Of a stretch of 50,702 bases of DNA, positions 1-50,702 are shown in pieces. Origin of the DNA: Candidatus Zipacnadum vermilionense (GTDB lineage Bacteria > Armatimonadota > Zipacnadia > Zipacnadales > Zipacnadaceae). The number at the start of each line of letters is the position of its first letter. The stretch's first letter is position 1. The notes beneath the pieces were generated by a model, which was not told where the DNA came from, made no database searches, and saw only the letters and a program-made list of their open reading frames with translations. The stretch is taken from assembly GCA_029821755.1 (NCBI GenBank), contig JALGSV010000025.1, positions 1 through 50,702 of the forward strand. The letters are read 5' to 3'. Made by a program: the position numbers and the translations under genes.

Positions 1-255
1 CTTGAGTTGCCCCGTATGCAGGCCCGCCGGGTCGGTCGTGATCATGGCCAACTGCGTCCCGCCCAGGCCCACGAAGGCCCCGACCGTCTCCTCATTCTCC
101 TCCGTCGCCGGGCCGATGGCCAGGTCCACGCCCACATGCAGCGGCGTCGCCACGCTGGGACCGGTGTCATGCACCCACTCCGCCGCGAACCCCCAACTCG
201 CCGCCGTCAGGATCAGCCCCGCCGCTATCAGTACGCAGAACGTTCGTCGTCGCAT
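1..255 (-). CDS. Secreted protein of unknown function, 3' end beyond the window
   Basis: The first 85 codons are visible and the frame is open to the window edge. It starts with ATG at 255 after a GGGAGG ribosome site. The N-terminus has an arginine-rich start (MRRRTFCVLIAAG), a hydrophobic stretch and an Ala-rich cleavage region ending near residue 25 (GFAA/EW), a typical Sec signal peptide. The mature part begins EWVHDTGPSVATPL and I do not recognise a family. It lies 37 bases downstream of the Ig-like secreted protein on the same strand, so the two are probably co-transcribed and act outside the cytoplasm. Function unknown. Confidence 0.7.
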   Translation of the reverse strand, partial: MRRRTFCVLIAAGLILTAASWGFAAEWVHDTGPSVATPLHVGVDLAIGPATEENEETVGAFVGLGGTQLAMITTDPAGLHTGQLK

Positions 256-292
256 CGAGGTTCCCTCCCTTGATCACGCGGGCAGACCAGGC

Positions 293-1372
293 TTACTGCC
301 AGACGTGGACGCTCTTGTCCGTGACGAAGAACTGGACGTGGCCCAGGACGGTACCGCAGGTGTAGGTGGTGGTGGCCGCGCCCATCGCATCCGTCGTCGC
401 GGTGGTGGGGTTGAGGCTGCCGTGGGTGGCGTCGCCTGTGCCCTCGTAGTCGGGCGGGTCGACGAAGGGGGTATGCTCCGGGGCCCAGTAGCGCAGCTTC
501 CACTCGATCTCGTGGCCCGCGGGAGCACCGGTGGAACTGCCCAGGAAGAGACTCACCCGCGCCGTGGATTCGCCGTCGGGAATCAAGGACATCAACGGCT
601 GGCCGGTGACCGGATCGAGCACGGCCTGGTAGATGGTGCTCTTCTCGAAGTTCACGGTGACCCAGGTGGTCAGGTCCTCGCAGGTCACCTCGACCGAGCC
701 ATTGGTGACGCCATCCCCGGAGGTAAGGACGGTCGAGGCGTTGCCGTAGGCGTTGGTGTCGGCGCTGGCCGGGTTCAGCGCGGGGGCCGTATGGGCGAAG
801 GCATAGCCGGCAGCGCTGAATCCCACGGCCTTGCCGCTGACCGGACTGCCCACCCCGTCGCTGACCGAGGCGACGATGGTGACCTTATGGGCGGCGTTCT
901 CCTTCGCCCCGGCGCAGATCGAGTAGCCGCCGGCCATCGCCATCATCGTCAGGCGCTTGATCTTGATCTGCTTGCTGCTCTGGGCGGAGGCGTAGTCCGC
1001 CCCCCCGCCCTGATAGGTGATGCTGCACAGGTAGGAGACGTAGATGGTGTAGAACCCCGCCGAGCAGTTTGCATAGCTGAGGGTGATGGTGGGGTCGCTG
1101 GGGCCACCCCCGGCGATCTTGGCGGCGGGGTAGTAGCTGTAGGAAAGGGCGGTGGTGAGGAAGGCCTCATTGTTGCTGATCTTCTCGGCGGTCTCCGCGT
1201 CAACCTCGCAGACGGGGTTGGCGTTGTACTGGAGATCGTCAGTGACCCAGCCTTCGCCAGGGCCGGTGAGGTTGACCGACACGGTGGTGAAGCCGGCGGC
1301 GGCGGGCAGGGCGGCAGACAGCAACAGGGGGAGAACCAGCAGGGGCAGAAGAGGAACTTTCAGCGCAGCCAT
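293..1372 (-). CDS. Secreted protein with a bacterial Ig-like (Big_1-type) domain
   Basis: A 359-residue protein. I chose the ATG at 1372 because GGAGGG lies 6 bases upstream; an in-frame ATG at 1414 has no such site. Residues 1-26 (MAALKVPLLPLLVLPLLLSA...) form a signal peptide. The middle (about residues 170-245) has a bacterial Ig-like domain 1 pattern: VTIVASVSDGVGSPVSGKAV followed by an A-x-T-N-A-Y-G-N-A turn. A second similar block near the C-terminus has DATHGSLNPTTATTDAMGAA. Such domains build surface adhesins and cell-envelope proteins. No anchor or sorting signal is seen. It precedes the partial secreted protein at 1-255 in a likely two-gene unit. The role in adhesion is inferred from fold only. 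Confidence 0.72.
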   Translation of the reverse strand: MAALKVPLLPLLVLPLLLSAALPAAAGFTTVSVNLTGPGEGWVTDDLQYNANPVCEVDAETAEKISNNEAFLTTALSYSYYPAAKIAGGGPSDPTITLSYANCSAGFYTIYVSYLCSITYQGGGADYASAQSSKQIKIKRLTMMAMAGGYSICAGAKENAAHKVTIVASVSDGVGSPVSGKAVGFSAAGYAFAHTAPALNPASADTNAYGNASTVLTSGDGVTNGSVEVTCEDLTTWVTVNFEKSTIYQAVLDPVTGQPLMSLIPDGESTARVSLFLGSSTGAPAGHEIEWKLRYWAPEHTPFVDPPDYEGTGDATHGSLNPTTATTDAMGAATTTYTCGTVLGHVQFFVTDKSVHVWQ

Positions 1373-1493
1373 CGCGATCCCTCCAGTTACGGCCAGGATT
1401 CTACGGCAGCGCATATACTATAACCAATATGCGGGGAGGGGGCTGTCAAGGAGTATTCTTGCGTATATTTCTTGATGCGGGGGCCCCTCCCTC

Positions 1494-3662
1494 TCACTCA
1501 TGCTCCACCCGCTCTAGTATGCTCCGCCTCAAATCCTCATCCAGTCGCGACCAGTACTCCGAATACCCGCCCACCCGGATGATCAGGTCCCCGTACTTCT
1601 CCGGGTCGGCCATCGCCGCCTGGAGGGTCGCCTGGTCTACTACTGTCATCTGCAATTGCATCCCGCCTAGCTGGAAGTAGGTCAGCAGCAGGTCTCGCAG
1701 CTTGCGCCGCTGATCGCCGCGGAAGAGCTTCCGGCTCAGGCGGATGTTGGTCACCAGCGTCCCCGGCGCCAGCCAGTGCGGGATCTTCGTGGCCGACTGC
1801 AGCAGCGCCGTAGGGCCGGAGACATCCCGCCCCTGCATCGCCCCGGCGCTGTCGGCTATCGGCATGCCCGCGTGCCGCCCGTCCGGCGTCGCCCCCACCG
1901 GCTTGCCGTAGCCCGCGTAGGTCACGAACATCAGGCACGCCCCCAGGTACCGCCCGCCCCGCCACGGCGCGTACCGGCGCAGCTCCTCAAAGACGAAGGT
2001 CGAGACCTCCCGCATGATCTCGTCCACATAGGGGTCGTCGTTGCCGAAGTGCGGCGCCGCCTTCAGCCGCCGCTGTAGCGCCTCGTGTCCGGCGAAGTCG
2101 TCCCGCAGCGCGGCGAGGAGGTTCTCCGCTTTCGCTCGAGCCTCGACGGGCGAGACGCCCGTCGTACCGTACACCACCTGCTTGACCGCGGCCAGCGAAT
2201 CGGCCACATTCGCCAGGCCCATCACGTTGACGATGCACCAGTTGTACCGCGCCCCGCCCGCGTTGTATTCCCGCCCGTTGTCGAGGCAGTCATCAATCAG
2301 CAGGCTCCGCATGGGCAGCGGATGGTGCGCCGCCTTGCTCTCCTGATTGCTGTCCCACTGCTCCACGCTCCCCCGAATGTACGCGGCGAAATCTTGCTTC
2401 AGCCCGGCCAGGAAGTCCTCGAATCTCTCACACTCTCCCAGCCGCGCCTGGAGACTGTCCACCATCACCAGCGGCAGGTTCAGGTCCCCCTCCAGCGACC
2501 CCACGTTGGACTTGCCGTGCACCATCAGCTCCGTGCAGCCCCCGAAGGCGAAGTCGGCCAGGTCCTTCTCCGACACGTTCAGATGCGCCGCGCGAATCGC
2601 CCGGCGGTACTCCCTCTCGTTGTACAACGCCGGTAGCCCCCCGCCGGAGGCCAGGCAGTCGAAGGTGGCCTCCCAGACCTCCTCGGGCATCTCCGGCGGA
2701 ATCCGCAGCGCCAGGTTGGGCCGCCGCCGCCCCGTGGCCGCCTCAATACACAGCCGCGTCAGCTCGCTCACCGCGTTCGACCCGTCCGCCTGCAGACCGC
2801 CTATCGCCACGTTCCATCCCGCCGCCCGGTCGATCTTCCCCCACATCTCCCCAATCCACTCCCGCGCCTCCTCCGGCGTAATCTCCCCCGCCGCCCGTGA
2901 CTCCTCATAGTAAGGCCGCATGAACTGGTCGAACCGCCCCAGGTTGTCGGTGCCGTCCAGGTGCAGGACCAAGCACGTCCCGATCATCGCCTCGGCAAAC
3001 CCCCGCGCCGGACGGAAGGGCACCTGCGCGTACGCCGCCCGCAGCCGCGCCCGGTTGGCCTCCCCCTCCGCCGTCTCCTGCGGCGAGCTCTCCAGCAGCG
3101 CCACCACCCGCGCGTGGTACTCCGCAATCCCCTCCAGCAGGATCAGCAGCGCCGCATACAACTCCGCCCGCTCCGGCTCCAGCGCCGTCGCCGGCCCCGC
3201 CTGCGCCCCGAGAATCCTCTCCCGGTACCCCTCCAGCCCCTCCGCCAGCACCCGCCCGTAGTTGGGGATGGCATGCGTCCAGCCCCCCACTCTGGGGTAG
3301 CCGTCCAGCGCCTCCGCCAGCGCCCGCAGCGCCGCCGCTTGGCTCTCCTCTCTACACTCCTCGGCCTTATGCCGAAGGGCCTCCACGTCGTATATGAGCC
3401 CCAGGCAATAGTGGAAGCCCGTAGTCGCCCCGGGCACCGTGTACAGCAGGTCCCCGCTCCCCTCCGGCCCCACCGGATACAGCCGCGTCCCCCGATACGG
3501 CGACAACTCCACCTCCCGCAGGTGCGTGGCCATCCCCCGCGCGAACCGCACCACGGGCGCCTCCCCCGCCGCCGCCCTCCACCCCGCCGCGAACAGCTCC
3601 CCGGCGCCGACCAGGTTCTCGCCGATTTCCTCCGCCGTCATCTCCCGACTAACCGTAGTCAT
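1494..3662 (-). CDS. Glycyl radical enzyme, pyruvate formate-lyase family
   Basis: A 722-residue member of the PFL/glycyl radical enzyme family. These enzymes use a protein glycyl radical and an active-site Cys thiyl to cleave C-C, C-N or C-O bonds under anaerobic conditions. The Cys is C376 in FGGCTELMV (GCxE motif, with T where many have V). The radical Gly is G699 in RVGGYSEYW near the C-terminus. I chose ATG 3662 (MTTVSREM), which follows GGAGGGGGCT; upstream codons are open but low-complexity. It is slightly shorter than E. coli PFL (about 760). The residues do not let me choose between PFL, a diol or glycerol dehydratase-like enzyme, or another activity. No radical-SAM activase gene is present in the window. 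A palindrome encoding TTGVSPVEAR appears inserted near residue 503. Confidence 0.85.
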   Translation of the reverse strand: MTTVSREMTAEEIGENLVGAGELFAAGWRAAAGEAPVVRFARGMATHLREVELSPYRGTRLYPVGPEGSGDLLYTVPGATTGFHYCLGLIYDVEALRHKAEECREESQAAALRALAEALDGYPRVGGWTHAIPNYGRVLAEGLEGYRERILGAQAGPATALEPERAELYAALLILLEGIAEYHARVVALLESSPQETAEGEANRARLRAAYAQVPFRPARGFAEAMIGTCLVLHLDGTDNLGRFDQFMRPYYEESRAAGEITPEEAREWIGEMWGKIDRAAGWNVAIGGLQADGSNAVSELTRLCIEAATGRRRPNLALRIPPEMPEEVWEATFDCLASGGGLPALYNEREYRRAIRAAHLNVSEKDLADFAFGGCTELMVHGKSNVGSLEGDLNLPLVMVDSLQARLGECERFEDFLAGLKQDFAAYIRGSVEQWDSNQESKAAHHPLPMRSLLIDDCLDNGREYNAGGARYNWCIVNVMGLANVADSLAAVKQVVYGTTGVSPVEARAKAENLLAALRDDFAGHEALQRRLKAAPHFGNDDPYVDEIMREVSTFVFEELRRYAPWRGGRYLGACLMFVTYAGYGKPVGATPDGRHAGMPIADSAGAMQGRDVSGPTALLQSATKIPHWLAPGTLVTNIRLSRKLFRGDQRRKLRDLLLTYFQLGGMQLQMTVVDQATLQAAMADPEKYGDLIIRVGGYSEYWSRLDEDLRRSILERVEHE
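2145..2170. repeat. Palindromic element inside the glycyl radical enzyme gene
   Basis: The palindrome GACGGGCGAGACGCCCGTC, followed by GTACCG, reads in frame through the gene. It resembles the hairpin at 28761-28811, which carries the same GTACGACGGGC arm. It falls in a stretch where family members usually have a short linker before LLAAL, so it looks like a tolerated insertion. Confidence 0.5.
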
Positions 3663-3817
3663 AGCCCCCTCCGATCCCTCAGGGAAATCCTGCGAGGGGA
3701 AGGTGTACACCGCGAGGAGGGGCGTGTCAAGGGACGAGTGCAGGGGGGTGTGACCTCTGTTTGCCCGCAAACCGAGCCGAGTGCGCGGTGCTGGTATGGG
3801 GTGGCGGGGTTCCGGCT

Positions 3818-3868
3818 CCCCCTCTCCCCTGCCGCAGGCGCGGGGAGAGGGGACTGTGGGGTGAGGTG
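3818..3868 (+). repeat. Dispersed repeat, family A (CTCTCCCC...GGGGAGAGG...GGGGTGAGG)
   Basis: A pyrimidine-rich arm (CCCCTCTCCCC), a short spacer, the complementary arm (GGGGAGAGGGG) and a tail GTGGGGTGAGG. The same architecture recurs near 5185, 5231, 10494, 12975, 16592, 19575, 28957 and 29936, and on the other strand near 39690. This copy lies in the divergent interval between the glycyl radical enzyme and the UROD-like gene. Confidence 0.75.
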
Positions 3869-3940
3869 CCCCCGTGCAGGGGGCCGCGGCATGCGCGGCG
3901 AATCTCCCGCCCACATCCTCACCTCACTGGAGGTCCCTTC

Positions 3941-4981
3941 ATGTCCCTCGAACGCGGTCTGGCCGGTCTCAACCTGGAGATGCCCCTGGAGATACCGCGC
4001 ACCGAGTACCTCGATCATTCGGGCTACGTCCGCTATCTCACCGGCCTTGACCCCAACGACCCCGAGGTCGCCGAGGAGGCCTGGCGTCAAACCTACCTCA
4101 AGCTCGACTACGACTTCAACTGGCTCACTTACGACGGCGTCGGTCTGAGCAGCGGTCGCTCCTCCTGGATGGGCACCGCCACTTACTCCGAGAACCAGCA
4201 GGACCTCCGCGGCCATGTCGACGGCTATGCCTCGGTCCGCGAGGTCCTGGACATGGACCCGGTTACCGAATACGCCCAGCCCGATATAGCCACCGTCGTC
4301 ACCGATTTCCAGGAGAACCTGGACCGCTCCCGCCGTCAGTGCCCCTGCGCTCTCATCCCCGGCGGCATCTACAATTCCGTCTTCACCTGGTGCATCCTCG
4401 CCTTCGGCTGGGAGATGTTCATGGAGGCGGCCATGGACGACCCGGTCCGCTTCGACGAGATCATGGAAGGCTTCTTCTCCATCTCCCAGCGCAACGTCGA
4501 GGCCTGGCTCCAAACCGATATGCCCTTCTTCCTCTGCCACGACGACATCGTCTGGGCAGCCGGCCCGGTCTTCCACCCGGACTGGTACCGGAAGAACGTC
4601 ATCGCCCGCTACGAGCGCCTGTGGGAGCCGATCCGCAAGCGCGGCCTGAAGGTCCTGTTCTGCAGCGACGGCAACTACACCGAGCTGGTGGATGACCTGG
4701 TCGCCGCCGGGGCCGACGGCTTCATCTTCGAGCCGCTGACCAGCCTGGAGTACATCGCCGAGCGCTACGGCAACACGCACGTGATGATCGGCAACGCTGA
4801 CTGCCGCATCCTCCAGCGCGGCCCAGAGTCGGCGATTCTTGCCGAGGTCGAGCGCTGCTATCAGCTAGGCCGCCGTCATCCCGGCTACTTCTTCGCGGTG
4901 GGTAATCATATCCCCTATAATATCCCCGTAGAGAACGTGGCCTACTACATGAACCAGATCGCCGCCCACCGCCGGCGGTAG
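3941..4981 (+). CDS. Uroporphyrinogen decarboxylase (URO-D) family protein
   Basis: A 346-residue protein of the URO-D superfamily, which includes haem-pathway HemE and many corrinoid or methylcobamide methyltransferases. The start ATG at 3941 follows CTGGAGGTCCC. The C-terminal half has the TIM-barrel pattern of the family: GLKVLFCSDGNYTELVDDL, then GADGFIFEP, then THVMIGNADCRIL, then GNHIPYNIP near the end. The Cys and His in these strands could bind metal, as in methyltransferase members, but this is inference. It lacks the N-terminal substrate motif expected of true HemE and no haem genes are nearby, so a methyltransferase-like or unknown role is more likely. It is divergent from the glycyl radical enzyme across 278 bases and may share regulation with it. 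Confidence 0.8.
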   Translation: MSLERGLAGLNLEMPLEIPRTEYLDHSGYVRYLTGLDPNDPEVAEEAWRQTYLKLDYDFNWLTYDGVGLSSGRSSWMGTATYSENQQDLRGHVDGYASVREVLDMDPVTEYAQPDIATVVTDFQENLDRSRRQCPCALIPGGIYNSVFTWCILAFGWEMFMEAAMDDPVRFDEIMEGFFSISQRNVEAWLQTDMPFFLCHDDIVWAAGPVFHPDWYRKNVIARYERLWEPIRKRGLKVLFCSDGNYTELVDDLVAAGADGFIFEPLTSLEYIAERYGNTHVMIGNADCRILQRGPESAILAEVERCYQLGRRHPGYFFAVGNHIPYNIPVENVAYYMNQIAAHRRR

Positions 4982-5001
4982 CACAGGCTACCCAGCCTGT
5001 G
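4982..5001. repeat. Short palindrome, family B (CACAGGCT/AGCCTGTG)
   Basis: CACAGGCT and AGCCTGTG are separated by ACCC. It begins one base after the stop codon of the UROD-like gene. Related palindromes with arms of the type CxCAGGCTT or ACCGGCG occur throughout the window. It could act as a transcription-terminating or mRNA-stabilising hairpin, but it has no U tract. Confidence 0.65.
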
Positions 5002-5057
5002 TCGGGTAGCAGCGCCTTCCGCGGCGCGCGCAGACGGACGACCGTCTCGCGTCTATC

Positions 5058-6239
5058 ATGCCCGACCTCAACATCGAACCCGAGGACCTCGACCAGGAGC
5101 CTCTCCCGCCTCCTCCCTCCCCGGCCGCCTCGGAAGACGACCTCCTCGTCATCGAGTCGGACGACCTCGCCAACGTCGCTACAACTCCCCCCTCTCCTGC
5201 AACGAGAGGCGGGCAGGGAGGTGAGGCTCTCTTCCCCCCTCTACCGAAGGGAGCGGAGGCAGGAGGTGAGGCCCTGTCCGGCAAGGGTGGCACCCTCGCT
5301 TTCTCCCACGTCGCCGGCTGGAGTTTGCTCCATCTGGCCCTGGCCGGCGCCCTCGGCGGCTTCCTGGCCTGGGCCTGCAACGAGCCTTTCACCAACGACC
5401 AGGCGCAGGAGACTGAGCCGCTCGTGATCCTCCTGCACATGGCTCTCTTCGGGGCTTCGCTGGGGGGTCTGATCGGCGCGACCCTGGGGGCAGTCGAGGG
5501 TCTCTCGGCGGGGGTGATCGACAAGGCCCTGCGCGGCGCCGGCCTGGGCCTGCTCATCGGCGGCGCCGGTGGGGCCTTGGGAGGCTTGCTGGGTCAGCTT
5601 CTCTACGGCGGCCTCCACGGCGGCAAGTTGCCGCTGCTGGCCCAGATTCTCGTCCGCGCTTTCGCCTGGGCCCTGGTGGGGGTCTTCGTCGGCCTGGGCC
5701 AGGGCGCGCAGGGCGCCTCCCCGCGCAAGCTGGCCAACGGCCTGCTCGGCGGGGCTATCGGCGGCTTCGCCGGGGGCTTCCTCTTCGACCCTATCGGCAG
5801 CCTGGTGCAGTTCTTCGTCTCCGGGGAGGGCCCCCATGCCGGCTGGCTCAGCCGGATGGTGGCGATGGTGGTCATGGGCATCTGCACCGGCGCCGCCATT
5901 GCCCTGGTGCAGGAGCTGCGCAAGGAGGCCTGGCTGATCGTAGTCGGCGGCCCGCTCAGCGGCAAACAGTTCATCCTCCACCGCCCGCTCACCAGCGTCG
6001 GCAGCAGCCCCAAGTCGGACATCTGCCTCCTACGCGATCCCGGCATTCTCCCGCAGCACTTCTTCCTCCAGCAACCCGGCCCCGCGCATCTACTGGTCGC
6101 CACCCCCGACGCCCCCGTGGCCCTAAACGGCCGCCCCACCGCCCGCCACCACCTCCACAACGGCGACATGATAGGCCTCGGCCACACGGTTCTCGAGTAC
6201 AGACTGAAGGCAGTGCCGCCGGGTCTGCCGGAGGACTGA
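5058..6239 (+). CDS. Glycine-rich membrane protein with C-terminal FHA domain
   Basis: A 393-residue protein. Residues 1-90 are acidic and Pro-rich and probably disordered. Residues about 95-300 hold several hydrophobic Gly/Ala-rich segments with glycine-zipper spacing (GGLIGATLGAVEG, GLLIGGAGGALGGLLG). The last 95 residues look like an FHA fold: GGPLSGKQFILHRPL, then SVGSSPKSDICL, then PQHFFL, then LHNGDMIGLGHTVLEY. FHA domains bind phosphothreonine peptides, so the protein may couple kinase signalling to the membrane. The start ATG 5058 lacks a clear ribosome site. Codons 43-72 are two tandem copies of dispersed repeat family A, read as PPSPATRGGQGGEAL and PPLPKGAEAGGEAL. A broken second copy of the C-terminus lies at 7895-8020. 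Confidence 0.75.
   Translation: MPDLNIEPEDLDQEPLPPPPSPAASEDDLLVIESDDLANVATTPPSPATRGGQGGEALFPPLPKGAEAGGEALSGKGGTLAFSHVAGWSLLHLALAGALGGFLAWACNEPFTNDQAQETEPLVILLHMALFGASLGGLIGATLGAVEGLSAGVIDKALRGAGLGLLIGGAGGALGGLLGQLLYGGLHGGKLPLLAQILVRAFAWALVGVFVGLGQGAQGASPRKLANGLLGGAIGGFAGGFLFDPIGSLVQFFVSGEGPHAGWLSRMVAMVVMGICTGAAIALVQELRKEAWLIVVGGPLSGKQFILHRPLTSVGSSPKSDICLLRDPGILPQHFFLQQPGPAHLLVATPDAPVALNGRPTARHHLHNGDMIGLGHTVLEYRLKAVPPGLPED
5185..5272 (+). repeat. Two tandem family A repeats inside the FHA protein gene
   Basis: Copy one (5185-5230) reads CCCCCTCTCCTGC...CGAGAGG...GGGAGGTGAGG. Copy two (5231-5272) reads CCCCCCTCTACCG...GGAGC...AGGAGGTGAGG. Both are translated in frame and give the related peptides GGQGGEAL and GAEAGGEAL in the disordered N-terminal region. 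Confidence 0.7.
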
Positions 6240-6256
6240 CGGGGCATATCAGCATT

Positions 6257-7882
6257 GTGGCAAAGGACGAGAACTGCATGGTGTCTCTCGAATCGCCAAA
6301 GGAGCCAACACCCTTGCCCGGAACACGATCCTGGCTCAGAGCCGAGGCTTGGCCGATCGCGCTGATTGCCTTCGGTACTGCTCTGCGCCTGCAGCAGTAT
6401 CTGGCCAACCCCTCGCTGCGACTCGACGAGGCCATGCTGGCGCTTAACCTAGTGAATCGGTCCTTCTCCGGCCTCCTGCAGCCCCTGGAGCACGGGCAGG
6501 GCGCACCCCCGGTCTTCTTACTCGCAGAGCGACTCGCCGTCGTGCTGGCCGGGCCGAGTGAGTACGCGCTGCGGGCCTTGCCTCTGCTCGCTTCGCTGGC
6601 GTGTCTCCCGCTACTATACCTACTGGCCCGCCGCTGGATTGGCAGGCCGGGGGCCCTCATTGCTTTGGCGCTCTTCGTCGTCTCCTACGAACCCCTTCGC
6701 TTCTCGCGTGAGGTTAAGCAATACTCCCTTGATATACTGGTTGCCCTGGTACTGTATATCGGGCTCGATACGGTCTTGTCACGTCCGCTGCGCTGGGGTC
6801 GAGCCCTCCTCTGTGGTCTTACCGGCATCGGCGCCATCTTCACCTCGCACCCCGCCGTGTTCATACTGGGCGCCATGGCCCTCTTTCCCCTGCAGCAGTA
6901 TCTGCGAAAGCGGGAGTGGCAGCGACTGCTTCCACTAGGTGCAGTCTACCTGATCTGGGGAATCGGTCTGGGCGCTTTCTACTGGCTGTTCGCCCGTAAC
7001 CTCCACGGCAGCGAAGGTCTCGCCAACTACTGGGAGTACGGCTACGTTCCCTTCCCACCCCGCTCCGTGAGCGATCTGCGCTGGCCCCTTGAGTCCTTCT
7101 TCACTTTTTTCTCGAATCCGGGCGGGTTCCAGTATTCCGCCGTGGCGGCTCTTCCCTTCTTTGCCGGGTGTGTGTCGTTGCTGCACCGAGATCCCCGGCG
7201 CGCTTGGTATCTGTTGGGGCCCCTCCTCCTGGTGTTGTGCGCCTCCCTGCTGCGTGTCTATCCCTTCGGCGACCGTCTCATAGTCTTCCTGGTGCCCGCC
7301 CTGCTCTTGCTTGTGGCCGAGGGCGTGAGGTACTTCGCCCTGAAACTGGGCGAACGGGCCCCGGTGACGGTGTTCCTCATCGCCCTCTTGCTTGTTCCTG
7401 TCTACCTGCGTGTACCCACCATGATTACCGAGCCCGGGATGGTTCGGGATGTCCGTCCTCTTCTCCAGTACATCGCGGACCATCGCCAGCCCGGCGACCT
7501 CATCTACGTGTACCGCTACGCCTGGGCAGCCACAACCTTCTACATGCCGCGTTTCGGACTGGACGCCAAGGACATGGTCTGGGGTCAAGAGTCCTCTCAT
7601 ACCGACGAATTCGCGCGGGTCGCCGAGTTGAGGAAGATAGCTGGCCGCGGGAGGGTGTGGCTGGTCTTTGCGCAGGAGGTCCCTGGTTGGCAAGGAATAA
7701 CGGACGAGAAGTACCTCGTCCACTATCTCGATGCGCACGCACAGAGACTGGACGACCTCAAGCGACTCAATGCGGCACTGTACCTGTACGATCTCACCAA
7801 CACTCCGCCGCCCCAGCCGGACTTGCCAGAAGAAGCAGGACACTCCGCGGGTGCCACGCCGAGCCCAGGAGTTACCAGATGA
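6257..7882 (+). CDS. Glycosyltransferase family 39-like integral membrane protein
   Basis: A 541-residue polytopic membrane protein resembling the GT39/ArnT-type (PMT_2) glycosyltransferases, which move sugars from polyprenyl-phosphate carriers on the outer face of the membrane. The N-terminal loop has NPSLRLDEAMLAL, matching the conserved acidic loop of this fold, followed by GAPPVFLLAERL and FSREVKQYSLDIL. About ten hydrophobic segments span residues 80-400. A soluble C-terminal domain starts near DLIYVYRYAWAATTFYMP. The start is GTG 6257, or ATG 6278 (preceded by AAAGGA); the choice is uncertain. It begins 17 bases after the FHA gene and is followed by remains of a second FHA C-terminus. 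The acceptor is unknown. Confidence 0.72.
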   Translation: MAKDENCMVSLESPKEPTPLPGTRSWLRAEAWPIALIAFGTALRLQQYLANPSLRLDEAMLALNLVNRSFSGLLQPLEHGQGAPPVFLLAERLAVVLAGPSEYALRALPLLASLACLPLLYLLARRWIGRPGALIALALFVVSYEPLRFSREVKQYSLDILVALVLYIGLDTVLSRPLRWGRALLCGLTGIGAIFTSHPAVFILGAMALFPLQQYLRKREWQRLLPLGAVYLIWGIGLGAFYWLFARNLHGSEGLANYWEYGYVPFPPRSVSDLRWPLESFFTFFSNPGGFQYSAVAALPFFAGCVSLLHRDPRRAWYLLGPLLLVLCASLLRVYPFGDRLIVFLVPALLLLVAEGVRYFALKLGERAPVTVFLIALLLVPVYLRVPTMITEPGMVRDVRPLLQYIADHRQPGDLIYVYRYAWAATTFYMPRFGLDAKDMVWGQESSHTDEFARVAELRKIAGRGRVWLVFAQEVPGWQGITDEKYLVHYLDAHAQRLDDLKRLNAALYLYDLTNTPPPQPDLPEEAGHSAGATPSPGVTR

Positions 7883-7894
7883 TCCCAGGCAGTG

Positions 7895-8020
7895 TGACGT
7901 GGCACGACGGGCGTTCGCGTCTCCCGGAGAGCCGCCTGCCACTACAGCGGCAACATGATCGGCCTCGGCCACACGGTGCTAGAATACCGGCTAAAAGCGA
8001 TCCCGCCCGGTCCGGGGTAG
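7895..8020 (+). pseudogene. Remnant of a second FHA-domain gene (C-terminal end only)
   Basis: The frame ending with TAG at 8018 reads GNMIGLGHTVLEYRLKAIPPG. This matches the C-terminus of the intact FHA protein at 6239 at 19 of 21 residues. The DNA differs at many third positions, about 78% identical over 58 bases by eye, so it is a diverged paralogue and not a fresh duplication. Upstream similarity fades within about 15 residues (CHY before GNMI) and no start is present. The glycosyltransferase gene lies between the intact and broken copies. Confidence 0.7.
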
Positions 8021-8090
8021 CGCAGGCTTCCAAGCCTGCGTCCCGCGCCGTCCTTGGGGAATTCCGGGGACACCATACTTAATTACCCCT
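8021..8090. repeat. Family B palindrome followed by a GGGGACACCATACTTAATT element
   Basis: CGCAGGCTT-CC-AAGCCTGCG (8021-8040) is a perfect 20-base palindrome directly after the stop of the FHA remnant. It is followed at about 8056-8090 by GGGGAATTCCGGGGACACC and ATACTTAATTACCCC. From memory, similar GGGGACA-ATACTTAATT sequences flank REP-associated tyrosine transposases in other bacteria. No transposase is present here, so this would be a lone remnant. Confidence 0.5.
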
Positions 8091-8166
8091 GTTTTCCTAC
8101 GGAAGCCAGAGGACACCCATTTCCCGCCCTCAAGCCTCTGTCCTGCCCTTTTCCACGTTCCACGTT

Positions 8167-8925
8167 CTACCTCTTCCTCCCCCTCCACACCAGCACCCTC
8201 TCCCACCCGTCGAACGCCTCTCCTCCGTAGCCCCCGTAGACCCCTGTCTCCTCCAGCCCGGCCCTGGCCATCATCCCCCGTAGCTCCTCTATCTGGTACA
8301 GGCGGATGCTCGCCGTGTACACCACCCGGTCCGGCCGCGGCCGGCGCCATTCCGAGTTCAGCCGCCTCGTCTCCCGGTCGTAGCGCCAGCCTACCACCAG
8401 CTTCTGACCGTCCGCCGTCTTGACCTCCTGCCGCACCGGCGCGAAGAGAATCTGATGCTGGGGATTGCGCGTCTCGAGGAGAAACTGCCCGCCCGGCTTC
8501 AGCACCCGCGCCGCCTCGCGGATCACCTGCTCATTCTCCTCGTCGGTCGCGCAGTAGCCGAAGGAGTTGAACAGGTTCAGCGCCACGTCCAGGCAGCCGT
8601 CCCGGAAGGGCAGCCGCCGGGCATCGCCCCGCACCAGCGCCGCCTCCACCCTCCGCCGCCCCGCCTCCTGTCGGGCCAGGCCCAGCATCATCGCCGAGAT
8701 GTCCAACCCCACCGCCCGATACCCCCGCGCGCGCAAGCGCACTACATGCCGCCCCGCCCCGCAACACGAATCCCCAATCAGCCACTCCGGCTGCAGCCCC
8801 AGCAGCCGCTCCAGTCCCGCGACCTCTTTCTCCGTCTCCCGCTCGGTCGGGAAGAACGACAGGGGGATCGAGTCGGGCGACTCGAAGAACTCGGAGAACC
8901 ATTCGCAGTGAGGATTATCGGTCAT
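8167..8925 (-). CDS. Class I SAM-dependent methyltransferase
   Basis: A 252-residue protein with a Rossmann-fold methyltransferase core. Motif I is WLIGDSCCGAGRHVVRLRARG, followed by the acidic-loop strand YRAVGLDIS. The adenine-binding region is VRGDARRLPF and motif IV is CLDVALNLFNSFGYC. The post-motif strand is VLKPGGQFLLETRNP. Two adjacent Cys in motif I (CCGAG, where D-x-G-x-G is usual) are slightly unusual. The substrate cannot be told from sequence. It starts with ATG 8925 and is 29 bases upstream of no other same-strand start, so it may be transcribed with the acylphosphatase whose gene ends at 8955. Confidence 0.82.
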   Translation of the reverse strand: MTDNPHCEWFSEFFESPDSIPLSFFPTERETEKEVAGLERLLGLQPEWLIGDSCCGAGRHVVRLRARGYRAVGLDISAMMLGLARQEAGRRRVEAALVRGDARRLPFRDGCLDVALNLFNSFGYCATDEENEQVIREAARVLKPGGQFLLETRNPQHQILFAPVRQEVKTADGQKLVVGWRYDRETRRLNSEWRRPRPDRVVYTASIRLYQIEELRGMMARAGLEETGVYGGYGGEAFDGWERVLVWRGRKR

Positions 8926-8954
8926 GGGGAACGGAAGACCTTAGACTTCGAACT

Positions 8955-9245
8955 TCACCAACTACTCGCCCTCGCCCCAAACCCTTGCCACTCCCCCGTC
9001 GCCTCTCCCCACTCCACCTGCACTCCCGCCACCCACGCCAGCGGCGGCCCTGCCTTCAACACCTCCAACAACCCCTCCAGATCCTCCGGCGGCCCCTCCG
9101 CCACCACCTTCACCTGGTCCTCCCGCTTGTTCCGCACCCACCCCGTCAGCTCCCGCTTCTGCGCCTCCCGCACAGCAAAAAAGCGGAAGCCCACGCCTTG
9201 GACTCTTCCGCTTACCACCGCTGACATTCGCTTCGTTGCGCCCAC
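8955..9245 (-). CDS. acyP: Acylphosphatase
   Basis: A small acylphosphatase of about 96 residues that hydrolyses acyl phosphates such as acetyl or carbamoyl phosphate. The signature SGRVQGVGFRFF contains the phosphate-binding loop and the catalytic Arg. GWVRNKRED provides the catalytic Asn. Two starts compete: ATG 9227, or GTG 9245 preceded by AGGGGGAGGGCC. I prefer GTG 9245. It gives an N-terminus (GATKRMSAVVSGRVQG) of the length found in other acylphosphatases, whereas ATG 9227 would cut the first beta strand. The gene is the downstream neighbour in a minus-strand group including the Cys-rich membrane protein. Confidence 0.85.
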   Translation of the reverse strand: MGATKRMSAVVSGRVQGVGFRFFAVREAQKRELTGWVRNKREDQVKVVAEGPPEDLEGLLEVLKAGPPLAWVAGVQVEWGEATGEWQGFGARASSW

Positions 9246-9325
9246 GGCCCTCCCCCTGCCGCGTAGCGCAGGCTTTCCCGCCCGCGCTCTCCCGTCTCCG
9301 TTCCCACTCGCGTCTTGCGACTTCC

Positions 9326-10426
9326 CTACACCCACTTCTTCTCCAGCACCAACCACTCCCCCAGCTTCAATGTCCACGACAGAAAGAACAGCCCGATAAT
9401 GACCACGAACGCGGCCTGCAGCGCCGGTGTATCCAGGTAGCTCTGCCACCACTGTTGCGTCTCTACGCTGCCCGTCGCGGAGATGCCGGTACCGCTGATC
9501 AATCCCGCTATGCCCCCCGCCATGCTGCTGTACAGCCCCGTCAGCGGCGCGTAGAACATCGTCAGCAGCACTAGGGTGATCACAATCATCAGCGGGCTGA
9601 CGACCTTGAACTTCCGCCGCTGGTGCTCGATATAGATGGGGCACTTGGAGCAGGGAATGGTCCGTTCCGAGCGCGACTTGGGCGCCTCCGCCTCCAGCTC
9701 TGAGCGGATGAAGGCCCCCTCACTATCCCGTGCGCCCCGCGCGGGGCCGGTCACCCGCGAGGCGATCAGCCTCTCCACCAAGTCCGGATCGCAGTTGCAG
9801 CCCCGGCCGAACTTCCAGCAGGTCTTATGCGCCTTGAAGGCCGGGCACAGCTCCCGCACCGCGTCATGGCAGAAGGGCATCTCCCAGCACTTGGCAAAGA
9901 TCTTTTCCTTGGGAACCTTAATCTGCTTGCGCCGCCCCCGCGCCACCTCCTCTTCCTTGACCCTCTTTCGCTGGCCCCCCTCCGACACCTGCCGGTAGAT
10001 CTCGTAGATGATGCGGCAGACCACCACCAGGATCATAGCCTTGCCGGTGAAGCTGCCCCACCACGCCACCACCCTGGCCGCCTCCGGTACCTGCCCGCCC
10101 ATAGCCACATTGGCCACCATCCCCGGGACCCCCAGCAGCAGCACTACCCCGATCGCCCCGGCGACGATGGACCAGTAGACCTCCTCCAGCGTGATGATAG
10201 CGACGGCCAGGGTGGCGGCGAAGCCACTGACGAACAAGACTTGCCCGAAGAAGCGCAGGGTAGTGACCGCCCCTGGCACCGCGTTCTGCAGTTGCCCTGA
10301 CAGCACCGCATAGGTCAGATACGACGCATCCAGGAGAAAGACCACGGTCCCGATCTTGAAGACCATCGAGCACAGGTTGAGCAACCACCCGCTCAATTTA
10401 CTTATCGGCGTCTCGTCCCGCTTCAT
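9326..10426 (-). CDS. Membrane protein with a Cys/Trp-rich central domain (two-CW type)
   Basis: A 366-residue protein. Five hydrophobic segments lie in the first 145 residues (for example IGTVVFLLDASYLTYAVL and AIGVVLLLGVPGMVANVA) and three near the C-terminus. Between them is a cytoplasmic-looking domain at about residues 180-275 with regularly placed cysteines: KCWEMPFCHDA, LCPAF, TCWKFGRGCNCDPD, and later IPCSKCPIY. The paired CW motifs resemble the two-CW domain found in bacterial signalling or metal-binding proteins. The Cys set could bind zinc or an iron-sulfur centre. It is followed downstream by acylphosphatase and preceded by the pilT genes on the same strand. A sensory or pilus-related role is only a guess from position. 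Confidence 0.6.
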   Translation of the reverse strand: MKRDETPISKLSGWLLNLCSMVFKIGTVVFLLDASYLTYAVLSGQLQNAVPGAVTTLRFFGQVLFVSGFAATLAVAIITLEEVYWSIVAGAIGVVLLLGVPGMVANVAMGGQVPEAARVVAWWGSFTGKAMILVVVCRIIYEIYRQVSEGGQRKRVKEEEVARGRRKQIKVPKEKIFAKCWEMPFCHDAVRELCPAFKAHKTCWKFGRGCNCDPDLVERLIASRVTGPARGARDSEGAFIRSELEAEAPKSRSERTIPCSKCPIYIEHQRRKFKVVSPLMIVITLVLLTMFYAPLTGLYSSMAGGIAGLISGTGISATGSVETQQWWQSYLDTPALQAAFVVIIGLFFLSWTLKLGEWLVLEKKWV

Positions 10427-10493
10427 ATCGTGGTTGCCCTCTTAGCCCAACGCCTTACTCGTATCCCTCTCCACGCCAGCCTCCCTTCCGCCT

Positions 10494-10550
10494 CCCCCTT
10501 TCCTGCCCCGGGCGTCCGCGCCCAGAGAAGGGGCCGGGGGTGAGGCGCTG
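10494..10550 (+). repeat. Dispersed repeat family A, abutting the pilT stop codon
   Basis: The arms are CCCCCTTTCCTGCCCC and GAGAAGGGGCCGGGGGTGAGG around GGGCGTCCGCGCCC. The tail GTGAGGCGCTG ends at the base next to the TAA (minus strand) that closes the first pilT gene. Confidence 0.7.
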
Positions 10551-11654
10551 TTAGCCTGGCGTTTTTCCTGCCTCGCGGGCATCGCCCCGGAGCTTCTCCA
10601 GGATTTCCTCGAACTCCTCCGGATCATTAGTCTTGGACCTGGCCGCCTCGTAGTCCGCCTTCCCGTCGGCGACGAGATTGGCCAGCGACTGGTCCAGGCT
10701 CTGCATCCCTCGCTTGCTGCCGGTCTGGATGATGGAGCCGATCTGATGGGTCTTGCCTTCGCGGACCAGGTTGCGGATAGCGGGGATAGCCTCCATCTGC
10801 TCGAAGGCGGCCACGCGCCCCTTGCCGTCAGGGGTTTTGACCAGCACCTGGGAGAGTACGCCTATCAGGTTGACCGAGAGCTGCATGCGGATCTGTTGCT
10901 GCTGGTGGGGCGGGAAGACGTCAATGATGCGGTCCACGGTTTGGATGGCGTTGGTGGTGTGCAGGGTAGCAAAGACGAGGTGACCGGTCTCCGCCGCGGT
11001 GATGGCCTGGCCGATGGTTTCCAGGTCGCGCATCTCCCCGACCAGGATCACGTCGGGGTCCTGGCGCAGGACGAACTTGAGCGCGTCGGCGAAGGTTAGG
11101 GTATCGCGTCCCAGCTCACGCTGGTTGATGATGGCCCGCTTGCACTTGTGGACGAACTCCACCGGATCCTCCACGGTCATGATGTGAACCGGCTTGGTGG
11201 CGTTTACGTAGTCCACCATTGCCGCCAGGGTGGTGGATTTGCCGGAGCCGGTGGGCCCGGTGACCAGCACCATCCCCCGGGGGTAATCCGAGAGGCGGTA
11301 GCACAGGTTCGGCAGTCCCATCTCCTCGATGGTCTTAATCTCGTAGGGAATTACGCGGTAGATGGAGGTGACGTGTCCGCGCTGGTACATGATGTTGCAG
11401 CGAAAGCGCGCCACCCCCTTGATCTCGTGGGCATAGTCCAATTCCCAGCGCTCTTCGAACTGCTTGATCTGGTCGGCGCTGAGCACCTGGTAGGCCAGGG
11501 CCTGGCTCTGCTCCGGGGTGAAGTGATCGGCCCGCATGCGCACCAGGTCGCCGTGGAGCCGGACGACGGGCGGGGCGTCGCTCTTGACGATAAGGTCAGA
11601 GGCGCCCTGCTGGACAGTGAAGCTGAGCAGTTTGTTCAGGTCGAGTTCGGCCAT
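10551..11654 (-). CDS. pilT: Type IV pilus retraction ATPase PilT (paralogue 1)
   Basis: A 367-residue hexameric secretion-type ATPase that powers pilus retraction and twitching motility. The N-terminal PAS-like domain opens ELDLNKLLSFTVQQGASDL. The Walker A motif is GPTGSGKSTTLAAM. The Asp box is IMTVEDPVEF, Walker B is DVILVGEMRDLETI and the His box is GHLVFATLHTTNA. The C-terminal AIRNLVREGK matches the PilT AIRNLIREGK retraction motif closely, which marks this as the most canonical of the three copies. It starts with ATG 11654. A Lys/Asp-rich tail ends at the family A repeat. It is in a minus-strand row with two other pilT-like genes, so they probably form one operon. Confidence 0.92.
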   Translation of the reverse strand: MAELDLNKLLSFTVQQGASDLIVKSDAPPVVRLHGDLVRMRADHFTPEQSQALAYQVLSADQIKQFEERWELDYAHEIKGVARFRCNIMYQRGHVTSIYRVIPYEIKTIEEMGLPNLCYRLSDYPRGMVLVTGPTGSGKSTTLAAMVDYVNATKPVHIMTVEDPVEFVHKCKRAIINQRELGRDTLTFADALKFVLRQDPDVILVGEMRDLETIGQAITAAETGHLVFATLHTTNAIQTVDRIIDVFPPHQQQQIRMQLSVNLIGVLSQVLVKTPDGKGRVAAFEQMEAIPAIRNLVREGKTHQIGSIIQTGSKRGMQSLDQSLANLVADGKADYEAARSKTNDPEEFEEILEKLRGDAREAGKTPG

Positions 11655-11699
11655 AGCTATTCACACCTACCTATTAGTGGGAGACACGGACACGGGAGG

Positions 11700-12812
11700 C
11701 TACCGGGCGGCCTCCTCTACTTCTGCGGCCGGGACGGCCGCGGGGGCATACTCGCCGCAGCGTTTGATAAAGTCGGCAGGATAGGAGGACTTGGTCAGGG
11801 CTTCCTCGTATCCGACCTTGTCGCTGCGCACGAGATCAGCCAGATACTGGTCCAAGGCGACCATGCCCAGGTCTCTGCCGGCCTGGATCATGTTGTAGAT
11901 CATGTGGGTCTTGCCTTCGCGGATCGCCGCCCGGACAGCGGGGGTACCGATCATGATCTCAAAGGCCGGTACCCGGCCCCCACCGTCTTTGAGCGGGAGC
12001 AACTGCTGACTGACCACCGACGCCAGGGAGACGGAGAGCTGCATGCGGATCTGCTGCTGCTGCTGGGGTGGAAAGACGTCCACGGTGCGGTCCACGGTCT
12101 GCATAGCGTCGGTGGTGTGCAGGGTAGCGAAGACCAGATGGCCGGTTTCGGCGGCGGTGATGGCCAAGGAGATGGTCTCCAGGTCGCGCATCTCGCCTAC
12201 CAAGACCACATCGGGGGTAGCTCGGAACGTGTGGCGCAGCGCTTCGGCGAACGAGACCGTATCTTGCCCCAGTTGGCGCTGCTCCACCGTGGCCTTCTTG
12301 TCCTGGTGCACGAACTCAATGGGGTCTTCGATGGTGATAATGTGCTCGGGCCGATGTTGGTTGATATGGTCAATCATCGCCGCCAGCGTGGTGGACTTGC
12401 CTGACCCGGTGGGCCCGGTGACCAGGTTCAACCCGCGGGGCAGCAGGGCGAGGTCCTTGAGCACGGCGGGGAGTTCGAGTTCATCAATGGTCTGCACCAG
12501 AGCCGGGATCAAGCGCAGCACGCCTCCCAGGACGCCCTGCTGGTAGAAGAAGTTGACTCGCCAACGCGCCACCCCCCGCATCTCGTGGGCCAGGTCCAGG
12601 ACCAGGTCGCGCTCCAGGCGCTCGCGCTGGTGTTCAGTGAGGATGGAGTAGATCAACTCCCGGACGTCGTCGACGCTAAGCGGCGGATACTGGGTGAAGC
12701 GCTGCAGGTCACCGTGAATGCGCATGATCGGCGGCTCCTCCACCCGCAGGTGCAGGTCCGACGCCTCCAAGTCCGGCATCTGTTTGAGCAGGTCTTCCAG
12801 CTTGTAGTCCAT
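11700..12812 (-). CDS. pilT: PilT-family retraction ATPase (paralogue 2)
   Basis: A 370-residue PilT homologue. The start is ATG 12812 (MDYKLEDLLKQMPDLEASDLHL), preceded by GGAGGTATCAGGGAT; the open frame extends upstream, but only from 12812 does the family N-terminus begin. It has GPTGSGKSTTLAAM (Walker A), IITIEDPIEF (Asp box), DVVLVGEMRDLETI (Walker B) and GHLVFATLHTTDAMQ (His box). The C-terminal motif is AVRAAIREGKTHM, a variation of the canonical AIRNLIREGK. It lies 45 bases upstream of paralogue 1. Duplicated pilT genes in other bacteria (PilT, PilU) divide retraction work; which is which cannot be settled here. Confidence 0.9.
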   Translation of the reverse strand: MDYKLEDLLKQMPDLEASDLHLRVEEPPIMRIHGDLQRFTQYPPLSVDDVRELIYSILTEHQRERLERDLVLDLAHEMRGVARWRVNFFYQQGVLGGVLRLIPALVQTIDELELPAVLKDLALLPRGLNLVTGPTGSGKSTTLAAMIDHINQHRPEHIITIEDPIEFVHQDKKATVEQRQLGQDTVSFAEALRHTFRATPDVVLVGEMRDLETISLAITAAETGHLVFATLHTTDAMQTVDRTVDVFPPQQQQQIRMQLSVSLASVVSQQLLPLKDGGGRVPAFEIMIGTPAVRAAIREGKTHMIYNMIQAGRDLGMVALDQYLADLVRSDKVGYEEALTKSSYPADFIKRCGEYAPAAVPAAEVEEAAR

Positions 12813-12974
12813 ATCCCTGATACCTCCGGTCCGTGTGGCGACGGCTTTCGTAGCTTCCTGCCGCGACAGCCGCCCGCTCGATATCTTGTGGCCGCCCCCC
12901 GGGACTGGCGCGGTTCTCGGCACGAGAATCGTGCCTGTCCCTTGTAACTTCACCTCACCCCGCGCCGTCTACCT

Positions 12975-13062
12975 CCCACCTCTCCACCCTCTCTCCAGGA
13001 AGGGTCGCCGGCGCGCGATACTAGGTCTCGCAGCGCTGCGGGGCAGGGCCAGGGAGGTGAGG
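12975..13062 (+). repeat. Dispersed repeat family A (long, degenerate), next to a pilT stop
   Basis: CCACCCTCTCTCCAGG at the left and GGGGCAGGGCCAGGGAGGTGAGG at the right flank a central segment with CGCCGGCGCGCG and a CGCAGCGCTGCG palindrome. The GTGAGG tail ends four bases before the stop codon of the third pilT gene (13067). Confidence 0.55.
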
Positions 13063-13066
13063 TTCC

Positions 13067-14257
13067 CTATTTCCCTTCCCCGGGCGGCTGCGCCGGTTGT
13101 GGCGGTTGTACTACCTGCTGCTGCGTCCGCTGCGCATGGGCCATGCGCCGTCGTCGTTCCTGCTCTGCCGCCGCCTTAGCTGCCGCTGTCTCCGCGTCCA
13201 CCTTCTCCTTGTCAAACCGCTGAATGATCTGCCGCATCTGGGTGTAGTTGCCGGCGTTGAACATGGCCTCTTCTTCGCTGATAATCCCCTCGGAATACAG
13301 GCTAAGCAGCGCCTGGTTCTTCGTCTGCATCCCCCAGTGCGCGCCCTCCTCGATGGCCTCGTCGATCTCCGAGGCCCGCTCGTCCTCGATGTACTTGCGC
13401 ACCGTCGGGGTGACCACCATGATCTCCAGCGCCGCCACTCGCCCCAGGGTGTCCTTGCGCGGGATCAGCGCCTGGGCAATGATCGCCTGCAGCGACCGCG
13501 ACAGCCGGATGGAGATCTGCTCCCGCTCGTGTGGCTGGAACATGTTCAGGATGCGCTCCATCGTCTCCGCCGCGCTAGTGGTGTGGACGGTGGAGAAGAC
13601 CAGATGGCCGGTTTCCGCCGACTGCATGGCCACGTTGAAGGTGGACACGTCGCGCATCTCCCCGATCAGAATGATGTCGGGGTTCTGCCGCATGCAGTAT
13701 TTCAGCGCGTCCTCGAAGCTCTCCGTGTCGATGCTCACCTCGCGCTGGCTGACGATGCAGTTCTTGTCCCGGTGCACGTACTCGATAGGGTCCTCGATAG
13801 ACACGATATGCGCTCGCCGGTTCTCGTTGATGTGGTTGAGCATCCCCGCCAGCGTCGTGGACTTTCCGCACCCGGTCGGCCCCGTCACCAGCACCAGCCC
13901 CTGCGGCCGTAGCGAGATGTCCTTGAGGACCGAGGGCATCTCCAACTCGTCCAGCGTCGGGACCTCCAGCGGGATTAACCGCATGACCAAGCAGATATGC
14001 CCGCGCTCCCGGTAGACGTTGATGCGCAGCCGGCATAGGCCCTCGATGGTCAGACCTATGTCCTTCTCTGGGTACTCCTGGAACCGCTCCCAGTCCCGCT
14101 CCCGCATCAGCGACTGCGCCAGCCGTTCCGTGTCCGTCGTGGCGACTACGGGCCAGTCCGTCTGCGGGTACACGGCGCCCTTCAGCCGCATCCACGGCGG
14201 ACTACCCGGCTTCCAGAAGACGTCGGAGCTTTTCAGTTCTGAGGCCTGCCGGACCAC
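13067..14257 (-). CDS. PilT/PilU-family ATPase (paralogue 3)
   Basis: A 396-residue PilT-like ATPase with GPTGCGKSTTLAGM (Walker A), IVSIEDPIEY (Asp box), DIILIGEMRDVSTF (Walker B) and GHLVFSTVHTTSA (His box). The retraction motif is replaced by PTVRKYIEDERASEI, so it is closer to PilU-like or other accessory members than to canonical PilT. A charged, Gln-rich C-terminal tail (AAAKAAAEQERRRR..., QQQVVQPPQPAQPP) is unusual. The conventional start is GTG 14257, but that removes part of the N-terminal domain. In frame upstream there is a CTG at 14293 with GGAGG eight bases before it, giving ESFDILQNWQD before the GTG, which fits the family better. Confidence 0.85.
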   Translation of the reverse strand: MVRQASELKSSDVFWKPGSPPWMRLKGAVYPQTDWPVVATTDTERLAQSLMRERDWERFQEYPEKDIGLTIEGLCRLRINVYRERGHICLVMRLIPLEVPTLDELEMPSVLKDISLRPQGLVLVTGPTGCGKSTTLAGMLNHINENRRAHIVSIEDPIEYVHRDKNCIVSQREVSIDTESFEDALKYCMRQNPDIILIGEMRDVSTFNVAMQSAETGHLVFSTVHTTSAAETMERILNMFQPHEREQISIRLSRSLQAIIAQALIPRKDTLGRVAALEIMVVTPTVRKYIEDERASEIDEAIEEGAHWGMQTKNQALLSLYSEGIISEEEAMFNAGNYTQMRQIIQRFDKEKVDAETAAAKAAAEQERRRRMAHAQRTQQQVVQPPQPAQPPGEGK

Positions 14258-14405
14258 ATCTTGCCAATTCTGTAAAATGTCGAAGCTTTCCAGACAAACC
14301 GCCTCCTCGCGACCCCCGCACCACCATCAAGTACCCGGCTCTCATTGTACTTCGTGGTTTCCCCCTGGCCTCGCCCCATACCTTCTTCTAGGTCCTCGCC
14401 CCTTG

Positions 14406-14444
14406 CTCCCGGTCGCAACGGCGTCTCGCCGGCGTTCCCCTCCG
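14406..14444. repeat. Family B palindrome (CAACGGCGTCTCGCCGGCGT)
   Basis: An imperfect inverted repeat of the GGxxGCxxCGGCGTCTCGCCGG type, which recurs at 28849-28869, 29481-29508 and 31826-31856. It lies in the gap between the DUF4190 gene and pilT paralogue 3. Confidence 0.5.
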
Positions 14445-14483
14445 CGGGGGGAGCCGGCCTCTCGCCCTGCCTCCCGTCTCCGT

Positions 14484-15311
14484 TCAGTCCCGCTTCCTGA
14501 GTTTCCCCTCTTCCTCCCCTGGCGTATGCCTATCCGTATACGCCAGGTCCAGTCCGCCCTCATGCCGGAAGGCCACCGCCGTTTTCTTCCCGACCACCGT
14601 CTCCTCTTTTTCCAGCTTGCCCAGCGGTTCGTTCAGGTTGCCCGGCTTGACCTCGTCCGACTCCGGCGCCGCCTGCTCCTCTTGGATCTCTCTGCTGCTG
14701 GAGGAATCCTCGCTGCTTGAATGGGTCCCGTAGGTCGCCCCGATGAAGGCGATTCCTCCCAAGAGCAGCCACCCCGCCAGCACCACCGCCGAGATGGTCA
14801 GCCCCCCCACCGCCTGCCCGCGCTGCGCCCCGCCCCGTTTCATTCCCACTATCCCCAGGACCAGCCCCACCAGCGCCAGCAGCGGCCCGAAGAAGACCGA
14901 AGCGATCCCCAGGATCAGCGCCGCGGTCGCCATCCCATTCGGCTGCGCTGCCGGCACCCCTGGCGTCACCGCCGGTGCCCGGACGTGCCCTGCCACCGGC
15001 GGCGTCTCCACCGGCGGCGTCTCCACCGGCGGCGCGATCACCGGCGGCGCGATCACCGGCGCTTGCCCCACCGGCGCTTGCCCCACCGGCGGCGGTACCA
15101 GCGGCGCCGCGCTCACCGCCGGGACCACGGGCGGCTCCACCACAGCCGGGGCCACCGCGGGCGCCGGCGCGACCGGCTCGCCCAGCAGTCCCTCGATGTC
15201 CTCCTTGGTCCATCCGGCCAGGGCCAGTTGCGCCCGAATCTCGTCCGACGTATACCCCTGGGCGTCCATCGACTCCACCCAGGCCCGCACTTGTTCGTGT
15301 GCGACATCCAT
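14484..15311 (-). CDS. DUF4190-type membrane protein with Pro-rich repeats
   Basis: A 275-residue protein. The ATG at 15311 follows GGGAGGTCCTGCAGC and is preferred over the upstream frame, which has no ribosome site. Residues 1-45 form a helical module (VRAWVESMDAQGYTSDEIRAQL, then GWTKEDIEGLLG) like a UBA or SHOCT-type helix pair. Residues 46-125 are Pro/Val/Ala repeats built from 15-base tandem duplications. Residues about 128-195 hold two hydrophobic segments of DUF4190 type (GMATAALILGIASVFFGPLL, GLVLGIVGMKRGGAQRGQ). The C-terminus is acidic and charged. Such proteins sit in the membrane with no known activity. Confidence 0.75.
   Translation of the reverse strand: MDVAHEQVRAWVESMDAQGYTSDEIRAQLALAGWTKEDIEGLLGEPVAPAPAVAPAVVEPPVVPAVSAAPLVPPPVGQAPVGQAPVIAPPVIAPPVETPPVETPPVAGHVRAPAVTPGVPAAQPNGMATAALILGIASVFFGPLLALVGLVLGIVGMKRGGAQRGQAVGGLTISAVVLAGWLLLGGIAFIGATYGTHSSSEDSSSSREIQEEQAAPESDEVKPGNLNEPLGKLEKEETVVGKKTAVAFRHEGGLDLAYTDRHTPGEEEGKLRKRD
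14996..15096. repeat. Pairs of 15-base tandem repeats in the DUF4190 gene
   Basis: Three different 15-base units each occur twice in a row: GTCTCCACCGGCGGC, GCGATCACCGGCGGC and GCTTGCCCCACCGGC (plus strand). They encode the doubled peptides ETPPV, IAPPV and GQAPV. Copy number is likely to vary between strains. Confidence 0.8.
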
Positions 15312-15532
15312 GCTGCAGGACCTCCCGAACCCAAAGTCATCGGTCACCCGCCCGCGCCCGTAGTAGCTTCGCCCCCCACGCCCGGACTCCTGCTCAGCAA
15401 CTTTCACGCTACACCGCAACTCCCCCCTCCCAACATTCTACCTTCCACTCCCCCTGACACTGCCACTGGCGACTGGCGACTGACAGTTCCCCTCAGCAGG
15501 TGCCCTCCCTCTCCCCGTCGAATTCTTCTTCC

Positions 15533-16456
15533 ATGCGCATACTCGTCACCGGCGGGGCCGGTTTCATAGCCTCGCACATAACCGACCGTTACGTCGCCTT
15601 GGGGCACCAGGTCGCCGTTCTCGATAACCTTTCCAACGGCAAGCGGGAGAACCTCAACTCCGACGCCTGGTTCTACGAGGCCGACCTCACCGAGCCCGAC
15701 TGCGTCATGACCGTGCTGGAGGACTTCCGCCCGGAGATCATCAACCACCACGCCGCGCAGACCTCCGTAGCCACCTCCGTCCAGCAGCCCCGCTTCGACG
15801 CCGACACCAACGTCGGCGGCATGGTCAACCTCTTGACCGCCGCCGTCGCCTTCGGCGTCGGTCGCGTAATCTACTCCTCCACCGGCGGAGCCATTTACGG
15901 CGAGACCGACCAGATCCCCACGCCCGAGGACCATCCCCTCCGCCCGCTCTCGCCCTACGGCTGCTCCAAGCTTTGCGGCGAGCACTACCTGTCCACCTGG
16001 CACCGCCTGCACGGCCTGGAGTACGTCATCTTCCGCTATGGCAACGTCTACGGCCCGCGCCAGGACGCCCTCGGCGAGGCGGGGGTCATCTCCATCTTCG
16101 GCGGCCTGATGCTACAGGGCAAGCAGCCCACCATCTTCGGCGCCGGCCATAAGACGCGCGACTACGTCTACGTCGGCGACGTGGCGGAGGCCAGCGTCCT
16201 TGCCCTGCAGGTCCCCGGCAACGACGTCTACAACCTCGCCACCGGCCGCCAGAGCACCGACCAGGAGGTCTTCGACGCTATCGCCGCCGCCGCCGATTAC
16301 GAGGGCCCGCCGCTCTACGGCCCCGAGCGCCTGGGCGACCTGCAGCACTCTTGCCTCGACAACGCCAAGGCCCGCCAGGCCCTGGGCTGGCAGCCCCAGG
16401 TGGCCTTCCGCGAGGGCGTAGCCCAGACGGTGGAGTGGCTGCGCTCCCAGGAGTAG
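15533..16456 (+). CDS. NAD-dependent sugar epimerase/dehydratase (extended SDR, GalE-like)
   Basis: A 307-residue extended short-chain dehydrogenase acting on nucleotide sugars. The start is ATG 15533 (MRILVTGGAGFIASH); the frame is open for 11 codons upstream, but the Rossmann strand begins here. GGAGFIASH is the NAD-binding GxxGxxG motif. S116 (YSSTGGAIYGE), Y142 and K146 (YGCSK) form the catalytic triad. NVYGPRQ is the substrate-loop motif of UDP-glucose 4-epimerases. NHHAAQTSV fits the family. The product is probably UDP-galactose or a related sugar for surface polysaccharide, which agrees with the GT39-like gene in the window. It is separated from DUF721 by a group of palindromes. Confidence 0.88.
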   Translation: MRILVTGGAGFIASHITDRYVALGHQVAVLDNLSNGKRENLNSDAWFYEADLTEPDCVMTVLEDFRPEIINHHAAQTSVATSVQQPRFDADTNVGGMVNLLTAAVAFGVGRVIYSSTGGAIYGETDQIPTPEDHPLRPLSPYGCSKLCGEHYLSTWHRLHGLEYVIFRYGNVYGPRQDALGEAGVISIFGGLMLQGKQPTIFGAGHKTRDYVYVGDVAEASVLALQVPGNDVYNLATGRQSTDQEVFDAIAAAADYEGPPLYGPERLGDLQHSCLDNAKARQALGWQPQVAFREGVAQTVEWLRSQE

Positions 16457-16465
16457 GCTCCGCGT

Positions 16466-16634
16466 CGCGCGGGTTTTCCGGCCCGCGCACCGGTCTCCAG
16501 ACCGGTACCTACCGCCATAGCCAAATCGTCTCCTGTGGCACCGCTCTCCAGAGCGGTGTCCGTTGTCTCGATACCTACCGCTGTACCCTTCTTCCCTCTC
16601 CTGTGAGGAGAGGGGGTGCGGGGAGTGAGGCTCT
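16466..16634. repeat. Cluster of family B palindromes and a family A repeat
   Basis: Three family B palindromes follow one another: GCGCGGG...CCCGCGC (from 16466), ACCGGTCT-CC-AGACCGGT (16489-16506) and CACCGCTCT-CC-AGAGCGGTG (16539-16558). A family A copy at 16592-16634 (CCCTCTCCTGTGAGGAGAGGG then GGGGAGTGAGG) ends three bases before the DUF721 start and supplies its ribosome-binding purines. Confidence 0.75.
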
Positions 16635-16636
16635 CA

Positions 16637-17296
16637 ATGCGCATCCACGAGAAGGAACCCTCCAACCTCAGCGACATCCTCAACCGCTACCTCCACACCA
16701 AGGGTTACTCCCGGCATGGCGCGGAGGTGTTGGCGGCTGTCCTGTGGGCGGAGACGGTCGGCCCCTGGTACGCCCGCCACACCGAGGTAATCCGCGTCGA
16801 GAACGGCGCGATCACCGTCCACTGTGACTCCGCCCCGCTGGCTCAGCAGTTAGTGGCCGACTCCGACCGCATCCTCGAGCGCCTCAACCAGCGCGTGGCC
16901 GAGCAGTTGGCCGCGAGCGCTCCGGCCGAGCCTGGTGCCGCGCCGCCGCAGGTCTTGCGCGAGATTCGCGCCACCAGCGCTTTCCAGGGACGGGGCGAAC
17001 CGCAGTTCCGCTCCGCCGAGCGCCGCACCAGTCATCGCCCGCCGGCCGACGAGATCGAGTCCCTCCCCCTTACCGAGGAGGAAGAGGCCCGCGCCCAAGA
17101 GTTAGCCGCCCAGGTCGTTGACGACCAGGTCCGTCGCCGCTTCCTCGCGGCCCTGCGCGCCAGTCTCCGCTTGCGCCAGTGGCAGGTCTCCCAAGGCTGG
17201 CAGCCTTGTTCCACTTGCGACCGCCTCCTCCCCCCCGAGGATCCCCTCTGCCTCTTCTGCAAACCTCCCCCCGCCCCGTTGCAGGTCCGCTCGTAA
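16637..17296 (+). CDS. dciA: DUF721 / DciA-type protein with C-terminal zinc ribbon
   Basis: A 219-residue protein. Residues 1-90 match the DUF721 (DciA) family, helicase operators that help load DnaB in bacteria lacking DnaC/DnaI: LSDILNRYLHTKGY, then VGPWYARHTEVIRV, ITVHCDSAPLAQQL and RILERLNQRV. DUF721 genes often sit next to dnaA, as here. The C-terminus has a zinc ribbon (CSTCDRLLPPEDPLCLFC), which is an addition to the usual short form. The start ATG 16637 lies just after GGGGAGTGAGGCTCTCA, part of a dispersed repeat. A GTG at 16616 is possible but lies inside the repeat. Confidence 0.82.
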   Translation: MRIHEKEPSNLSDILNRYLHTKGYSRHGAEVLAAVLWAETVGPWYARHTEVIRVENGAITVHCDSAPLAQQLVADSDRILERLNQRVAEQLAASAPAEPGAAPPQVLREIRATSAFQGRGEPQFRSAERRTSHRPPADEIESLPLTEEEEARAQELAAQVVDDQVRRRFLAALRASLRLRQWQVSQGWQPCSTCDRLLPPEDPLCLFCKPPPAPLQVRS

Positions 17297-17603
17297 CGGT
17301 GCGATCTCTCACGCCCCTCTGCCCGTATCCGGCCGCTCTGTCTGCTAGGCGAGGGGAGAGGAGTCGGGGCGTTGGCGTCAGCTTGGCGCTAACCTGGCCC
17401 GGCAACCACACTCGGAAGCCGTGCAGTGGGCCTCCGTACCTCCCCCACCAGGTTTGTCCTTGCTCAGCTCCCCTTCCCCTCCGCGCCAGCGCCCGGGGAG
17501 GATTGCCCAAAACTTTTTTCTCCCCACTTGTCACACCTTCGCCCCCGCCTTCTTCCTCTCTTCCTTCTGCCGACACTCCTCCAAACGGTGCAGTACCGTC
17601 GCC
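17297..17603. other. Gap between DUF721 and the dnaA-proximal DnaA boxes
   Basis: About 300 bases with no convincing gene on either strand. It holds a weak family A copy at about 17321-17370 and pyrimidine-rich sequence (TTCTTCCTCTCTTCC near 17551). No tRNA or recognisable RNA was found. Confidence 0.5.
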
Positions 17604-17846
17604 TTTGTGGAAAACTATGTGGGTAAGTCCGTGGATAAGGTAGTGGAAACCGTGGAAAACCGCTAGGCACGGTCGTTTTGCTGACATAGTACATACAACA
17701 TTTCATCACATATGTGATGTTTTCTTTTCCTCGCTCCACCAAAAATTCTTTTCCTCCCTCTTTACACGAATCCGCTTGGGTGCTATAGTCCTCTACACAC
17801 GGAGGGAGAGAGATTTCCACATATGTGGAAAGCTCTTGTGGAAAAC
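17604..17846. promoter_or_regulatory. DnaA-box cluster upstream of dnaA (candidate part of oriC)
   Basis: DnaA-box-like sequences: TTGTGGAAAAC (17605), CGTGGATAAGG (17630; TTATCCACG on the minus strand), CGTGGAAAACC (17651), the back-to-back pair TTTCCACATATGTGGAAA (17814-17831, a perfect 18-base palindrome) and CTTGTGGAAAAC (17834). A second perfect palindrome, CATCACATATGTGATG, lies at 17704-17719. The stretch 17719-17765 is AT-rich. The layout matches an origin or autoregulatory region. Confidence 0.75.
17761..17789 (+). promoter_or_regulatory. Sigma-70-type promoter for dnaA
   Basis: TTTACA (17761-17766), a 17-base spacer and TATAGT (17784-17789). Transcription would begin near 17796, just ahead of the palindromic DnaA-box pair at 17814-17831, so DnaA could repress its own gene. 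The leader would be about 300 bases. Confidence 0.65.
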
Positions 17847-18092
17847 TTGCTAGTTCACCATTGCAGCCCGCCTGATCGCCCACAGTACCTGTCGTAGCCG
17901 CTTACGCAGCCCCTGCCTCTCCCCTTCCCCATTGTGTGTGCGTCCGCCCTATTTCATCGTCCCGGGGCGCACTGTCGGTGTTTGTCAGTCTCAGGCGGAG
18001 CTGGATAGCGATCCCCATCCTGTCCAGCTCCCTCCCCGGGACTCGCCCGCCAGGTCCCACCCGTTTATCTTCATCCAGGGAGGTTAAGGAGC

Positions 18093-19487
18093 ATGGTCTC
18101 CGACACCAAGTCGTCCCTGCAAGAACTGTGGGAAAGCGCTCTGCCCCTCCTGGCTGAGCGTTTGGGGCAGGCCACTTGTGATTCCTTCCTCCGCCCGGCT
18201 CAGGTTCAGGAACTGCTCGGCGATACCCTCACCCTCAACCTCCCCAACGAGTTCGCGCGCAACTGGCTGCTGGAGAAGTATCCCGGCGCCATTGACGCTT
18301 GCCTATCGGAAATCCTCCACCAGCCGCTGGAGGTCATCTTCGGCGTGCTCGAGGCCACCCCGCGCGAGGCCCCGGCCCCCGTACCGGATGCCGACTCACC
18401 GGATCGTCTTGCGCCCTACCCGCTGCCCGACGATGCTCCCGCTGTCGCCCGCCGCCCCGGCATGCTCAACCCCAAATACACCTTCGGCAACTTTGTCGTC
18501 GCCGACTGCAATCGCTTCGCCCATGCCGCCGCGCTCCAGGTAGCCCGTGGCCCCGGCCGCAACTACAACCCGCTTTTCATCCACAGCAAAGTCGGCCTGG
18601 GCAAGACCCACCTGATGCAAGCTCTTGGTCACATGGTCCTCGCCGAGCAGCCTCGTGCGCGGGTCATCTACCTCTCTGCCGAGGACTTCGTCAACGACTT
18701 CCTGGCCGCGCTGCGCGACGGTACCATGCCTGGCTTCCGCGAGACCTTCCGCTCGGCCGATGTCATCCTGGTGGACGACATCCAGTTCATGGCCTCCGCC
18801 GCCCGCGATGCCTCCGAGGAAGAGTTCTTCCACACCTTCAACGCCCTCTATCAGACCAACAAGCAGGTGGTTATCGCCTCCGACTGCCCCCCACGCCAGC
18901 TCCAGATCATGAACGATCGCCTGCGCAGCCGCCTGGAGATGGGTATCGTCGCCGATCTGCGCTGTCCGGACGTCGACACTCGCGTCGCCATTCTCGCCAA
19001 GAAAGCCCAGTCCGAGGGGGTTGATCTCCCTCTCGACATCCTGGAGTTCGTCGCGCAGAAGATCGTCTCCAACATCCGTGTGCTCGAGGGCGCCTTGCTC
19101 AAGACCTGCGCCCATCTTTCCCTGGACCCCACGCCGCTCACCATATCCAAGGTTGAAGAGATCATCGCGGACTATTCCACCGCCTCCGCCGAGCGTCGCA
19201 TCACGGTCCAGGAAATCGCCCAGTTCGTCTCCGAGCAGATGAAATGCGATCTCGACGACATTCTCAGCGCCAAGCGCAGCCAGGAGATCGTCTACCCGCG
19301 CCAGGTCGCCATCTATCTCTGCCGTGAGCTAACGGATGTCTCTCTCGCTAAGATCGGCGACTACTTCGGCGGCCGCGACCATAGTACGGTCCTGCACGGC
19401 TACAATAAGATCAGCGAGATGCTCACCACTGACGAGCAGACTCTCTGGCTGATCAACGACCTCAAGACCGCCCTACAAGGCGACTGA
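18093..19487 (+). CDS. dnaA: Chromosomal replication initiator protein DnaA
   Basis: A 464-residue DnaA, the normal length. Domain I (residues 1-85) begins with LQELWESALPLLAERLG. Domain II is a Pro-rich linker (about 88-122). Domain III is the AAA+ core, with Walker A HSKVGLGKTHLM (K171) and Walker B VILVDDIQF (about 224-232). The first residues of Walker A are H-S-K where Y-G-G or similar is usual. Domain IV has the DNA-binding signature GGRDHSTVLHGYNKI. The start ATG 18093 follows GGAGG and AAGGAG. The plus strand here is strongly C-rich. DnaA opens the origin and also binds promoters; boxes flank this gene on both sides. Confidence 0.97.
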   Translation: MVSDTKSSLQELWESALPLLAERLGQATCDSFLRPAQVQELLGDTLTLNLPNEFARNWLLEKYPGAIDACLSEILHQPLEVIFGVLEATPREAPAPVPDADSPDRLAPYPLPDDAPAVARRPGMLNPKYTFGNFVVADCNRFAHAAALQVARGPGRNYNPLFIHSKVGLGKTHLMQALGHMVLAEQPRARVIYLSAEDFVNDFLAALRDGTMPGFRETFRSADVILVDDIQFMASAARDASEEEFFHTFNALYQTNKQVVIASDCPPRQLQIMNDRLRSRLEMGIVADLRCPDVDTRVAILAKKAQSEGVDLPLDILEFVAQKIVSNIRVLEGALLKTCAHLSLDPTPLTISKVEEIIADYSTASAERRITVQEIAQFVSEQMKCDLDDILSAKRSQEIVYPRQVAIYLCRELTDVSLAKIGDYFGGRDHSTVLHGYNKISEMLTTDEQTLWLINDLKTALQGD

Positions 19488-19498
19488 CCTCCGCGTAG

Positions 19499-19617
19499 GC
19501 CGGGCTTCCAGCCCGGCTCGGGATCGCCGCACGCTCTCTGCGCCACCACTCGTCACAAGCGCGTTTCCCCTTCCCTTCCCCCTCTCCCGTGAGGTAGAGG
19601 GGGCCAGAGGGTGAGGC
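19499..19617. repeat. Family B palindrome and family A repeat after dnaA
   Basis: GCCGGGCT-TCC-AGCCCGGC (19499-19517) lies 12 bases after the dnaA stop and may form a terminating hairpin. A family A copy follows at 19575-19617: CCCCCTCTCCCGTGAGG, then GAGGGGGCCAGAGGGTGAGG. Confidence 0.7.
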
Positions 19618-19658
19618 TTGCCTGTTCACAGTGACCTTGAAAACCCGTGCCCGTTCGG

Positions 19659-19687
19659 TTGACAACTCCACCCTTACTGTGGATAAT
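19659..19687 (+). promoter_or_regulatory. Promoter for dnaN with a DnaA box over its -10
   Basis: TTGACA (19659-19664), a 17-base spacer and GATAAT (19682-19687). The perfect DnaA box TTATCCACA (minus strand, 19678-19686) covers the -10 element. DnaA binding should therefore block RNA polymerase here. It is 390 bases upstream of dnaN. Confidence 0.7.
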
Positions 19688-19800
19688 CTTGCTGCCTGTG
19701 GAAGGTGTGGACACGTGCAGCCTACCTTACCCAAAGTTGTACACACTTACATCGCGCATCTTGACTAACCAATTTGCGCTTTTCCCCAGTTTCCGCGACA

Positions 19801-19850
19801 CTACCACTACTACTACTAGATTTCTTTATTATACTCCGCATATTCGGAAC
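19801..19850. promoter_or_regulatory. DnaA-trio array and AT-rich unwinding element
   Basis: CTACCACTACTACTACTA (19801-19818) is six trinucleotides, five of them CTA, which read 3'-GAT-5' on the other strand. This is the DnaA-trio motif on which DnaA assembles on single-stranded DNA, described in the Bacillus subtilis origin. It is followed directly by GATTTCTTTATTATACTCC, the most AT-rich stretch nearby. A box-like TTTTCCCCA lies just upstream (19780-19788). The order box, trio, AT-rich DNA matches the B. subtilis unwinding region, which is also between dnaA and dnaN. Confidence 0.72.
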
Positions 19851-20076
19851 GCCTGCCGCACAGCCCGCATGGGCGGGGAGGGGAAGTCGCAAGGTTCTCT
19901 AACAGAGAGTCCAACTCTCTGAACGGGAGTCTGTCCAGCGGGGGGGCGGCCTTCTTAGGCTAGCCCTCCTTCCGGTGACTATTCGTTCACCGGGCGTCTT
20001 CATCTATCATTACATCTTCTCGTTTCTGCTGTCCCAGTTGGCATTCCCACTGCTGTATCCAGGAGGGCTCTGACCC

Positions 20077-21192
20077 ATGCTGAAAGCTTCATGTCCCCAG
20101 GGAGTGTTGCACGAGATTCTCCAGACAATATCCCGTGGCGTTTCCGGCCGCAGCACCCAGCCGGTACAGAACAACATCTTCCTTTCCAGTGCCGACGGTA
20201 ACCTGCGCCTGGTGGCCACTGATCTGGAGTATCTTAGCCTCGACACCCAAGTACCCGCGATGGTCACCGAAGAAGGCGCCGTCACTATCCCTGGCCGCGT
20301 CTTCAATGAGATCGTCGCCAGCCTCGCTGAGGAAGAGGTTTCCCTGGAGTCCGAGTCTCCCGGTGAGCTTACTATCCGCTGCGCCAAGTCCAACTACCAC
20401 GTTCGCGGCCTGCCCTCCGATGATTTCCAGTTCCTCCCCGCCATCGAGCCGGAGGTCGAGTTCACCCTCCCCGAAGGCGACCTACGCAAGATTCTCTCCC
20501 AAACCATCTTCGCTTGCTCGCAGGACGAGACCCGACCCATCCTTACCGGCGCCCTTTTCTGCGCCAAGCCCGACAACCTCATCGTTGTTGCCACCGACAC
20601 CTATCGCCTGGCTCTGCGCACCCTTTCCCTTCCTCTGGATGTAGCCGAGGAGAAGAAGGTCATCGTCTCCGCCCGCGTCCTGGGTGAGCTAATGCGCATC
20701 TTGGAAGAGGACTCCTCGGACCCGGTCTCCGTACGCCTTTCCCGGCGGCTCGTGGAGTTTGAGGTTCGCAATCTCAAGATCGCTTCCCGCCTAATCGAGG
20801 GTGAATTCCCCAACTACGAGAAGGTCATCCCTCAGGACCCGGACAAGAAGCTGGTTCTGCAGATTGCGCCGCTGGAACGCGTGCTGCGTCGAGCTTTCAT
20901 TGTCGCCCGCCTCGACAGCAACCGCGTAGTCCTGCGCGGGGAGGAAAGTCTCCTGCGCCTCTCCGCTCAGGCGCCGGACCTAGGCAGCGTAGAGGAAGAG
21001 ATAGAAATGGAGCTAACCGGCGATCCCATTGAGATCGCCTTCAATGCCCGCTATCTCCTGGACATGCTGGAGGTTGCCGGCGGCGAGCAGGTCGCCCTCC
21101 ACCTAGCCGGTTCCCTCAACCCCGGTACCCTCCGCCCCCTCGGCCGCGACGACTACACCTACGTCGTCATGCCGATGCAAATAATCGCCTAG
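20077..21192 (+). CDS. dnaN: DNA polymerase III beta subunit (sliding clamp)
   Basis: A 371-residue beta clamp that encircles DNA and tethers the polymerase. The N-terminus (LKASCPQGVLHEILQTISRGV...) and LRLVATDLEY are typical of domain I. Domain II starts near VEFTLPEGDLRKILSQTIFA, with RPILTGALFC and LIVVATDTYRLAL. Domain III includes RAFIVARLDSNRVVLRG and NARYLLDMLEV. The C-terminus ends YVVMPMQIIA, close to the conserved MPM(R/Q) end. The start ATG 20077 follows AGGAGGGCTCTGACCC. recF, which often follows dnaN, is absent; an HTH/HEPN cassette lies there instead. Confidence 0.97.
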   Translation: MLKASCPQGVLHEILQTISRGVSGRSTQPVQNNIFLSSADGNLRLVATDLEYLSLDTQVPAMVTEEGAVTIPGRVFNEIVASLAEEEVSLESESPGELTIRCAKSNYHVRGLPSDDFQFLPAIEPEVEFTLPEGDLRKILSQTIFACSQDETRPILTGALFCAKPDNLIVVATDTYRLALRTLSLPLDVAEEKKVIVSARVLGELMRILEEDSSDPVSVRLSRRLVEFEVRNLKIASRLIEGEFPNYEKVIPQDPDKKLVLQIAPLERVLRRAFIVARLDSNRVVLRGEESLLRLSAQAPDLGSVEEEIEMELTGDPIEIAFNARYLLDMLEVAGGEQVALHLAGSLNPGTLRPLGRDDYTYVVMPMQIIA

Positions 21193-21195
21193 GGG

Positions 21196-21230
21196 CGGCT
21201 TCCGCGACGCAGTCGCGACAGCCGCCCGTT
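21196..21230. repeat. Interrupted palindrome after dnaN
   Basis: GGCGGCT and AGCCGCC enclose GCGACGCAGTCGC, giving a nested hairpin that begins a few bases after the dnaN stop. It resembles family B palindromes and may end transcription, although there is no U tract. The rest of the gap to 21452 shows nothing I can name. Confidence 0.55.
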
Positions 21231-21452
21231 CGCTGAACCTCAGGCGGCCTCCAACGGCACCGCGCTCGGGAGACGTGTCCCCGAGGTCAACGAGGTGGAT
21301 GACCGCCTACACGTCGCCCGTTGTGTGAGTACCGCTGCCGTCACCGCTCCCCACGCCATCGCGCACAGTCGCCGAGTGCTTGACTTCCAGGGAACCTTTA
21401 TGTGCCATTATATGGAAGATTTGTACAAGAATACGTGGAGAGGTGGATCGCT

Positions 21453-21758
21453 ATGCCCGAAAGCATTTCCCCGTCCGCAGACACATCGTCCGCTATGTTG
21501 ATTTGCCTCCGCCGTATAATAGAGGCGCTGCTTCGCTTGGCGGCCACGGAGCAGATAGATGAGGCTCGCAAGAAGCTTACCGATCTGCAACGGGCCATAC
21601 TGGACGCCTGCAGCAGTCCGGCCACCGGAACCGAAATCGCGAAGGCCATAGACAAGAAGCAAGGCGACATCATCAAGACAGTCTATGGACTGGCGGAGCG
21701 AGGCCTGTTGCTGGAGATTGCCGATGACGGTCAGAAGCGGTACTTGCGCGCTTTTTGA
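21453..21758 (+). CDS. Small winged-helix DNA-binding protein
   Basis: A 101-residue protein. The start ATG 21453 (MPESISPSADTSSAM) is preceded by GGAGAGGTGGATCGCT. An upstream in-frame ATG at 21402 is less likely. The C-terminal 65 residues look like a winged helix: ARKKLTDLQRAILDAC, then GTEIAKAIDKKQGDIIKTVYGLAERGLL (recognition region) and a wing DDGQKRYLRAF. This resembles MarR- or ArsR-like regulators. It opens a same-strand group with a second HTH-like protein and a HEPN protein, and may regulate that group. No family name can be given safely. Confidence 0.6.
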   Translation: MPESISPSADTSSAMLICLRRIIEALLRLAATEQIDEARKKLTDLQRAILDACSSPATGTEIAKAIDKKQGDIIKTVYGLAERGLLLEIADDGQKRYLRAF

Positions 21759-21849
21759 CCCGCTGTCGACACCAGCCGGCCCGACCGGGATCTAGGCCGA
21801 TGTATCCAGCGGCAGACCGGCGCCGATGGATCGCGAGGAGAGTGTTCCC

Positions 21850-22266
21850 ATGGCACAAGAGGAACTATTGCAGGAGATCAGTGCGAAGCTCACAGAACTG
21901 ATCGGGCTTACCGCGCTCCAACCGGAGGGAGCGTCGCAGCCAGGTGCCGCCCTCAAACTCGCGAGACTCGGCGTGCCGTGGGAAGATATAGCCGCCATCC
22001 TTGGGCAGGATTTCGACGATGTAGTTAAGCCAGTGCTGCAACCCCTGCTCAGCACACAAAAGCGCTTCGACATGTACTGCGCCTGCGATGGATCGAAGAC
22101 ACAGAAGGAGATCGCCGGTGTACTCGACGTGAACCAGGGAGGACTGTCGCGGTTCTGCGCAGAGTGTCTCGAAGCTCGGGTCATGATCCAAGACGAAGAG
22201 ACAGGAAAGGCGCGGGCGATTGTGGACCCCAGGCGCCTCGGCCTCAGGCCGCTCAAGGAGGCGTAG
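21850..22266 (+). CDS. HTH-like protein, second gene of the HTH/HTH/HEPN cassette
   Basis: A 138-residue protein. ATG 21850 is preferred because GAGGAG lies nine bases upstream; ATG 21826 in the same frame lacks a site. It seems to have two helical modules. The first is ALKLARLGVPWEDIAAILGQDFDDVVKPV, resembling a DNA-binding HTH of sigma-like or terminase-like type. The second is FDMYCACDGSKTQKEIAGVLDVNQGGLSRFCAECLEARVM, resembling a winged helix. The stop is followed within six bases by the TTG start of the HEPN gene, so the two are translationally coupled. The pairing suggests a regulator or partner for the HEPN protein. Confidence 0.6.
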   Translation: MAQEELLQEISAKLTELIGLTALQPEGASQPGAALKLARLGVPWEDIAAILGQDFDDVVKPVLQPLLSTQKRFDMYCACDGSKTQKEIAGVLDVNQGGLSRFCAECLEARVMIQDEETGKARAIVDPRRLGLRPLKEA

Positions 22267-22271
22267 CTGAG

Positions 22272-23090
22272 TTGGACCCGATCCCGGCTGGACTCATCGA
22301 GGAGTACACCAACACACGCGGATGCACCAAGCAGACGTTCTACAACCAAGTGGGCGCGGTGCGGAAGGAACTCGGCAACTCGCCGAGCAAGCGTGAGGCC
22401 GCAGGAATCGTAGCAAGCAGGGCCAATATCGACTTCCACAAGTACTTCAGCGACCGAGACGAGATCAACCAGATTGTGATGTTCCTAGCTCAAGTCAGGG
22501 TGGGTACGGCAGCCAAGGCACCAGCCCCGATGCAGACTGCCCCCGCTCCAGCGGCGCCCAAGCTCACAGTACTGAAGCTCAAGGACAGGGACTTGCAGGA
22601 CCCGATACTGCCCTCGGAAGTCCTGAGCGAGGCCAAGAAGATGGCAGAGGTGTATGTTGTCCTCTACGTGTTTGAGAACTCAGTGCGTCAGTTCATCAGA
22701 AGGGTGCTGAGCAGCGCGGTTGGAGCCAACTGGTGGGCAACGGCCGTGCCGAGGGAGGTTCGCACGAAGGCGCAAGACAGACGCAACAAGGATGACGCGA
22801 ACTCCTGGTACAGCAGCCGCGGCGGGGACGAGATCTGCTACATTGACATTAAGGATCTCAAGCGCATCCTGATCAAGAACGCCTCCAGCTTCTCCCCATA
22901 CCTTGACCTCCTGCCGGAGAAGGCCCAGTGGCTATACAGCCGCATCGCCGAGATTGAGCTGCTCCGGAACACCGTAGCCCACAACAACCCCCTCGAGACC
23001 GACGACATCCGCATTGTCGAAATGTACTTCCAGCACTGGGAACAGCAGTTGCTAGCCTGGGTTCCCCAACTCTCGCCTGCAACTCCCTAG
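22272..23090 (+). CDS. HEPN-domain protein (Swt1-like), putative RNase/toxin-type
   Basis: A 272-residue protein starting at TTG 22272, with AAGGAGG ending 10 bases before. Residues 1-80 form an N-terminal module (DPIPAGLIEEYTNTRGCTKQTFYNQVG) followed by an Ala/Pro linker. The C-terminal half resembles the HEPN domain of Swt1-type proteins: FENSVRQFIRRVL, GANWWATAVP, YIDIKDLKRILI, and LRNTVAHNNPLETDDI. R232 and H237 make the R-x4-H motif typical of HEPN ribonucleases. HEPN proteins are frequent in toxin-antitoxin, abortive infection and RNA-processing systems. The two upstream HTH genes may be its regulator or partners. RNase activity and a defence role are inferences. Confidence 0.65.
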   Translation: MDPIPAGLIEEYTNTRGCTKQTFYNQVGAVRKELGNSPSKREAAGIVASRANIDFHKYFSDRDEINQIVMFLAQVRVGTAAKAPAPMQTAPAPAAPKLTVLKLKDRDLQDPILPSEVLSEAKKMAEVYVVLYVFENSVRQFIRRVLSSAVGANWWATAVPREVRTKAQDRRNKDDANSWYSSRGGDEICYIDIKDLKRILIKNASSFSPYLDLLPEKAQWLYSRIAEIELLRNTVAHNNPLETDDIRIVEMYFQHWEQQLLAWVPQLSPATP

Positions 23091-23147
23091 TACTGTCTTA
23101 CCTCCCCCGCCCCCCCTCCCCGTCTCAAGCGGAAGTCCTCCCTCTCC

Positions 23148-23177
23148 TTTACATCCTCCCCGAACCCAAGCTATAAT
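23148..23177 (+). promoter_or_regulatory. Promoter upstream of the 23230 phosphodiesterase
   Basis: TTTACA (23148-23153), an 18-base spacer and a consensus TATAAT (23172-23177). Transcription would begin near 23184, about 45 bases before the start codon. Confidence 0.7.
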
Positions 23178-23229
23178 GCCCGCGCTTTACTACTAGACAC
23201 ACCCGCCCACCGTCCCGAAAGCCCTCTGG

Positions 23230-24891
23230 ATGCGCAAAGTCTTCGTACTAGGCATAGATGCCCTCTCACCCGTTCTAGTCGAGCGCTGGGCCCAGGCCGG
23301 TCATCTCCCTCACTTCCGCCGCGTGCTGGAGGAGGGCCAGTTCGGCCCGCTCCGCTCTACCGGCGAGTTCTCCAGTCCCCAGGCCTGGCCCGCCTTCCTG
23401 ACCGGCTGCAACCCCGGCCAGCACGGCATCTTCAGCTTCGTCCAGCACGTCCCGTACACGTACGGCGTGGAGAACGTCACCTCCCGCAATATCCGCGTCC
23501 CCACCATTCTGCAGCTGCTCAGCGAGGCCCAGGCCCGTGTTGCCTGCCTCAACGTCCCCTGCACCTTCCCCATGGCACCGCTCAACGGCGTGGGCATCTC
23601 CGACTGGCTCTGCCCCTCGCTGGCCTCCCCTGGCGCCACCTGGCCCCCGGAGCTGGCCGCCGACCTGCAGCGTCGCTACCGCGAGTATCCCTTCCACGTC
23701 GACCTCAAGCGCTACGCCCGCGCCGGCCATTACGGCCGCGCCATCCGCAATTGCCTGGAGGGCATCCGTGTCAAGGCCGAGGTCGGCCGCGAGCTATACG
23801 CCCAGGGCCCCTGGGACCTGTTCATCCTGGCCTTCGTCGAGACCGATGCCGCCCAACACTACTTCTGGCATTTCTCTGATCCCGCCCACCCGCTCTACGC
23901 CTCCGCCGACCGCACCCGCTGGGGTGAGCCCATCCTGGAGGTCTACAAAGCCCTCGACGCCGTTCTGGGCGAGTACCTAGAGATCCTCGACGATGACACC
24001 ATCCTAATCATTATGTCCGACCACGGGGGGGCCATCTACAACCGCGGCCAGGTCTACATGCCCGGCCTGCTGCGCCATCTCGGCTTGCTGACCAAGAAGC
24101 GTGGCGGCGCCGGCGCCCTGCGCCCCCTGCGCGCCCGGGCCGTCGGCCTCGCCGAGTCCCTGCATGGCTTCCTCCCCAAGCGCCTCAAGATGCGCCTCTA
24201 CAACCACAAGCTCACCGGCCGCCTCATCGAGCGCTTCTTCGCCCGCTCCTTCACCGCCGACAACGACTGGGCCAACACCCGCGCCTACTGCTACTATTGG
24301 GAGACCGCCCCCTGGGTCAACCTCGCCGGCCGCGAGCCCCAGGGCGTCGTCCAACCCGGCGACGAGTACGAGGAAGTCCGCCAGACCATCATCGACGCCC
24401 TGCAGTCTGCCACCGACGAGACCACCGGCGAGCCCGCCATTGAGCGCGTCTTCCGCCGCGAGGAGGTCTATTCCGGCCCCTGCCTGGAGTACATGCCCGA
24501 CCTGGGCATCTGGTGGAACCGCAAGATTCCCCTCTACGGCCCGTTGCGGGTCGAGAGCGTCCCCGGCGTCATCACCGAGCAGGCCATGGACGTGCGCGCC
24601 CTGCACGGCGGCCACGACCCGCTGGGCACCGTCGCCACCTGGGGCAATGAGAACCTGCCCGCCGGCTCCCTGCGCGACGCGAAGATCGAGGACCTCGCCC
24701 CCACCATCCTCGCCCTGTTGGATCAGCCGATTCCTGCCCATCTCGACGGCCGCTCCCTGGCCGCTCATCCCTCCGCCTCCCTCGCCTCCCCGGAGCCCTC
24801 CGTGCCGGTCCCCACCTCCGCCGAGACCCCTTACACCGAGCAGGAGGAAGAGATAGTAACCGAGCGCCTGAGAAACCTCGGCTACATGTAA
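23230..24891 (+). CDS. Alkaline phosphatase superfamily type I phosphodiesterase
   Basis: A 553-residue hydrolase of the type I phosphodiesterase/nucleotide pyrophosphatase branch. D10 (FVLGIDALSP) and SDHGG (near 257) supply metal ligands. The nucleophile position is in FSSPQAWPAFLTGCNPGQHGIF, with Ser49 where Thr is common. Further metal-site motifs are VETDAAQHYFWHF and LHGGHDPLGT. The C-terminus ends IVTERLRNLGYM, which the second family member at 44224 shares as VEERLRDLGYM. No signal peptide is seen, so it is likely cytosolic. The substrate is unknown. It starts with ATG 23230 and has a good promoter. It is followed 53 bases later by the nicotinate phosphoribosyltransferase. Confidence 0.85.
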   Translation: MRKVFVLGIDALSPVLVERWAQAGHLPHFRRVLEEGQFGPLRSTGEFSSPQAWPAFLTGCNPGQHGIFSFVQHVPYTYGVENVTSRNIRVPTILQLLSEAQARVACLNVPCTFPMAPLNGVGISDWLCPSLASPGATWPPELAADLQRRYREYPFHVDLKRYARAGHYGRAIRNCLEGIRVKAEVGRELYAQGPWDLFILAFVETDAAQHYFWHFSDPAHPLYASADRTRWGEPILEVYKALDAVLGEYLEILDDDTILIIMSDHGGAIYNRGQVYMPGLLRHLGLLTKKRGGAGALRPLRARAVGLAESLHGFLPKRLKMRLYNHKLTGRLIERFFARSFTADNDWANTRAYCYYWETAPWVNLAGREPQGVVQPGDEYEEVRQTIIDALQSATDETTGEPAIERVFRREEVYSGPCLEYMPDLGIWWNRKIPLYGPLRVESVPGVITEQAMDVRALHGGHDPLGTVATWGNENLPAGSLRDAKIEDLAPTILALLDQPIPAHLDGRSLAAHPSASLASPEPSVPVPTSAETPYTEQEEEIVTERLRNLGYM

Positions 24892-24944
24892 CCCCGGGGG
24901 AACGCCCGGAGACCCCGGACACCCAACCATCGGTCCCCTCCGCC

Positions 24945-26162
24945 ATGTTCCATACCGCCACCGAATCCGACCTGCGCGCCGGCCTCCTGACCGACGTCTA
25001 CTTCCGCCGCACCGTAGAGATCCTCCGCGCCCACGGCGCCGACCGCCCCGTGGTGATGGAGATCACCGCCGGCGACCTCCCGAAGGACTGGTCCTGGGCC
25101 TGTCTCTGTGGTATAGAGGAACTCGCCGCCGTCTGCCACGGCGTTCCGGTGGACGTGGACGCCATGCCCGAGGGCTCCCTCTTCTTCCCCGGGGAGCCCG
25201 TGGCCCGTTTCTCCGGGAAGTACACCGACTTCGCCGAGCTGGAGACCGCCTTCTTGGGCCTGCTCTGCCAGGCCTCCGGCATCATGACCCGCGCTTCTCG
25301 CTGCCGGGCCGCCGCGGGCGACCGCCTCCTCCTGTCCTTCGGGGCTCGGCGCATGCACCCCACTCTCGCCCCCGTGATCGACCGCGCCGCCTACCTGGGC
25401 GGCTGCGAGGGCTTCTCGGTGATCAAGAGCGAGGAACTCCTGGGCGCCTCCGCCTCCGGCACCATGCCCCACGCCCTGGTCCTGCTCGCCGGGAGCCTGG
25501 TCCAGGCGATGCGCTGGTTCGACGAGACTGAGCCGGAGGGCGTCCCCCGCGTCGCCCTCATCGACACCCTCAGCGACGAGAAGTTCGAGGCTCTGGCCGC
25601 CGCCGAGGCCCTCGGTGACCGCCTCTGGGGCGTGCGCCTGGACACTCCCCGCTCGCGCCGCGGCGACATGCTGCAGATACTGAAAGAAGTGCGCTGGGAG
25701 TTGGACCTGCGGGGATACCGGCAGATTCGCCTGCTGGTCAGCGGCGGTCTGGATGAGCACGACCTCCCGCGTCTGAACCCTCTCGCCGCCGGCTACGGCC
25801 TCGGCACCTCCCTCGCCAACGCCCCCACCGTCAATCTGGGGATGGACATCGTGGAAATAGAGGGCCAACCCATGACCAAGCGTGGCAAGCGCTCCGGCGC
25901 CAAACAAGTCCTCGCCTGCGACCAGTGCCAGGCCCGCGAGACCGTCCCCCTCGGGTCCCTCCGGATAGCGCACGCTTCCCAGCCTGCGCCTCTCCCCGAC
26001 CCCGCTCCCTGCCCCTGCGGCGGCGCGCGTACGCCCCTCCTCCGCCCCCTGATCCGCCAGGGCGAGCCCGTCCCCACCCCTTCGACCCTCGCCATCCGCG
26101 AGCGCTGCCAGGACCAGCTCACCCGCTACCTCCAAGCCCACCCCGAAATCGCCTGGTGGTAG
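24945..26162 (+). CDS. pncB: Nicotinate phosphoribosyltransferase family protein
   Basis: A 405-residue protein of the nicotinate phosphoribosyltransferase family, which makes nicotinate mononucleotide in NAD salvage. LLTDVYFRRT near the N-terminus, GKYTDFAELETAFLGLL, then LLSFGARRMHP and LGGCEGFSVIKSEEL are family motifs. RQIRLLVSGGLDEHDLP followed by GYGLGTSLANAP is the phosphate-binding region. It resembles the shorter archaeal-type branch. The C-terminus has a zinc-ribbon-like set, LACDQCQAR then PCPCGGAR. Between these cysteines a family B palindrome is read as SLRIAHASQPAPL. The start ATG 24945 is upstream of TATESDLRAG; no strong ribosome site is seen. Confidence 0.87.
   Translation: MFHTATESDLRAGLLTDVYFRRTVEILRAHGADRPVVMEITAGDLPKDWSWACLCGIEELAAVCHGVPVDVDAMPEGSLFFPGEPVARFSGKYTDFAELETAFLGLLCQASGIMTRASRCRAAAGDRLLLSFGARRMHPTLAPVIDRAAYLGGCEGFSVIKSEELLGASASGTMPHALVLLAGSLVQAMRWFDETEPEGVPRVALIDTLSDEKFEALAAAEALGDRLWGVRLDTPRSRRGDMLQILKEVRWELDLRGYRQIRLLVSGGLDEHDLPRLNPLAAGYGLGTSLANAPTVNLGMDIVEIEGQPMTKRGKRSGAKQVLACDQCQARETVPLGSLRIAHASQPAPLPDPAPCPCGGARTPLLRPLIRQGEPVPTPSTLAIRERCQDQLTRYLQAHPEIAWW
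25955..25998. repeat. Family B palindrome inside the pncB-like gene
   Basis: GGATAGCGCACGCTTCCCAGCCTGCG corresponds to the intergenic GGGTAGCGCAGGCTTCCAAGCCTGCG at 8015-8040 with a few changes. It is translated between the two Cys pairs of the C-terminal zinc-ribbon-like segment. Confidence 0.6.
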
Positions 26163-26258
26163 GCCCCCTCCCCAGCAGGGATAGCGCCCTGGACCGCGGA
26201 ACGCTACTTCACCGGGCCTCCGCTACGAGGCCGCGTATCGAATTCAAGGAGGTATTCC

Positions 26259-28673
26259 ATGCGTTTTCTTCTCGTCGCTATATCGCTGCTTGCCGCCGGA
26301 GCTCTTCTGGCGGCGCCCCTGGCCCTGCCCCCGCCACCGACTGCCCAGGTGGTCGGCACGCCGGGAACCCGAACGGTCTGCTATTGGGTCTTCGCCGAGT
26401 CGGCGGAGCAAGCGCCCACCGCCGGGGCCTGGTACCTCAAGGGAATCCCGGGCAAGGTGACGGCGCTCTCAGCCCCCTGCGTGGTGGACAATGCGCCGGA
26501 CGTGCTGAGCGCCGATAACAAGATCGTCCTGACCCTCCAGCCGGTGGAGGGCGCGGTGCGCTACCACCTGTTCAAGACGGAAGTGCTACCCGCGCCCGCG
26601 CTCAAAGTGGAGGCCCAGGCCCCAGGCGAGGACACCTTGTACTACTGGGTGCAGGGACGCAACGGCTGGCGAAACTCGGCGCTGGCGGGTCCCTTCCCGG
26701 TGCAGTGTGACCTCGCTACCTTCGTCAACACCCTCACCGTCATCGACGCGGCCCCCGACCAGACCGACCATGGCTTCTGGGTGACCAAGACCCCCGAGCC
26801 GCCTTTGGGCCGCAAGCCCCAAGTTATCGGGATGCGGCGGAGCTATTCCCCGGTGCAGCACACGGCCGAGTGGGTGGCCCAAAACCGCCAGTTCGCGGCC
26901 TGGGGGCCGGGGCCCGAGCCCGCCACCGCGCCGCAGGAGCGCCCGGTCGGCACGGGCAAGTTCTGGCTGGGCTCCACCACCGAGGTGACCTTCACCGACA
27001 CCGGCCAGGAGCTCAAGGAGCAGCAGGCGCCCTCGGTGGACGAGACCGCCCCGGAGGCCTTCGAGAGTCCCTTCCAGATGCAGTCCAGCCGCATCGTGCA
27101 CAACAACTTCTACAAGCGCGTGGACTTCAACGGCCACTCCAGCATGGGCCCCAACTTCTACGGGGGCTTCTACCCTCAGGAGATCGAGTTGTTCGTCAAC
27201 CGGGGCGGCGTCAACTACTACCAGAACCAGCCGGGCGCCTACCCCGGCTACAAGAGCAGCTTTGGACTGTCCAACACCAGCCTGACCTCGTACACCGAGT
27301 CGCAGATCAACGCCCACCACACGGTGGTGCGTAACTTCGGGACCGGCGACACCATTGCCCTGGGCGCCACCCTGGAGCTGCACGGCGGCAACCGGGACAG
27401 TGGGGACGAGGGCGCGGAGATCATGCGCGCCACCGTGGACCGCCGGGCGGATGAGTCCAGGAGCACGCTGGCCGCCGACGCCCCCCGCGGCGCCGCCCAT
27501 CTGGCCTTGACCAGCGGGGTGCAGGGCGGCACCGGCCGGACCATCGTGAATCTCTCCCAAGCCCAGAGCGAGGGGCGCATCGATCGCGTGGAGAACTGCG
27601 ACATCTACGGGGACGGCACCAACTGGACTCCCGCCATGCTGGGATGGTTCATCAGCTTCGACGTGGACAACTCCGGGCCGATCCGCTATTGGTACCAAAT
27701 AGTAGAGGTGGTGAACCCCACCCATCTGAAGATGCGCCTGTGGACCAACTGGCGCTTTGACTGCAACCTGGGCTACAGCCGGTTCATCTACAACCCGGCC
27801 AAGGGGCAGACGCTGCCCACGGTCGCGGCCAAGGGCTTGACCGTAGGCGCCATCGAGAAGGACCCCTACTCGCTTGACCCTCTCTACACCAACCGGCTGG
27901 CCATCGGCGTCCTCCCCAGCGACCGCGAGCCGGCGGCGCGCGAGGGCCAGTACCAGCTAGCGCCGGGCACTTGCCTGGCCGATCCCTGGAACGAGAACGG
28001 CCTGCATGTCGAGCCGCTGACCGAGGCGTGGAAACAAGGCGATACCGTGATAGTCGCCGCGGGTCATTCCCAGCCGATTACCTATTGGTGGGGATTGTTG
28101 ACGGGCACACTGGCCCCGCAAGATCGGGTGGAGGGCATCACCATGATGAACTTCACCAACCGCACGGCCAACGGCAACGCCTTTAGCTGCAACAACTACC
28201 AGATAGGCGTGCATGTGGAGCTGCCCCCCGAACGGGCCGGCAACGGCATCCTGGTCAGCGGAGAACCGGTAGACGCGGCCTTCCTCGCCGCCCCCGACGT
28301 GCCGCTGCTCCGCTGCTACAACAGCGAGGTTCCCTACCTGCAGGGGTCGGAACAGGCCACCGCCCTGCAGGTCGTGGCGCCCACCGGAGAGCGCCCTCTG
28401 TCCGTGACCAAGAACAGCGTAACCCTCGGCGGGACCCTGGTCGGCAACGCGCAGACCCGCGGCAAGGCTGAGTACACCGGCGACGGTGCCACCAAGCGCT
28501 ACCTCCTCCGGTTCCCCCGGATCCGCGCCGCCGAACCCATCGTCACCCTCGCCACCAACCAGTTCGCGCGCTGCCGGCTGGTCGAGGTCAACACGAGGGG
28601 CTTCACCGTGGAGTTCGAGAGCGCCCCCCAGACCGGTGACCAGGTGCTGATCTGGTGGATGGCGCAGGACTAG
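26259..28673 (+). CDS. Large secreted protein of unknown function
   Basis: An 804-residue exported protein. The start ATG 26259 follows an ideal AAGGAGGTATTCC. Residues 1-20 (MRFLLVAISLLAAGALLAAP) form a signal peptide. Two short repeats of fibronectin-III-like flavour lie near the N-terminus (VCYWVFAESAEQ and TLYYWVQGRNGWRN). The centre is rich in Gly, Asn and aromatic residues (GPNFYGGFYPQEIELFVNRGG) and has beta-helix-like strands (TIALGATLELHGGN, TMMNFTNRTANGNAF). No catalytic motif is recognised. Base composition differs from neighbours: G and C are about equal on the plus strand, whereas flanking plus-strand genes are strongly C-rich. It may be a surface or carbohydrate-binding protein. 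Confidence 0.7.
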   Translation: MRFLLVAISLLAAGALLAAPLALPPPPTAQVVGTPGTRTVCYWVFAESAEQAPTAGAWYLKGIPGKVTALSAPCVVDNAPDVLSADNKIVLTLQPVEGAVRYHLFKTEVLPAPALKVEAQAPGEDTLYYWVQGRNGWRNSALAGPFPVQCDLATFVNTLTVIDAAPDQTDHGFWVTKTPEPPLGRKPQVIGMRRSYSPVQHTAEWVAQNRQFAAWGPGPEPATAPQERPVGTGKFWLGSTTEVTFTDTGQELKEQQAPSVDETAPEAFESPFQMQSSRIVHNNFYKRVDFNGHSSMGPNFYGGFYPQEIELFVNRGGVNYYQNQPGAYPGYKSSFGLSNTSLTSYTESQINAHHTVVRNFGTGDTIALGATLELHGGNRDSGDEGAEIMRATVDRRADESRSTLAADAPRGAAHLALTSGVQGGTGRTIVNLSQAQSEGRIDRVENCDIYGDGTNWTPAMLGWFISFDVDNSGPIRYWYQIVEVVNPTHLKMRLWTNWRFDCNLGYSRFIYNPAKGQTLPTVAAKGLTVGAIEKDPYSLDPLYTNRLAIGVLPSDREPAAREGQYQLAPGTCLADPWNENGLHVEPLTEAWKQGDTVIVAAGHSQPITYWWGLLTGTLAPQDRVEGITMMNFTNRTANGNAFSCNNYQIGVHVELPPERAGNGILVSGEPVDAAFLAAPDVPLLRCYNSEVPYLQGSEQATALQVVAPTGERPLSVTKNSVTLGGTLVGNAQTRGKAEYTGDGATKRYLLRFPRIRAAEPIVTLATNQFARCRLVEVNTRGFTVEFESAPQTGDQVLIWWMAQD

Positions 28674-28701
28674 GGTTCTGTTCAAGCAGGCGCTTTCCGC
28701 G

Positions 28702-28869
28702 TGGCGCGGGCTTTCTAGCCCGCGCTCCGGGTAGCACAGGCTTCCAAGCCTGTGGCCCCTCCGGTACGACGGGCGTTAGGCGAATCGTCGATTCGCAGCC
28801 CGTCGTACCGGCTAGCGCAGCCTTTCCCGCCTGCGTCCGCTCCCGGTGGCACCGGCGTCTCGCCGGTGC
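28702..28869. repeat. Cluster of family B palindromes, including a 51-base hairpin
   Basis: GCGCGGGCT-TTCT-AGCCCGCGC (about 28704), CACAGGCTT-CC-AAGCCTGTG (28735-28754), a long hairpin at 28761-28811 and GCACCGGCG-TCT-CGCCGGTGC (28849-28869). The long hairpin has 14-base outer arms (CCGGTACGACGGGC and its complement) around GCGAATC-GTC-GATTCGC. Nothing gene-like lies in this 350-base gap. Confidence 0.85.
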
Positions 28870-28956
28870 TCGGTAGGGGCGGCAACTCGGTTGCTGCTCG
28901 GAGGTGGCTGATGCGGTGGACCCCTCCGGGCACAACGGGCGCCCTCGCCCGTCGCT

Positions 28957-29010
28957 CCCTTCCCCCTCTCCCCAGCCGTAGGCGCGGGAGAGGGGGGCAG
29001 GGGGTGAGGT
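28957..29010 (+). repeat. Dispersed repeat family A, next to the LigD-type gene stop
   Basis: CCCTTCCCCCTCTCCCC, a spacer AGCCGTAGGCGC, then GGGAGAGGGGGGCAGGGGGTGAGG. The tail lies about 14 bases from the stop codon of the minus-strand phosphoesterase gene. Confidence 0.8.
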
Positions 29011-29023
29011 TCTCTCCCTCCCC

Positions 29024-29593
29024 CTACCCACTGCTCTTGATCAACAACCACGAGTTCTCCCCCGCCTTCTGGAACCTCACCAGCGCATACCCTCCCTGCA
29101 GCCTCTCCCCGTGCAACACCAGCTTCATCGCCCCCTCAGCCAACTGCTCCTCCCCCGACTTCTCCCCCACCGCCTCCCACGTCCCCCGATCCCAGAGCTT
29201 GACCGACCCCGCGCCATACTCGCCTGCCGGGATACCCCCCTCAAAGCTCGCGTACTCCAGCGGATGGTCCTCCACCATCTGCGCCAGCCGCTTGATCCCC
29301 GCCTCTTCCGGCGGCCCTTTCGGCACCGCCCACGACTTGAGCGCTCCGCCCATCTCCAGCCGGAAGTCCCAGTGCAGCCGCGAGGCATGGTGCTCCTGCA
29401 CCACGAAGATAGGGAGACCCTCTCGCTTGCCCGGCGCAGCTCCCGCCGAGCCCGCCGCCTCCCCGGCGCTGCTCCCTCCCGGTGGCACCGGCGTCTCGCC
29501 GCTGCTCGGCGGCGTCTGCTCCGCCCGGTCAGCCCCTTCTGGCTCCTTCGTCTCCCCGAAATGCCTCTTCCTCCGATACTCTTCCCGCGCCAT
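29024..29593 (-). CDS. LigD-type 3'-phosphoesterase domain protein
   Basis: A 189-residue single-domain protein matching the 3'-phosphoesterase (PE) domain of the NHEJ ligase LigD. This domain trims 3'-phosphate or 3'-ribonucleotide ends before ligation. Motifs: FVVQEHHASRLHWDFRLEM (metal-binding His and Asp), ALKSWAVPKGP, EDHPLEYASFEG and GIPAGEYGAGSVKLWD. No ligase or polymerase domain is attached and no Ku gene is visible in the window. I chose ATG 29593 because GGAGGGCGAAT precedes it. A Pro/Gly/Ala-rich N-terminal linker contains a family B palindrome read as SSGETPVPPGGS, which again looks inserted. Confidence 0.87.
   Translation of the reverse strand: MAREEYRRKRHFGETKEPEGADRAEQTPPSSGETPVPPGGSSAGEAAGSAGAAPGKREGLPIFVVQEHHASRLHWDFRLEMGGALKSWAVPKGPPEEAGIKRLAQMVEDHPLEYASFEGGIPAGEYGAGSVKLWDRGTWEAVGEKSGEEQLAEGAMKLVLHGERLQGGYALVRFQKAGENSWLLIKSSG
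29481..29508. repeat. Family B palindrome inside the LigD-type phosphoesterase gene
   Basis: GGTGGCACCGGCGTCTCGCC then GCTGCTCGG matches the intergenic copy at 28846-28872 (GGTGGCACCGGCGTCTCGCC then GGTGCTCGG) with one change. It sits in the disordered linker of the protein and reads in frame. Confidence 0.8.
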
Positions 29594-29935
29594 ATTCGCC
29601 CTCCGATTCATCCCTCTGCTCCCCCCTCCCCTCGCCCCCGCGCCTCTTTCCCTACAAGTTCGCTCTCGCTGAGTCTTCTCCTGCCGCCCGGCCCCCCTCT
29701 TCCCCGGTGTTGCCCTGTTCTCCGACTACACCACCGCCCCTGGCCGTCTCCTTAGCGATGAGCGACTCTAGCGCGGAGGTCCTCCGCGCTATGCTTCCTA
29801 GCCCAAGCCGACCTAAACCCCTGATTATTAGCGCTGTGCAGCCGGTCATACTGCGCTGCACCCCCTCCCATCCGCGCTCTGCCTTCGCGCTTGCCCATCC
29901 CTTGCACCCTCGGGTTGAGGGATCATCTCGTCGCC

Positions 29936-29985
29936 ACCCCCTTTCCCGAGCGTAGCGAGGGAGAGGGGGTGGGGGGGGGTGAGGC
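29936..29985 (+). repeat. Dispersed repeat family A
   Basis: CCCCCTTTCCCGAGCG, TAGCGAGGGAGAGGGGG and TGGGGGGGGGTGAGGCTC. It shows the usual arm, spacer, complementary arm and GGGGTGAGG tail, with an expanded G run. Confidence 0.7.
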
Positions 29986-30095
29986 TCCCCGCGGGGCGGC
30001 TATCCCCAGCGCTTCCCTTCATCTCCTCGCTGGGACGCGCCGCTCCTACGTTGCTTCTCCCGGTCCGTCTGCCTTTACGTATCGGTTTGCGCGCT

Positions 30096-30167
30096 TTTTC
30101 CACATAAACCTACCATAACTAACACAGTTTTCCACAATCCCCACGCCACAGGCCCCACTTATCCCCG
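30096..30167. promoter_or_regulatory. DnaA-box-like cluster upstream of mnmG
   Basis: TTTTCCACA (30096-30104), TTTTCCACA again (30128-30136) and TTATCCCCG (30159-30167), spaced about 32 bases apart. Between the first two, CTACCATAACTAACA (30110-30124) is a weak DnaA-trio-like run. In several bacteria the origin lies beside mnmG (gidA), so this is a second origin candidate. Confidence 0.5.
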
Positions 30168-30347
30168 ACTCCTCGCTAGAGCTGACATCTTTCTGTCAGC
30201 CGTCGGGGAAGAAGGATCCGCGTGGGCCGAGAACGCACACTTAGCGGGAGCGGGACGTGAAGATGGCCCCAGGGGGTGAGGCCGGACCTTGTCTCAATCC
30301 CTCCGCCCTGCTACACTCCCTCTACCACAACCCTCGTGGGAGCCCCT

Positions 30348-32240
30348 ATGCGCTTGACCGGCAGTGACAACTTCGACCTGGTGGTAATCGGCGGCGGCCA
30401 CGCCGGCTGCGAGGCCGCCCTTGCCGCCGCCCGCCTGGGCCTGCGCACCCTCCTGATCTCCCTGAACCTCGATTCTCTGGCCCTCATGCCCTGCAACTGT
30501 AGCATCGGCGGCCCTGGCAAGGCTCACCTTGTGTCCGAGACCGACGCCCTCGGCGGTGAGATAGGACGTACGATTGATAGTACTTTTACTCATATCCGGG
30601 TGCTTAACGCTGGCAAGGGTCCGGCTGTCCAGGCCCTCCGCGCCCAGGCGGACAAGGCCCTCTACCGTCTGACCATGAAGCGCGCCCTGGAGCGCCAGCC
30701 TGGTCTGACCCTCTGGCAGGAGATGGTGGTGGGCCTCGAGGCCCCGGCGGGCCGTGTGACCGGCGTCACCACCGCCGGCGGCCTTTCCATCCCCTGCCGC
30801 GCCGTGGTCGTCACCACCGGCACTTTCCTCAACGGCCTCATCCACTGTGGTGAGGTCTCCTACCCGGCCGGGCGCGCCGGCGAGTTCCCCGCGGTAGGTC
30901 TAACCACCAGTTTGTCGGCTCTGGGCCTGCAGTTCCATCGCTTTAAGACCGGCACGGTTCCCCGGGCGCTCAAGTCCTCACTGGACCTGCGCCGCTGCCG
31001 TGTCCAGCCCAGCGACCAGCGACCGCTGCGCTTCCACCACACCCCCGTCCCCCGGCCCGAGCGGCCTCTGCTGTGCTGCTGGCAGACCTGGACCACCCCC
31101 GCGACTCACGCTCTGCTGCGTGAGAACCTGCACCATTCCGCGCTTATCGCCGGCCGCATCAGCGGCACCGGCCCCCGCTACTGCCCCTCCATCGAGGCCA
31201 AGCTGGTGCGCTTCCCCGACCGCGAGCGCCACACCGTGTTCCTCGAGCAGGAGGGCTGGGACACCGACGAGATCTACGTCCAGGGACTCTCTAATTCCCT
31301 CCCCGCCTCCGTGCAGCTCGACATGCTTCGCTCGATCCCCGGAATGGAGAACGCCGTCATGATCCGTCCCGGCTACGCCATCGAGTACGACTGCCTGGAC
31401 GCCCGCCAGCTCGACCGCTCCCTGGCTTATCCCCCGGTCGCCGGGCTCTACCTGGCTGGGCAGATTAACGGCACCTCTGGTTACGAGGAAGCGGCAGCCC
31501 AGGGTCTGCTTGCGGGTATCAATTCCGCGCTCTTCCTCCGCGGTCAGGACCCGCTGCTTCTCTCCCGTGCCGAGTCCTACCTGGGCGTGATGATTGATGA
31601 CTTGGTGAGCAAGGGCACCGATGAGCCCTACCGCATACTGACGGCCCGCGCCGAAAACCGCTTGTTCTTGGGCCAAAACAGCGCTCTCCGGCGTCTGGCG
31701 CCGCTGGGGATGAAGTTGGGCCTCTTGCCGCCTGAAGTGGGGGAGAGGGTAGCTACCGAGGAACAGCTCATCGGGCGAGAGATTGCCCGCCTGCGCCACC
31801 TCCCCGTCTCTTCCGGGGTCCCTTCTCCGGTAGCACCGGCGTCTCCCCGGTGCGTGCCGCCCGGCCCTCCGTCTCCCGCGCTCACTAGTGCGGCTGACCT
31901 CCTCCGCCAGGAGGGCATGTCCTACTCTCGCGTAGCGGCCGCCTATCCCCCACCTCACCCCCTGTCGCTCCGCCTGCAGGCGGAGGTCGAGGCTCGTCTG
32001 CGCTACGAGCCCTACTGGCAGCAGGAATCCGAACGCCTCCAGCGCTCCCGCCGCCGGGCGGCCTTGCAGATCCCGCCCGACTTCGCCTACGCGGAGGTCC
32101 CCGTGCGCCACGAGGCCCGCGACCGCCTGTCCGCCGCGCACCCGACCACCCTCGAGCAAGCCGCCTCCCTCCCCGGCGTAACCCCCGCCGACGTATCGGT
32201 CCTCGAGGCTTGGCTCCACCGCGCGGCGCGTTCGCGCTGA
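30348..32240 (+). CDS. mnmG: tRNA uridine 5-carboxymethylaminomethyl modification enzyme MnmG (GidA)
   Basis: A 630-residue FAD enzyme that with MnmE modifies the wobble uridine of some tRNAs. ATG 30348 ([24 protein letters not shown]) starts just before the FAD-binding [10 protein letters not shown] (G15-G20). Family motifs include [42 protein letters not shown]-like [10 protein letters not shown] and [22 protein letters not shown]. The C-terminal helical domain is present but has an insertion at about residues 487-517 ([20 protein letters not shown]). This is the translation of a family B palindrome. Upstream is a DnaA-box cluster. Gene order mnmG, rsmG, parA, parB is the conserved bacterial origin-side order. 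Confidence 0.96.
31826..31856. repeat. Family B palindrome inside mnmG
   Basis: TCCGGTAGCACCGGCG then TCTCCCCGGTGCGTG is the GGTxGCACCGGCGTCTCGCCGGTGC element with a base change in its right arm. It reads in frame as [10 protein letters not shown] within the C-terminal domain. About 100 bases further, CACCTCACCCCCTG (from 31951) resembles the tail of family A on the other strand. Confidence 0.75.
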
Positions 32241-32256
32241 CCCGTCCCCCGCAGAA

Positions 32257-32272
32257 TGTTTCACGTGAAACA
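32257..32272. promoter_or_regulatory. parS site 1
   Basis: A perfect TGTTTCACGTGAAACA 16-base palindrome, the consensus ParB-binding site, 17 bases after the mnmG stop. Confidence 0.97.
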
Positions 32273-32311
32273 TCATCCCCGCCGGGCAGGAGTCCGACCT
32301 CCGCCGGCGAA

Positions 32312-32327
32312 TGTTTCACGTGAAACA
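32312..32327. promoter_or_regulatory. parS site 2
   Basis: A perfect TGTTTCACGTGAAACA. It lies 55 bases after site 1 in the leader of the 32361 membrane protein gene. Confidence 0.97.
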
Positions 32328-32360
32328 TTCGCCGACTGCCGGCCGGAGCTGGTCGCGATC

Positions 32361-34049
32361 ATGCAAACCAGGCACCTGACCCTCCTGTTTCTGGGGATAG
32401 CCTTGATCGCGCGCCTGGCGGTCCCCCCTATCCGCGAGGGCGCGCGCAACCTCCGTCGCTCGTGTCTGGGCGTGTCTGACTGGAGCATCATCACGCCGCA
32501 GGTGGAGCGCACCCTCGCCCGCCTCCCCGCCGGCGATCCCGATCTGTGGCTGGGCTATGCCGAATTTGCCTCTGCTCAGGCGCGGTACGGTCGCGACTCC
32601 GACAGTGTACCTCCCCCCACTCCAGCGCGGATCGAGGCGGCTTTCGCTCGCGCTGCCGCCCTCTCGCCCACCGATCCCGCGCCCCGCCTGCGCTGTGCCC
32701 TCTATCATCTGGCGGGGGTCCCACGGCTCGGCGAGGCGGCAGACGTGCTGATCCCTCGCGATATTCCGGCCCACCGCGCCGCGGCCCTCGCCATGCTCGT
32801 CGAGGGCCGTGCGCTCGACCCGGAGAATGCGGCCACCGACTATCTGGAGGCGGCCTTGCGGATTTCAGATGACCCCAACCCCGACGCCAGCCTGCCCTTG
32901 CTGCGCCAGGCCCTACGCAAGGAGAGGTGGAGCTTCTACGAGGACCGCACCGCGCGCGCGTCCCTGCACTTCCTGCAGGCCGCGGGCCACCCGCTGCAGT
33001 ACCGGGCCTATTCGGCCCGGTACCTGACGGAACTCGATGGGCGGAGATCGTTCGGCTTCCTGCGCGATCTGGCCCGCGCGCTGACCCAGGCGGGAGACCA
33101 GAGTGCCTCCCGTCGAGGCCCCGCCAGCGCCATTGAGCGCTACACCATGGTCCTGCACGCCGGAACGCTGATGCGGTCCAACGCTCACAGTATCATTGGG
33201 GGGCTCGTGGGCACGGTCTTGAACAGCGCGCCGCTCGCGGGCTTTCTGTCGGCGGCGGAGAAGGCCGCCCTTGACGAGGCCACCAGCGACGACGCCGAGC
33301 GCTGGCGGCGTCGGGCGGAGCTCGCCGGGAACAACTTCGTCTACTTCCTGAGGATGCAGGGCCGCCCCGACGTCGCCGGCGCCTACCTCGCGGAACGAGA
33401 AGCTGGACAGCGCTTTGGCGAGGCCGCTCGCCGAGCCCCTAAGCCCCCTCTCAGCCCGGTTGAGCTGGCCTATGGCGGGGGAGGAATGCTGTTGCTGATA
33501 GGGATGCCTCGGTGCCTGGCCGTGTGGTTGGCCCTGGCCTGGGGGCTCGCCAGCCTGCTCGTACTGCGGGGCGGCGGCCGAGAGGAGTGGCGCCGGCCCT
33601 GGCGCTATCCGCTCCGGACGTGGCTGGCCCTGGCCGCAATCGTGGCGGCGCCGGCCATCATCGTCTGCATGGGGGTCTTCGCCCTCGTCATGCGCGCGGC
33701 CGGCTGGCCGCCGGTGGAGGGAAGTTCCGGCGCGGTCGTGGTAGGCTGGGGAGTTCTCGTCGCCGTGGTATGCTTCCTATGTTGGGTGGGCGCTGTCCTG
33801 ACCGTCGCCCTCCGCCGTAGCACCGGGCAGTCGGCGGGGGGGCCTGTCTCCCGGCGACGAGCCTTCTGGTCCACGGTGCGTGCCCTCTCCCTTCCCACGG
33901 CCGCGCTGATGGTCCTGTTGTCGACGCTGTCCGTCTGGCCGCTGCAGGCCTACTGGCAACGCACCGCCGCCCGCGACGCCCAGGCGCTGATCGAGGGGGA
34001 GGTCCGGTACTACGGCCTCAACGCTCCCCCGGCTCCCCCGGCGTCCTAG
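32361..34049 (+). CDS. Membrane protein of unknown function between mnmG and rsmG
   Basis: A 562-residue protein. I chose ATG 32361 (MQTRHLTLLFLGIALIARLA). The frame is open upstream to 32256, but those codons are translated parS sites (peptides FHVKH and VSRET) and not protein. One N-terminal membrane segment is followed by a large soluble region (residues about 40-370) with helical repeats of TPR type (LWLGYAEFASAQARYG, RIEAAFARAAALSPTDPAPRLRCALYHLAG). Four membrane segments close the protein (for example TWLALAAIVAAPAIIVCMGVFALVM). I do not recognise the family. Its place inside the parS cluster and the ori-side gene order is unusual. Tetratricopeptide-like regions usually bind partners. 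Confidence 0.72.
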   Translation: MQTRHLTLLFLGIALIARLAVPPIREGARNLRRSCLGVSDWSIITPQVERTLARLPAGDPDLWLGYAEFASAQARYGRDSDSVPPPTPARIEAAFARAAALSPTDPAPRLRCALYHLAGVPRLGEAADVLIPRDIPAHRAAALAMLVEGRALDPENAATDYLEAALRISDDPNPDASLPLLRQALRKERWSFYEDRTARASLHFLQAAGHPLQYRAYSARYLTELDGRRSFGFLRDLARALTQAGDQSASRRGPASAIERYTMVLHAGTLMRSNAHSIIGGLVGTVLNSAPLAGFLSAAEKAALDEATSDDAERWRRRAELAGNNFVYFLRMQGRPDVAGAYLAEREAGQRFGEAARRAPKPPLSPVELAYGGGGMLLLIGMPRCLAVWLALAWGLASLLVLRGGGREEWRRPWRYPLRTWLALAAIVAAPAIIVCMGVFALVMRAAGWPPVEGSSGAVVVGWGVLVAVVCFLCWVGAVLTVALRRSTGQSAGGPVSRRRAFWSTVRALSLPTAALMVLLSTLSVWPLQAYWQRTAARDAQALIEGEVRYYGLNAPPAPPAS

Positions 34050-34065
34050 TGTTCCACGTGAAACA
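34050..34065. promoter_or_regulatory. parS site 3 (one-base variant)
   Basis: TGTTCCACGTGAAACA, one base from the perfect palindrome and also used as a parS in other bacteria. It starts at the first base after the stop of the membrane protein gene. Confidence 0.93.
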
Positions 34066-34086
34066 TTCCTCATGGCGTGGGCTTCC

Positions 34087-34102
34087 CAGCCTGCGCAGGC
34101 TG
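34087..34102. repeat. Perfect GC palindrome CAGCCTGCGCAGGCTG between parS sites
   Basis: A 16-base perfect palindrome of family B character (TGGGCTTCCCAGCCTGCGC context), lying between parS sites 3 and 4. Confidence 0.7.
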
Positions 34103-34110
34103 CTGCGCAT

Positions 34111-34126
34111 TGTTTCACGTGAAACA
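34111..34126. promoter_or_regulatory. parS site 4
   Basis: A perfect TGTTTCACGTGAAACA in the gap before rsmG. Confidence 0.97.
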
Positions 34127-34182
34127 ATCCCTCACGGCACTTTCCCGCACCTCCGAGGAGGTGCGGCGGTACCGGCGGCGAA

Positions 34183-34198
34183 TGTTTCACGTGAAACA
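34183..34198. promoter_or_regulatory. parS site 5, touching the rsmG start codon
   Basis: A perfect TGTTTCACGTGAAACA whose last base is immediately followed by the ATG of rsmG (34199). The site occupies the place where a Shine-Dalgarno sequence would be. Confidence 0.96.
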
Positions 34199-34861
34199 AT
34201 GGATCAGCCGACCGCACCAGTGAATTGGGCGGACCTTGGCCGCTGCGGGGGAGTGACTGTTACCCCTGAGCAAGCCGCGCGCCTGGGAGAATTGGCCTCC
34301 TGGCTCGCTGAGCGCGCCTTTCCCCTGGGGCTCACCAACTACCGTTCCGCTGCCGATCTCTCCCTCCACGCCCTCCTGCCCACGTTGGCGCTGTTTCGTC
34401 TGGCTACCTCTCCCCTACCCGGGCCGATCCTGGACCTGGGCGCCGGCAGCGGCGCACTGGGTCTCACCCTGGCGATCCTATGTCCGGATCTGCGCGTCGT
34501 CCTGGCCGATCGGCGGCAGCGGTCGGCGATTTTTGTGAATCTGACGCGCGCGCGATTGTATCTAGAGAATGTGGAGGTTCGGCAGGTGTCCGCTGAGAAC
34601 CTGGCGAAAACGGCGGGAGGTAGCTTCGCCGTGGTCGGTTTCCGCGCCCTGGCCCAGGCGGAGGCTGCCTTGGGCCTGGTTGGACCGCTGCTGAGGCCGG
34701 ATGGATGGGTCGCGGTGTGGCACCAGAGCGAGGATCAGGCCTATCGGGACCCACCGGTGGGGTGGGCGCGGCGCGCTACCGTCGCCACCGTCCTGCCGGG
34801 CTTGGCGGTTTCACGGCTGGAGATTGTTTCACGTGAAACATCCACCGTCAGCCCAGGGTAG
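34199..34861 (+). CDS. rsmG: 16S rRNA (guanine-N7) methyltransferase RsmG (GidB)
   Basis: A 220-residue SAM-dependent methyltransferase that methylates N7 of G527 (E. coli numbering) in 16S rRNA. The core motif is GPILDLGAGSGALGLTLAIL, followed by the acidic strand LRVVLADRRQRSAIF. LTNYRSAADLSLHALLPTL matches the conserved N-terminal helix that in E. coli reads NLTSVRDP...HILDS, with some divergence. FAVVGFRALAQAEAALGL corresponds to the family FDVVTSRAFA motif; it has G in place of the usual S of SRA. The start ATG 34199 (MDQPTAPVNW) directly follows parS site 5 with no ribosome site. Upstream codons are translated parS. The last codons cross parS site 6, so the C-terminus reads IVSRETSTVSPG. 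Confidence 0.9.
   Translation: MDQPTAPVNWADLGRCGGVTVTPEQAARLGELASWLAERAFPLGLTNYRSAADLSLHALLPTLALFRLATSPLPGPILDLGAGSGALGLTLAILCPDLRVVLADRRQRSAIFVNLTRARLYLENVEVRQVSAENLAKTAGGSFAVVGFRALAQAEAALGLVGPLLRPDGWVAVWHQSEDQAYRDPPVGWARRATVATVLPGLAVSRLEIVSRETSTVSPG
34825..34840. promoter_or_regulatory. parS site 6, inside the 3' end of rsmG
   Basis: A perfect TGTTTCACGTGAAACA, read in frame as part of the RsmG C-terminus (VSRET). Confidence 0.97.
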
Positions 34862-34907
34862 GGGGCTCACCCAGAGCCGGTCAGGCTGAAAGCCCGCGCC
34901 ACGCAAA

Positions 34908-34923
34908 TGTTTCACGTGAAACA
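34908..34923. promoter_or_regulatory. parS site 7
   Basis: A perfect TGTTTCACGTGAAACA, 57 bases before the parA start codon. Confidence 0.97.
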
Positions 34924-34979
34924 TTCGCTTACGGAAGAAGAAACGCAGCGTTCTGACCGCCGCTCTCGGAGGTGGACCT

Positions 34980-35768
34980 ATGACTGAGGCGTATGCCATT
35001 GTCAACCAGAAAGGTGGAGTGGGGAAGACCACAACCGCCATAAACCTGGCGGCAGGCGCGGCGCGGGCCGGACAGCGGGTGCTGCTGGTGGACGTTGACC
35101 CGCAGGGGAACGCCACCAGCGGTCTGGGAGTGGAGCGCGGCAAGCTGGATCGGTGCATGTACGACCTGCTCACCGACGACGAGTGGAAGGAGACCACTGA
35201 CGATCCTCTGGGCGATGTGGTGGTGCCTACGTCGGTGGAGGGCCTGTGGCTGGTGCCGGCGACCATTGAACTGGCGGGAGCGGAGTTGTCGTTGGCCGCG
35301 GCCATCGCCCGGGAGACGAAGCTACAGCAGGTCCTGGAGCCCGGGCGGGGCCGGTATGACCTGATCATCATTGACACGGCGCCCTCGCTGGGGCTGCTGA
35401 CAATTAACAGCCTAGCCGCTGCAGACGCGGTCATCATCCCCATCCAGTGCGAGTATTACGCCCTGGAGGGCCTGTCGCAGCTGCTGCGGGTCATCAAGTT
35501 GGTGCAGGGGCAGATCAACCAGCACCTGCGCATCGCCGGGGTGGTGTTGACAATGTTCGACGGGCGGACGAATCTGGCGCGGGAAGTGGCGGAGGAAGTA
35601 GTCGCCCACTTCCCCGGGAGGGTCTACAAGTCGGTAATTCCACGCAACGTGCGGCTGGCGGAGGCACCCTCGCACGGGCTGCCCGTGGTGGCGTACGACC
35701 GCTCCAGCACTGGCGCGAGAGCCTATCAGAGCCTGTACGAGGAGGTTTTTGGAGATGCACAAGCGTAG
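34980..35768 (+). CDS. parA: Chromosome partition ATPase ParA (Soj)
   Basis: A 262-residue ParA/Soj ATPase. It binds DNA nonspecifically as an ATP dimer and moves the ParB-parS complex. The deviant Walker A is NQKGGVGKTTTAINLA (K11 and K16), switch I is LLVDVDPQGNATSGLG and Walker B is YDLIIIDTAPSLGLLT. VIIPIQCEYYALEGLSQLL and TMFDGRTNLAREV are chromosomal ParA hallmarks. The start ATG 34980 follows CGGAGGTGGACCT. Its 3' end overlaps parB by 14 bases, so the two are co-translated. From this gene on, the plus strand is G-rich. Confidence 0.96.
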   Translation: MTEAYAIVNQKGGVGKTTTAINLAAGAARAGQRVLLVDVDPQGNATSGLGVERGKLDRCMYDLLTDDEWKETTDDPLGDVVVPTSVEGLWLVPATIELAGAELSLAAAIARETKLQQVLEPGRGRYDLIIIDTAPSLGLLTINSLAAADAVIIPIQCEYYALEGLSQLLRVIKLVQGQINQHLRIAGVVLTMFDGRTNLAREVAEEVVAHFPGRVYKSVIPRNVRLAEAPSHGLPVVAYDRSSTGARAYQSLYEEVFGDAQA

Positions 35769-36627
35769 CCTAGGCCGCGGCCTGAGCGATCTGCTGTCCG
35801 GGACGGGGACAGTGTCAAATCGGGGAGTCATCGAGGTGGAACCGGACCGAATCGATCCTAACCCGTATCAACCGCGGCGCGCGTTCACCGAGGAGGATCT
35901 GGCGGAGCTGGCCTCGTCGATTCAGCAACAGGGAGTGCTGCAGCCGGTCCTGGTGCGAGAGGTGGGGGAGAGATACCAGCTTATAGCGGGGGAACGGCGT
36001 TGGCGCGCGGCGAAAATGGTCGACCTGCCGACGGTGCCGTGCCTGGTCCACAATCTGGACGACCTGCGCACGCTGATGCTGGCGCTAATCGAGAACCTGC
36101 AGCGGGAGGACCTGAACGCGGTGGAACAGGCGCGGGCGTATCGGCAGATGATCGAGGAATTCGGGATGACGCAAGAAGAGGTTGCGGATCGGCTGGGCCG
36201 GAGCCGCCCGGCCGTCGCTAACTGTCTGCGGCTGCTGTCACTGCCGGCAGAGGTGCAGGAAGCAGTGACGTCGGGGGCGCTGTCGGAGGGTCATGCACGG
36301 GCGCTGCTGGCCGTGCGGGATGAACCCGCACGGTTGTACGAGATCTGTCAGCGAGTACTCAAAGATGACTTGAATGTACGACAAACAGAGGAATTAACCC
36401 GGAAATCCTCCGGGGGCGCTTCCGCGCCCAAGCACAACCGCACCCCCTACGAGTATCAGGACGACCCTCTGACAGGGAACGCGGTAGAGCAGCTCCAGCA
36501 GGCACTGGCGACGAAGGTGCAGGTGACCAGGAACGCCGCGGGGGGAGGTAGCATCAACATCCGCTTCCACAGTGATGAGGACCTAGTACGCCTCCTCATG
36601 GCGATTATCACGCCGGAGGGTTTCTAA
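35755..36627 (+). CDS. parB: Chromosome partition protein ParB (Spo0J)
   Basis: A 290-residue ParB, a CTP-dependent clamp that loads at parS. The N-terminus is KRSLGRGLSDLLSG. The CTPase region has IDPNPYQPRRAFTEEDLAELASSI and the GERRWRAA box (ELIAGERRWRAAKM-like). ENLQREDLNAVEQARAYRQMIEEFGMTQEEVADRLGRSRPAVAN is the parS-binding HTH, followed by SEGHARALLAV. The C-terminal dimerisation domain ends RLLMAIITPEGF. ATG 35755 is chosen (GGAGG nine bases upstream) over TTG 35749. Near residue 222 a GGGCGC-TTCC-GCGCCC palindrome is read as SGGASAPK in the linker. The stop codon overlaps the stop of the convergent gene at 36624. Confidence 0.96.
   Translation: MHKRSLGRGLSDLLSGTGTVSNRGVIEVEPDRIDPNPYQPRRAFTEEDLAELASSIQQQGVLQPVLVREVGERYQLIAGERRWRAAKMVDLPTVPCLVHNLDDLRTLMLALIENLQREDLNAVEQARAYRQMIEEFGMTQEEVADRLGRSRPAVANCLRLLSLPAEVQEAVTSGALSEGHARALLAVRDEPARLYEICQRVLKDDLNVRQTEELTRKSSGGASAPKHNRTPYEYQDDPLTGNAVEQLQQALATKVQVTRNAAGGGSINIRFHSDEDLVRLLMAIITPEGF
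36412..36430. repeat. Short palindrome inside parB (GGGCGC-TTCC-GCGCCC)
   Basis: A family B-type palindrome, GGGGGCGCTTCCGCGCCC. It lies in the linker between the HTH domain and the C-terminal dimerisation domain of ParB, where length variation is normal. Confidence 0.6.
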
Positions 36628-37205
36628 CCGAAGAGGCGGCGATACCAGGGAGTCGGGCGGGCGCGGAGGGAGGTCAGTTCCTCGGACAGGAGCGTGACCT
36701 GTTCCGTCTGCTCCTGAAGGGCGGCGCTTAGGGTCTGGAGAGCCGCCTGCAGCTCCTGAGCCTCGCGGTGGTGGGTGCGGGATTCCTCCTCCACCGTCTG
36801 TTGGACCTGAGCGCCCTGACGAATGAGACCTTGCAGGGCGGCGTCATCAGTGGCAGGGGGCAGTGCAAGAGTCAGCGAATCGATGCGTTGCGACAGATCT
36901 TGAACATACCTAGCATGTTCTATCTGGGATTCCTGGATTTTTCTTATCTCCGAGGTAAGGACAGACGCCAGAGCGCGGAGGTCGTTCCCTCCTGGCTTCC
37001 CCGCTAGATCAAGGGCAACAGGCCGCTCTGCGCGACGGTCAGCGGCCAGCCGCACCTCCGCCGGGTCCAAGCGCCACTCGGGACCGTACTTTCCCTCGAT
37101 ACGTTCCGCTGCCAACCGGCCGGACTCGATCCACAGACGGACAGTACGCGTGGTGACCCCAAGGGGAACCGCGGCCTGCTTGACCGTCAGGGGCTCCTCG
37201 TGCAT
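36624..37205 (-). CDS. Excisionase/MerR-like HTH protein with a coiled coil
   Basis: A 193-residue protein. ATG 37205 follows GGGAGGTCGAAT and is preferred over an upstream start at 37229. Residues 1-55 form a helix-turn-helix of the excisionase/MerR-like group (LTVKQAAVPLGVTTRTVRLWIESGRL, then KYGPEWRLDPAEV as the wing). Residues about 85-180 are a coiled coil rich in Gln and Glu (QVQQTVEEESRTHHREAQELQAAL). It ends RPTPWYRRLFG, a basic aromatic tail seen in similar proteins. It converges on parB with overlapping stop codons. A DNA-binding role in chromosome organisation or regulation is possible but unproven. Confidence 0.75.
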   Translation of the reverse strand: MHEEPLTVKQAAVPLGVTTRTVRLWIESGRLAAERIEGKYGPEWRLDPAEVRLAADRRAERPVALDLAGKPGGNDLRALASVLTSEIRKIQESQIEHARYVQDLSQRIDSLTLALPPATDDAALQGLIRQGAQVQQTVEEESRTHHREAQELQAALQTLSAALQEQTEQVTLLSEELTSLRARPTPWYRRLFG

Positions 37206-37784
37206 ATTCGACCTCCCGGGGAAAAGCATGGCGGGCGGGAGAGCGCGGAGGGCGCTTTCCAGGCCTCCGGAGTCTACTTCCCTCCGGGGGTTCCGAGGAC
37301 CTTTCTGGCCTGGGGAGGGGTGCAGCCAGGAGGGAGGAGGGAAATGAACTGCCAGAGGCGCGGAGCGTCACTGGAGGCAAGAGGAGGGCAGTTGGTTCTC
37401 GATGGAGGCTGCCCCCGGGTAAGGAGTTTGGTCGCAGGGGAAGGCGGGCGAGAAGCCCTGCGCATCGGAATGCGCCACGCCCCACGCGGAGGGGAGGGAG
37501 GATCGAGGGCTTGCGGTGCCCGGAGCGACGGGCGAGGACGCCCTTCGTACGCAGAGGGGACGCAAGCGAGGAGGGCGGGGCTGCCCGAAGAGGCAGGCGA
37601 ATACGCCTGTCGTACCATGTGGCCTTCCTCGGAGACGCGGACACAGCCGGCTAGCTGACAGGCACGGCCCGCACGGGGCCAAGAGCAGGCGGCGGCGCTC
37701 TCGGGGCAGGTAGGTTGCAGACTCCGGGGGACGGCGGGGAAGGGTCTCGTGGGCGGATGGCCCTAGCTGGGGGCGGTAGAGACG
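37206..37784. other. 579-base gap with degenerate palindromes, no gene seen
   Basis: Strongly G-rich plus strand. No frame here carries a recognisable protein. Degenerate family B sequences occur: GCGACGGGCGAGGACGCCC followed by TTCGTACG (about 37530), and GGCAGGCGAATACGCCTGTCG then TACC (about 37600). These recall the hairpin at 28761-28811 and suggest decayed copies. Confidence 0.5.
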
Positions 37785-38243
37785 ATGCGGTACTTCTCCT
37801 ATGCGGTGTTGATGAGCAGGGGGCAGATGAAGCGGATTTGTCCCACGGCTAGGTCGGTGGGGCGGGCGGTGTTGCCTGGGTATCGCATGATCTTTCCGCG
37901 CGTGTCGGGGGTGTGGCTGGGGGGGATCCCCAGCCTGAGCGAGGCCGAAGGGGAGGAGGTCTGGGGCGTGCTGTGGGAAGGCAGCGAGGATTGCCTGGAG
38001 GCACTGGATGACTATCAGGGCTTCTACGGGCCGGAGGGAGACAACGTCTTCGAGCGGCTGCCAGTGGAGGTGACCGACGCGGAGGGGAAAGCCCATGCGG
38101 CCTTCGCCTACATGGCGACGGGGACGAGTCGGGGGAACTACCCGCCCTCGCCGCAGTTCGTGGACACCATGGTGCGGGCGGCACGGGACTTCGGGCTGCC
38201 GGAGGCGTATGTGGCGAGGCTGGCGAGGTTGGGGCCGGAGTAG
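37785..38243 (+). CDS. Gamma-glutamylcyclotransferase-like (AIG2/BtrG fold) protein
   Basis: A 152-residue protein with the GGCT-like fold. It opens MRYFSYAVLMSRGQMKR, matching the family YFAYGSNL loop with S and V in place of G and N. FPRVSGVWLGGIPSLS and VWGVLWEGSEDCLEALDDY follow the family order. At the position of the catalytic Glu in LDxxEG it has LDDYQGFYG, a Gln. The aromatic end NYPPSPQFVDTMVRAARDFGLPEAYV is common to GGCT-like proteins. Loss of the acidic residue suggests a different or absent cyclotransferase activity. It starts with ATG 37785; no clear ribosome site. Confidence 0.78.
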   Translation: MRYFSYAVLMSRGQMKRICPTARSVGRAVLPGYRMIFPRVSGVWLGGIPSLSEAEGEEVWGVLWEGSEDCLEALDDYQGFYGPEGDNVFERLPVEVTDAEGKAHAAFAYMATGTSRGNYPPSPQFVDTMVRAARDFGLPEAYVARLARLGPE

Positions 38244-38454
38244 GGGAGGGGAGAGGTGGGGAAGAGAGGGAAGACGAGGGGGTGCGGCGGATACTTCGTG
38301 GCGCGCGCGGGCCCAGCCCCGGCGCGCTGACGTGCCAACCTCCCCGGAAGGGAGGGGGGGAGGGTGCGGAGGCAGCGGAAAGGCGCCGAGGCTACAGAAG
38401 CACAACGGCAGGGAGGCGGGGGGGGCCGTCCGGGAGGGAGCGGAGAAGGGAGGC

Positions 38455-38646
38455 CTAGGTTTCCTGCCAAGAGATCGCCGCGTAGGGGCAGGAGTCCATC
38501 GCCTGCTGGATAGCCTGCTCGTCATCACCCTCGGGATTCACGACCTCCGAAATCCCCTCATCGTTTACCTTAAAGGTATGCGGGGCGATGCTCTCGCAGA
38601 TGTAGGCTCCCTGGCACTTGTTGGGGTCCACATAGGGTATGCGCAT
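38455..38646 (-). CDS. Small ferredoxin with three cluster cysteines ([3Fe-4S]-like)
   Basis: A 63-residue ferredoxin. ATG 38646 (MRIPYVDPNKC) follows AGGAGCCGACT. The cluster motif is CQGAYICESIAP, so the second Cys of the usual C-x2-C-x2-C is Ala. The remote Cys is in DSCPYAAIS. This pattern is known from [3Fe-4S] ferredoxins, which often serve cytochrome P450s. It is a close paralogue of the ferredoxin at 38787, which keeps all four cysteines; the two lie in tandem on the minus strand, 140 bases apart. The redox partner is unknown. Confidence 0.85.
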   Translation of the reverse strand: MRIPYVDPNKCQGAYICESIAPHTFKVNDEGISEVVNPEGDDEQAIQQAMDSCPYAAISWQET

Positions 38647-38786
38647 AGTCGGCTCCTGGGGACGACGGGCACAACGGCGGCACAACTACAGGTAGAACAG
38701 CAATACAACGGCAGCAAAACGGCGGGGGCCGGTCAAGGAGGGCAAGGCCCGGGACTGGCCGGCCCCGATGGTTAAGCCGGGCAACG

Positions 38787-38978
38787 CTAGTCCTCTTTCA
38801 AGGAGATGGCCTCGACCGGGCAGGAGTCTATCGCCTCCTGGATGGTCTCCTCGGAGTCGCCAGCGGGGGTGATGACCTCCGCGACGCCGTCATCGTTCAT
38901 GACGAAAGTGTTCTCAGCGACCTGGGTGCACAACTCGCACCCCGTGCAGATATCCGGGTCAACATAGGGGATAGCCAT
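38787..38978 (-). CDS. Small ferredoxin with complete [4Fe-4S] motif
   Basis: A 63-residue ferredoxin starting at ATG 38978 after TGGAGGTAAGAACC. CTGCELCTQVAENTF contains C-x2-C-x2-C and DSCPVEAIS gives the fourth Cys, so it should bind one [4Fe-4S] cluster. The body aligns with the neighbouring three-Cys ferredoxin over its whole length (IPYVDP, NDDGVAEV versus NDEGISEV, and DSCP-x-x-AIS), so they arose by duplication. It is an acidic, soluble electron carrier. Confidence 0.9.
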   Translation of the reverse strand: MAIPYVDPDICTGCELCTQVAENTFVMNDDGVAEVITPAGDSEETIQEAIDSCPVEAISLKED

Positions 38979-39275
38979 GGTTCTTACCTCCAGCGGATGT
39001 GGTACAGCAGGGGAAGGATTCTCCGGAGGGGGGAGGAATTCCTTCTTGTTCCCGGCCGATGAGTCTAAACAGGACTCGCTGACGGTGGAGCGCGGTGAGC
39101 CCGGACGGGGCGCCGTGCAGGTGCGGGAGGAGACCTCGGAGTGAGGGCCCCTCTGTGGTGGGGCGTTCGGCGCGGAGACGAGAGTCGGTGGTTGACAAAC
39201 TGTGCTCGGAACGGGGATCGTTCACGGCTGGAGCGCCGAGGACACCGGAGACCAAGATTCTGAGGAGGTGCCCAG
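38979..39275. other. 297-base gap between divergent ferredoxin and response regulator genes
   Basis: It should hold promoters for both directions. A TTGACA occurs at 39192-39197 on the plus strand, but no good -10 follows at normal spacing. Nothing else is recognisable. Confidence 0.4.
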
Positions 39276-39680
39276 GTGGCTAAGATACTTGTCGTAGACG
39301 ATCAGCCGGTGGTGGCGCGGACGACGCAATTGGCGCTGGAGGCGGCGGGACATCAGGTGTTGGTGGCAGACTCGGCGGAGGAAGGGGAGCGGGTGGCGTG
39401 CGCCGAGCGGCCGGATCTGATGATCGTGGATGTGATGATGCCGGAAGGGACGGAGGGCTTCCACCTGGTGTGGAAGCTACGGCAGGCGGAGGACGCGGCG
39501 GTGCGGGAGGTGCCGATCATCATGGTCACCGGCATCCATAGCCATACGGAGTTGCGTTTCTACCCGGAGAAGACCGACGGGACCTATCAGCCGGGAGAGT
39601 TCCTGCCGGTGCAGGGATGGCTGGATAAGCCGGTGGCGGTAGACAAGCTGTTGGAGACGGTGGCGGGGATCGTGGGGTAG
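39276..39680 (+). CDS. Stand-alone response regulator receiver protein
   Basis: A 134-residue receiver domain with no output domain. The phosphoacceptor is D52 (LMIVDVMMPEG), with D8 and D9 (ILVVDDQP) as the acidic pocket, T85 (IIMVTGI) and K118 (WLDKPV). A segment of about 25 residues between the Thr and Lys (HSHTELRFYPEKTDGTYQPGEFL) is longer than usual. The start is GTG 39276, with AGGAGG seven bases upstream. No histidine kinase is nearby. CheY-like single-domain regulators act by binding partners, possibly pilus or signalling proteins; this is inference. Confidence 0.9.
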   Translation: MAKILVVDDQPVVARTTQLALEAAGHQVLVADSAEEGERVACAERPDLMIVDVMMPEGTEGFHLVWKLRQAEDAAVREVPIIMVTGIHSHTELRFYPEKTDGTYQPGEFLPVQGWLDKPVAVDKLLETVAGIVG

Positions 39681-39684
39681 GGAG

Positions 39685-39727
39685 GGCTTACCCCCTGGCC
39701 CCCTCGACCTGGCGGGAGAGGGGGAGT
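39685..39727 (-). repeat. Dispersed repeat family A, reverse orientation
   Basis: TACCCCCTGGCCCCCTCGACC then TGGCGGGAGAGGGGG is family A read from the other strand. Its GTAAGG-like tail lies about five bases from the stop codon of the response regulator gene. Confidence 0.65.
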
Positions 39728-39790
39728 GGAAGACGAGACCAAGGCGGCGTTCCTGCGGGGGCGCCGTCTTTGTTGTGGGGGGCGGGGAGA

Positions 39791-39834
39791 AAGGGACAGG
39801 CACATTCTGCCGCGCAGGAAGCGCCTGTTCCCCT
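39791..39834. repeat. Inverted-repeat element (AAGGGACAGGCAC...GCGCCTGTTCCCCTT)
   Basis: Near-perfect terminal inverted repeats of about 13 bases enclose a short centre with CGCGCAGGAAGCGC. It resembles a small nonautonomous element. No transposase is nearby. Confidence 0.5.
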
Positions 39835-39865
39835 TCTCCTGCGGCCAGACCTGGGCCCTGGTCGC

Positions 39866-39895
39866 TTGACACTTCTCCTACCCGCGGCCTACAAT
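39866..39895 (+). promoter_or_regulatory. Sigma-70-type promoter for the 39938/40275 pair
   Basis: TTGACA (39866-39871), an 18-base spacer and TACAAT (39890-39895). Transcription would begin near 39902, giving a short leader with an AGGAGG ribosome site before ATG 39938. Confidence 0.75.
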
Positions 39896-39937
39896 TCGCT
39901 TGTTGAGAGCCGCTAGGGGGGCCCAGGAGGCCGTCTT

Positions 39938-40282
39938 ATGTCGGGGATAATCGACAGGCTGCGTGCGGTGGTGCTAGGGACGCGGTGCCCGGATTCCAAC
40001 GGGACCGCTCCGGCGCTGGTGATTCGCATTCGCTGCGAGAACTGCGGCGAGGAGATCACTACCCGGGTCGAGAAGGCCCACGCCCTGCAAGAGCAGTACG
40101 AGATGGTGGAGGGCGAGCACGGCGAGGAGCCGGAAGTTACCGGCTACTTGCTGCGAAAGGAAATCCTGGGCTCGAAGTGCCAGAAGATCATCTCCCTCAC
40201 CATGCACCTGGATGCCTGCACCCGCCCAATCAAGCACGAAGTGGAGGGCGGGGAGTTGCTGGAGGTCCGCGATAGTGGCTGA
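39938..40282 (+). CDS. Cys-containing protein of unknown function
   Basis: A 114-residue cytosolic protein. The start ATG 39938 follows AGGAGGCCGTCTT. Cysteines are at TRCPD, RCENCGEEIT, SKCQK and DACTRP; CENCG suggests a zinc-binding knuckle. It also has TTRVEKAHALQEQYEMVEGEHG and EVTGYLLRKEILGSKC. I do not recognise the family. It has a good promoter, and its stop codon overlaps the GTG start of the membrane protease candidate, so the two are translationally coupled and probably work together. Confidence 0.75.
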   Translation: MSGIIDRLRAVVLGTRCPDSNGTAPALVIRIRCENCGEEITTRVEKAHALQEQYEMVEGEHGEEPEVTGYLLRKEILGSKCQKIISLTMHLDACTRPIKHEVEGGELLEVRDSG

Positions 40283-41249
40283 GGACGGCAGGCCCAACGG
40301 CAGGCCCGACGACAACGGAACGCCCCCGACCGCTTCCCCCCTGTGGCTTTCGCTGCTTTCCCTCGCTATCTACGTTCTCCTGATCGGCGTCCCTCAGATT
40401 GGCTTTGGCCTCTACACCGGGCTAGCGTCGGTCCTGACTACGCTGGCGTTCACCGCGCTGTCCGTGGCGCTGGTGGTGCAGGTGGCGCGGCTGGGGATGG
40501 AGTGGTGGGGAGAGCTGGCGGGGATGGTGGTGGCCGTGGGAGCGTGGCTAGGGATGGACTGGGTGGCGGGGCGAGGGGACTTGGCGCGGCTTTACTGGGG
40601 GGCGATGTCCAGCGTCGCCTTCATCTTGCTGTGCATGTTCGCCGGACGGCTGCTGTCGCGGCTGCTGCGGGATCGGAACATCCTGCTGCCGGTGGCGGTG
40701 GTGGCGATCCTGGCGGACATCTTCACCGTGGCGATCGGGCCGACAGCCAAGGCCCTGGAAAACGCCCCGGCCTTGGTCGCGAAGTTCTCGGTGGGCCTGC
40801 CGGCGGCGGGGTCGGCGGCGGGTCCGGCGGGGGCCGAGGGGCTGGCGATGCTGGCCTCGATGGGCATCGGCGACTTCGTCTTCCTGGCGCTGTTTTTCAC
40901 GGCCGCGGCGCGGTTCGGTTTCCCCCTGCGCCGAGGCGGAGGGATCATCGCCGGGCTGGTCTGTCTGGCCCTGGCTGCCTACTTCCTCCTGCCCCCGGTG
41001 ATCCTCGGCATTCCCCTGCTCCCCTTCATCGCCGGTGGTTTCCTGATCGCCTACGGGGGCCGGTTCCGCCTGAGCAAGCCGGAGCGGCAAGCGCTAGTAT
41101 GGGGAGGATTGTTCCTGACGGCGTTGCTGGTGGCGGCGGGGTGGGCGATGAGGGGCGGGGGGCCGCCGGAGGGGGGGCAGCCACCGCCGGGAGCGCCGGA
41201 ATCAGCGGGGCAAGCTCGTGCCCCGCAGCCTCAACCTCCCAGCCCCTAG
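40275..41249 (+). CDS. Polytopic membrane protein, presenilin/SPP-like aspartyl protease candidate
   Basis: A 324-residue protein with about nine membrane segments. The start is GTG 40275, with GGAGGT nine bases before it, overlapping the previous stop by eight bases. Two membrane aspartates stand in presenilin-like settings. D148 lies in VAVVAILADIFTVAIGPTAK, where presenilin has an YD motif followed by a cytosolic loop. D200 lies in ASMGIGDFVFLALFFTAA, a G-x-G-D motif followed by F-x-F as in presenilins. A later PLLPFIAGGFLIAYG (residues 247-261) stands where the PAL motif is expected. The order and spacing fit an intramembrane aspartyl protease (GxGD type). PLLP in place of PAL and A-D in place of Y-D are departures, so activity is uncertain. 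Confidence 0.62.
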   Translation: MAEDGRPNGRPDDNGTPPTASPLWLSLLSLAIYVLLIGVPQIGFGLYTGLASVLTTLAFTALSVALVVQVARLGMEWWGELAGMVVAVGAWLGMDWVAGRGDLARLYWGAMSSVAFILLCMFAGRLLSRLLRDRNILLPVAVVAILADIFTVAIGPTAKALENAPALVAKFSVGLPAAGSAAGPAGAEGLAMLASMGIGDFVFLALFFTAAARFGFPLRRGGGIIAGLVCLALAAYFLLPPVILGIPLLPFIAGGFLIAYGGRFRLSKPERQALVWGGLFLTALLVAAGWAMRGGGPPEGGQPPPGAPESAGQARAPQPQPPSP

Positions 41250-41269
41250 GCGCACCCTCTCCCCGGGGC

Positions 41270-41298
41270 TTGACATCCGGTTTCCCCAGGTATCTAAT
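41270..41298 (+). promoter_or_regulatory. Promoter of the KAP NTPase gene
   Basis: TTGACA (41270-41275), a 17-base spacer and TCTAAT (41293-41298). Transcription would begin about 40 bases before the ATG at 41346. Confidence 0.7.
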
Positions 41299-41345
41299 CA
41301 ACCGAGACACAAGCAAGACAAACCCAGCGGACACGGTGATTGCGT

Positions 41346-43052
41346 ATGGCGAAGAAATCCGAGCCGGAGCACAAACACCCCGCGGACCTGCCCGTGACTG
41401 AGACCGGGGAGGACTGGCTGGGCTTCGGCCAGTACGTCGAAGGTCTGACCTCCCTCATCGAGGAGACGCAGACACCCTTCATGCTGGGCGTCTACGGCGA
41501 CTGGGGCGTGGGCAAGACCAGTCTCATGCGCCTGTTGCAGCAGTCTCTCGAGAAGAAGAAGCACGCCACTGTCTGGGTGAACCCCTGGAAGTACAACCAA
41601 TCCGAAGAGGTCTGGAAGGCGCTGGTGCGGGCCGTGTACGAGGCCGTGCGTCTGCACCTGAGCTTGCTGGACTTCACTGCGGAGCACACCGTGGACACTC
41701 TGCGGAAGGGCGGAGAGAAGGCGCTGGACCTGGTGGGCAGGCTGGCCAAGGTGGGTGAGGTGGGCCGTGAGTTGCGGGAAATACTGACGCTGGACTCCGC
41801 CTACTGCAACACCTTCGAGCAGGCTTTCGAGGAGTAACTGAAGCAACTGAAGCAACTGCAGCAACTGCAGGACCAGGGCCAGGGCCAGCTGCTCGTGGTC
41901 TTCATTGATGACCTCGACCGCTGCGACGAGGAAGCCGTGCTGCAGGTACTGCAAGCGATCAAGCTCTACCTGGACCACGAGGGCTGCGTTTTCGTACTGG
42001 GCGTCAATCCTGAGGCGGTCAAGCACGCGGTAGAGGCCAAGTACCGGCAAGTCGGTCGAGAGGGGAACGTGTCGCCGGAGGTGGCGGGCGAGCACTACCT
42101 GGAAAAGATCGTCCAATTGCCCTTCTATATCCCACCCCCCGACGACGAGAAGATTGGGAAGTTTCTCGATAAGCTAGAGGTGGAGGGGAAAGCCCCCGCA
42201 GGAATCACAGACCCGACAGCTTGGCTCGGCTACGTGCGCCAGGTCGCCCAGGCCACGCAGAACAACCCGCGTCAGATCAAGCGCTATCTCAACACCATGC
42301 GCCTGATAGCGAGAATCGCGCCGCAGGAGGTCACCGTCGAGGGCGTTGAGACCAGCCTGGACCGGCTCAAGCTGGCCAAGGTGGTGCTGCTGCAGTTCGC
42401 CTTTGGCGATTTCTACCGCCTCATCTGCCGCTACCCCGTCCTCTTGTACCGAGGGCAGCGATACGCGCGCGACCGCCAGGCGGAGGGGGGAGAGCCCGTT
42501 GCCGCTGCGGAGGACCAGCGGCGGGAGAGCCTGCTGGAGGACCTCGCGCTCCGCACCGAACACCTCGACCGCTTCGCCGAGATTGACCGCAACCCACTCC
42601 TCGCCCGGCTACTGACCCAGGAGCCGCTCTGGGACAGCGAAGCCGAGGCCGGCTGCTATGTCACCTACTCCGGCGCTGGCCCCTCCGCCTCCCGCCCGCC
42701 CGACTCCGACCAGCTTCAAGATGACCTGTTGCACGGCTCGGTGACGACTATCCAGGCAGCAGCAAGCACGGTGCTCAGCCAGGGGGAGGAGGCGGTGCGC
42801 ACGCACGTGGAGGACCTTGTCCGGCGGCTGACCGATGATGACTCTACCATGCGCTACCGCGCGGCCGTGGCCCTCGGTTTCCTAGGCGAGGGGCGGGCGG
42901 TCGAGCCGTTGGTCAAGGCCTTGGGGGACGAGGACGCGGCTGTGCGCCGGAGGGCGGCCGACGCCCTCGCCAAGATCGGGACCGAAGAGGCCAAGCAGGC
43001 ATTGGCGAAGTACAATGAACAGGCTGGCGAAAGCGACGAGGACTCGGAGTGA
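41346..43052 (+). pseudogene. KAP-family P-loop NTPase with HEAT repeats, broken by one in-frame stop
   Basis: Reading from ATG 41346 gives 163 codons, then TAA at 41835-41837, then the same frame continues to 43052 (569 codons in all). Walker A is GVYGDWGVGKTS (K57), before the stop. Walker B is VVFIDDLDRCDE, after it; DDLDRC is diagnostic of KAP NTPases. The C-terminus has HEAT-like repeats (YRAAVALGFLGEGRAVEPLVKALGDEDAAVRRRAADALAKIG). The stop falls in a 9-base repeat tract (CAACTGAAG type), where the first CAA appears as TAA. KAP NTPases are membrane-associated or phage-exclusion ATPases (PifA). A restart at GTG 41895 would begin inside Walker B, so neither half should work alone. Confidence 0.82.
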
Positions 43053-43216
43053 CCAGCTCCTCCCTCCGCCTCGTCACCGGCGCCTTTGGGTTCACCGGGC
43101 GACGTGTCACCGCGCGGCTCCTCGCTCTGCACCTGCGCATCCGGACGCTGACCGGACACCCCGAGCGCCCGGGCCCTTTTAGTGACCCGGGAGGTGGGCG
43201 AAGAGGAAGTCCATGA
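43049..43216 (+). pseudogene. Truncated NAD(P)-binding epimerase/dehydratase (N-terminus only)
   Basis: A GTG at 43049 overlaps the stop of the KAP gene and opens a 55-codon frame. It reads LRLVTGAFGFTGRRVTARLL, a Rossmann G-x-x-G-x-x-G start as in atypical SDR or NmrA-like epimerases, then RIRTLTGHPERPGPF. Similarity ends there and the frame runs into the 3' end of the opposite-strand esterase, stopping at 43214-43216. The gene appears cut off after about 45 codons. The junction near 43180 probably marks a past deletion or rearrangement. Confidence 0.7.
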
Positions 43217-44201
43217 TCGCCTGGCGGTTCTCGCCCTCGGGATCCACCCGGGGGGCGAGGGTGCCGCTGGCGTGGTAGCCGCCCTGGACGGTGATGAACT
43301 TGTAGTCCACGCCGTGGGCCTGGAATTGCTCGGCCATGGCCTCGGACTCGCTGTAAGGCACGTCGTAGTCGGCAGTGGCGTGAACGAAGACCACGGGCGG
43401 GTAGTCGTCCGTCACCTGCCGGACCGGACAGTAGGCGTCGAACGCCTCCGGCTCCGTCTGCGGGTCATGCCCCACCAGGACGTGGGGCCACATGCCGGTC
43501 TGCCGCGTCCAGAAGTAGAAGTTGGCGCAGGCCTTGCCGTTGGTGTAGGGGGGGTATTTGCGCAGCGCCTCGTAGACTTCGTCCTTGTCCTGCAAGGGCT
43601 GGACCTTCCTGTAGTACTCGCTCGGCTCGCTGTACCAGGGGGCGATGATATTCCCATACCCCGATATGGCCAGCAGCACGGAGGGCCGGGGCTTGAGGAA
43701 GGCGCCGGCGGCGAAGGTCAGATACCCCCCGGCTGACTCCCCGGCCACCACCATGCGCTCCGGATCTCCGTTGAAGAGCTGCCTCGCGTTCTCCCGCGTC
43801 CACTGGTAGGCGTCGCTCACGTCCTGGTATATCTCCGGCATCTTGACCCAGGGGGCCATCCGGTACTCGAAGCTGACTAGAACGAAGCCGTTCTCGACAT
43901 ACCAGTCGCGCATGGCCGGGGTGACGTAGCGACCGCCCATGATCAGGGCGCCCCCGTGGATGGAGAAGATGATAGGGCGCAACTGCTGGTCGTCGAGGCG
44001 GTGGACGTCGGCGATAAGCTTCTCGTCGTTGACGGTCTTGAAGGTGAAGCTTTGCATGGTGATCACGGGTTTCTCCTGGGGAGGGGCGGGATCTGGCTCG
44101 GCGGCAGCGAGGCGAGGTAGGGCGAGACTCAGCACGACCGGCCAGGCCAGAGCAGAGGTGATGAGGGGACGGGCGCGGACCAGACGGTGGGGCGGGTACA
44201 T
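43179..44201 (-). CDS. Secreted alpha/beta-hydrolase (esterase/lipase, HSL-like)
   Basis: A 340-residue hydrolase. Residues 1-34 form a signal peptide (ITSALAWPVVLSLALPRLAAA). The oxyanion motif is FSIHGGALIMGG, the nucleophile is Ser in VAGESAGGYL, the acid is in VHATADYDVPY and the His is in VQGGYHASG. This is the HSL/BD-FAE-like carboxylesterase pattern, and such enzymes often remove acetyl or feruloyl groups from plant polysaccharides. The substrate is not evident. The gene starts 22 bases after the stop of the phosphodiesterase at 44224 on the same strand, so they form an operon. Its 3' end overlaps the truncated epimerase on the other strand. Confidence 0.87.
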   Translation of the reverse strand: MYPPHRLVRARPLITSALAWPVVLSLALPRLAAAEPDPAPPQEKPVITMQSFTFKTVNDEKLIADVHRLDDQQLRPIIFSIHGGALIMGGRYVTPAMRDWYVENGFVLVSFEYRMAPWVKMPEIYQDVSDAYQWTRENARQLFNGDPERMVVAGESAGGYLTFAAGAFLKPRPSVLLAISGYGNIIAPWYSEPSEYYRKVQPLQDKDEVYEALRKYPPYTNGKACANFYFWTRQTGMWPHVLVGHDPQTEPEAFDAYCPVRQVTDDYPPVVFVHATADYDVPYSESEAMAEQFQAHGVDYKFITVQGGYHASGTLAPRVDPEGENRQAIMDFLFAHLPGH

Positions 44202-44223
44202 GAGTGGAGGCCTTCTTGGGGTG

Positions 44224-45870
44224 TCACATGTAGCCCAGGTCGCGTAGTCGCTCTTCCACGGCTTCCTGCTCGGCGGAGGTGTAGGGGGTAGCGGGGGCCG
44301 AGGTGCTGGTAGAAGTCGTGGGAGCTTGGGTCTCGGGGTCCCTGCCGGTGTCCCACAGGGAGCGGGCTACCTGGCCGTCGAGGTCCGCCGGAAGCGGCTC
44401 GCCGGCTAGGTAGAGGAGAGTGGCGCCGATGTCCACCATGCCCAGGTCGGGGACCGGGGCGCCGGGGCGAACGGCGGGACCGGCGGTGGCCAAGACACCA
44501 TGCAGGCGGTGGCTGGCGGTTACCCCGCGCTGATCGCGCTCGCCGGGGGTAACCAGACGCAGGCCGTGGGGGGCCTCCGGTCCCCAGCCCGCCCAGATCG
44601 GCATGACCGCGTACTCGTGGTCCTTCCCCTCCGCCAGCAGGTCCGGCGCGTAGCCGACAGGCGGGGCGTGGAACAACTCCTCGCCGCGCCAGACGGCGCC
44701 AAGCACGGCCTCACCGGTGGTGGGGTCGCAGAGGCTGCGCAGGTAAGCAGCCACGTCGTCGAGCACGCGCTCGGCGTCGCCGGGGGCCACGCAGCCCTGC
44801 GACTCGCGGCCCTGCTGGTTGACCTGCAGGAAACCTGCCGAGCCCCAGGGGAAGACCTTCGTCCGCGACCAGTCCACGTTGGCCACCCAGGCGGACTGGA
44901 GCAGGCGCACTGCCTGCTCGCGCCGGCGGCTGCCGGCCAGGGCCCAGAATCGAGACTTCCAGGAGCGCGGCAGGAGACGCCCGCCCAGCTGCCGCAGACG
45001 GTTGGCGGCCGTCTCGCGCCGGGCGGAACTGCGCTGGAGGAAGCCGCCCTCCTCCAGGGCCTGGGCCAGGCTCAAGCTGCCCCGCATCCCGCCCCCGCCG
45101 TGGTCGGAGAAGAGCACGACGTTGGTCTCCTCGTCGGTGTAGCGCTCCAGCAAGTCTCCCAGCAGGCCGTCCAGGTGGCGATAGACGCGAGCGACGGTGC
45201 CGTCGATATCAGCGGCGACCTCCTCGATGGGGCTGCTCAGCGGCCAGGCGTGGTGGTGCACATGGTCGGGGGAGTTGAAGTTCGCCGCGAGGATCTCCAC
45301 CGGAAGGTGGTCGGTAAGGGCCGCCAGCATGTCGCGCTGCTGGTCGACCTGGCGGTTGAGCGCGCGCTCCACCAGGTCGCCCTGCATCTCGCCCAGGCCG
45401 CTGTGCACGTAGCCGGAGAGACCGGCGGTGGCGTAGGCGAAGGCCTCGGTGGGGTAGGCAATGGGCGGGGCAAAGACCGGAGAGTCAAAGCCCGCCAGCA
45501 GGAAGCCGTTGACCGGCTCCGGCGGGTAGGAGAGGGAGAGATTGAACACGCCGACCGTGCGGCCGGCCGCGGAGAAGCGATGCCAAACAGAGTCGTACTG
45601 GCGATCGGTGGCAGTGACCAGATGCTCGACGTAGTCGCCGGCGCGGGGGCTGCGGAAGGAGTAGATGCCGTGGCGGCCGGGATCGACGCCGGTGACGGCG
45701 CTGGTCCAGGCTGGCGGGGTGACGGCGGGGATGGTGCTGCGAATACGCCCGCCGGCGCCGCGGCGGATCAACTCGGCTAGTACCGGCAGGTGACCGCGAG
45801 TGAGCCAGGGCTCTACTAGCCCGGGCTCGGCGCCGTCCCAGCCTATCATGAGCAGTTTGACGGGTTTCAT
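44224..45870 (-). CDS. Alkaline phosphatase superfamily type I phosphodiesterase (second copy)
   Basis: A 548-residue paralogue of the enzyme at 23230. ATG 45870 (MKPVKLLMIGWDGAEPGL) is chosen over a TTG at 45897. D12 in IGWDGAEP, the nucleophile T51 in VTPPAWTSAVTGVDPGRHGIYSF, VHHHAWPLSSP and NVVLFSDHGGGGMRG are metal and active-site motifs. The C-terminus ends VEERLRDLGYM, sharing ERLRxLGYM with the first copy. Unlike the first copy it has the usual Thr nucleophile. The shared C-terminal tail may be a structural feature of this subgroup. It is the upstream gene of a two-gene unit with the secreted esterase. Confidence 0.87.
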   Translation of the reverse strand: MKPVKLLMIGWDGAEPGLVEPWLTRGHLPVLAELIRRGAGGRIRSTIPAVTPPAWTSAVTGVDPGRHGIYSFRSPRAGDYVEHLVTATDRQYDSVWHRFSAAGRTVGVFNLSLSYPPEPVNGFLLAGFDSPVFAPPIAYPTEAFAYATAGLSGYVHSGLGEMQGDLVERALNRQVDQQRDMLAALTDHLPVEILAANFNSPDHVHHHAWPLSSPIEEVAADIDGTVARVYRHLDGLLGDLLERYTDEETNVVLFSDHGGGGMRGSLSLAQALEEGGFLQRSSARRETAANRLRQLGGRLLPRSWKSRFWALAGSRRREQAVRLLQSAWVANVDWSRTKVFPWGSAGFLQVNQQGRESQGCVAPGDAERVLDDVAAYLRSLCDPTTGEAVLGAVWRGEELFHAPPVGYAPDLLAEGKDHEYAVMPIWAGWGPEAPHGLRLVTPGERDQRGVTASHRLHGVLATAGPAVRPGAPVPDLGMVDIGATLLYLAGEPLPADLDGQVARSLWDTGRDPETQAPTTSTSTSAPATPYTSAEQEAVEERLRDLGYM

Positions 45871-45957
45871 AAAATGGGAGGGTCTCCTACGCCCCAAGTG
45901 GGCCGGATATTTCGCCCCGCTCGGAACGAGCGGGCCCCTATTCGGTCCCCCTGGACA

Positions 45958-46258
45958 CTAGGCCGGCTCGACGGTCAGGGTGTGCTGGACTGGTGTCACC
46001 AGTGGACGGACGTCCTCAGCGTACTTGGCCTCCCGCGCCCAGAGCTTGGCCTGCAGTGCCGCACCGTCGGCCAGGATGTCCGGGCCGTTCATGCCGTAGC
46101 ACCTAGTAGCCACCGTGGGCTTGAAGGGCAACACATCGTGGATCACGCGACTGTTCATGCCCCGGGCGGTGTCCCCGCTCCAGCCGAATTGCATGGTGAC
46201 GGTCTGCAGTTGCGGCACGCAGGGCCAGAAGCAGACAGACAGATAGGATGCGTTTCAT
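45958..46258 (-). pseudogene. Small exported protein gene with a probable frameshift
   Basis: ATG 46258, preceded by GGGAGGCCCCGTCC, opens a signal-peptide-like frame (MKRILSVCLLLALRAATA) that then runs into a stop. A second frame on the same strand, open from 46218 to 45958, encodes QFGWSGDTARGMNSRVIHDVLPFKPTVATRC and ends TLTVEPA. The two frames meet near three copies of CAGA (46232-46243, plus strand). Loss of one 4-base unit would join them. I do not know the protein. If the frameshift is real, the gene is off at present. Confidence 0.4.
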
Positions 46259-46653
46259 GGACGGGGCCTCCCGCGAGTCGGTGTAAGGACGACGGCAAGA
46301 AATTCCACGGCGGGCGGCCCGATACCTGCCTGAGGGCCCAGGCGTGCTCTCGGGAGGCGTCAGGCGGAGAAAAAGCGAACGGAGCAGCTTGCCGATGCGT
46401 CAGCCGAGACACTGTGGGGGACGGGAGCCCATCCCGACAAGGCCCACACCATGAGGATGAAACGGCTTCTCATGTTGGTGTTTGTAGTCGCGGGGTCGGG
46501 AAAGGTGCTACCGTTGCCTAGGGATGATCAAGCAGGCCACGGCTCGCCCCGGGGAGGGCCAGGCGCTGCTATCAGGAACCTCTACAGCAACTTCGGACGG
46601 CACTTCGACTGCTGGGAAGGTGTAGACCACCAAACGGAGGGAGAGGAATTGAC
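46259..46653. other. 395-base gap; one doubtful short reading frame
   Basis: A plus-strand frame from about 46457 begins MKRLLMLVFVVAGSGK, like a signal peptide, and ends at 46657 over the start of the next gene. It lacks a good ribosome site and the rest is low-complexity. No riboswitch consensus or terminator was recognised here. Confidence 0.3.
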
Positions 46654-47988
46654 GTGAACAGACTGAGGCGTACTATCGGTCTGGCATCTGTATTGTTGCT
46701 GGCGGGCCTGGGATCGCTCCAGGCGCAGTTCGTGCCGGAGGTGGGTGGCAATGCCCTGTACCTGGGGCGCAGCGCCGGTTTGGCGCTGACCAATGAGGAG
46801 GCCACAGGGGCCATCAACCCCGCGGCCTTGCCGGTGCTCTTCCGCATGCCGCCGGTGAAGTCGGTACGGACGGTTTCGGTCTCCGGGTCTCCGCCAGCGG
46901 GGTCGCAAGCGGGGCTTAGTCCCTCGCCCGCCGACCTGACCTTGGTCTTGCCCGCCCGCCCCCGCCTGGTTTTTGCGAGTTCGTGGGGGGAGCCGTCCGG
47001 TGAGCAAGTGGCGCTGGCTCCATACCTCGGCGACGTTTCGGGCGCCCTGCTGGGCGACACCCAGCCCCTGCAGGTGCAGATTGAGTCGCGGTTCCTCACG
47101 GTGGACCAAACTTTCCTGCGCGAGGTAGGAGTGGGCCTGGAGGACGCGCGGGCCATTCAGGCCGGTTATACTACCGCAACCGGCGAGAACGCGGACCTGA
47201 ACTCCTACCAGGCGGTCCTGGGGCGAATCGGCCAGGGCACCGGCCTCGGCCTCGGTTATCTCCGGGAGTTCGACGACAAGTCCTACTATGTAGCGGCGGG
47301 TAAGGTCTTGAACCGCGGAAGCCTCCCTCCGGTGGCGAGCGCTCCGCAGGTTACCGCCTTCACCAACCAGCCGGCGATGATCAGCGTGGGGGCGAAACTG
47401 GCGTACCATGACTTGATGAACCAACCTTCTCGGATAACCGTGGACCTGGCGGTCCAGGCCAGCGCCGATCGCACGTTGGTCGACCTGGTGATTCGACCGA
47501 GCATCGCTCTGGTCTACCGCGACGCCACCAACGCCTACGGAGACCTGGCGGGCCGTGGGAGCCGGTTAGACGCGGGGATCGGGGTCACGGGAGAGCACTT
47601 CAGCCTGGGGATTGACATGGTGGACGTGTTCAACCAGCAAGCCAGCTGTGTGTTCCCCGACGCCGGCCGCCAGGTCAACTACGGCGTGCAGTTCCGGTGG
47701 GGCGTCTTCTCCGTCTCCGGCGGCGTCGCGGGCAACGAGACCTCGTGGGCCCTAGGCGCGACGATTCCGCTGGGCAAGCCGCTGGCTTCAACGGTTACAG
47801 TGCCCGAAGGCCGCACCGTGCTGCTCGGCGGTCTGAAGCTCACCGGACAGCAGGTGCAGGAGACGGGAGTGCCGTTGATGGGCAGGATTCCCCTCTTGGG
47901 CCAGGCCTTCTCCCAGCAGGGCCGGGAGCGCAACCAGACCACGCTCCTGACGCTGATCACGCCTCACGTCATCGTCGGGGAGGACTAA
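46654..47988 (+). CDS. Exported protein with secretin-like halves around a beta-barrel-like middle
   Basis: A 444-residue protein. The start is GTG 46654 after GGAGGGAGAGGAATTGAC. Residues 1-24 form a signal peptide (TIGLASVLLLAGLGSLQAQ). GGNALYLGRSAGLALTNEEATGAINPAAL resembles the start of FadL- or PorV-like barrels. QVQIESRFLTVDQTFLREVGVGLED (about 140-165) resembles the entry strand of secretins. The C-terminal TVTVPEGRTVLLGGLKLTG, GVPLMGRIPLLGQAF and TTLLTLITPHVIV is the secretin gate signature of GspD/PilQ. Between these lie barrel-like strands (GLGYLREFDDKSYYVAAGKVL). It is shorter than normal secretins and lacks clear N-domains. It may be a small outer-membrane channel linked to the PilT system. 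Confidence 0.68.
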   Translation: MNRLRRTIGLASVLLLAGLGSLQAQFVPEVGGNALYLGRSAGLALTNEEATGAINPAALPVLFRMPPVKSVRTVSVSGSPPAGSQAGLSPSPADLTLVLPARPRLVFASSWGEPSGEQVALAPYLGDVSGALLGDTQPLQVQIESRFLTVDQTFLREVGVGLEDARAIQAGYTTATGENADLNSYQAVLGRIGQGTGLGLGYLREFDDKSYYVAAGKVLNRGSLPPVASAPQVTAFTNQPAMISVGAKLAYHDLMNQPSRITVDLAVQASADRTLVDLVIRPSIALVYRDATNAYGDLAGRGSRLDAGIGVTGEHFSLGIDMVDVFNQQASCVFPDAGRQVNYGVQFRWGVFSVSGGVAGNETSWALGATIPLGKPLASTVTVPEGRTVLLGGLKLTGQQVQETGVPLMGRIPLLGQAFSQQGRERNQTTLLTLITPHVIVGED

Positions 47989-48014
47989 CTCGGGGACAAG
48001 GTTCTGGCCTCAGG

Positions 48015-48046
48015 AAAACGGGCGACCCCGGCGGGTCGCCCGTTTT
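48015..48046 (+). terminator. Rho-independent terminator after the secretin-like gene
   Basis: AAAACGGGCGACCC (48015-48028), loop CGGC, and GGGTCGCCCGTTTT (48033-48046): a perfect 14-base stem ending in TTTT. It lies 27 bases after the stop codon and ahead of the serS promoter. Confidence 0.9.
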
Positions 48047-48087
48047 CGTCTAGGAGAGGGCGGTTTCCCGCACTCCGCCTTTTCCTG

Positions 48088-48093
48088 TATAAT
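48088..48093 (+). promoter_or_regulatory. -10 element upstream of serS
   Basis: A consensus TATAAT preceded by TG, about 40 bases before ATG 48133. The -35 region is weak (TTTCCC at about 48064). No T-box leader is visible; the leader is too short for one. Confidence 0.6.
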
Positions 48094-48132
48094 CCCCCTG
48101 ACTATTGTCCCCTAACGCCCCGAGGTGATCCT

Positions 48133-49410
48133 ATGATTGACCGTGCTTTGCTGCGTGAAAGCCCGGAAGTGATCCGCGCCAGCCTGGCGAGGCGGCACTT
48201 CGACTATGACCTGGACGCGCTGATCGGCCTGGAGGCGCGGCGGCGGGAGCTCTTGCAGGTAGAGTCGCTGCGGGCGCAGCGCAATGACCTGTCCAAGCAG
48301 ATCGGGCAGATCATGCGCGAGGGCGGCAACGCCGACGAACTCAAGGCGCAGGTCCATGCCCTGGCCGAGCAGATCACCGCGCAGGAGGCGGAGCTGGCCG
48401 AGGTGGACGCGGAGTTCGAGCAGATGATGGTGACGATCCCGAATATCCTCCATGAGGCGGTGCCGGAGGGGGCGGCGGAGGAGGAGAACGTCGAGCTGTA
48501 CTGCTGGGGAGAGCCACCGGCTTTTGACTTCGAGCCGCAGCCGCACTGGGAGATTGGTGAGCGCCTGGGGATTCTCGACCCCGAGCGGGCGGCGAAGATG
48601 GCCCAGGCGCGGTTCGTGATGGACGTGGGGGCGGGGGCGGGGATGGAGCGGGCGCTCATCAACCTGATGCTCGACACCCACACCCGCCAGCACGGGTATA
48701 CGGAAGTCTTCCCGCCCTTCCTCGCCAACGAGCGCTCCCTGTTCGGCACCGGCAACCTGCCCAAGTTCGAGGACGACCTCTTCAAGACGCGCGAGGGCCT
48801 GTACCTGGTCCCCACCGCCGAGGTGCCGCTGACCAACCTCCACCAGGACGAGATCCTCGACTGCTCGAACCTGCCGCTGTACTACACCGCCTACACGCCG
48901 TGCTTCCGCAGCGAGGCGGGGGCGGCGGGGCGCGAGAGCCGGGGACTGATCCGCGTGCACCAGTTCCACAAGGTGGAGCTGATGAAGTACATCAAGCCCG
49001 GCTCGGGCGACGAGGAGCTGGAGAAGCTGGTCAAGAACGCCGAGACCATCCTGGAGACGCTGGGGCTGCCCTACCGCCGGGTGGCGCTGTGCGGCGGCGA
49101 CATGGGCTTCCAGCCGCGGCAGACCTTCGACCTGGAGGTATGGATGCCGGGGATGGGCAAGTACGTGGAGATCAGCAGTTGCAGCCAGTACGGGGACTTC
49201 CAAGCCCGCCGCGCGGGCATCCGCTACCGGCCCACGCCGGAGGCCAAGCCAGAGTACGTGCACACCATGAACGGCAGCGGCCTGGCCTGCGGCAGAACCT
49301 TCGCGGCGATCCTGGAGAACTACCAGACCAAGGAAGGCACGGTAGTAGTCCCAGAGGCCCTGCGGGGGTATATGGGAGGGTTGGTGGAGGTGCTGCCGAG
49401 GGGGGTGTAA
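48133..49410 (+). CDS. serS: Seryl-tRNA synthetase
   Basis: A 425-residue class II synthetase of normal length that charges tRNA-Ser. Residues about 25-110 form the long coiled-coil arm that grips the tRNA (RRRELLQVESLRAQRNDLSKQI). Motif 2 is PCFRSEAGAAGRESRGLIRVHQF, with the Arg that binds ATP. LYLVPTAEVPLTNLH is the serine-site signature (TAEVPLT). Motif 3 is NGSGLACGRTFAAILENYQ. The start ATG 48133 follows GAGGTGATCC. It is isolated from the upstream gene by a strong terminator and followed 19 bases later by the HEPN-like gene. Confidence 0.96.
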   Translation: MIDRALLRESPEVIRASLARRHFDYDLDALIGLEARRRELLQVESLRAQRNDLSKQIGQIMREGGNADELKAQVHALAEQITAQEAELAEVDAEFEQMMVTIPNILHEAVPEGAAEEENVELYCWGEPPAFDFEPQPHWEIGERLGILDPERAAKMAQARFVMDVGAGAGMERALINLMLDTHTRQHGYTEVFPPFLANERSLFGTGNLPKFEDDLFKTREGLYLVPTAEVPLTNLHQDEILDCSNLPLYYTAYTPCFRSEAGAAGRESRGLIRVHQFHKVELMKYIKPGSGDEELEKLVKNAETILETLGLPYRRVALCGGDMGFQPRQTFDLEVWMPGMGKYVEISSCSQYGDFQARRAGIRYRPTPEAKPEYVHTMNGSGLACGRTFAAILENYQTKEGTVVVPEALRGYMGGLVEVLPRGV

Positions 49411-49429
49411 TAGGACACGGAGGTGCTTC

Positions 49430-50434
49430 ATGCCGGATGAGCTTTTCTTCAGGTTCGACATCCCCCTGAGGTGGCCAATACGGTTCGGCGATTTCCGGCC
49501 GGACTCAGAGGACAAGGCTATAGTCATCCCAGAGGCTGCGGACCGGGTCACACTGCTGATCTGGGCTCCGCGCGAGCCAGGCTTCACCCAGCACCAGACT
49601 CTGACCCACGCAGGCGGGCACAAGAGACTGCGCGTGATGGCTTCGGTCGCCGACGCCGGTCCCAGGATCGACGCAGGCCTGGGGACGCCGATCTATCCTG
49701 GGTCGAACGACGGCCCAGAGCACCCAGAGCAGCATGAGGCGGCGGGGCTACTGAGGTCCGTCTTGGATGTGGCGGAGAGAAAGGTCGCCGCGCTCTCGTC
49801 TTTCGTCCGCGAGGAGCTTGGGCAGCGACCTCCGGGCCGAGTCGTCGCGATGAGGGGTAGCCGCCTCAAGGAGGCCCATCCCCAATGGCGACGCGGTAAT
49901 GACAACTGGGCGGAGGTACACTACGCCGAGGAGAAGCTGATTGAGGCGCGCCACTACGGGAGCGGGACGCTGATAGATGAAGCCGCGTGGGGCCGACTAG
50001 CAGAGCACTTGCGTTCGGGAAGGCGCACGGACTCAGCGCTGCACTGGGCGGCGCGTGCAGAGGACTCATGTCAGGAGGGGCAGTACGTCGATGCTATCCT
50101 TGAGGCCGCCATCGCGCTGGAGTTCGAGTGTCGAAGGACTATCAACTGGTTTCTCAAGCGGCGTGTCGGCACGGAAATGGGGGGGAAGGATTTCAGTTTG
50201 CGGCATGCCCTACGTTACTGGCTGCCACTGGCGCACCCCGACATCCCCGAGTGGCAGCTAGAAGGGCCGCAGGCCGTCGTGACGCGGCGCAACGAAATCC
50301 TTCACTCGGCCCGAAGGCGGGCCGATCCTGATGGCGACCGCGCCGCGGTTGAGCACTGCTGCTCCCTGGTGCGCGAGCTTAGGCGACGGCGTCTGGAGCC
50401 CCCAATACACGCTGAGGCCACGGAGGAGCGATGA
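49430..50434 (+). CDS. HEPN-domain protein (ApeA-like C-terminus), function unknown
   Basis: A 334-residue protein. The start ATG 49430 follows GGAGGTGCTTC. The N-terminal half (residues 1-140) is a beta-rich domain (LFFRFDIPLRWPIRFGDFRP) that I cannot name. The C-terminal third is helical: DSCQEGQYVDAILEAAIALEFECRRTINWFL, then the R-x4-H motif in RRNEILHSARR (R287 and H292). This is the HEPN pattern of ApeA-like and abortive-infection proteins. It is the second HEPN protein in the window, unrelated in sequence to the Swt1-like one at 22272. It may be co-transcribed with serS. The RNase role is inferred. Confidence 0.6.
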   Translation: MPDELFFRFDIPLRWPIRFGDFRPDSEDKAIVIPEAADRVTLLIWAPREPGFTQHQTLTHAGGHKRLRVMASVADAGPRIDAGLGTPIYPGSNDGPEHPEQHEAAGLLRSVLDVAERKVAALSSFVREELGQRPPGRVVAMRGSRLKEAHPQWRRGNDNWAEVHYAEEKLIEARHYGSGTLIDEAAWGRLAEHLRSGRRTDSALHWAARAEDSCQEGQYVDAILEAAIALEFECRRTINWFLKRRVGTEMGGKDFSLRHALRYWLPLAHPDIPEWQLEGPQAVVTRRNEILHSARRRADPDGDRAAVEHCCSLVRELRRRRLEPPIHAEATEER

Positions 50435-50589
50435 TTGGGCCCGCGCGCCACCGCCCCAAACTCCCTCCCCTCCGCCGTCGGCGACACGGACGAGGAAGCT
50501 ACTCCGCGGCTGGCCCGTCGCCATGGCGCTGAAGACGTGGCTGGGAATGCCTTAGTCTAGCGGCCGAAGCCGCGTTCAGGGAGTATCTC

Positions 50590-50702
50590 ATGGAAACCAC
50601 TTACGCTGTTCTCGGTACCCAGGCAGGCACTGTCGAGCTCCGCACCCGCCGCCTTGCACCCGAGCGTGACCAGGTGCTGGTGCGGGTCTCGGCCTGCGGC
50701 AT
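50590..50702 (+). CDS. Zinc-type alcohol dehydrogenase-like protein (5' end only)
   Basis: The first 37 codons are visible; the frame runs off the window. The start ATG 50590 follows GGGAGTATCTC. The sequence METTYAVLGTQAGTVELR followed by ERDQVLVRVSACGI matches the N-terminus of medium-chain dehydrogenases, in which the Cys of the C-G-I/V motif is the first catalytic zinc ligand. The substrate cannot be predicted from this part. Confidence 0.75.
   Translation, partial: METTYAVLGTQAGTVELRTRRLAPERDQVLVRVSACG

Follow-up and report, generated by a model that had tools for sequence, protein, structure and literature searches.

A candidate presenilin/signal peptide peptidase-type intramembrane protease family in the bacterial phylum Armatimonadota

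The candidate protease locus

The window, by which we mean the whole stretch of 50,702 nucleotides analysed, derives from Candidatus Zipacnadum vermilionense; the locus studied lies on contig 83 of a 4.39-Mb assembly. It comprises two overlapping genes on the forward strand. The upstream gene (39938..40282) encodes a soluble protein of 114 amino acids with three conserved cysteines (C33, C36 and C81), here called the Cys protein. It overlaps by 8 nt with a gene that has a GTG start (40275..41249) and encodes a 324-residue membrane protein, a candidate presenilin/signal peptide peptidase (SPP)-like intramembrane aspartyl protease. Both open reading frames, and their overlap, are as given in the original prediction, which also placed the two genes under a shared strong promoter. 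A promoter-like element, TTGACA-N18-TACAAT (39866..39895, forward strand), is indeed present upstream of both genes and matches the consensus in 11 of 12 positions, while shuffled sequences average 0.1 such sites; the promoter claim thus holds as far as a sequence match goes.

Presenilin and SPP are enzymes that cut proteins inside membranes. Their hallmarks, a first catalytic Asp, a GxGD motif and a PAL motif, had been proposed for the 324-residue protein, and they were found at the positions claimed and conserved in the family alignments: D148 in the sequence ADIFTV (codon 40716..40718), GIGD at residues 197-200 with D200 as the second catalytic Asp (codons 40863..40874), and the PAL-like PLLP at residues 247-250 (codons 41013..41024), all on the forward strand. 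Nine helices are predicted, and D148, GIGD and PLLP fall in successive transmembrane helices. In the AlphaFold2 model (pLDDT 84.4, pTM 0.80) the helices span residues 22-42, 48-71, 77-98, 102-128, 134-153, 198-213, 218-238, 249-263 and 268-294. D148 is located within helix 134-153, GIGD at the head of the next helix (198-213) and PLLP, with Leu where PAL has Ala, at the start of helix 249-263. Presenilin and SPP have five helices ahead of the first Asp, and their PAL helix is the last. The model, with four helices ahead of the first Asp and one beyond the PAL helix, thus predicts a variant arrangement.

Two other features of the window may be mentioned. The protease gene is followed by a gene (41340-43052) whose product is a P-loop NTPase of the KAP family, with HEAT repeats at the C-terminus. 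A single in-frame TAA, at about 41835-41837, interrupts this gene, both halves lying in the same frame; the gene may be a pseudogene, contain a sequencing error or have a true stop. On the reverse strand lie two adjacent genes for small single-cluster 4Fe-4S ferredoxins, one (38790-38978) with the motif C-T-G-C-E-L-C and the other (38458-38685) with C-Q-G-A-Y-I-C, in which Ala replaces the middle Cys.

Conservation and distribution of the family

A relative of the protease was found in 235 of the 291 Armatimonadota genomes searched, representing 135 of 156 genera. An alignment of 28 members, mostly from the same order as the source (alignment A1, mean column identity 42 %), has P139, D148, T151, V152, G155, G197, G199, D200, F203, P247, L249 and P250 among its invariant columns. 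Both catalytic Asp residues and the PAL proline are retained across the 18 distant relatives of a second alignment (A2, mean column identity 25 %), and likewise in each of the 31 rows of a broader alignment, to which 19 distant loci from other families and classes contribute. Profile-profile comparison links the order-level and the distant sets with a probability of 100 % (E 6e-59). Since these residues are invariant or retained throughout, the motif pattern is not a chance occurrence; it is the conserved core of a large family. The residue preceding D148 is Ala in the window protein, and Tyr occupies this position in 1 of the 31 rows.

The GxGD motif itself is subject to variation. Nine of the 19 distant loci (L058, L059, L060, L062, L063, L065, L066, L068 and L069) have G-P-A-D or G-M-A-D in its place, with both catalytic Asp residues kept. 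The change falls on the glycine preceding the catalytic Asp, a position that we take to be equivalent to G384 of presenilin-1 (PS1). PS1 G384A is a familial Alzheimer's disease mutation.

Further searches were made beyond this set of genomes. A scan of genome contigs with the single protein returned no relatives. When it was based on an alignment, as one short pattern, the named records matched were those of Armatimonadetes/Armatimonadota and 'Candidatus Zipacnadia' only. No family relatives were found in the plasmids and viral contigs searched. One congeneric genome (G289) has the protease in two partial matches on contigs C14 and C50 (query residues 28-205 and 164-317), so that either the assembly or the gene itself may be broken here.

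In most of 29 loci, other classes included, the protease gene has a next downstream neighbour on its own strand, with a start no more than about 250 nt away. Judged by sequence this neighbour encodes leucyl-tRNA synthetase (L005, L012, L019, L035, L043, L053, L054, L056, L061, L064 and others), followed in some loci by ComEA- and ComEC-like genes. Within the source's own family the neighbours mostly differ from this arrangement, and several relatives there have folK-, ftsH- and tilS-like genes on the opposite strand. The gene neighbourhood supports vertical inheritance of the protease and gives no function.

Relationship to presenilin and SPP

The window protein has no match to Pfam or NCBIfam models. 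Searched against 177,635 PDB sequences, the A1 profile matched presenilin-2 (E 0.011) and presenilin-1 (E 0.013) only, with the family GxGDFIF aligned on GLGDFIF and PLLP on PALP; the A2 profile matched presenilin-1 alone (E 0.088). These E-values are individually weak, yet nothing but presenilins appeared at E up to 10. One relative from the same order (L012) scores above the cut-off of the Pfam SPP model PF04258 (Peptidase_A22B; 24.9 versus 23.3 bits, E 1.9e-5), with a match over residues 143-246 that covers its D149 and D201. The Pfam Presenilin model (PF01080) gave a weak match, below the cut-off, in seven members. A six-frame search of 101 Armatimonadota genomes with the archaeal model PF06550 yielded none, while it was positive in Haloferax and Methanosarcina; the family is therefore invisible to this model. 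The corresponding search with PF04258 also found none in Armatimonadota, a result that is uninformative alone since the control genomes likewise lacked a match. The HMM comparison with Peptidase_A22 and archaeal presenilin homologue (PSH) models that had been suggested for the protein thus gave a divided answer, positive for one relative with PF04258 and negative for the window protein itself and for PF06550.

The predicted fold is the strongest of the arguments. VIA-align, run on 996 Foldseek-ranked chains against the AlphaFold2 model, gave the highest score for PS1 (6idf_B, Z 14.2 at an rmsd of 3.0 over 190 residues), with SPPL2a (9k93, Z 11.7 at an rmsd of 3.9 over 191 residues) and archaeal PSH (4hyg, Z 10.0 at an rmsd of 4.7 over 153 residues) also matching. 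The top 20 PDB entries for the predicted model are exclusively presenilin-1, presenilin-2, SPPL2a and PSH (Z 14.2 to 9.2), and the best unrelated entry reached 7.1. Foldseek by itself was not significant, with presenilin at E 0.29 and ranked behind an unrelated transporter. Moreover, the fold evidence and the motif are not fully separate arguments, because AlphaFold may have learned the presenilin fold.

The structural alignment with PS1 starts at model residue 48 (PS1 residue 73) and ends at model residue 265, so that the first and last model helices are located outside the shared core. Judging from these ranges, the 324-residue protein would lack equivalents of two of the helices that presenilin has between TM1 and TM6. 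It had been asked whether the two Asp residues might lie on different faces or outside the membrane. In the model both are located in membrane helices, near the same end of the bilayer and in the stretch that aligns with presenilin, which answers the question in part. Taken together, the conserved motifs, the exclusive presenilin matches in the PDB, the score of L012 and above all the predicted fold support the presenilin/SPP assignment, and the 324-residue protein is very probably a distant member of this GxGD superfamily of intramembrane aspartyl proteases (MEROPS A22), most likely an active one.

The Cys protein

The 114-residue protein had been described as a Cys-knuckle protein and as a cytosolic partner coupled to the protease. 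Its CENCG motif is present (residues 33-37), and C33, C36, G37 and C81 are invariant in the alignment of its homologues. However, a C-x2-C with a single distant Cys does not make up a full four-Cys zinc site. Weak matches to zinc-ribbon Pfam models were below the cut-off. The predicted structure (pLDDT 78.6) combines a beta fold with a short helix at the N-terminus and has no helix long enough to span a membrane. Its comparison with the PDB gave no clear match: a phage tail spike scored best (Z 6.6) and all others at most 4.6, among them ribosomal zinc proteins, MCM N-domains and C1orf123 (Z 3.4).

Homologues of the Cys protein were found in 28 of the 291 genomes, all in the source's order and across several families. 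In all 28 copies the gene is located directly upstream of the protease gene, and several pairs overlap by 4 to 8 nt. The gene pair is thus real, but it has no equivalent elsewhere: the protease occurs without the Cys protein in orders other than the source's, and within the latter in one genus. Because the protease persists in its absence, the Cys protein is not essential to the family, and its restriction to one order means that it is not a general cofactor. This restricted distribution would also fit a protein that is functionally unrelated to the protease and merely co-transcribed with it, an explanation to which we give serious weight without preferring it, since the unbroken adjacency across several families, with overlapping reading frames in several cases, speaks for a connection. 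Most likely the Cys protein acts as a soluble accessory in the cytoplasm and, in this one order, is co-translated with the protease.

Membrane orientation and proposed mechanism

SPP is inverted in the membrane relative to presenilin, and this orientation goes together with cleavage of N-in substrates (PMC7768045). For the Armatimonadota family the distribution of positive charges was considered. Loops on the same side as the N-terminus have on average 1.25, 3.43, 2.61 and 2.46 Lys plus Arg residues, and three loops on the opposite side 0.39, 0.39 and 0.11. The long loop between D148 and D200 has a mean of 2.71, spread over 46 residues, and because this loop itself carries some charge the call is not a clean one. 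By the positive-inside rule these loop charges would place the N-terminus in the cytoplasm and the D148-D200 loop in the periplasm. The protein is therefore probably oriented as SPP and not as presenilin.

On this basis a mechanism can be proposed. With the N-terminus in the cytoplasm, the D148 helix would cross from cytoplasm to periplasm and the D200 helix would return, so that the two Asp residues would come together within the periplasmic third of the membrane. There the pair would activate water, with the P-x-LP motif lining the substrate cleft. By analogy with SPP the substrates would be N-in (type II) transmembrane segments, for instance leftover signal peptides and signal-anchor segments, and clearance of signal peptides may, rather doubtfully, be the main role. 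It was considered that the protease might replace SppA, and for this genome the idea was rejected: it encodes a clear S49 peptidase (G000:C43, E 1.2e-57), and with this S49 signal peptide peptidase present the protease is no simple stand-in for SppA.

Three alternatives to an SPP-like protease were weighed. The protein might combine the presenilin fold with the presenilin orientation, in which case the D148-D200 loop would be cytoplasmic and N-out (type I) segments would be cut. The higher fold score of presenilin compared to SPPL2a and the weak Presenilin matches of the seven members agree with this, whereas the loop charges favour a cytoplasmic position for the N-terminus and for loops bc, de, fg and hi, and the sole match above a Pfam cut-off is to SPP; we consider the presenilin orientation unlikely. 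It is less likely still that the protein has kept the fold and no longer cuts, serving as a scaffold or transporter. No activity is known, and the GxAD loci carry their change at the presenilin G384 position, but both Asp residues are invariant in all aligned relatives, those with GxAD included, and a scaffold would not need them. Finally, it is very improbable that the protein is an unrelated one of permease type that arrived at its D, GxGD and PxLP pattern by convergence, since the lack of a family match for the window protein and a weak fold match to the NosDFY permease (Z 6.0), dismissed as background, stand against the clear fall in Z after the presenilin-type entries, the exclusive presenilin matches of the PDB profile search and the relative that passes the PF04258 cut-off. 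The SPP-like intramembrane protease remains the preferred reading.

Significance and comparison with known enzymes

Presenilin-type proteases outside the eukaryotes have been shown in archaea (PMC2947513), and archaeal members were also described elsewhere (PMC9263693; PMC4343526). A literature search, with most subscription papers outside its reach, revealed neither a description of bacterial members of this type nor a link between presenilin and Armatimonadetes or Chthonomonas. The archaeal roots of SPP and presenilin were reportedly treated by Raut et al. in 2021, and bacterial members may have been noticed in earlier work. It is tentatively suggested that the family represents an ancestral, phylum-wide Armatimonadota branch of presenilin/SPP-type proteases, which present profiles miss and which has a helix order of its own (4 + 2 catalytic + 2 + 1), a GxAD subclass that is still active and, within a single order, a soluble Cys protein as dedicated cofactor. 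If most genomes of a bacterial phylum have kept a protease family of this kind, this would be informative on how old these enzymes are. Structural and inhibitor studies would gain small and possibly single-subunit enzymes, and the GxAD branch would directly test the need for the glycine preceding the catalytic Asp.

With the SPP family (PF04258; SPP, SPPL2a) the window protein shares a helix with an Asp followed by a helix with GxGD and, after one more helix, a P-x-L motif, as well as the probable orientation, the SPPL2a-like fold and, through one relative, a score above the Pfam cut-off. It differs in being bacterial, in having A-D instead of Y-D and PLLP instead of PAL, and in its four helices instead of five ahead of the first Asp, with an extra one past the PAL helix. 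Presenilin (PF01080), the catalytic subunit of gamma-secretase, is the best fold match, and its GLGDFIF and PALP are nearly the same as the family consensus GLGDFIF and PxLP. However, the window protein is predicted to be inverted, lacks the long TM6-TM7 insert, has a different helix complement and has no known gamma-secretase partners. The archaeal presenilin homologue PSH/MCMJR1 (PF06550, Pfam SPP) is likewise prokaryotic and compact with the same type of fold, while PF06550 is blind to the Armatimonadota family and the helix arrangement and YD motif differ. The type IV prepilin peptidases and FlaK (A24) are also prokaryotic GxGD diaspartyl membrane enzymes, but they have their catalytic Asp residues in soluble regions several helices apart (PMC2947513). 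In contrast, the window protein has no A24 match, and its AlphaFold2 model departs from the A24 layout by placing both Asp residues in adjacent membrane helices.
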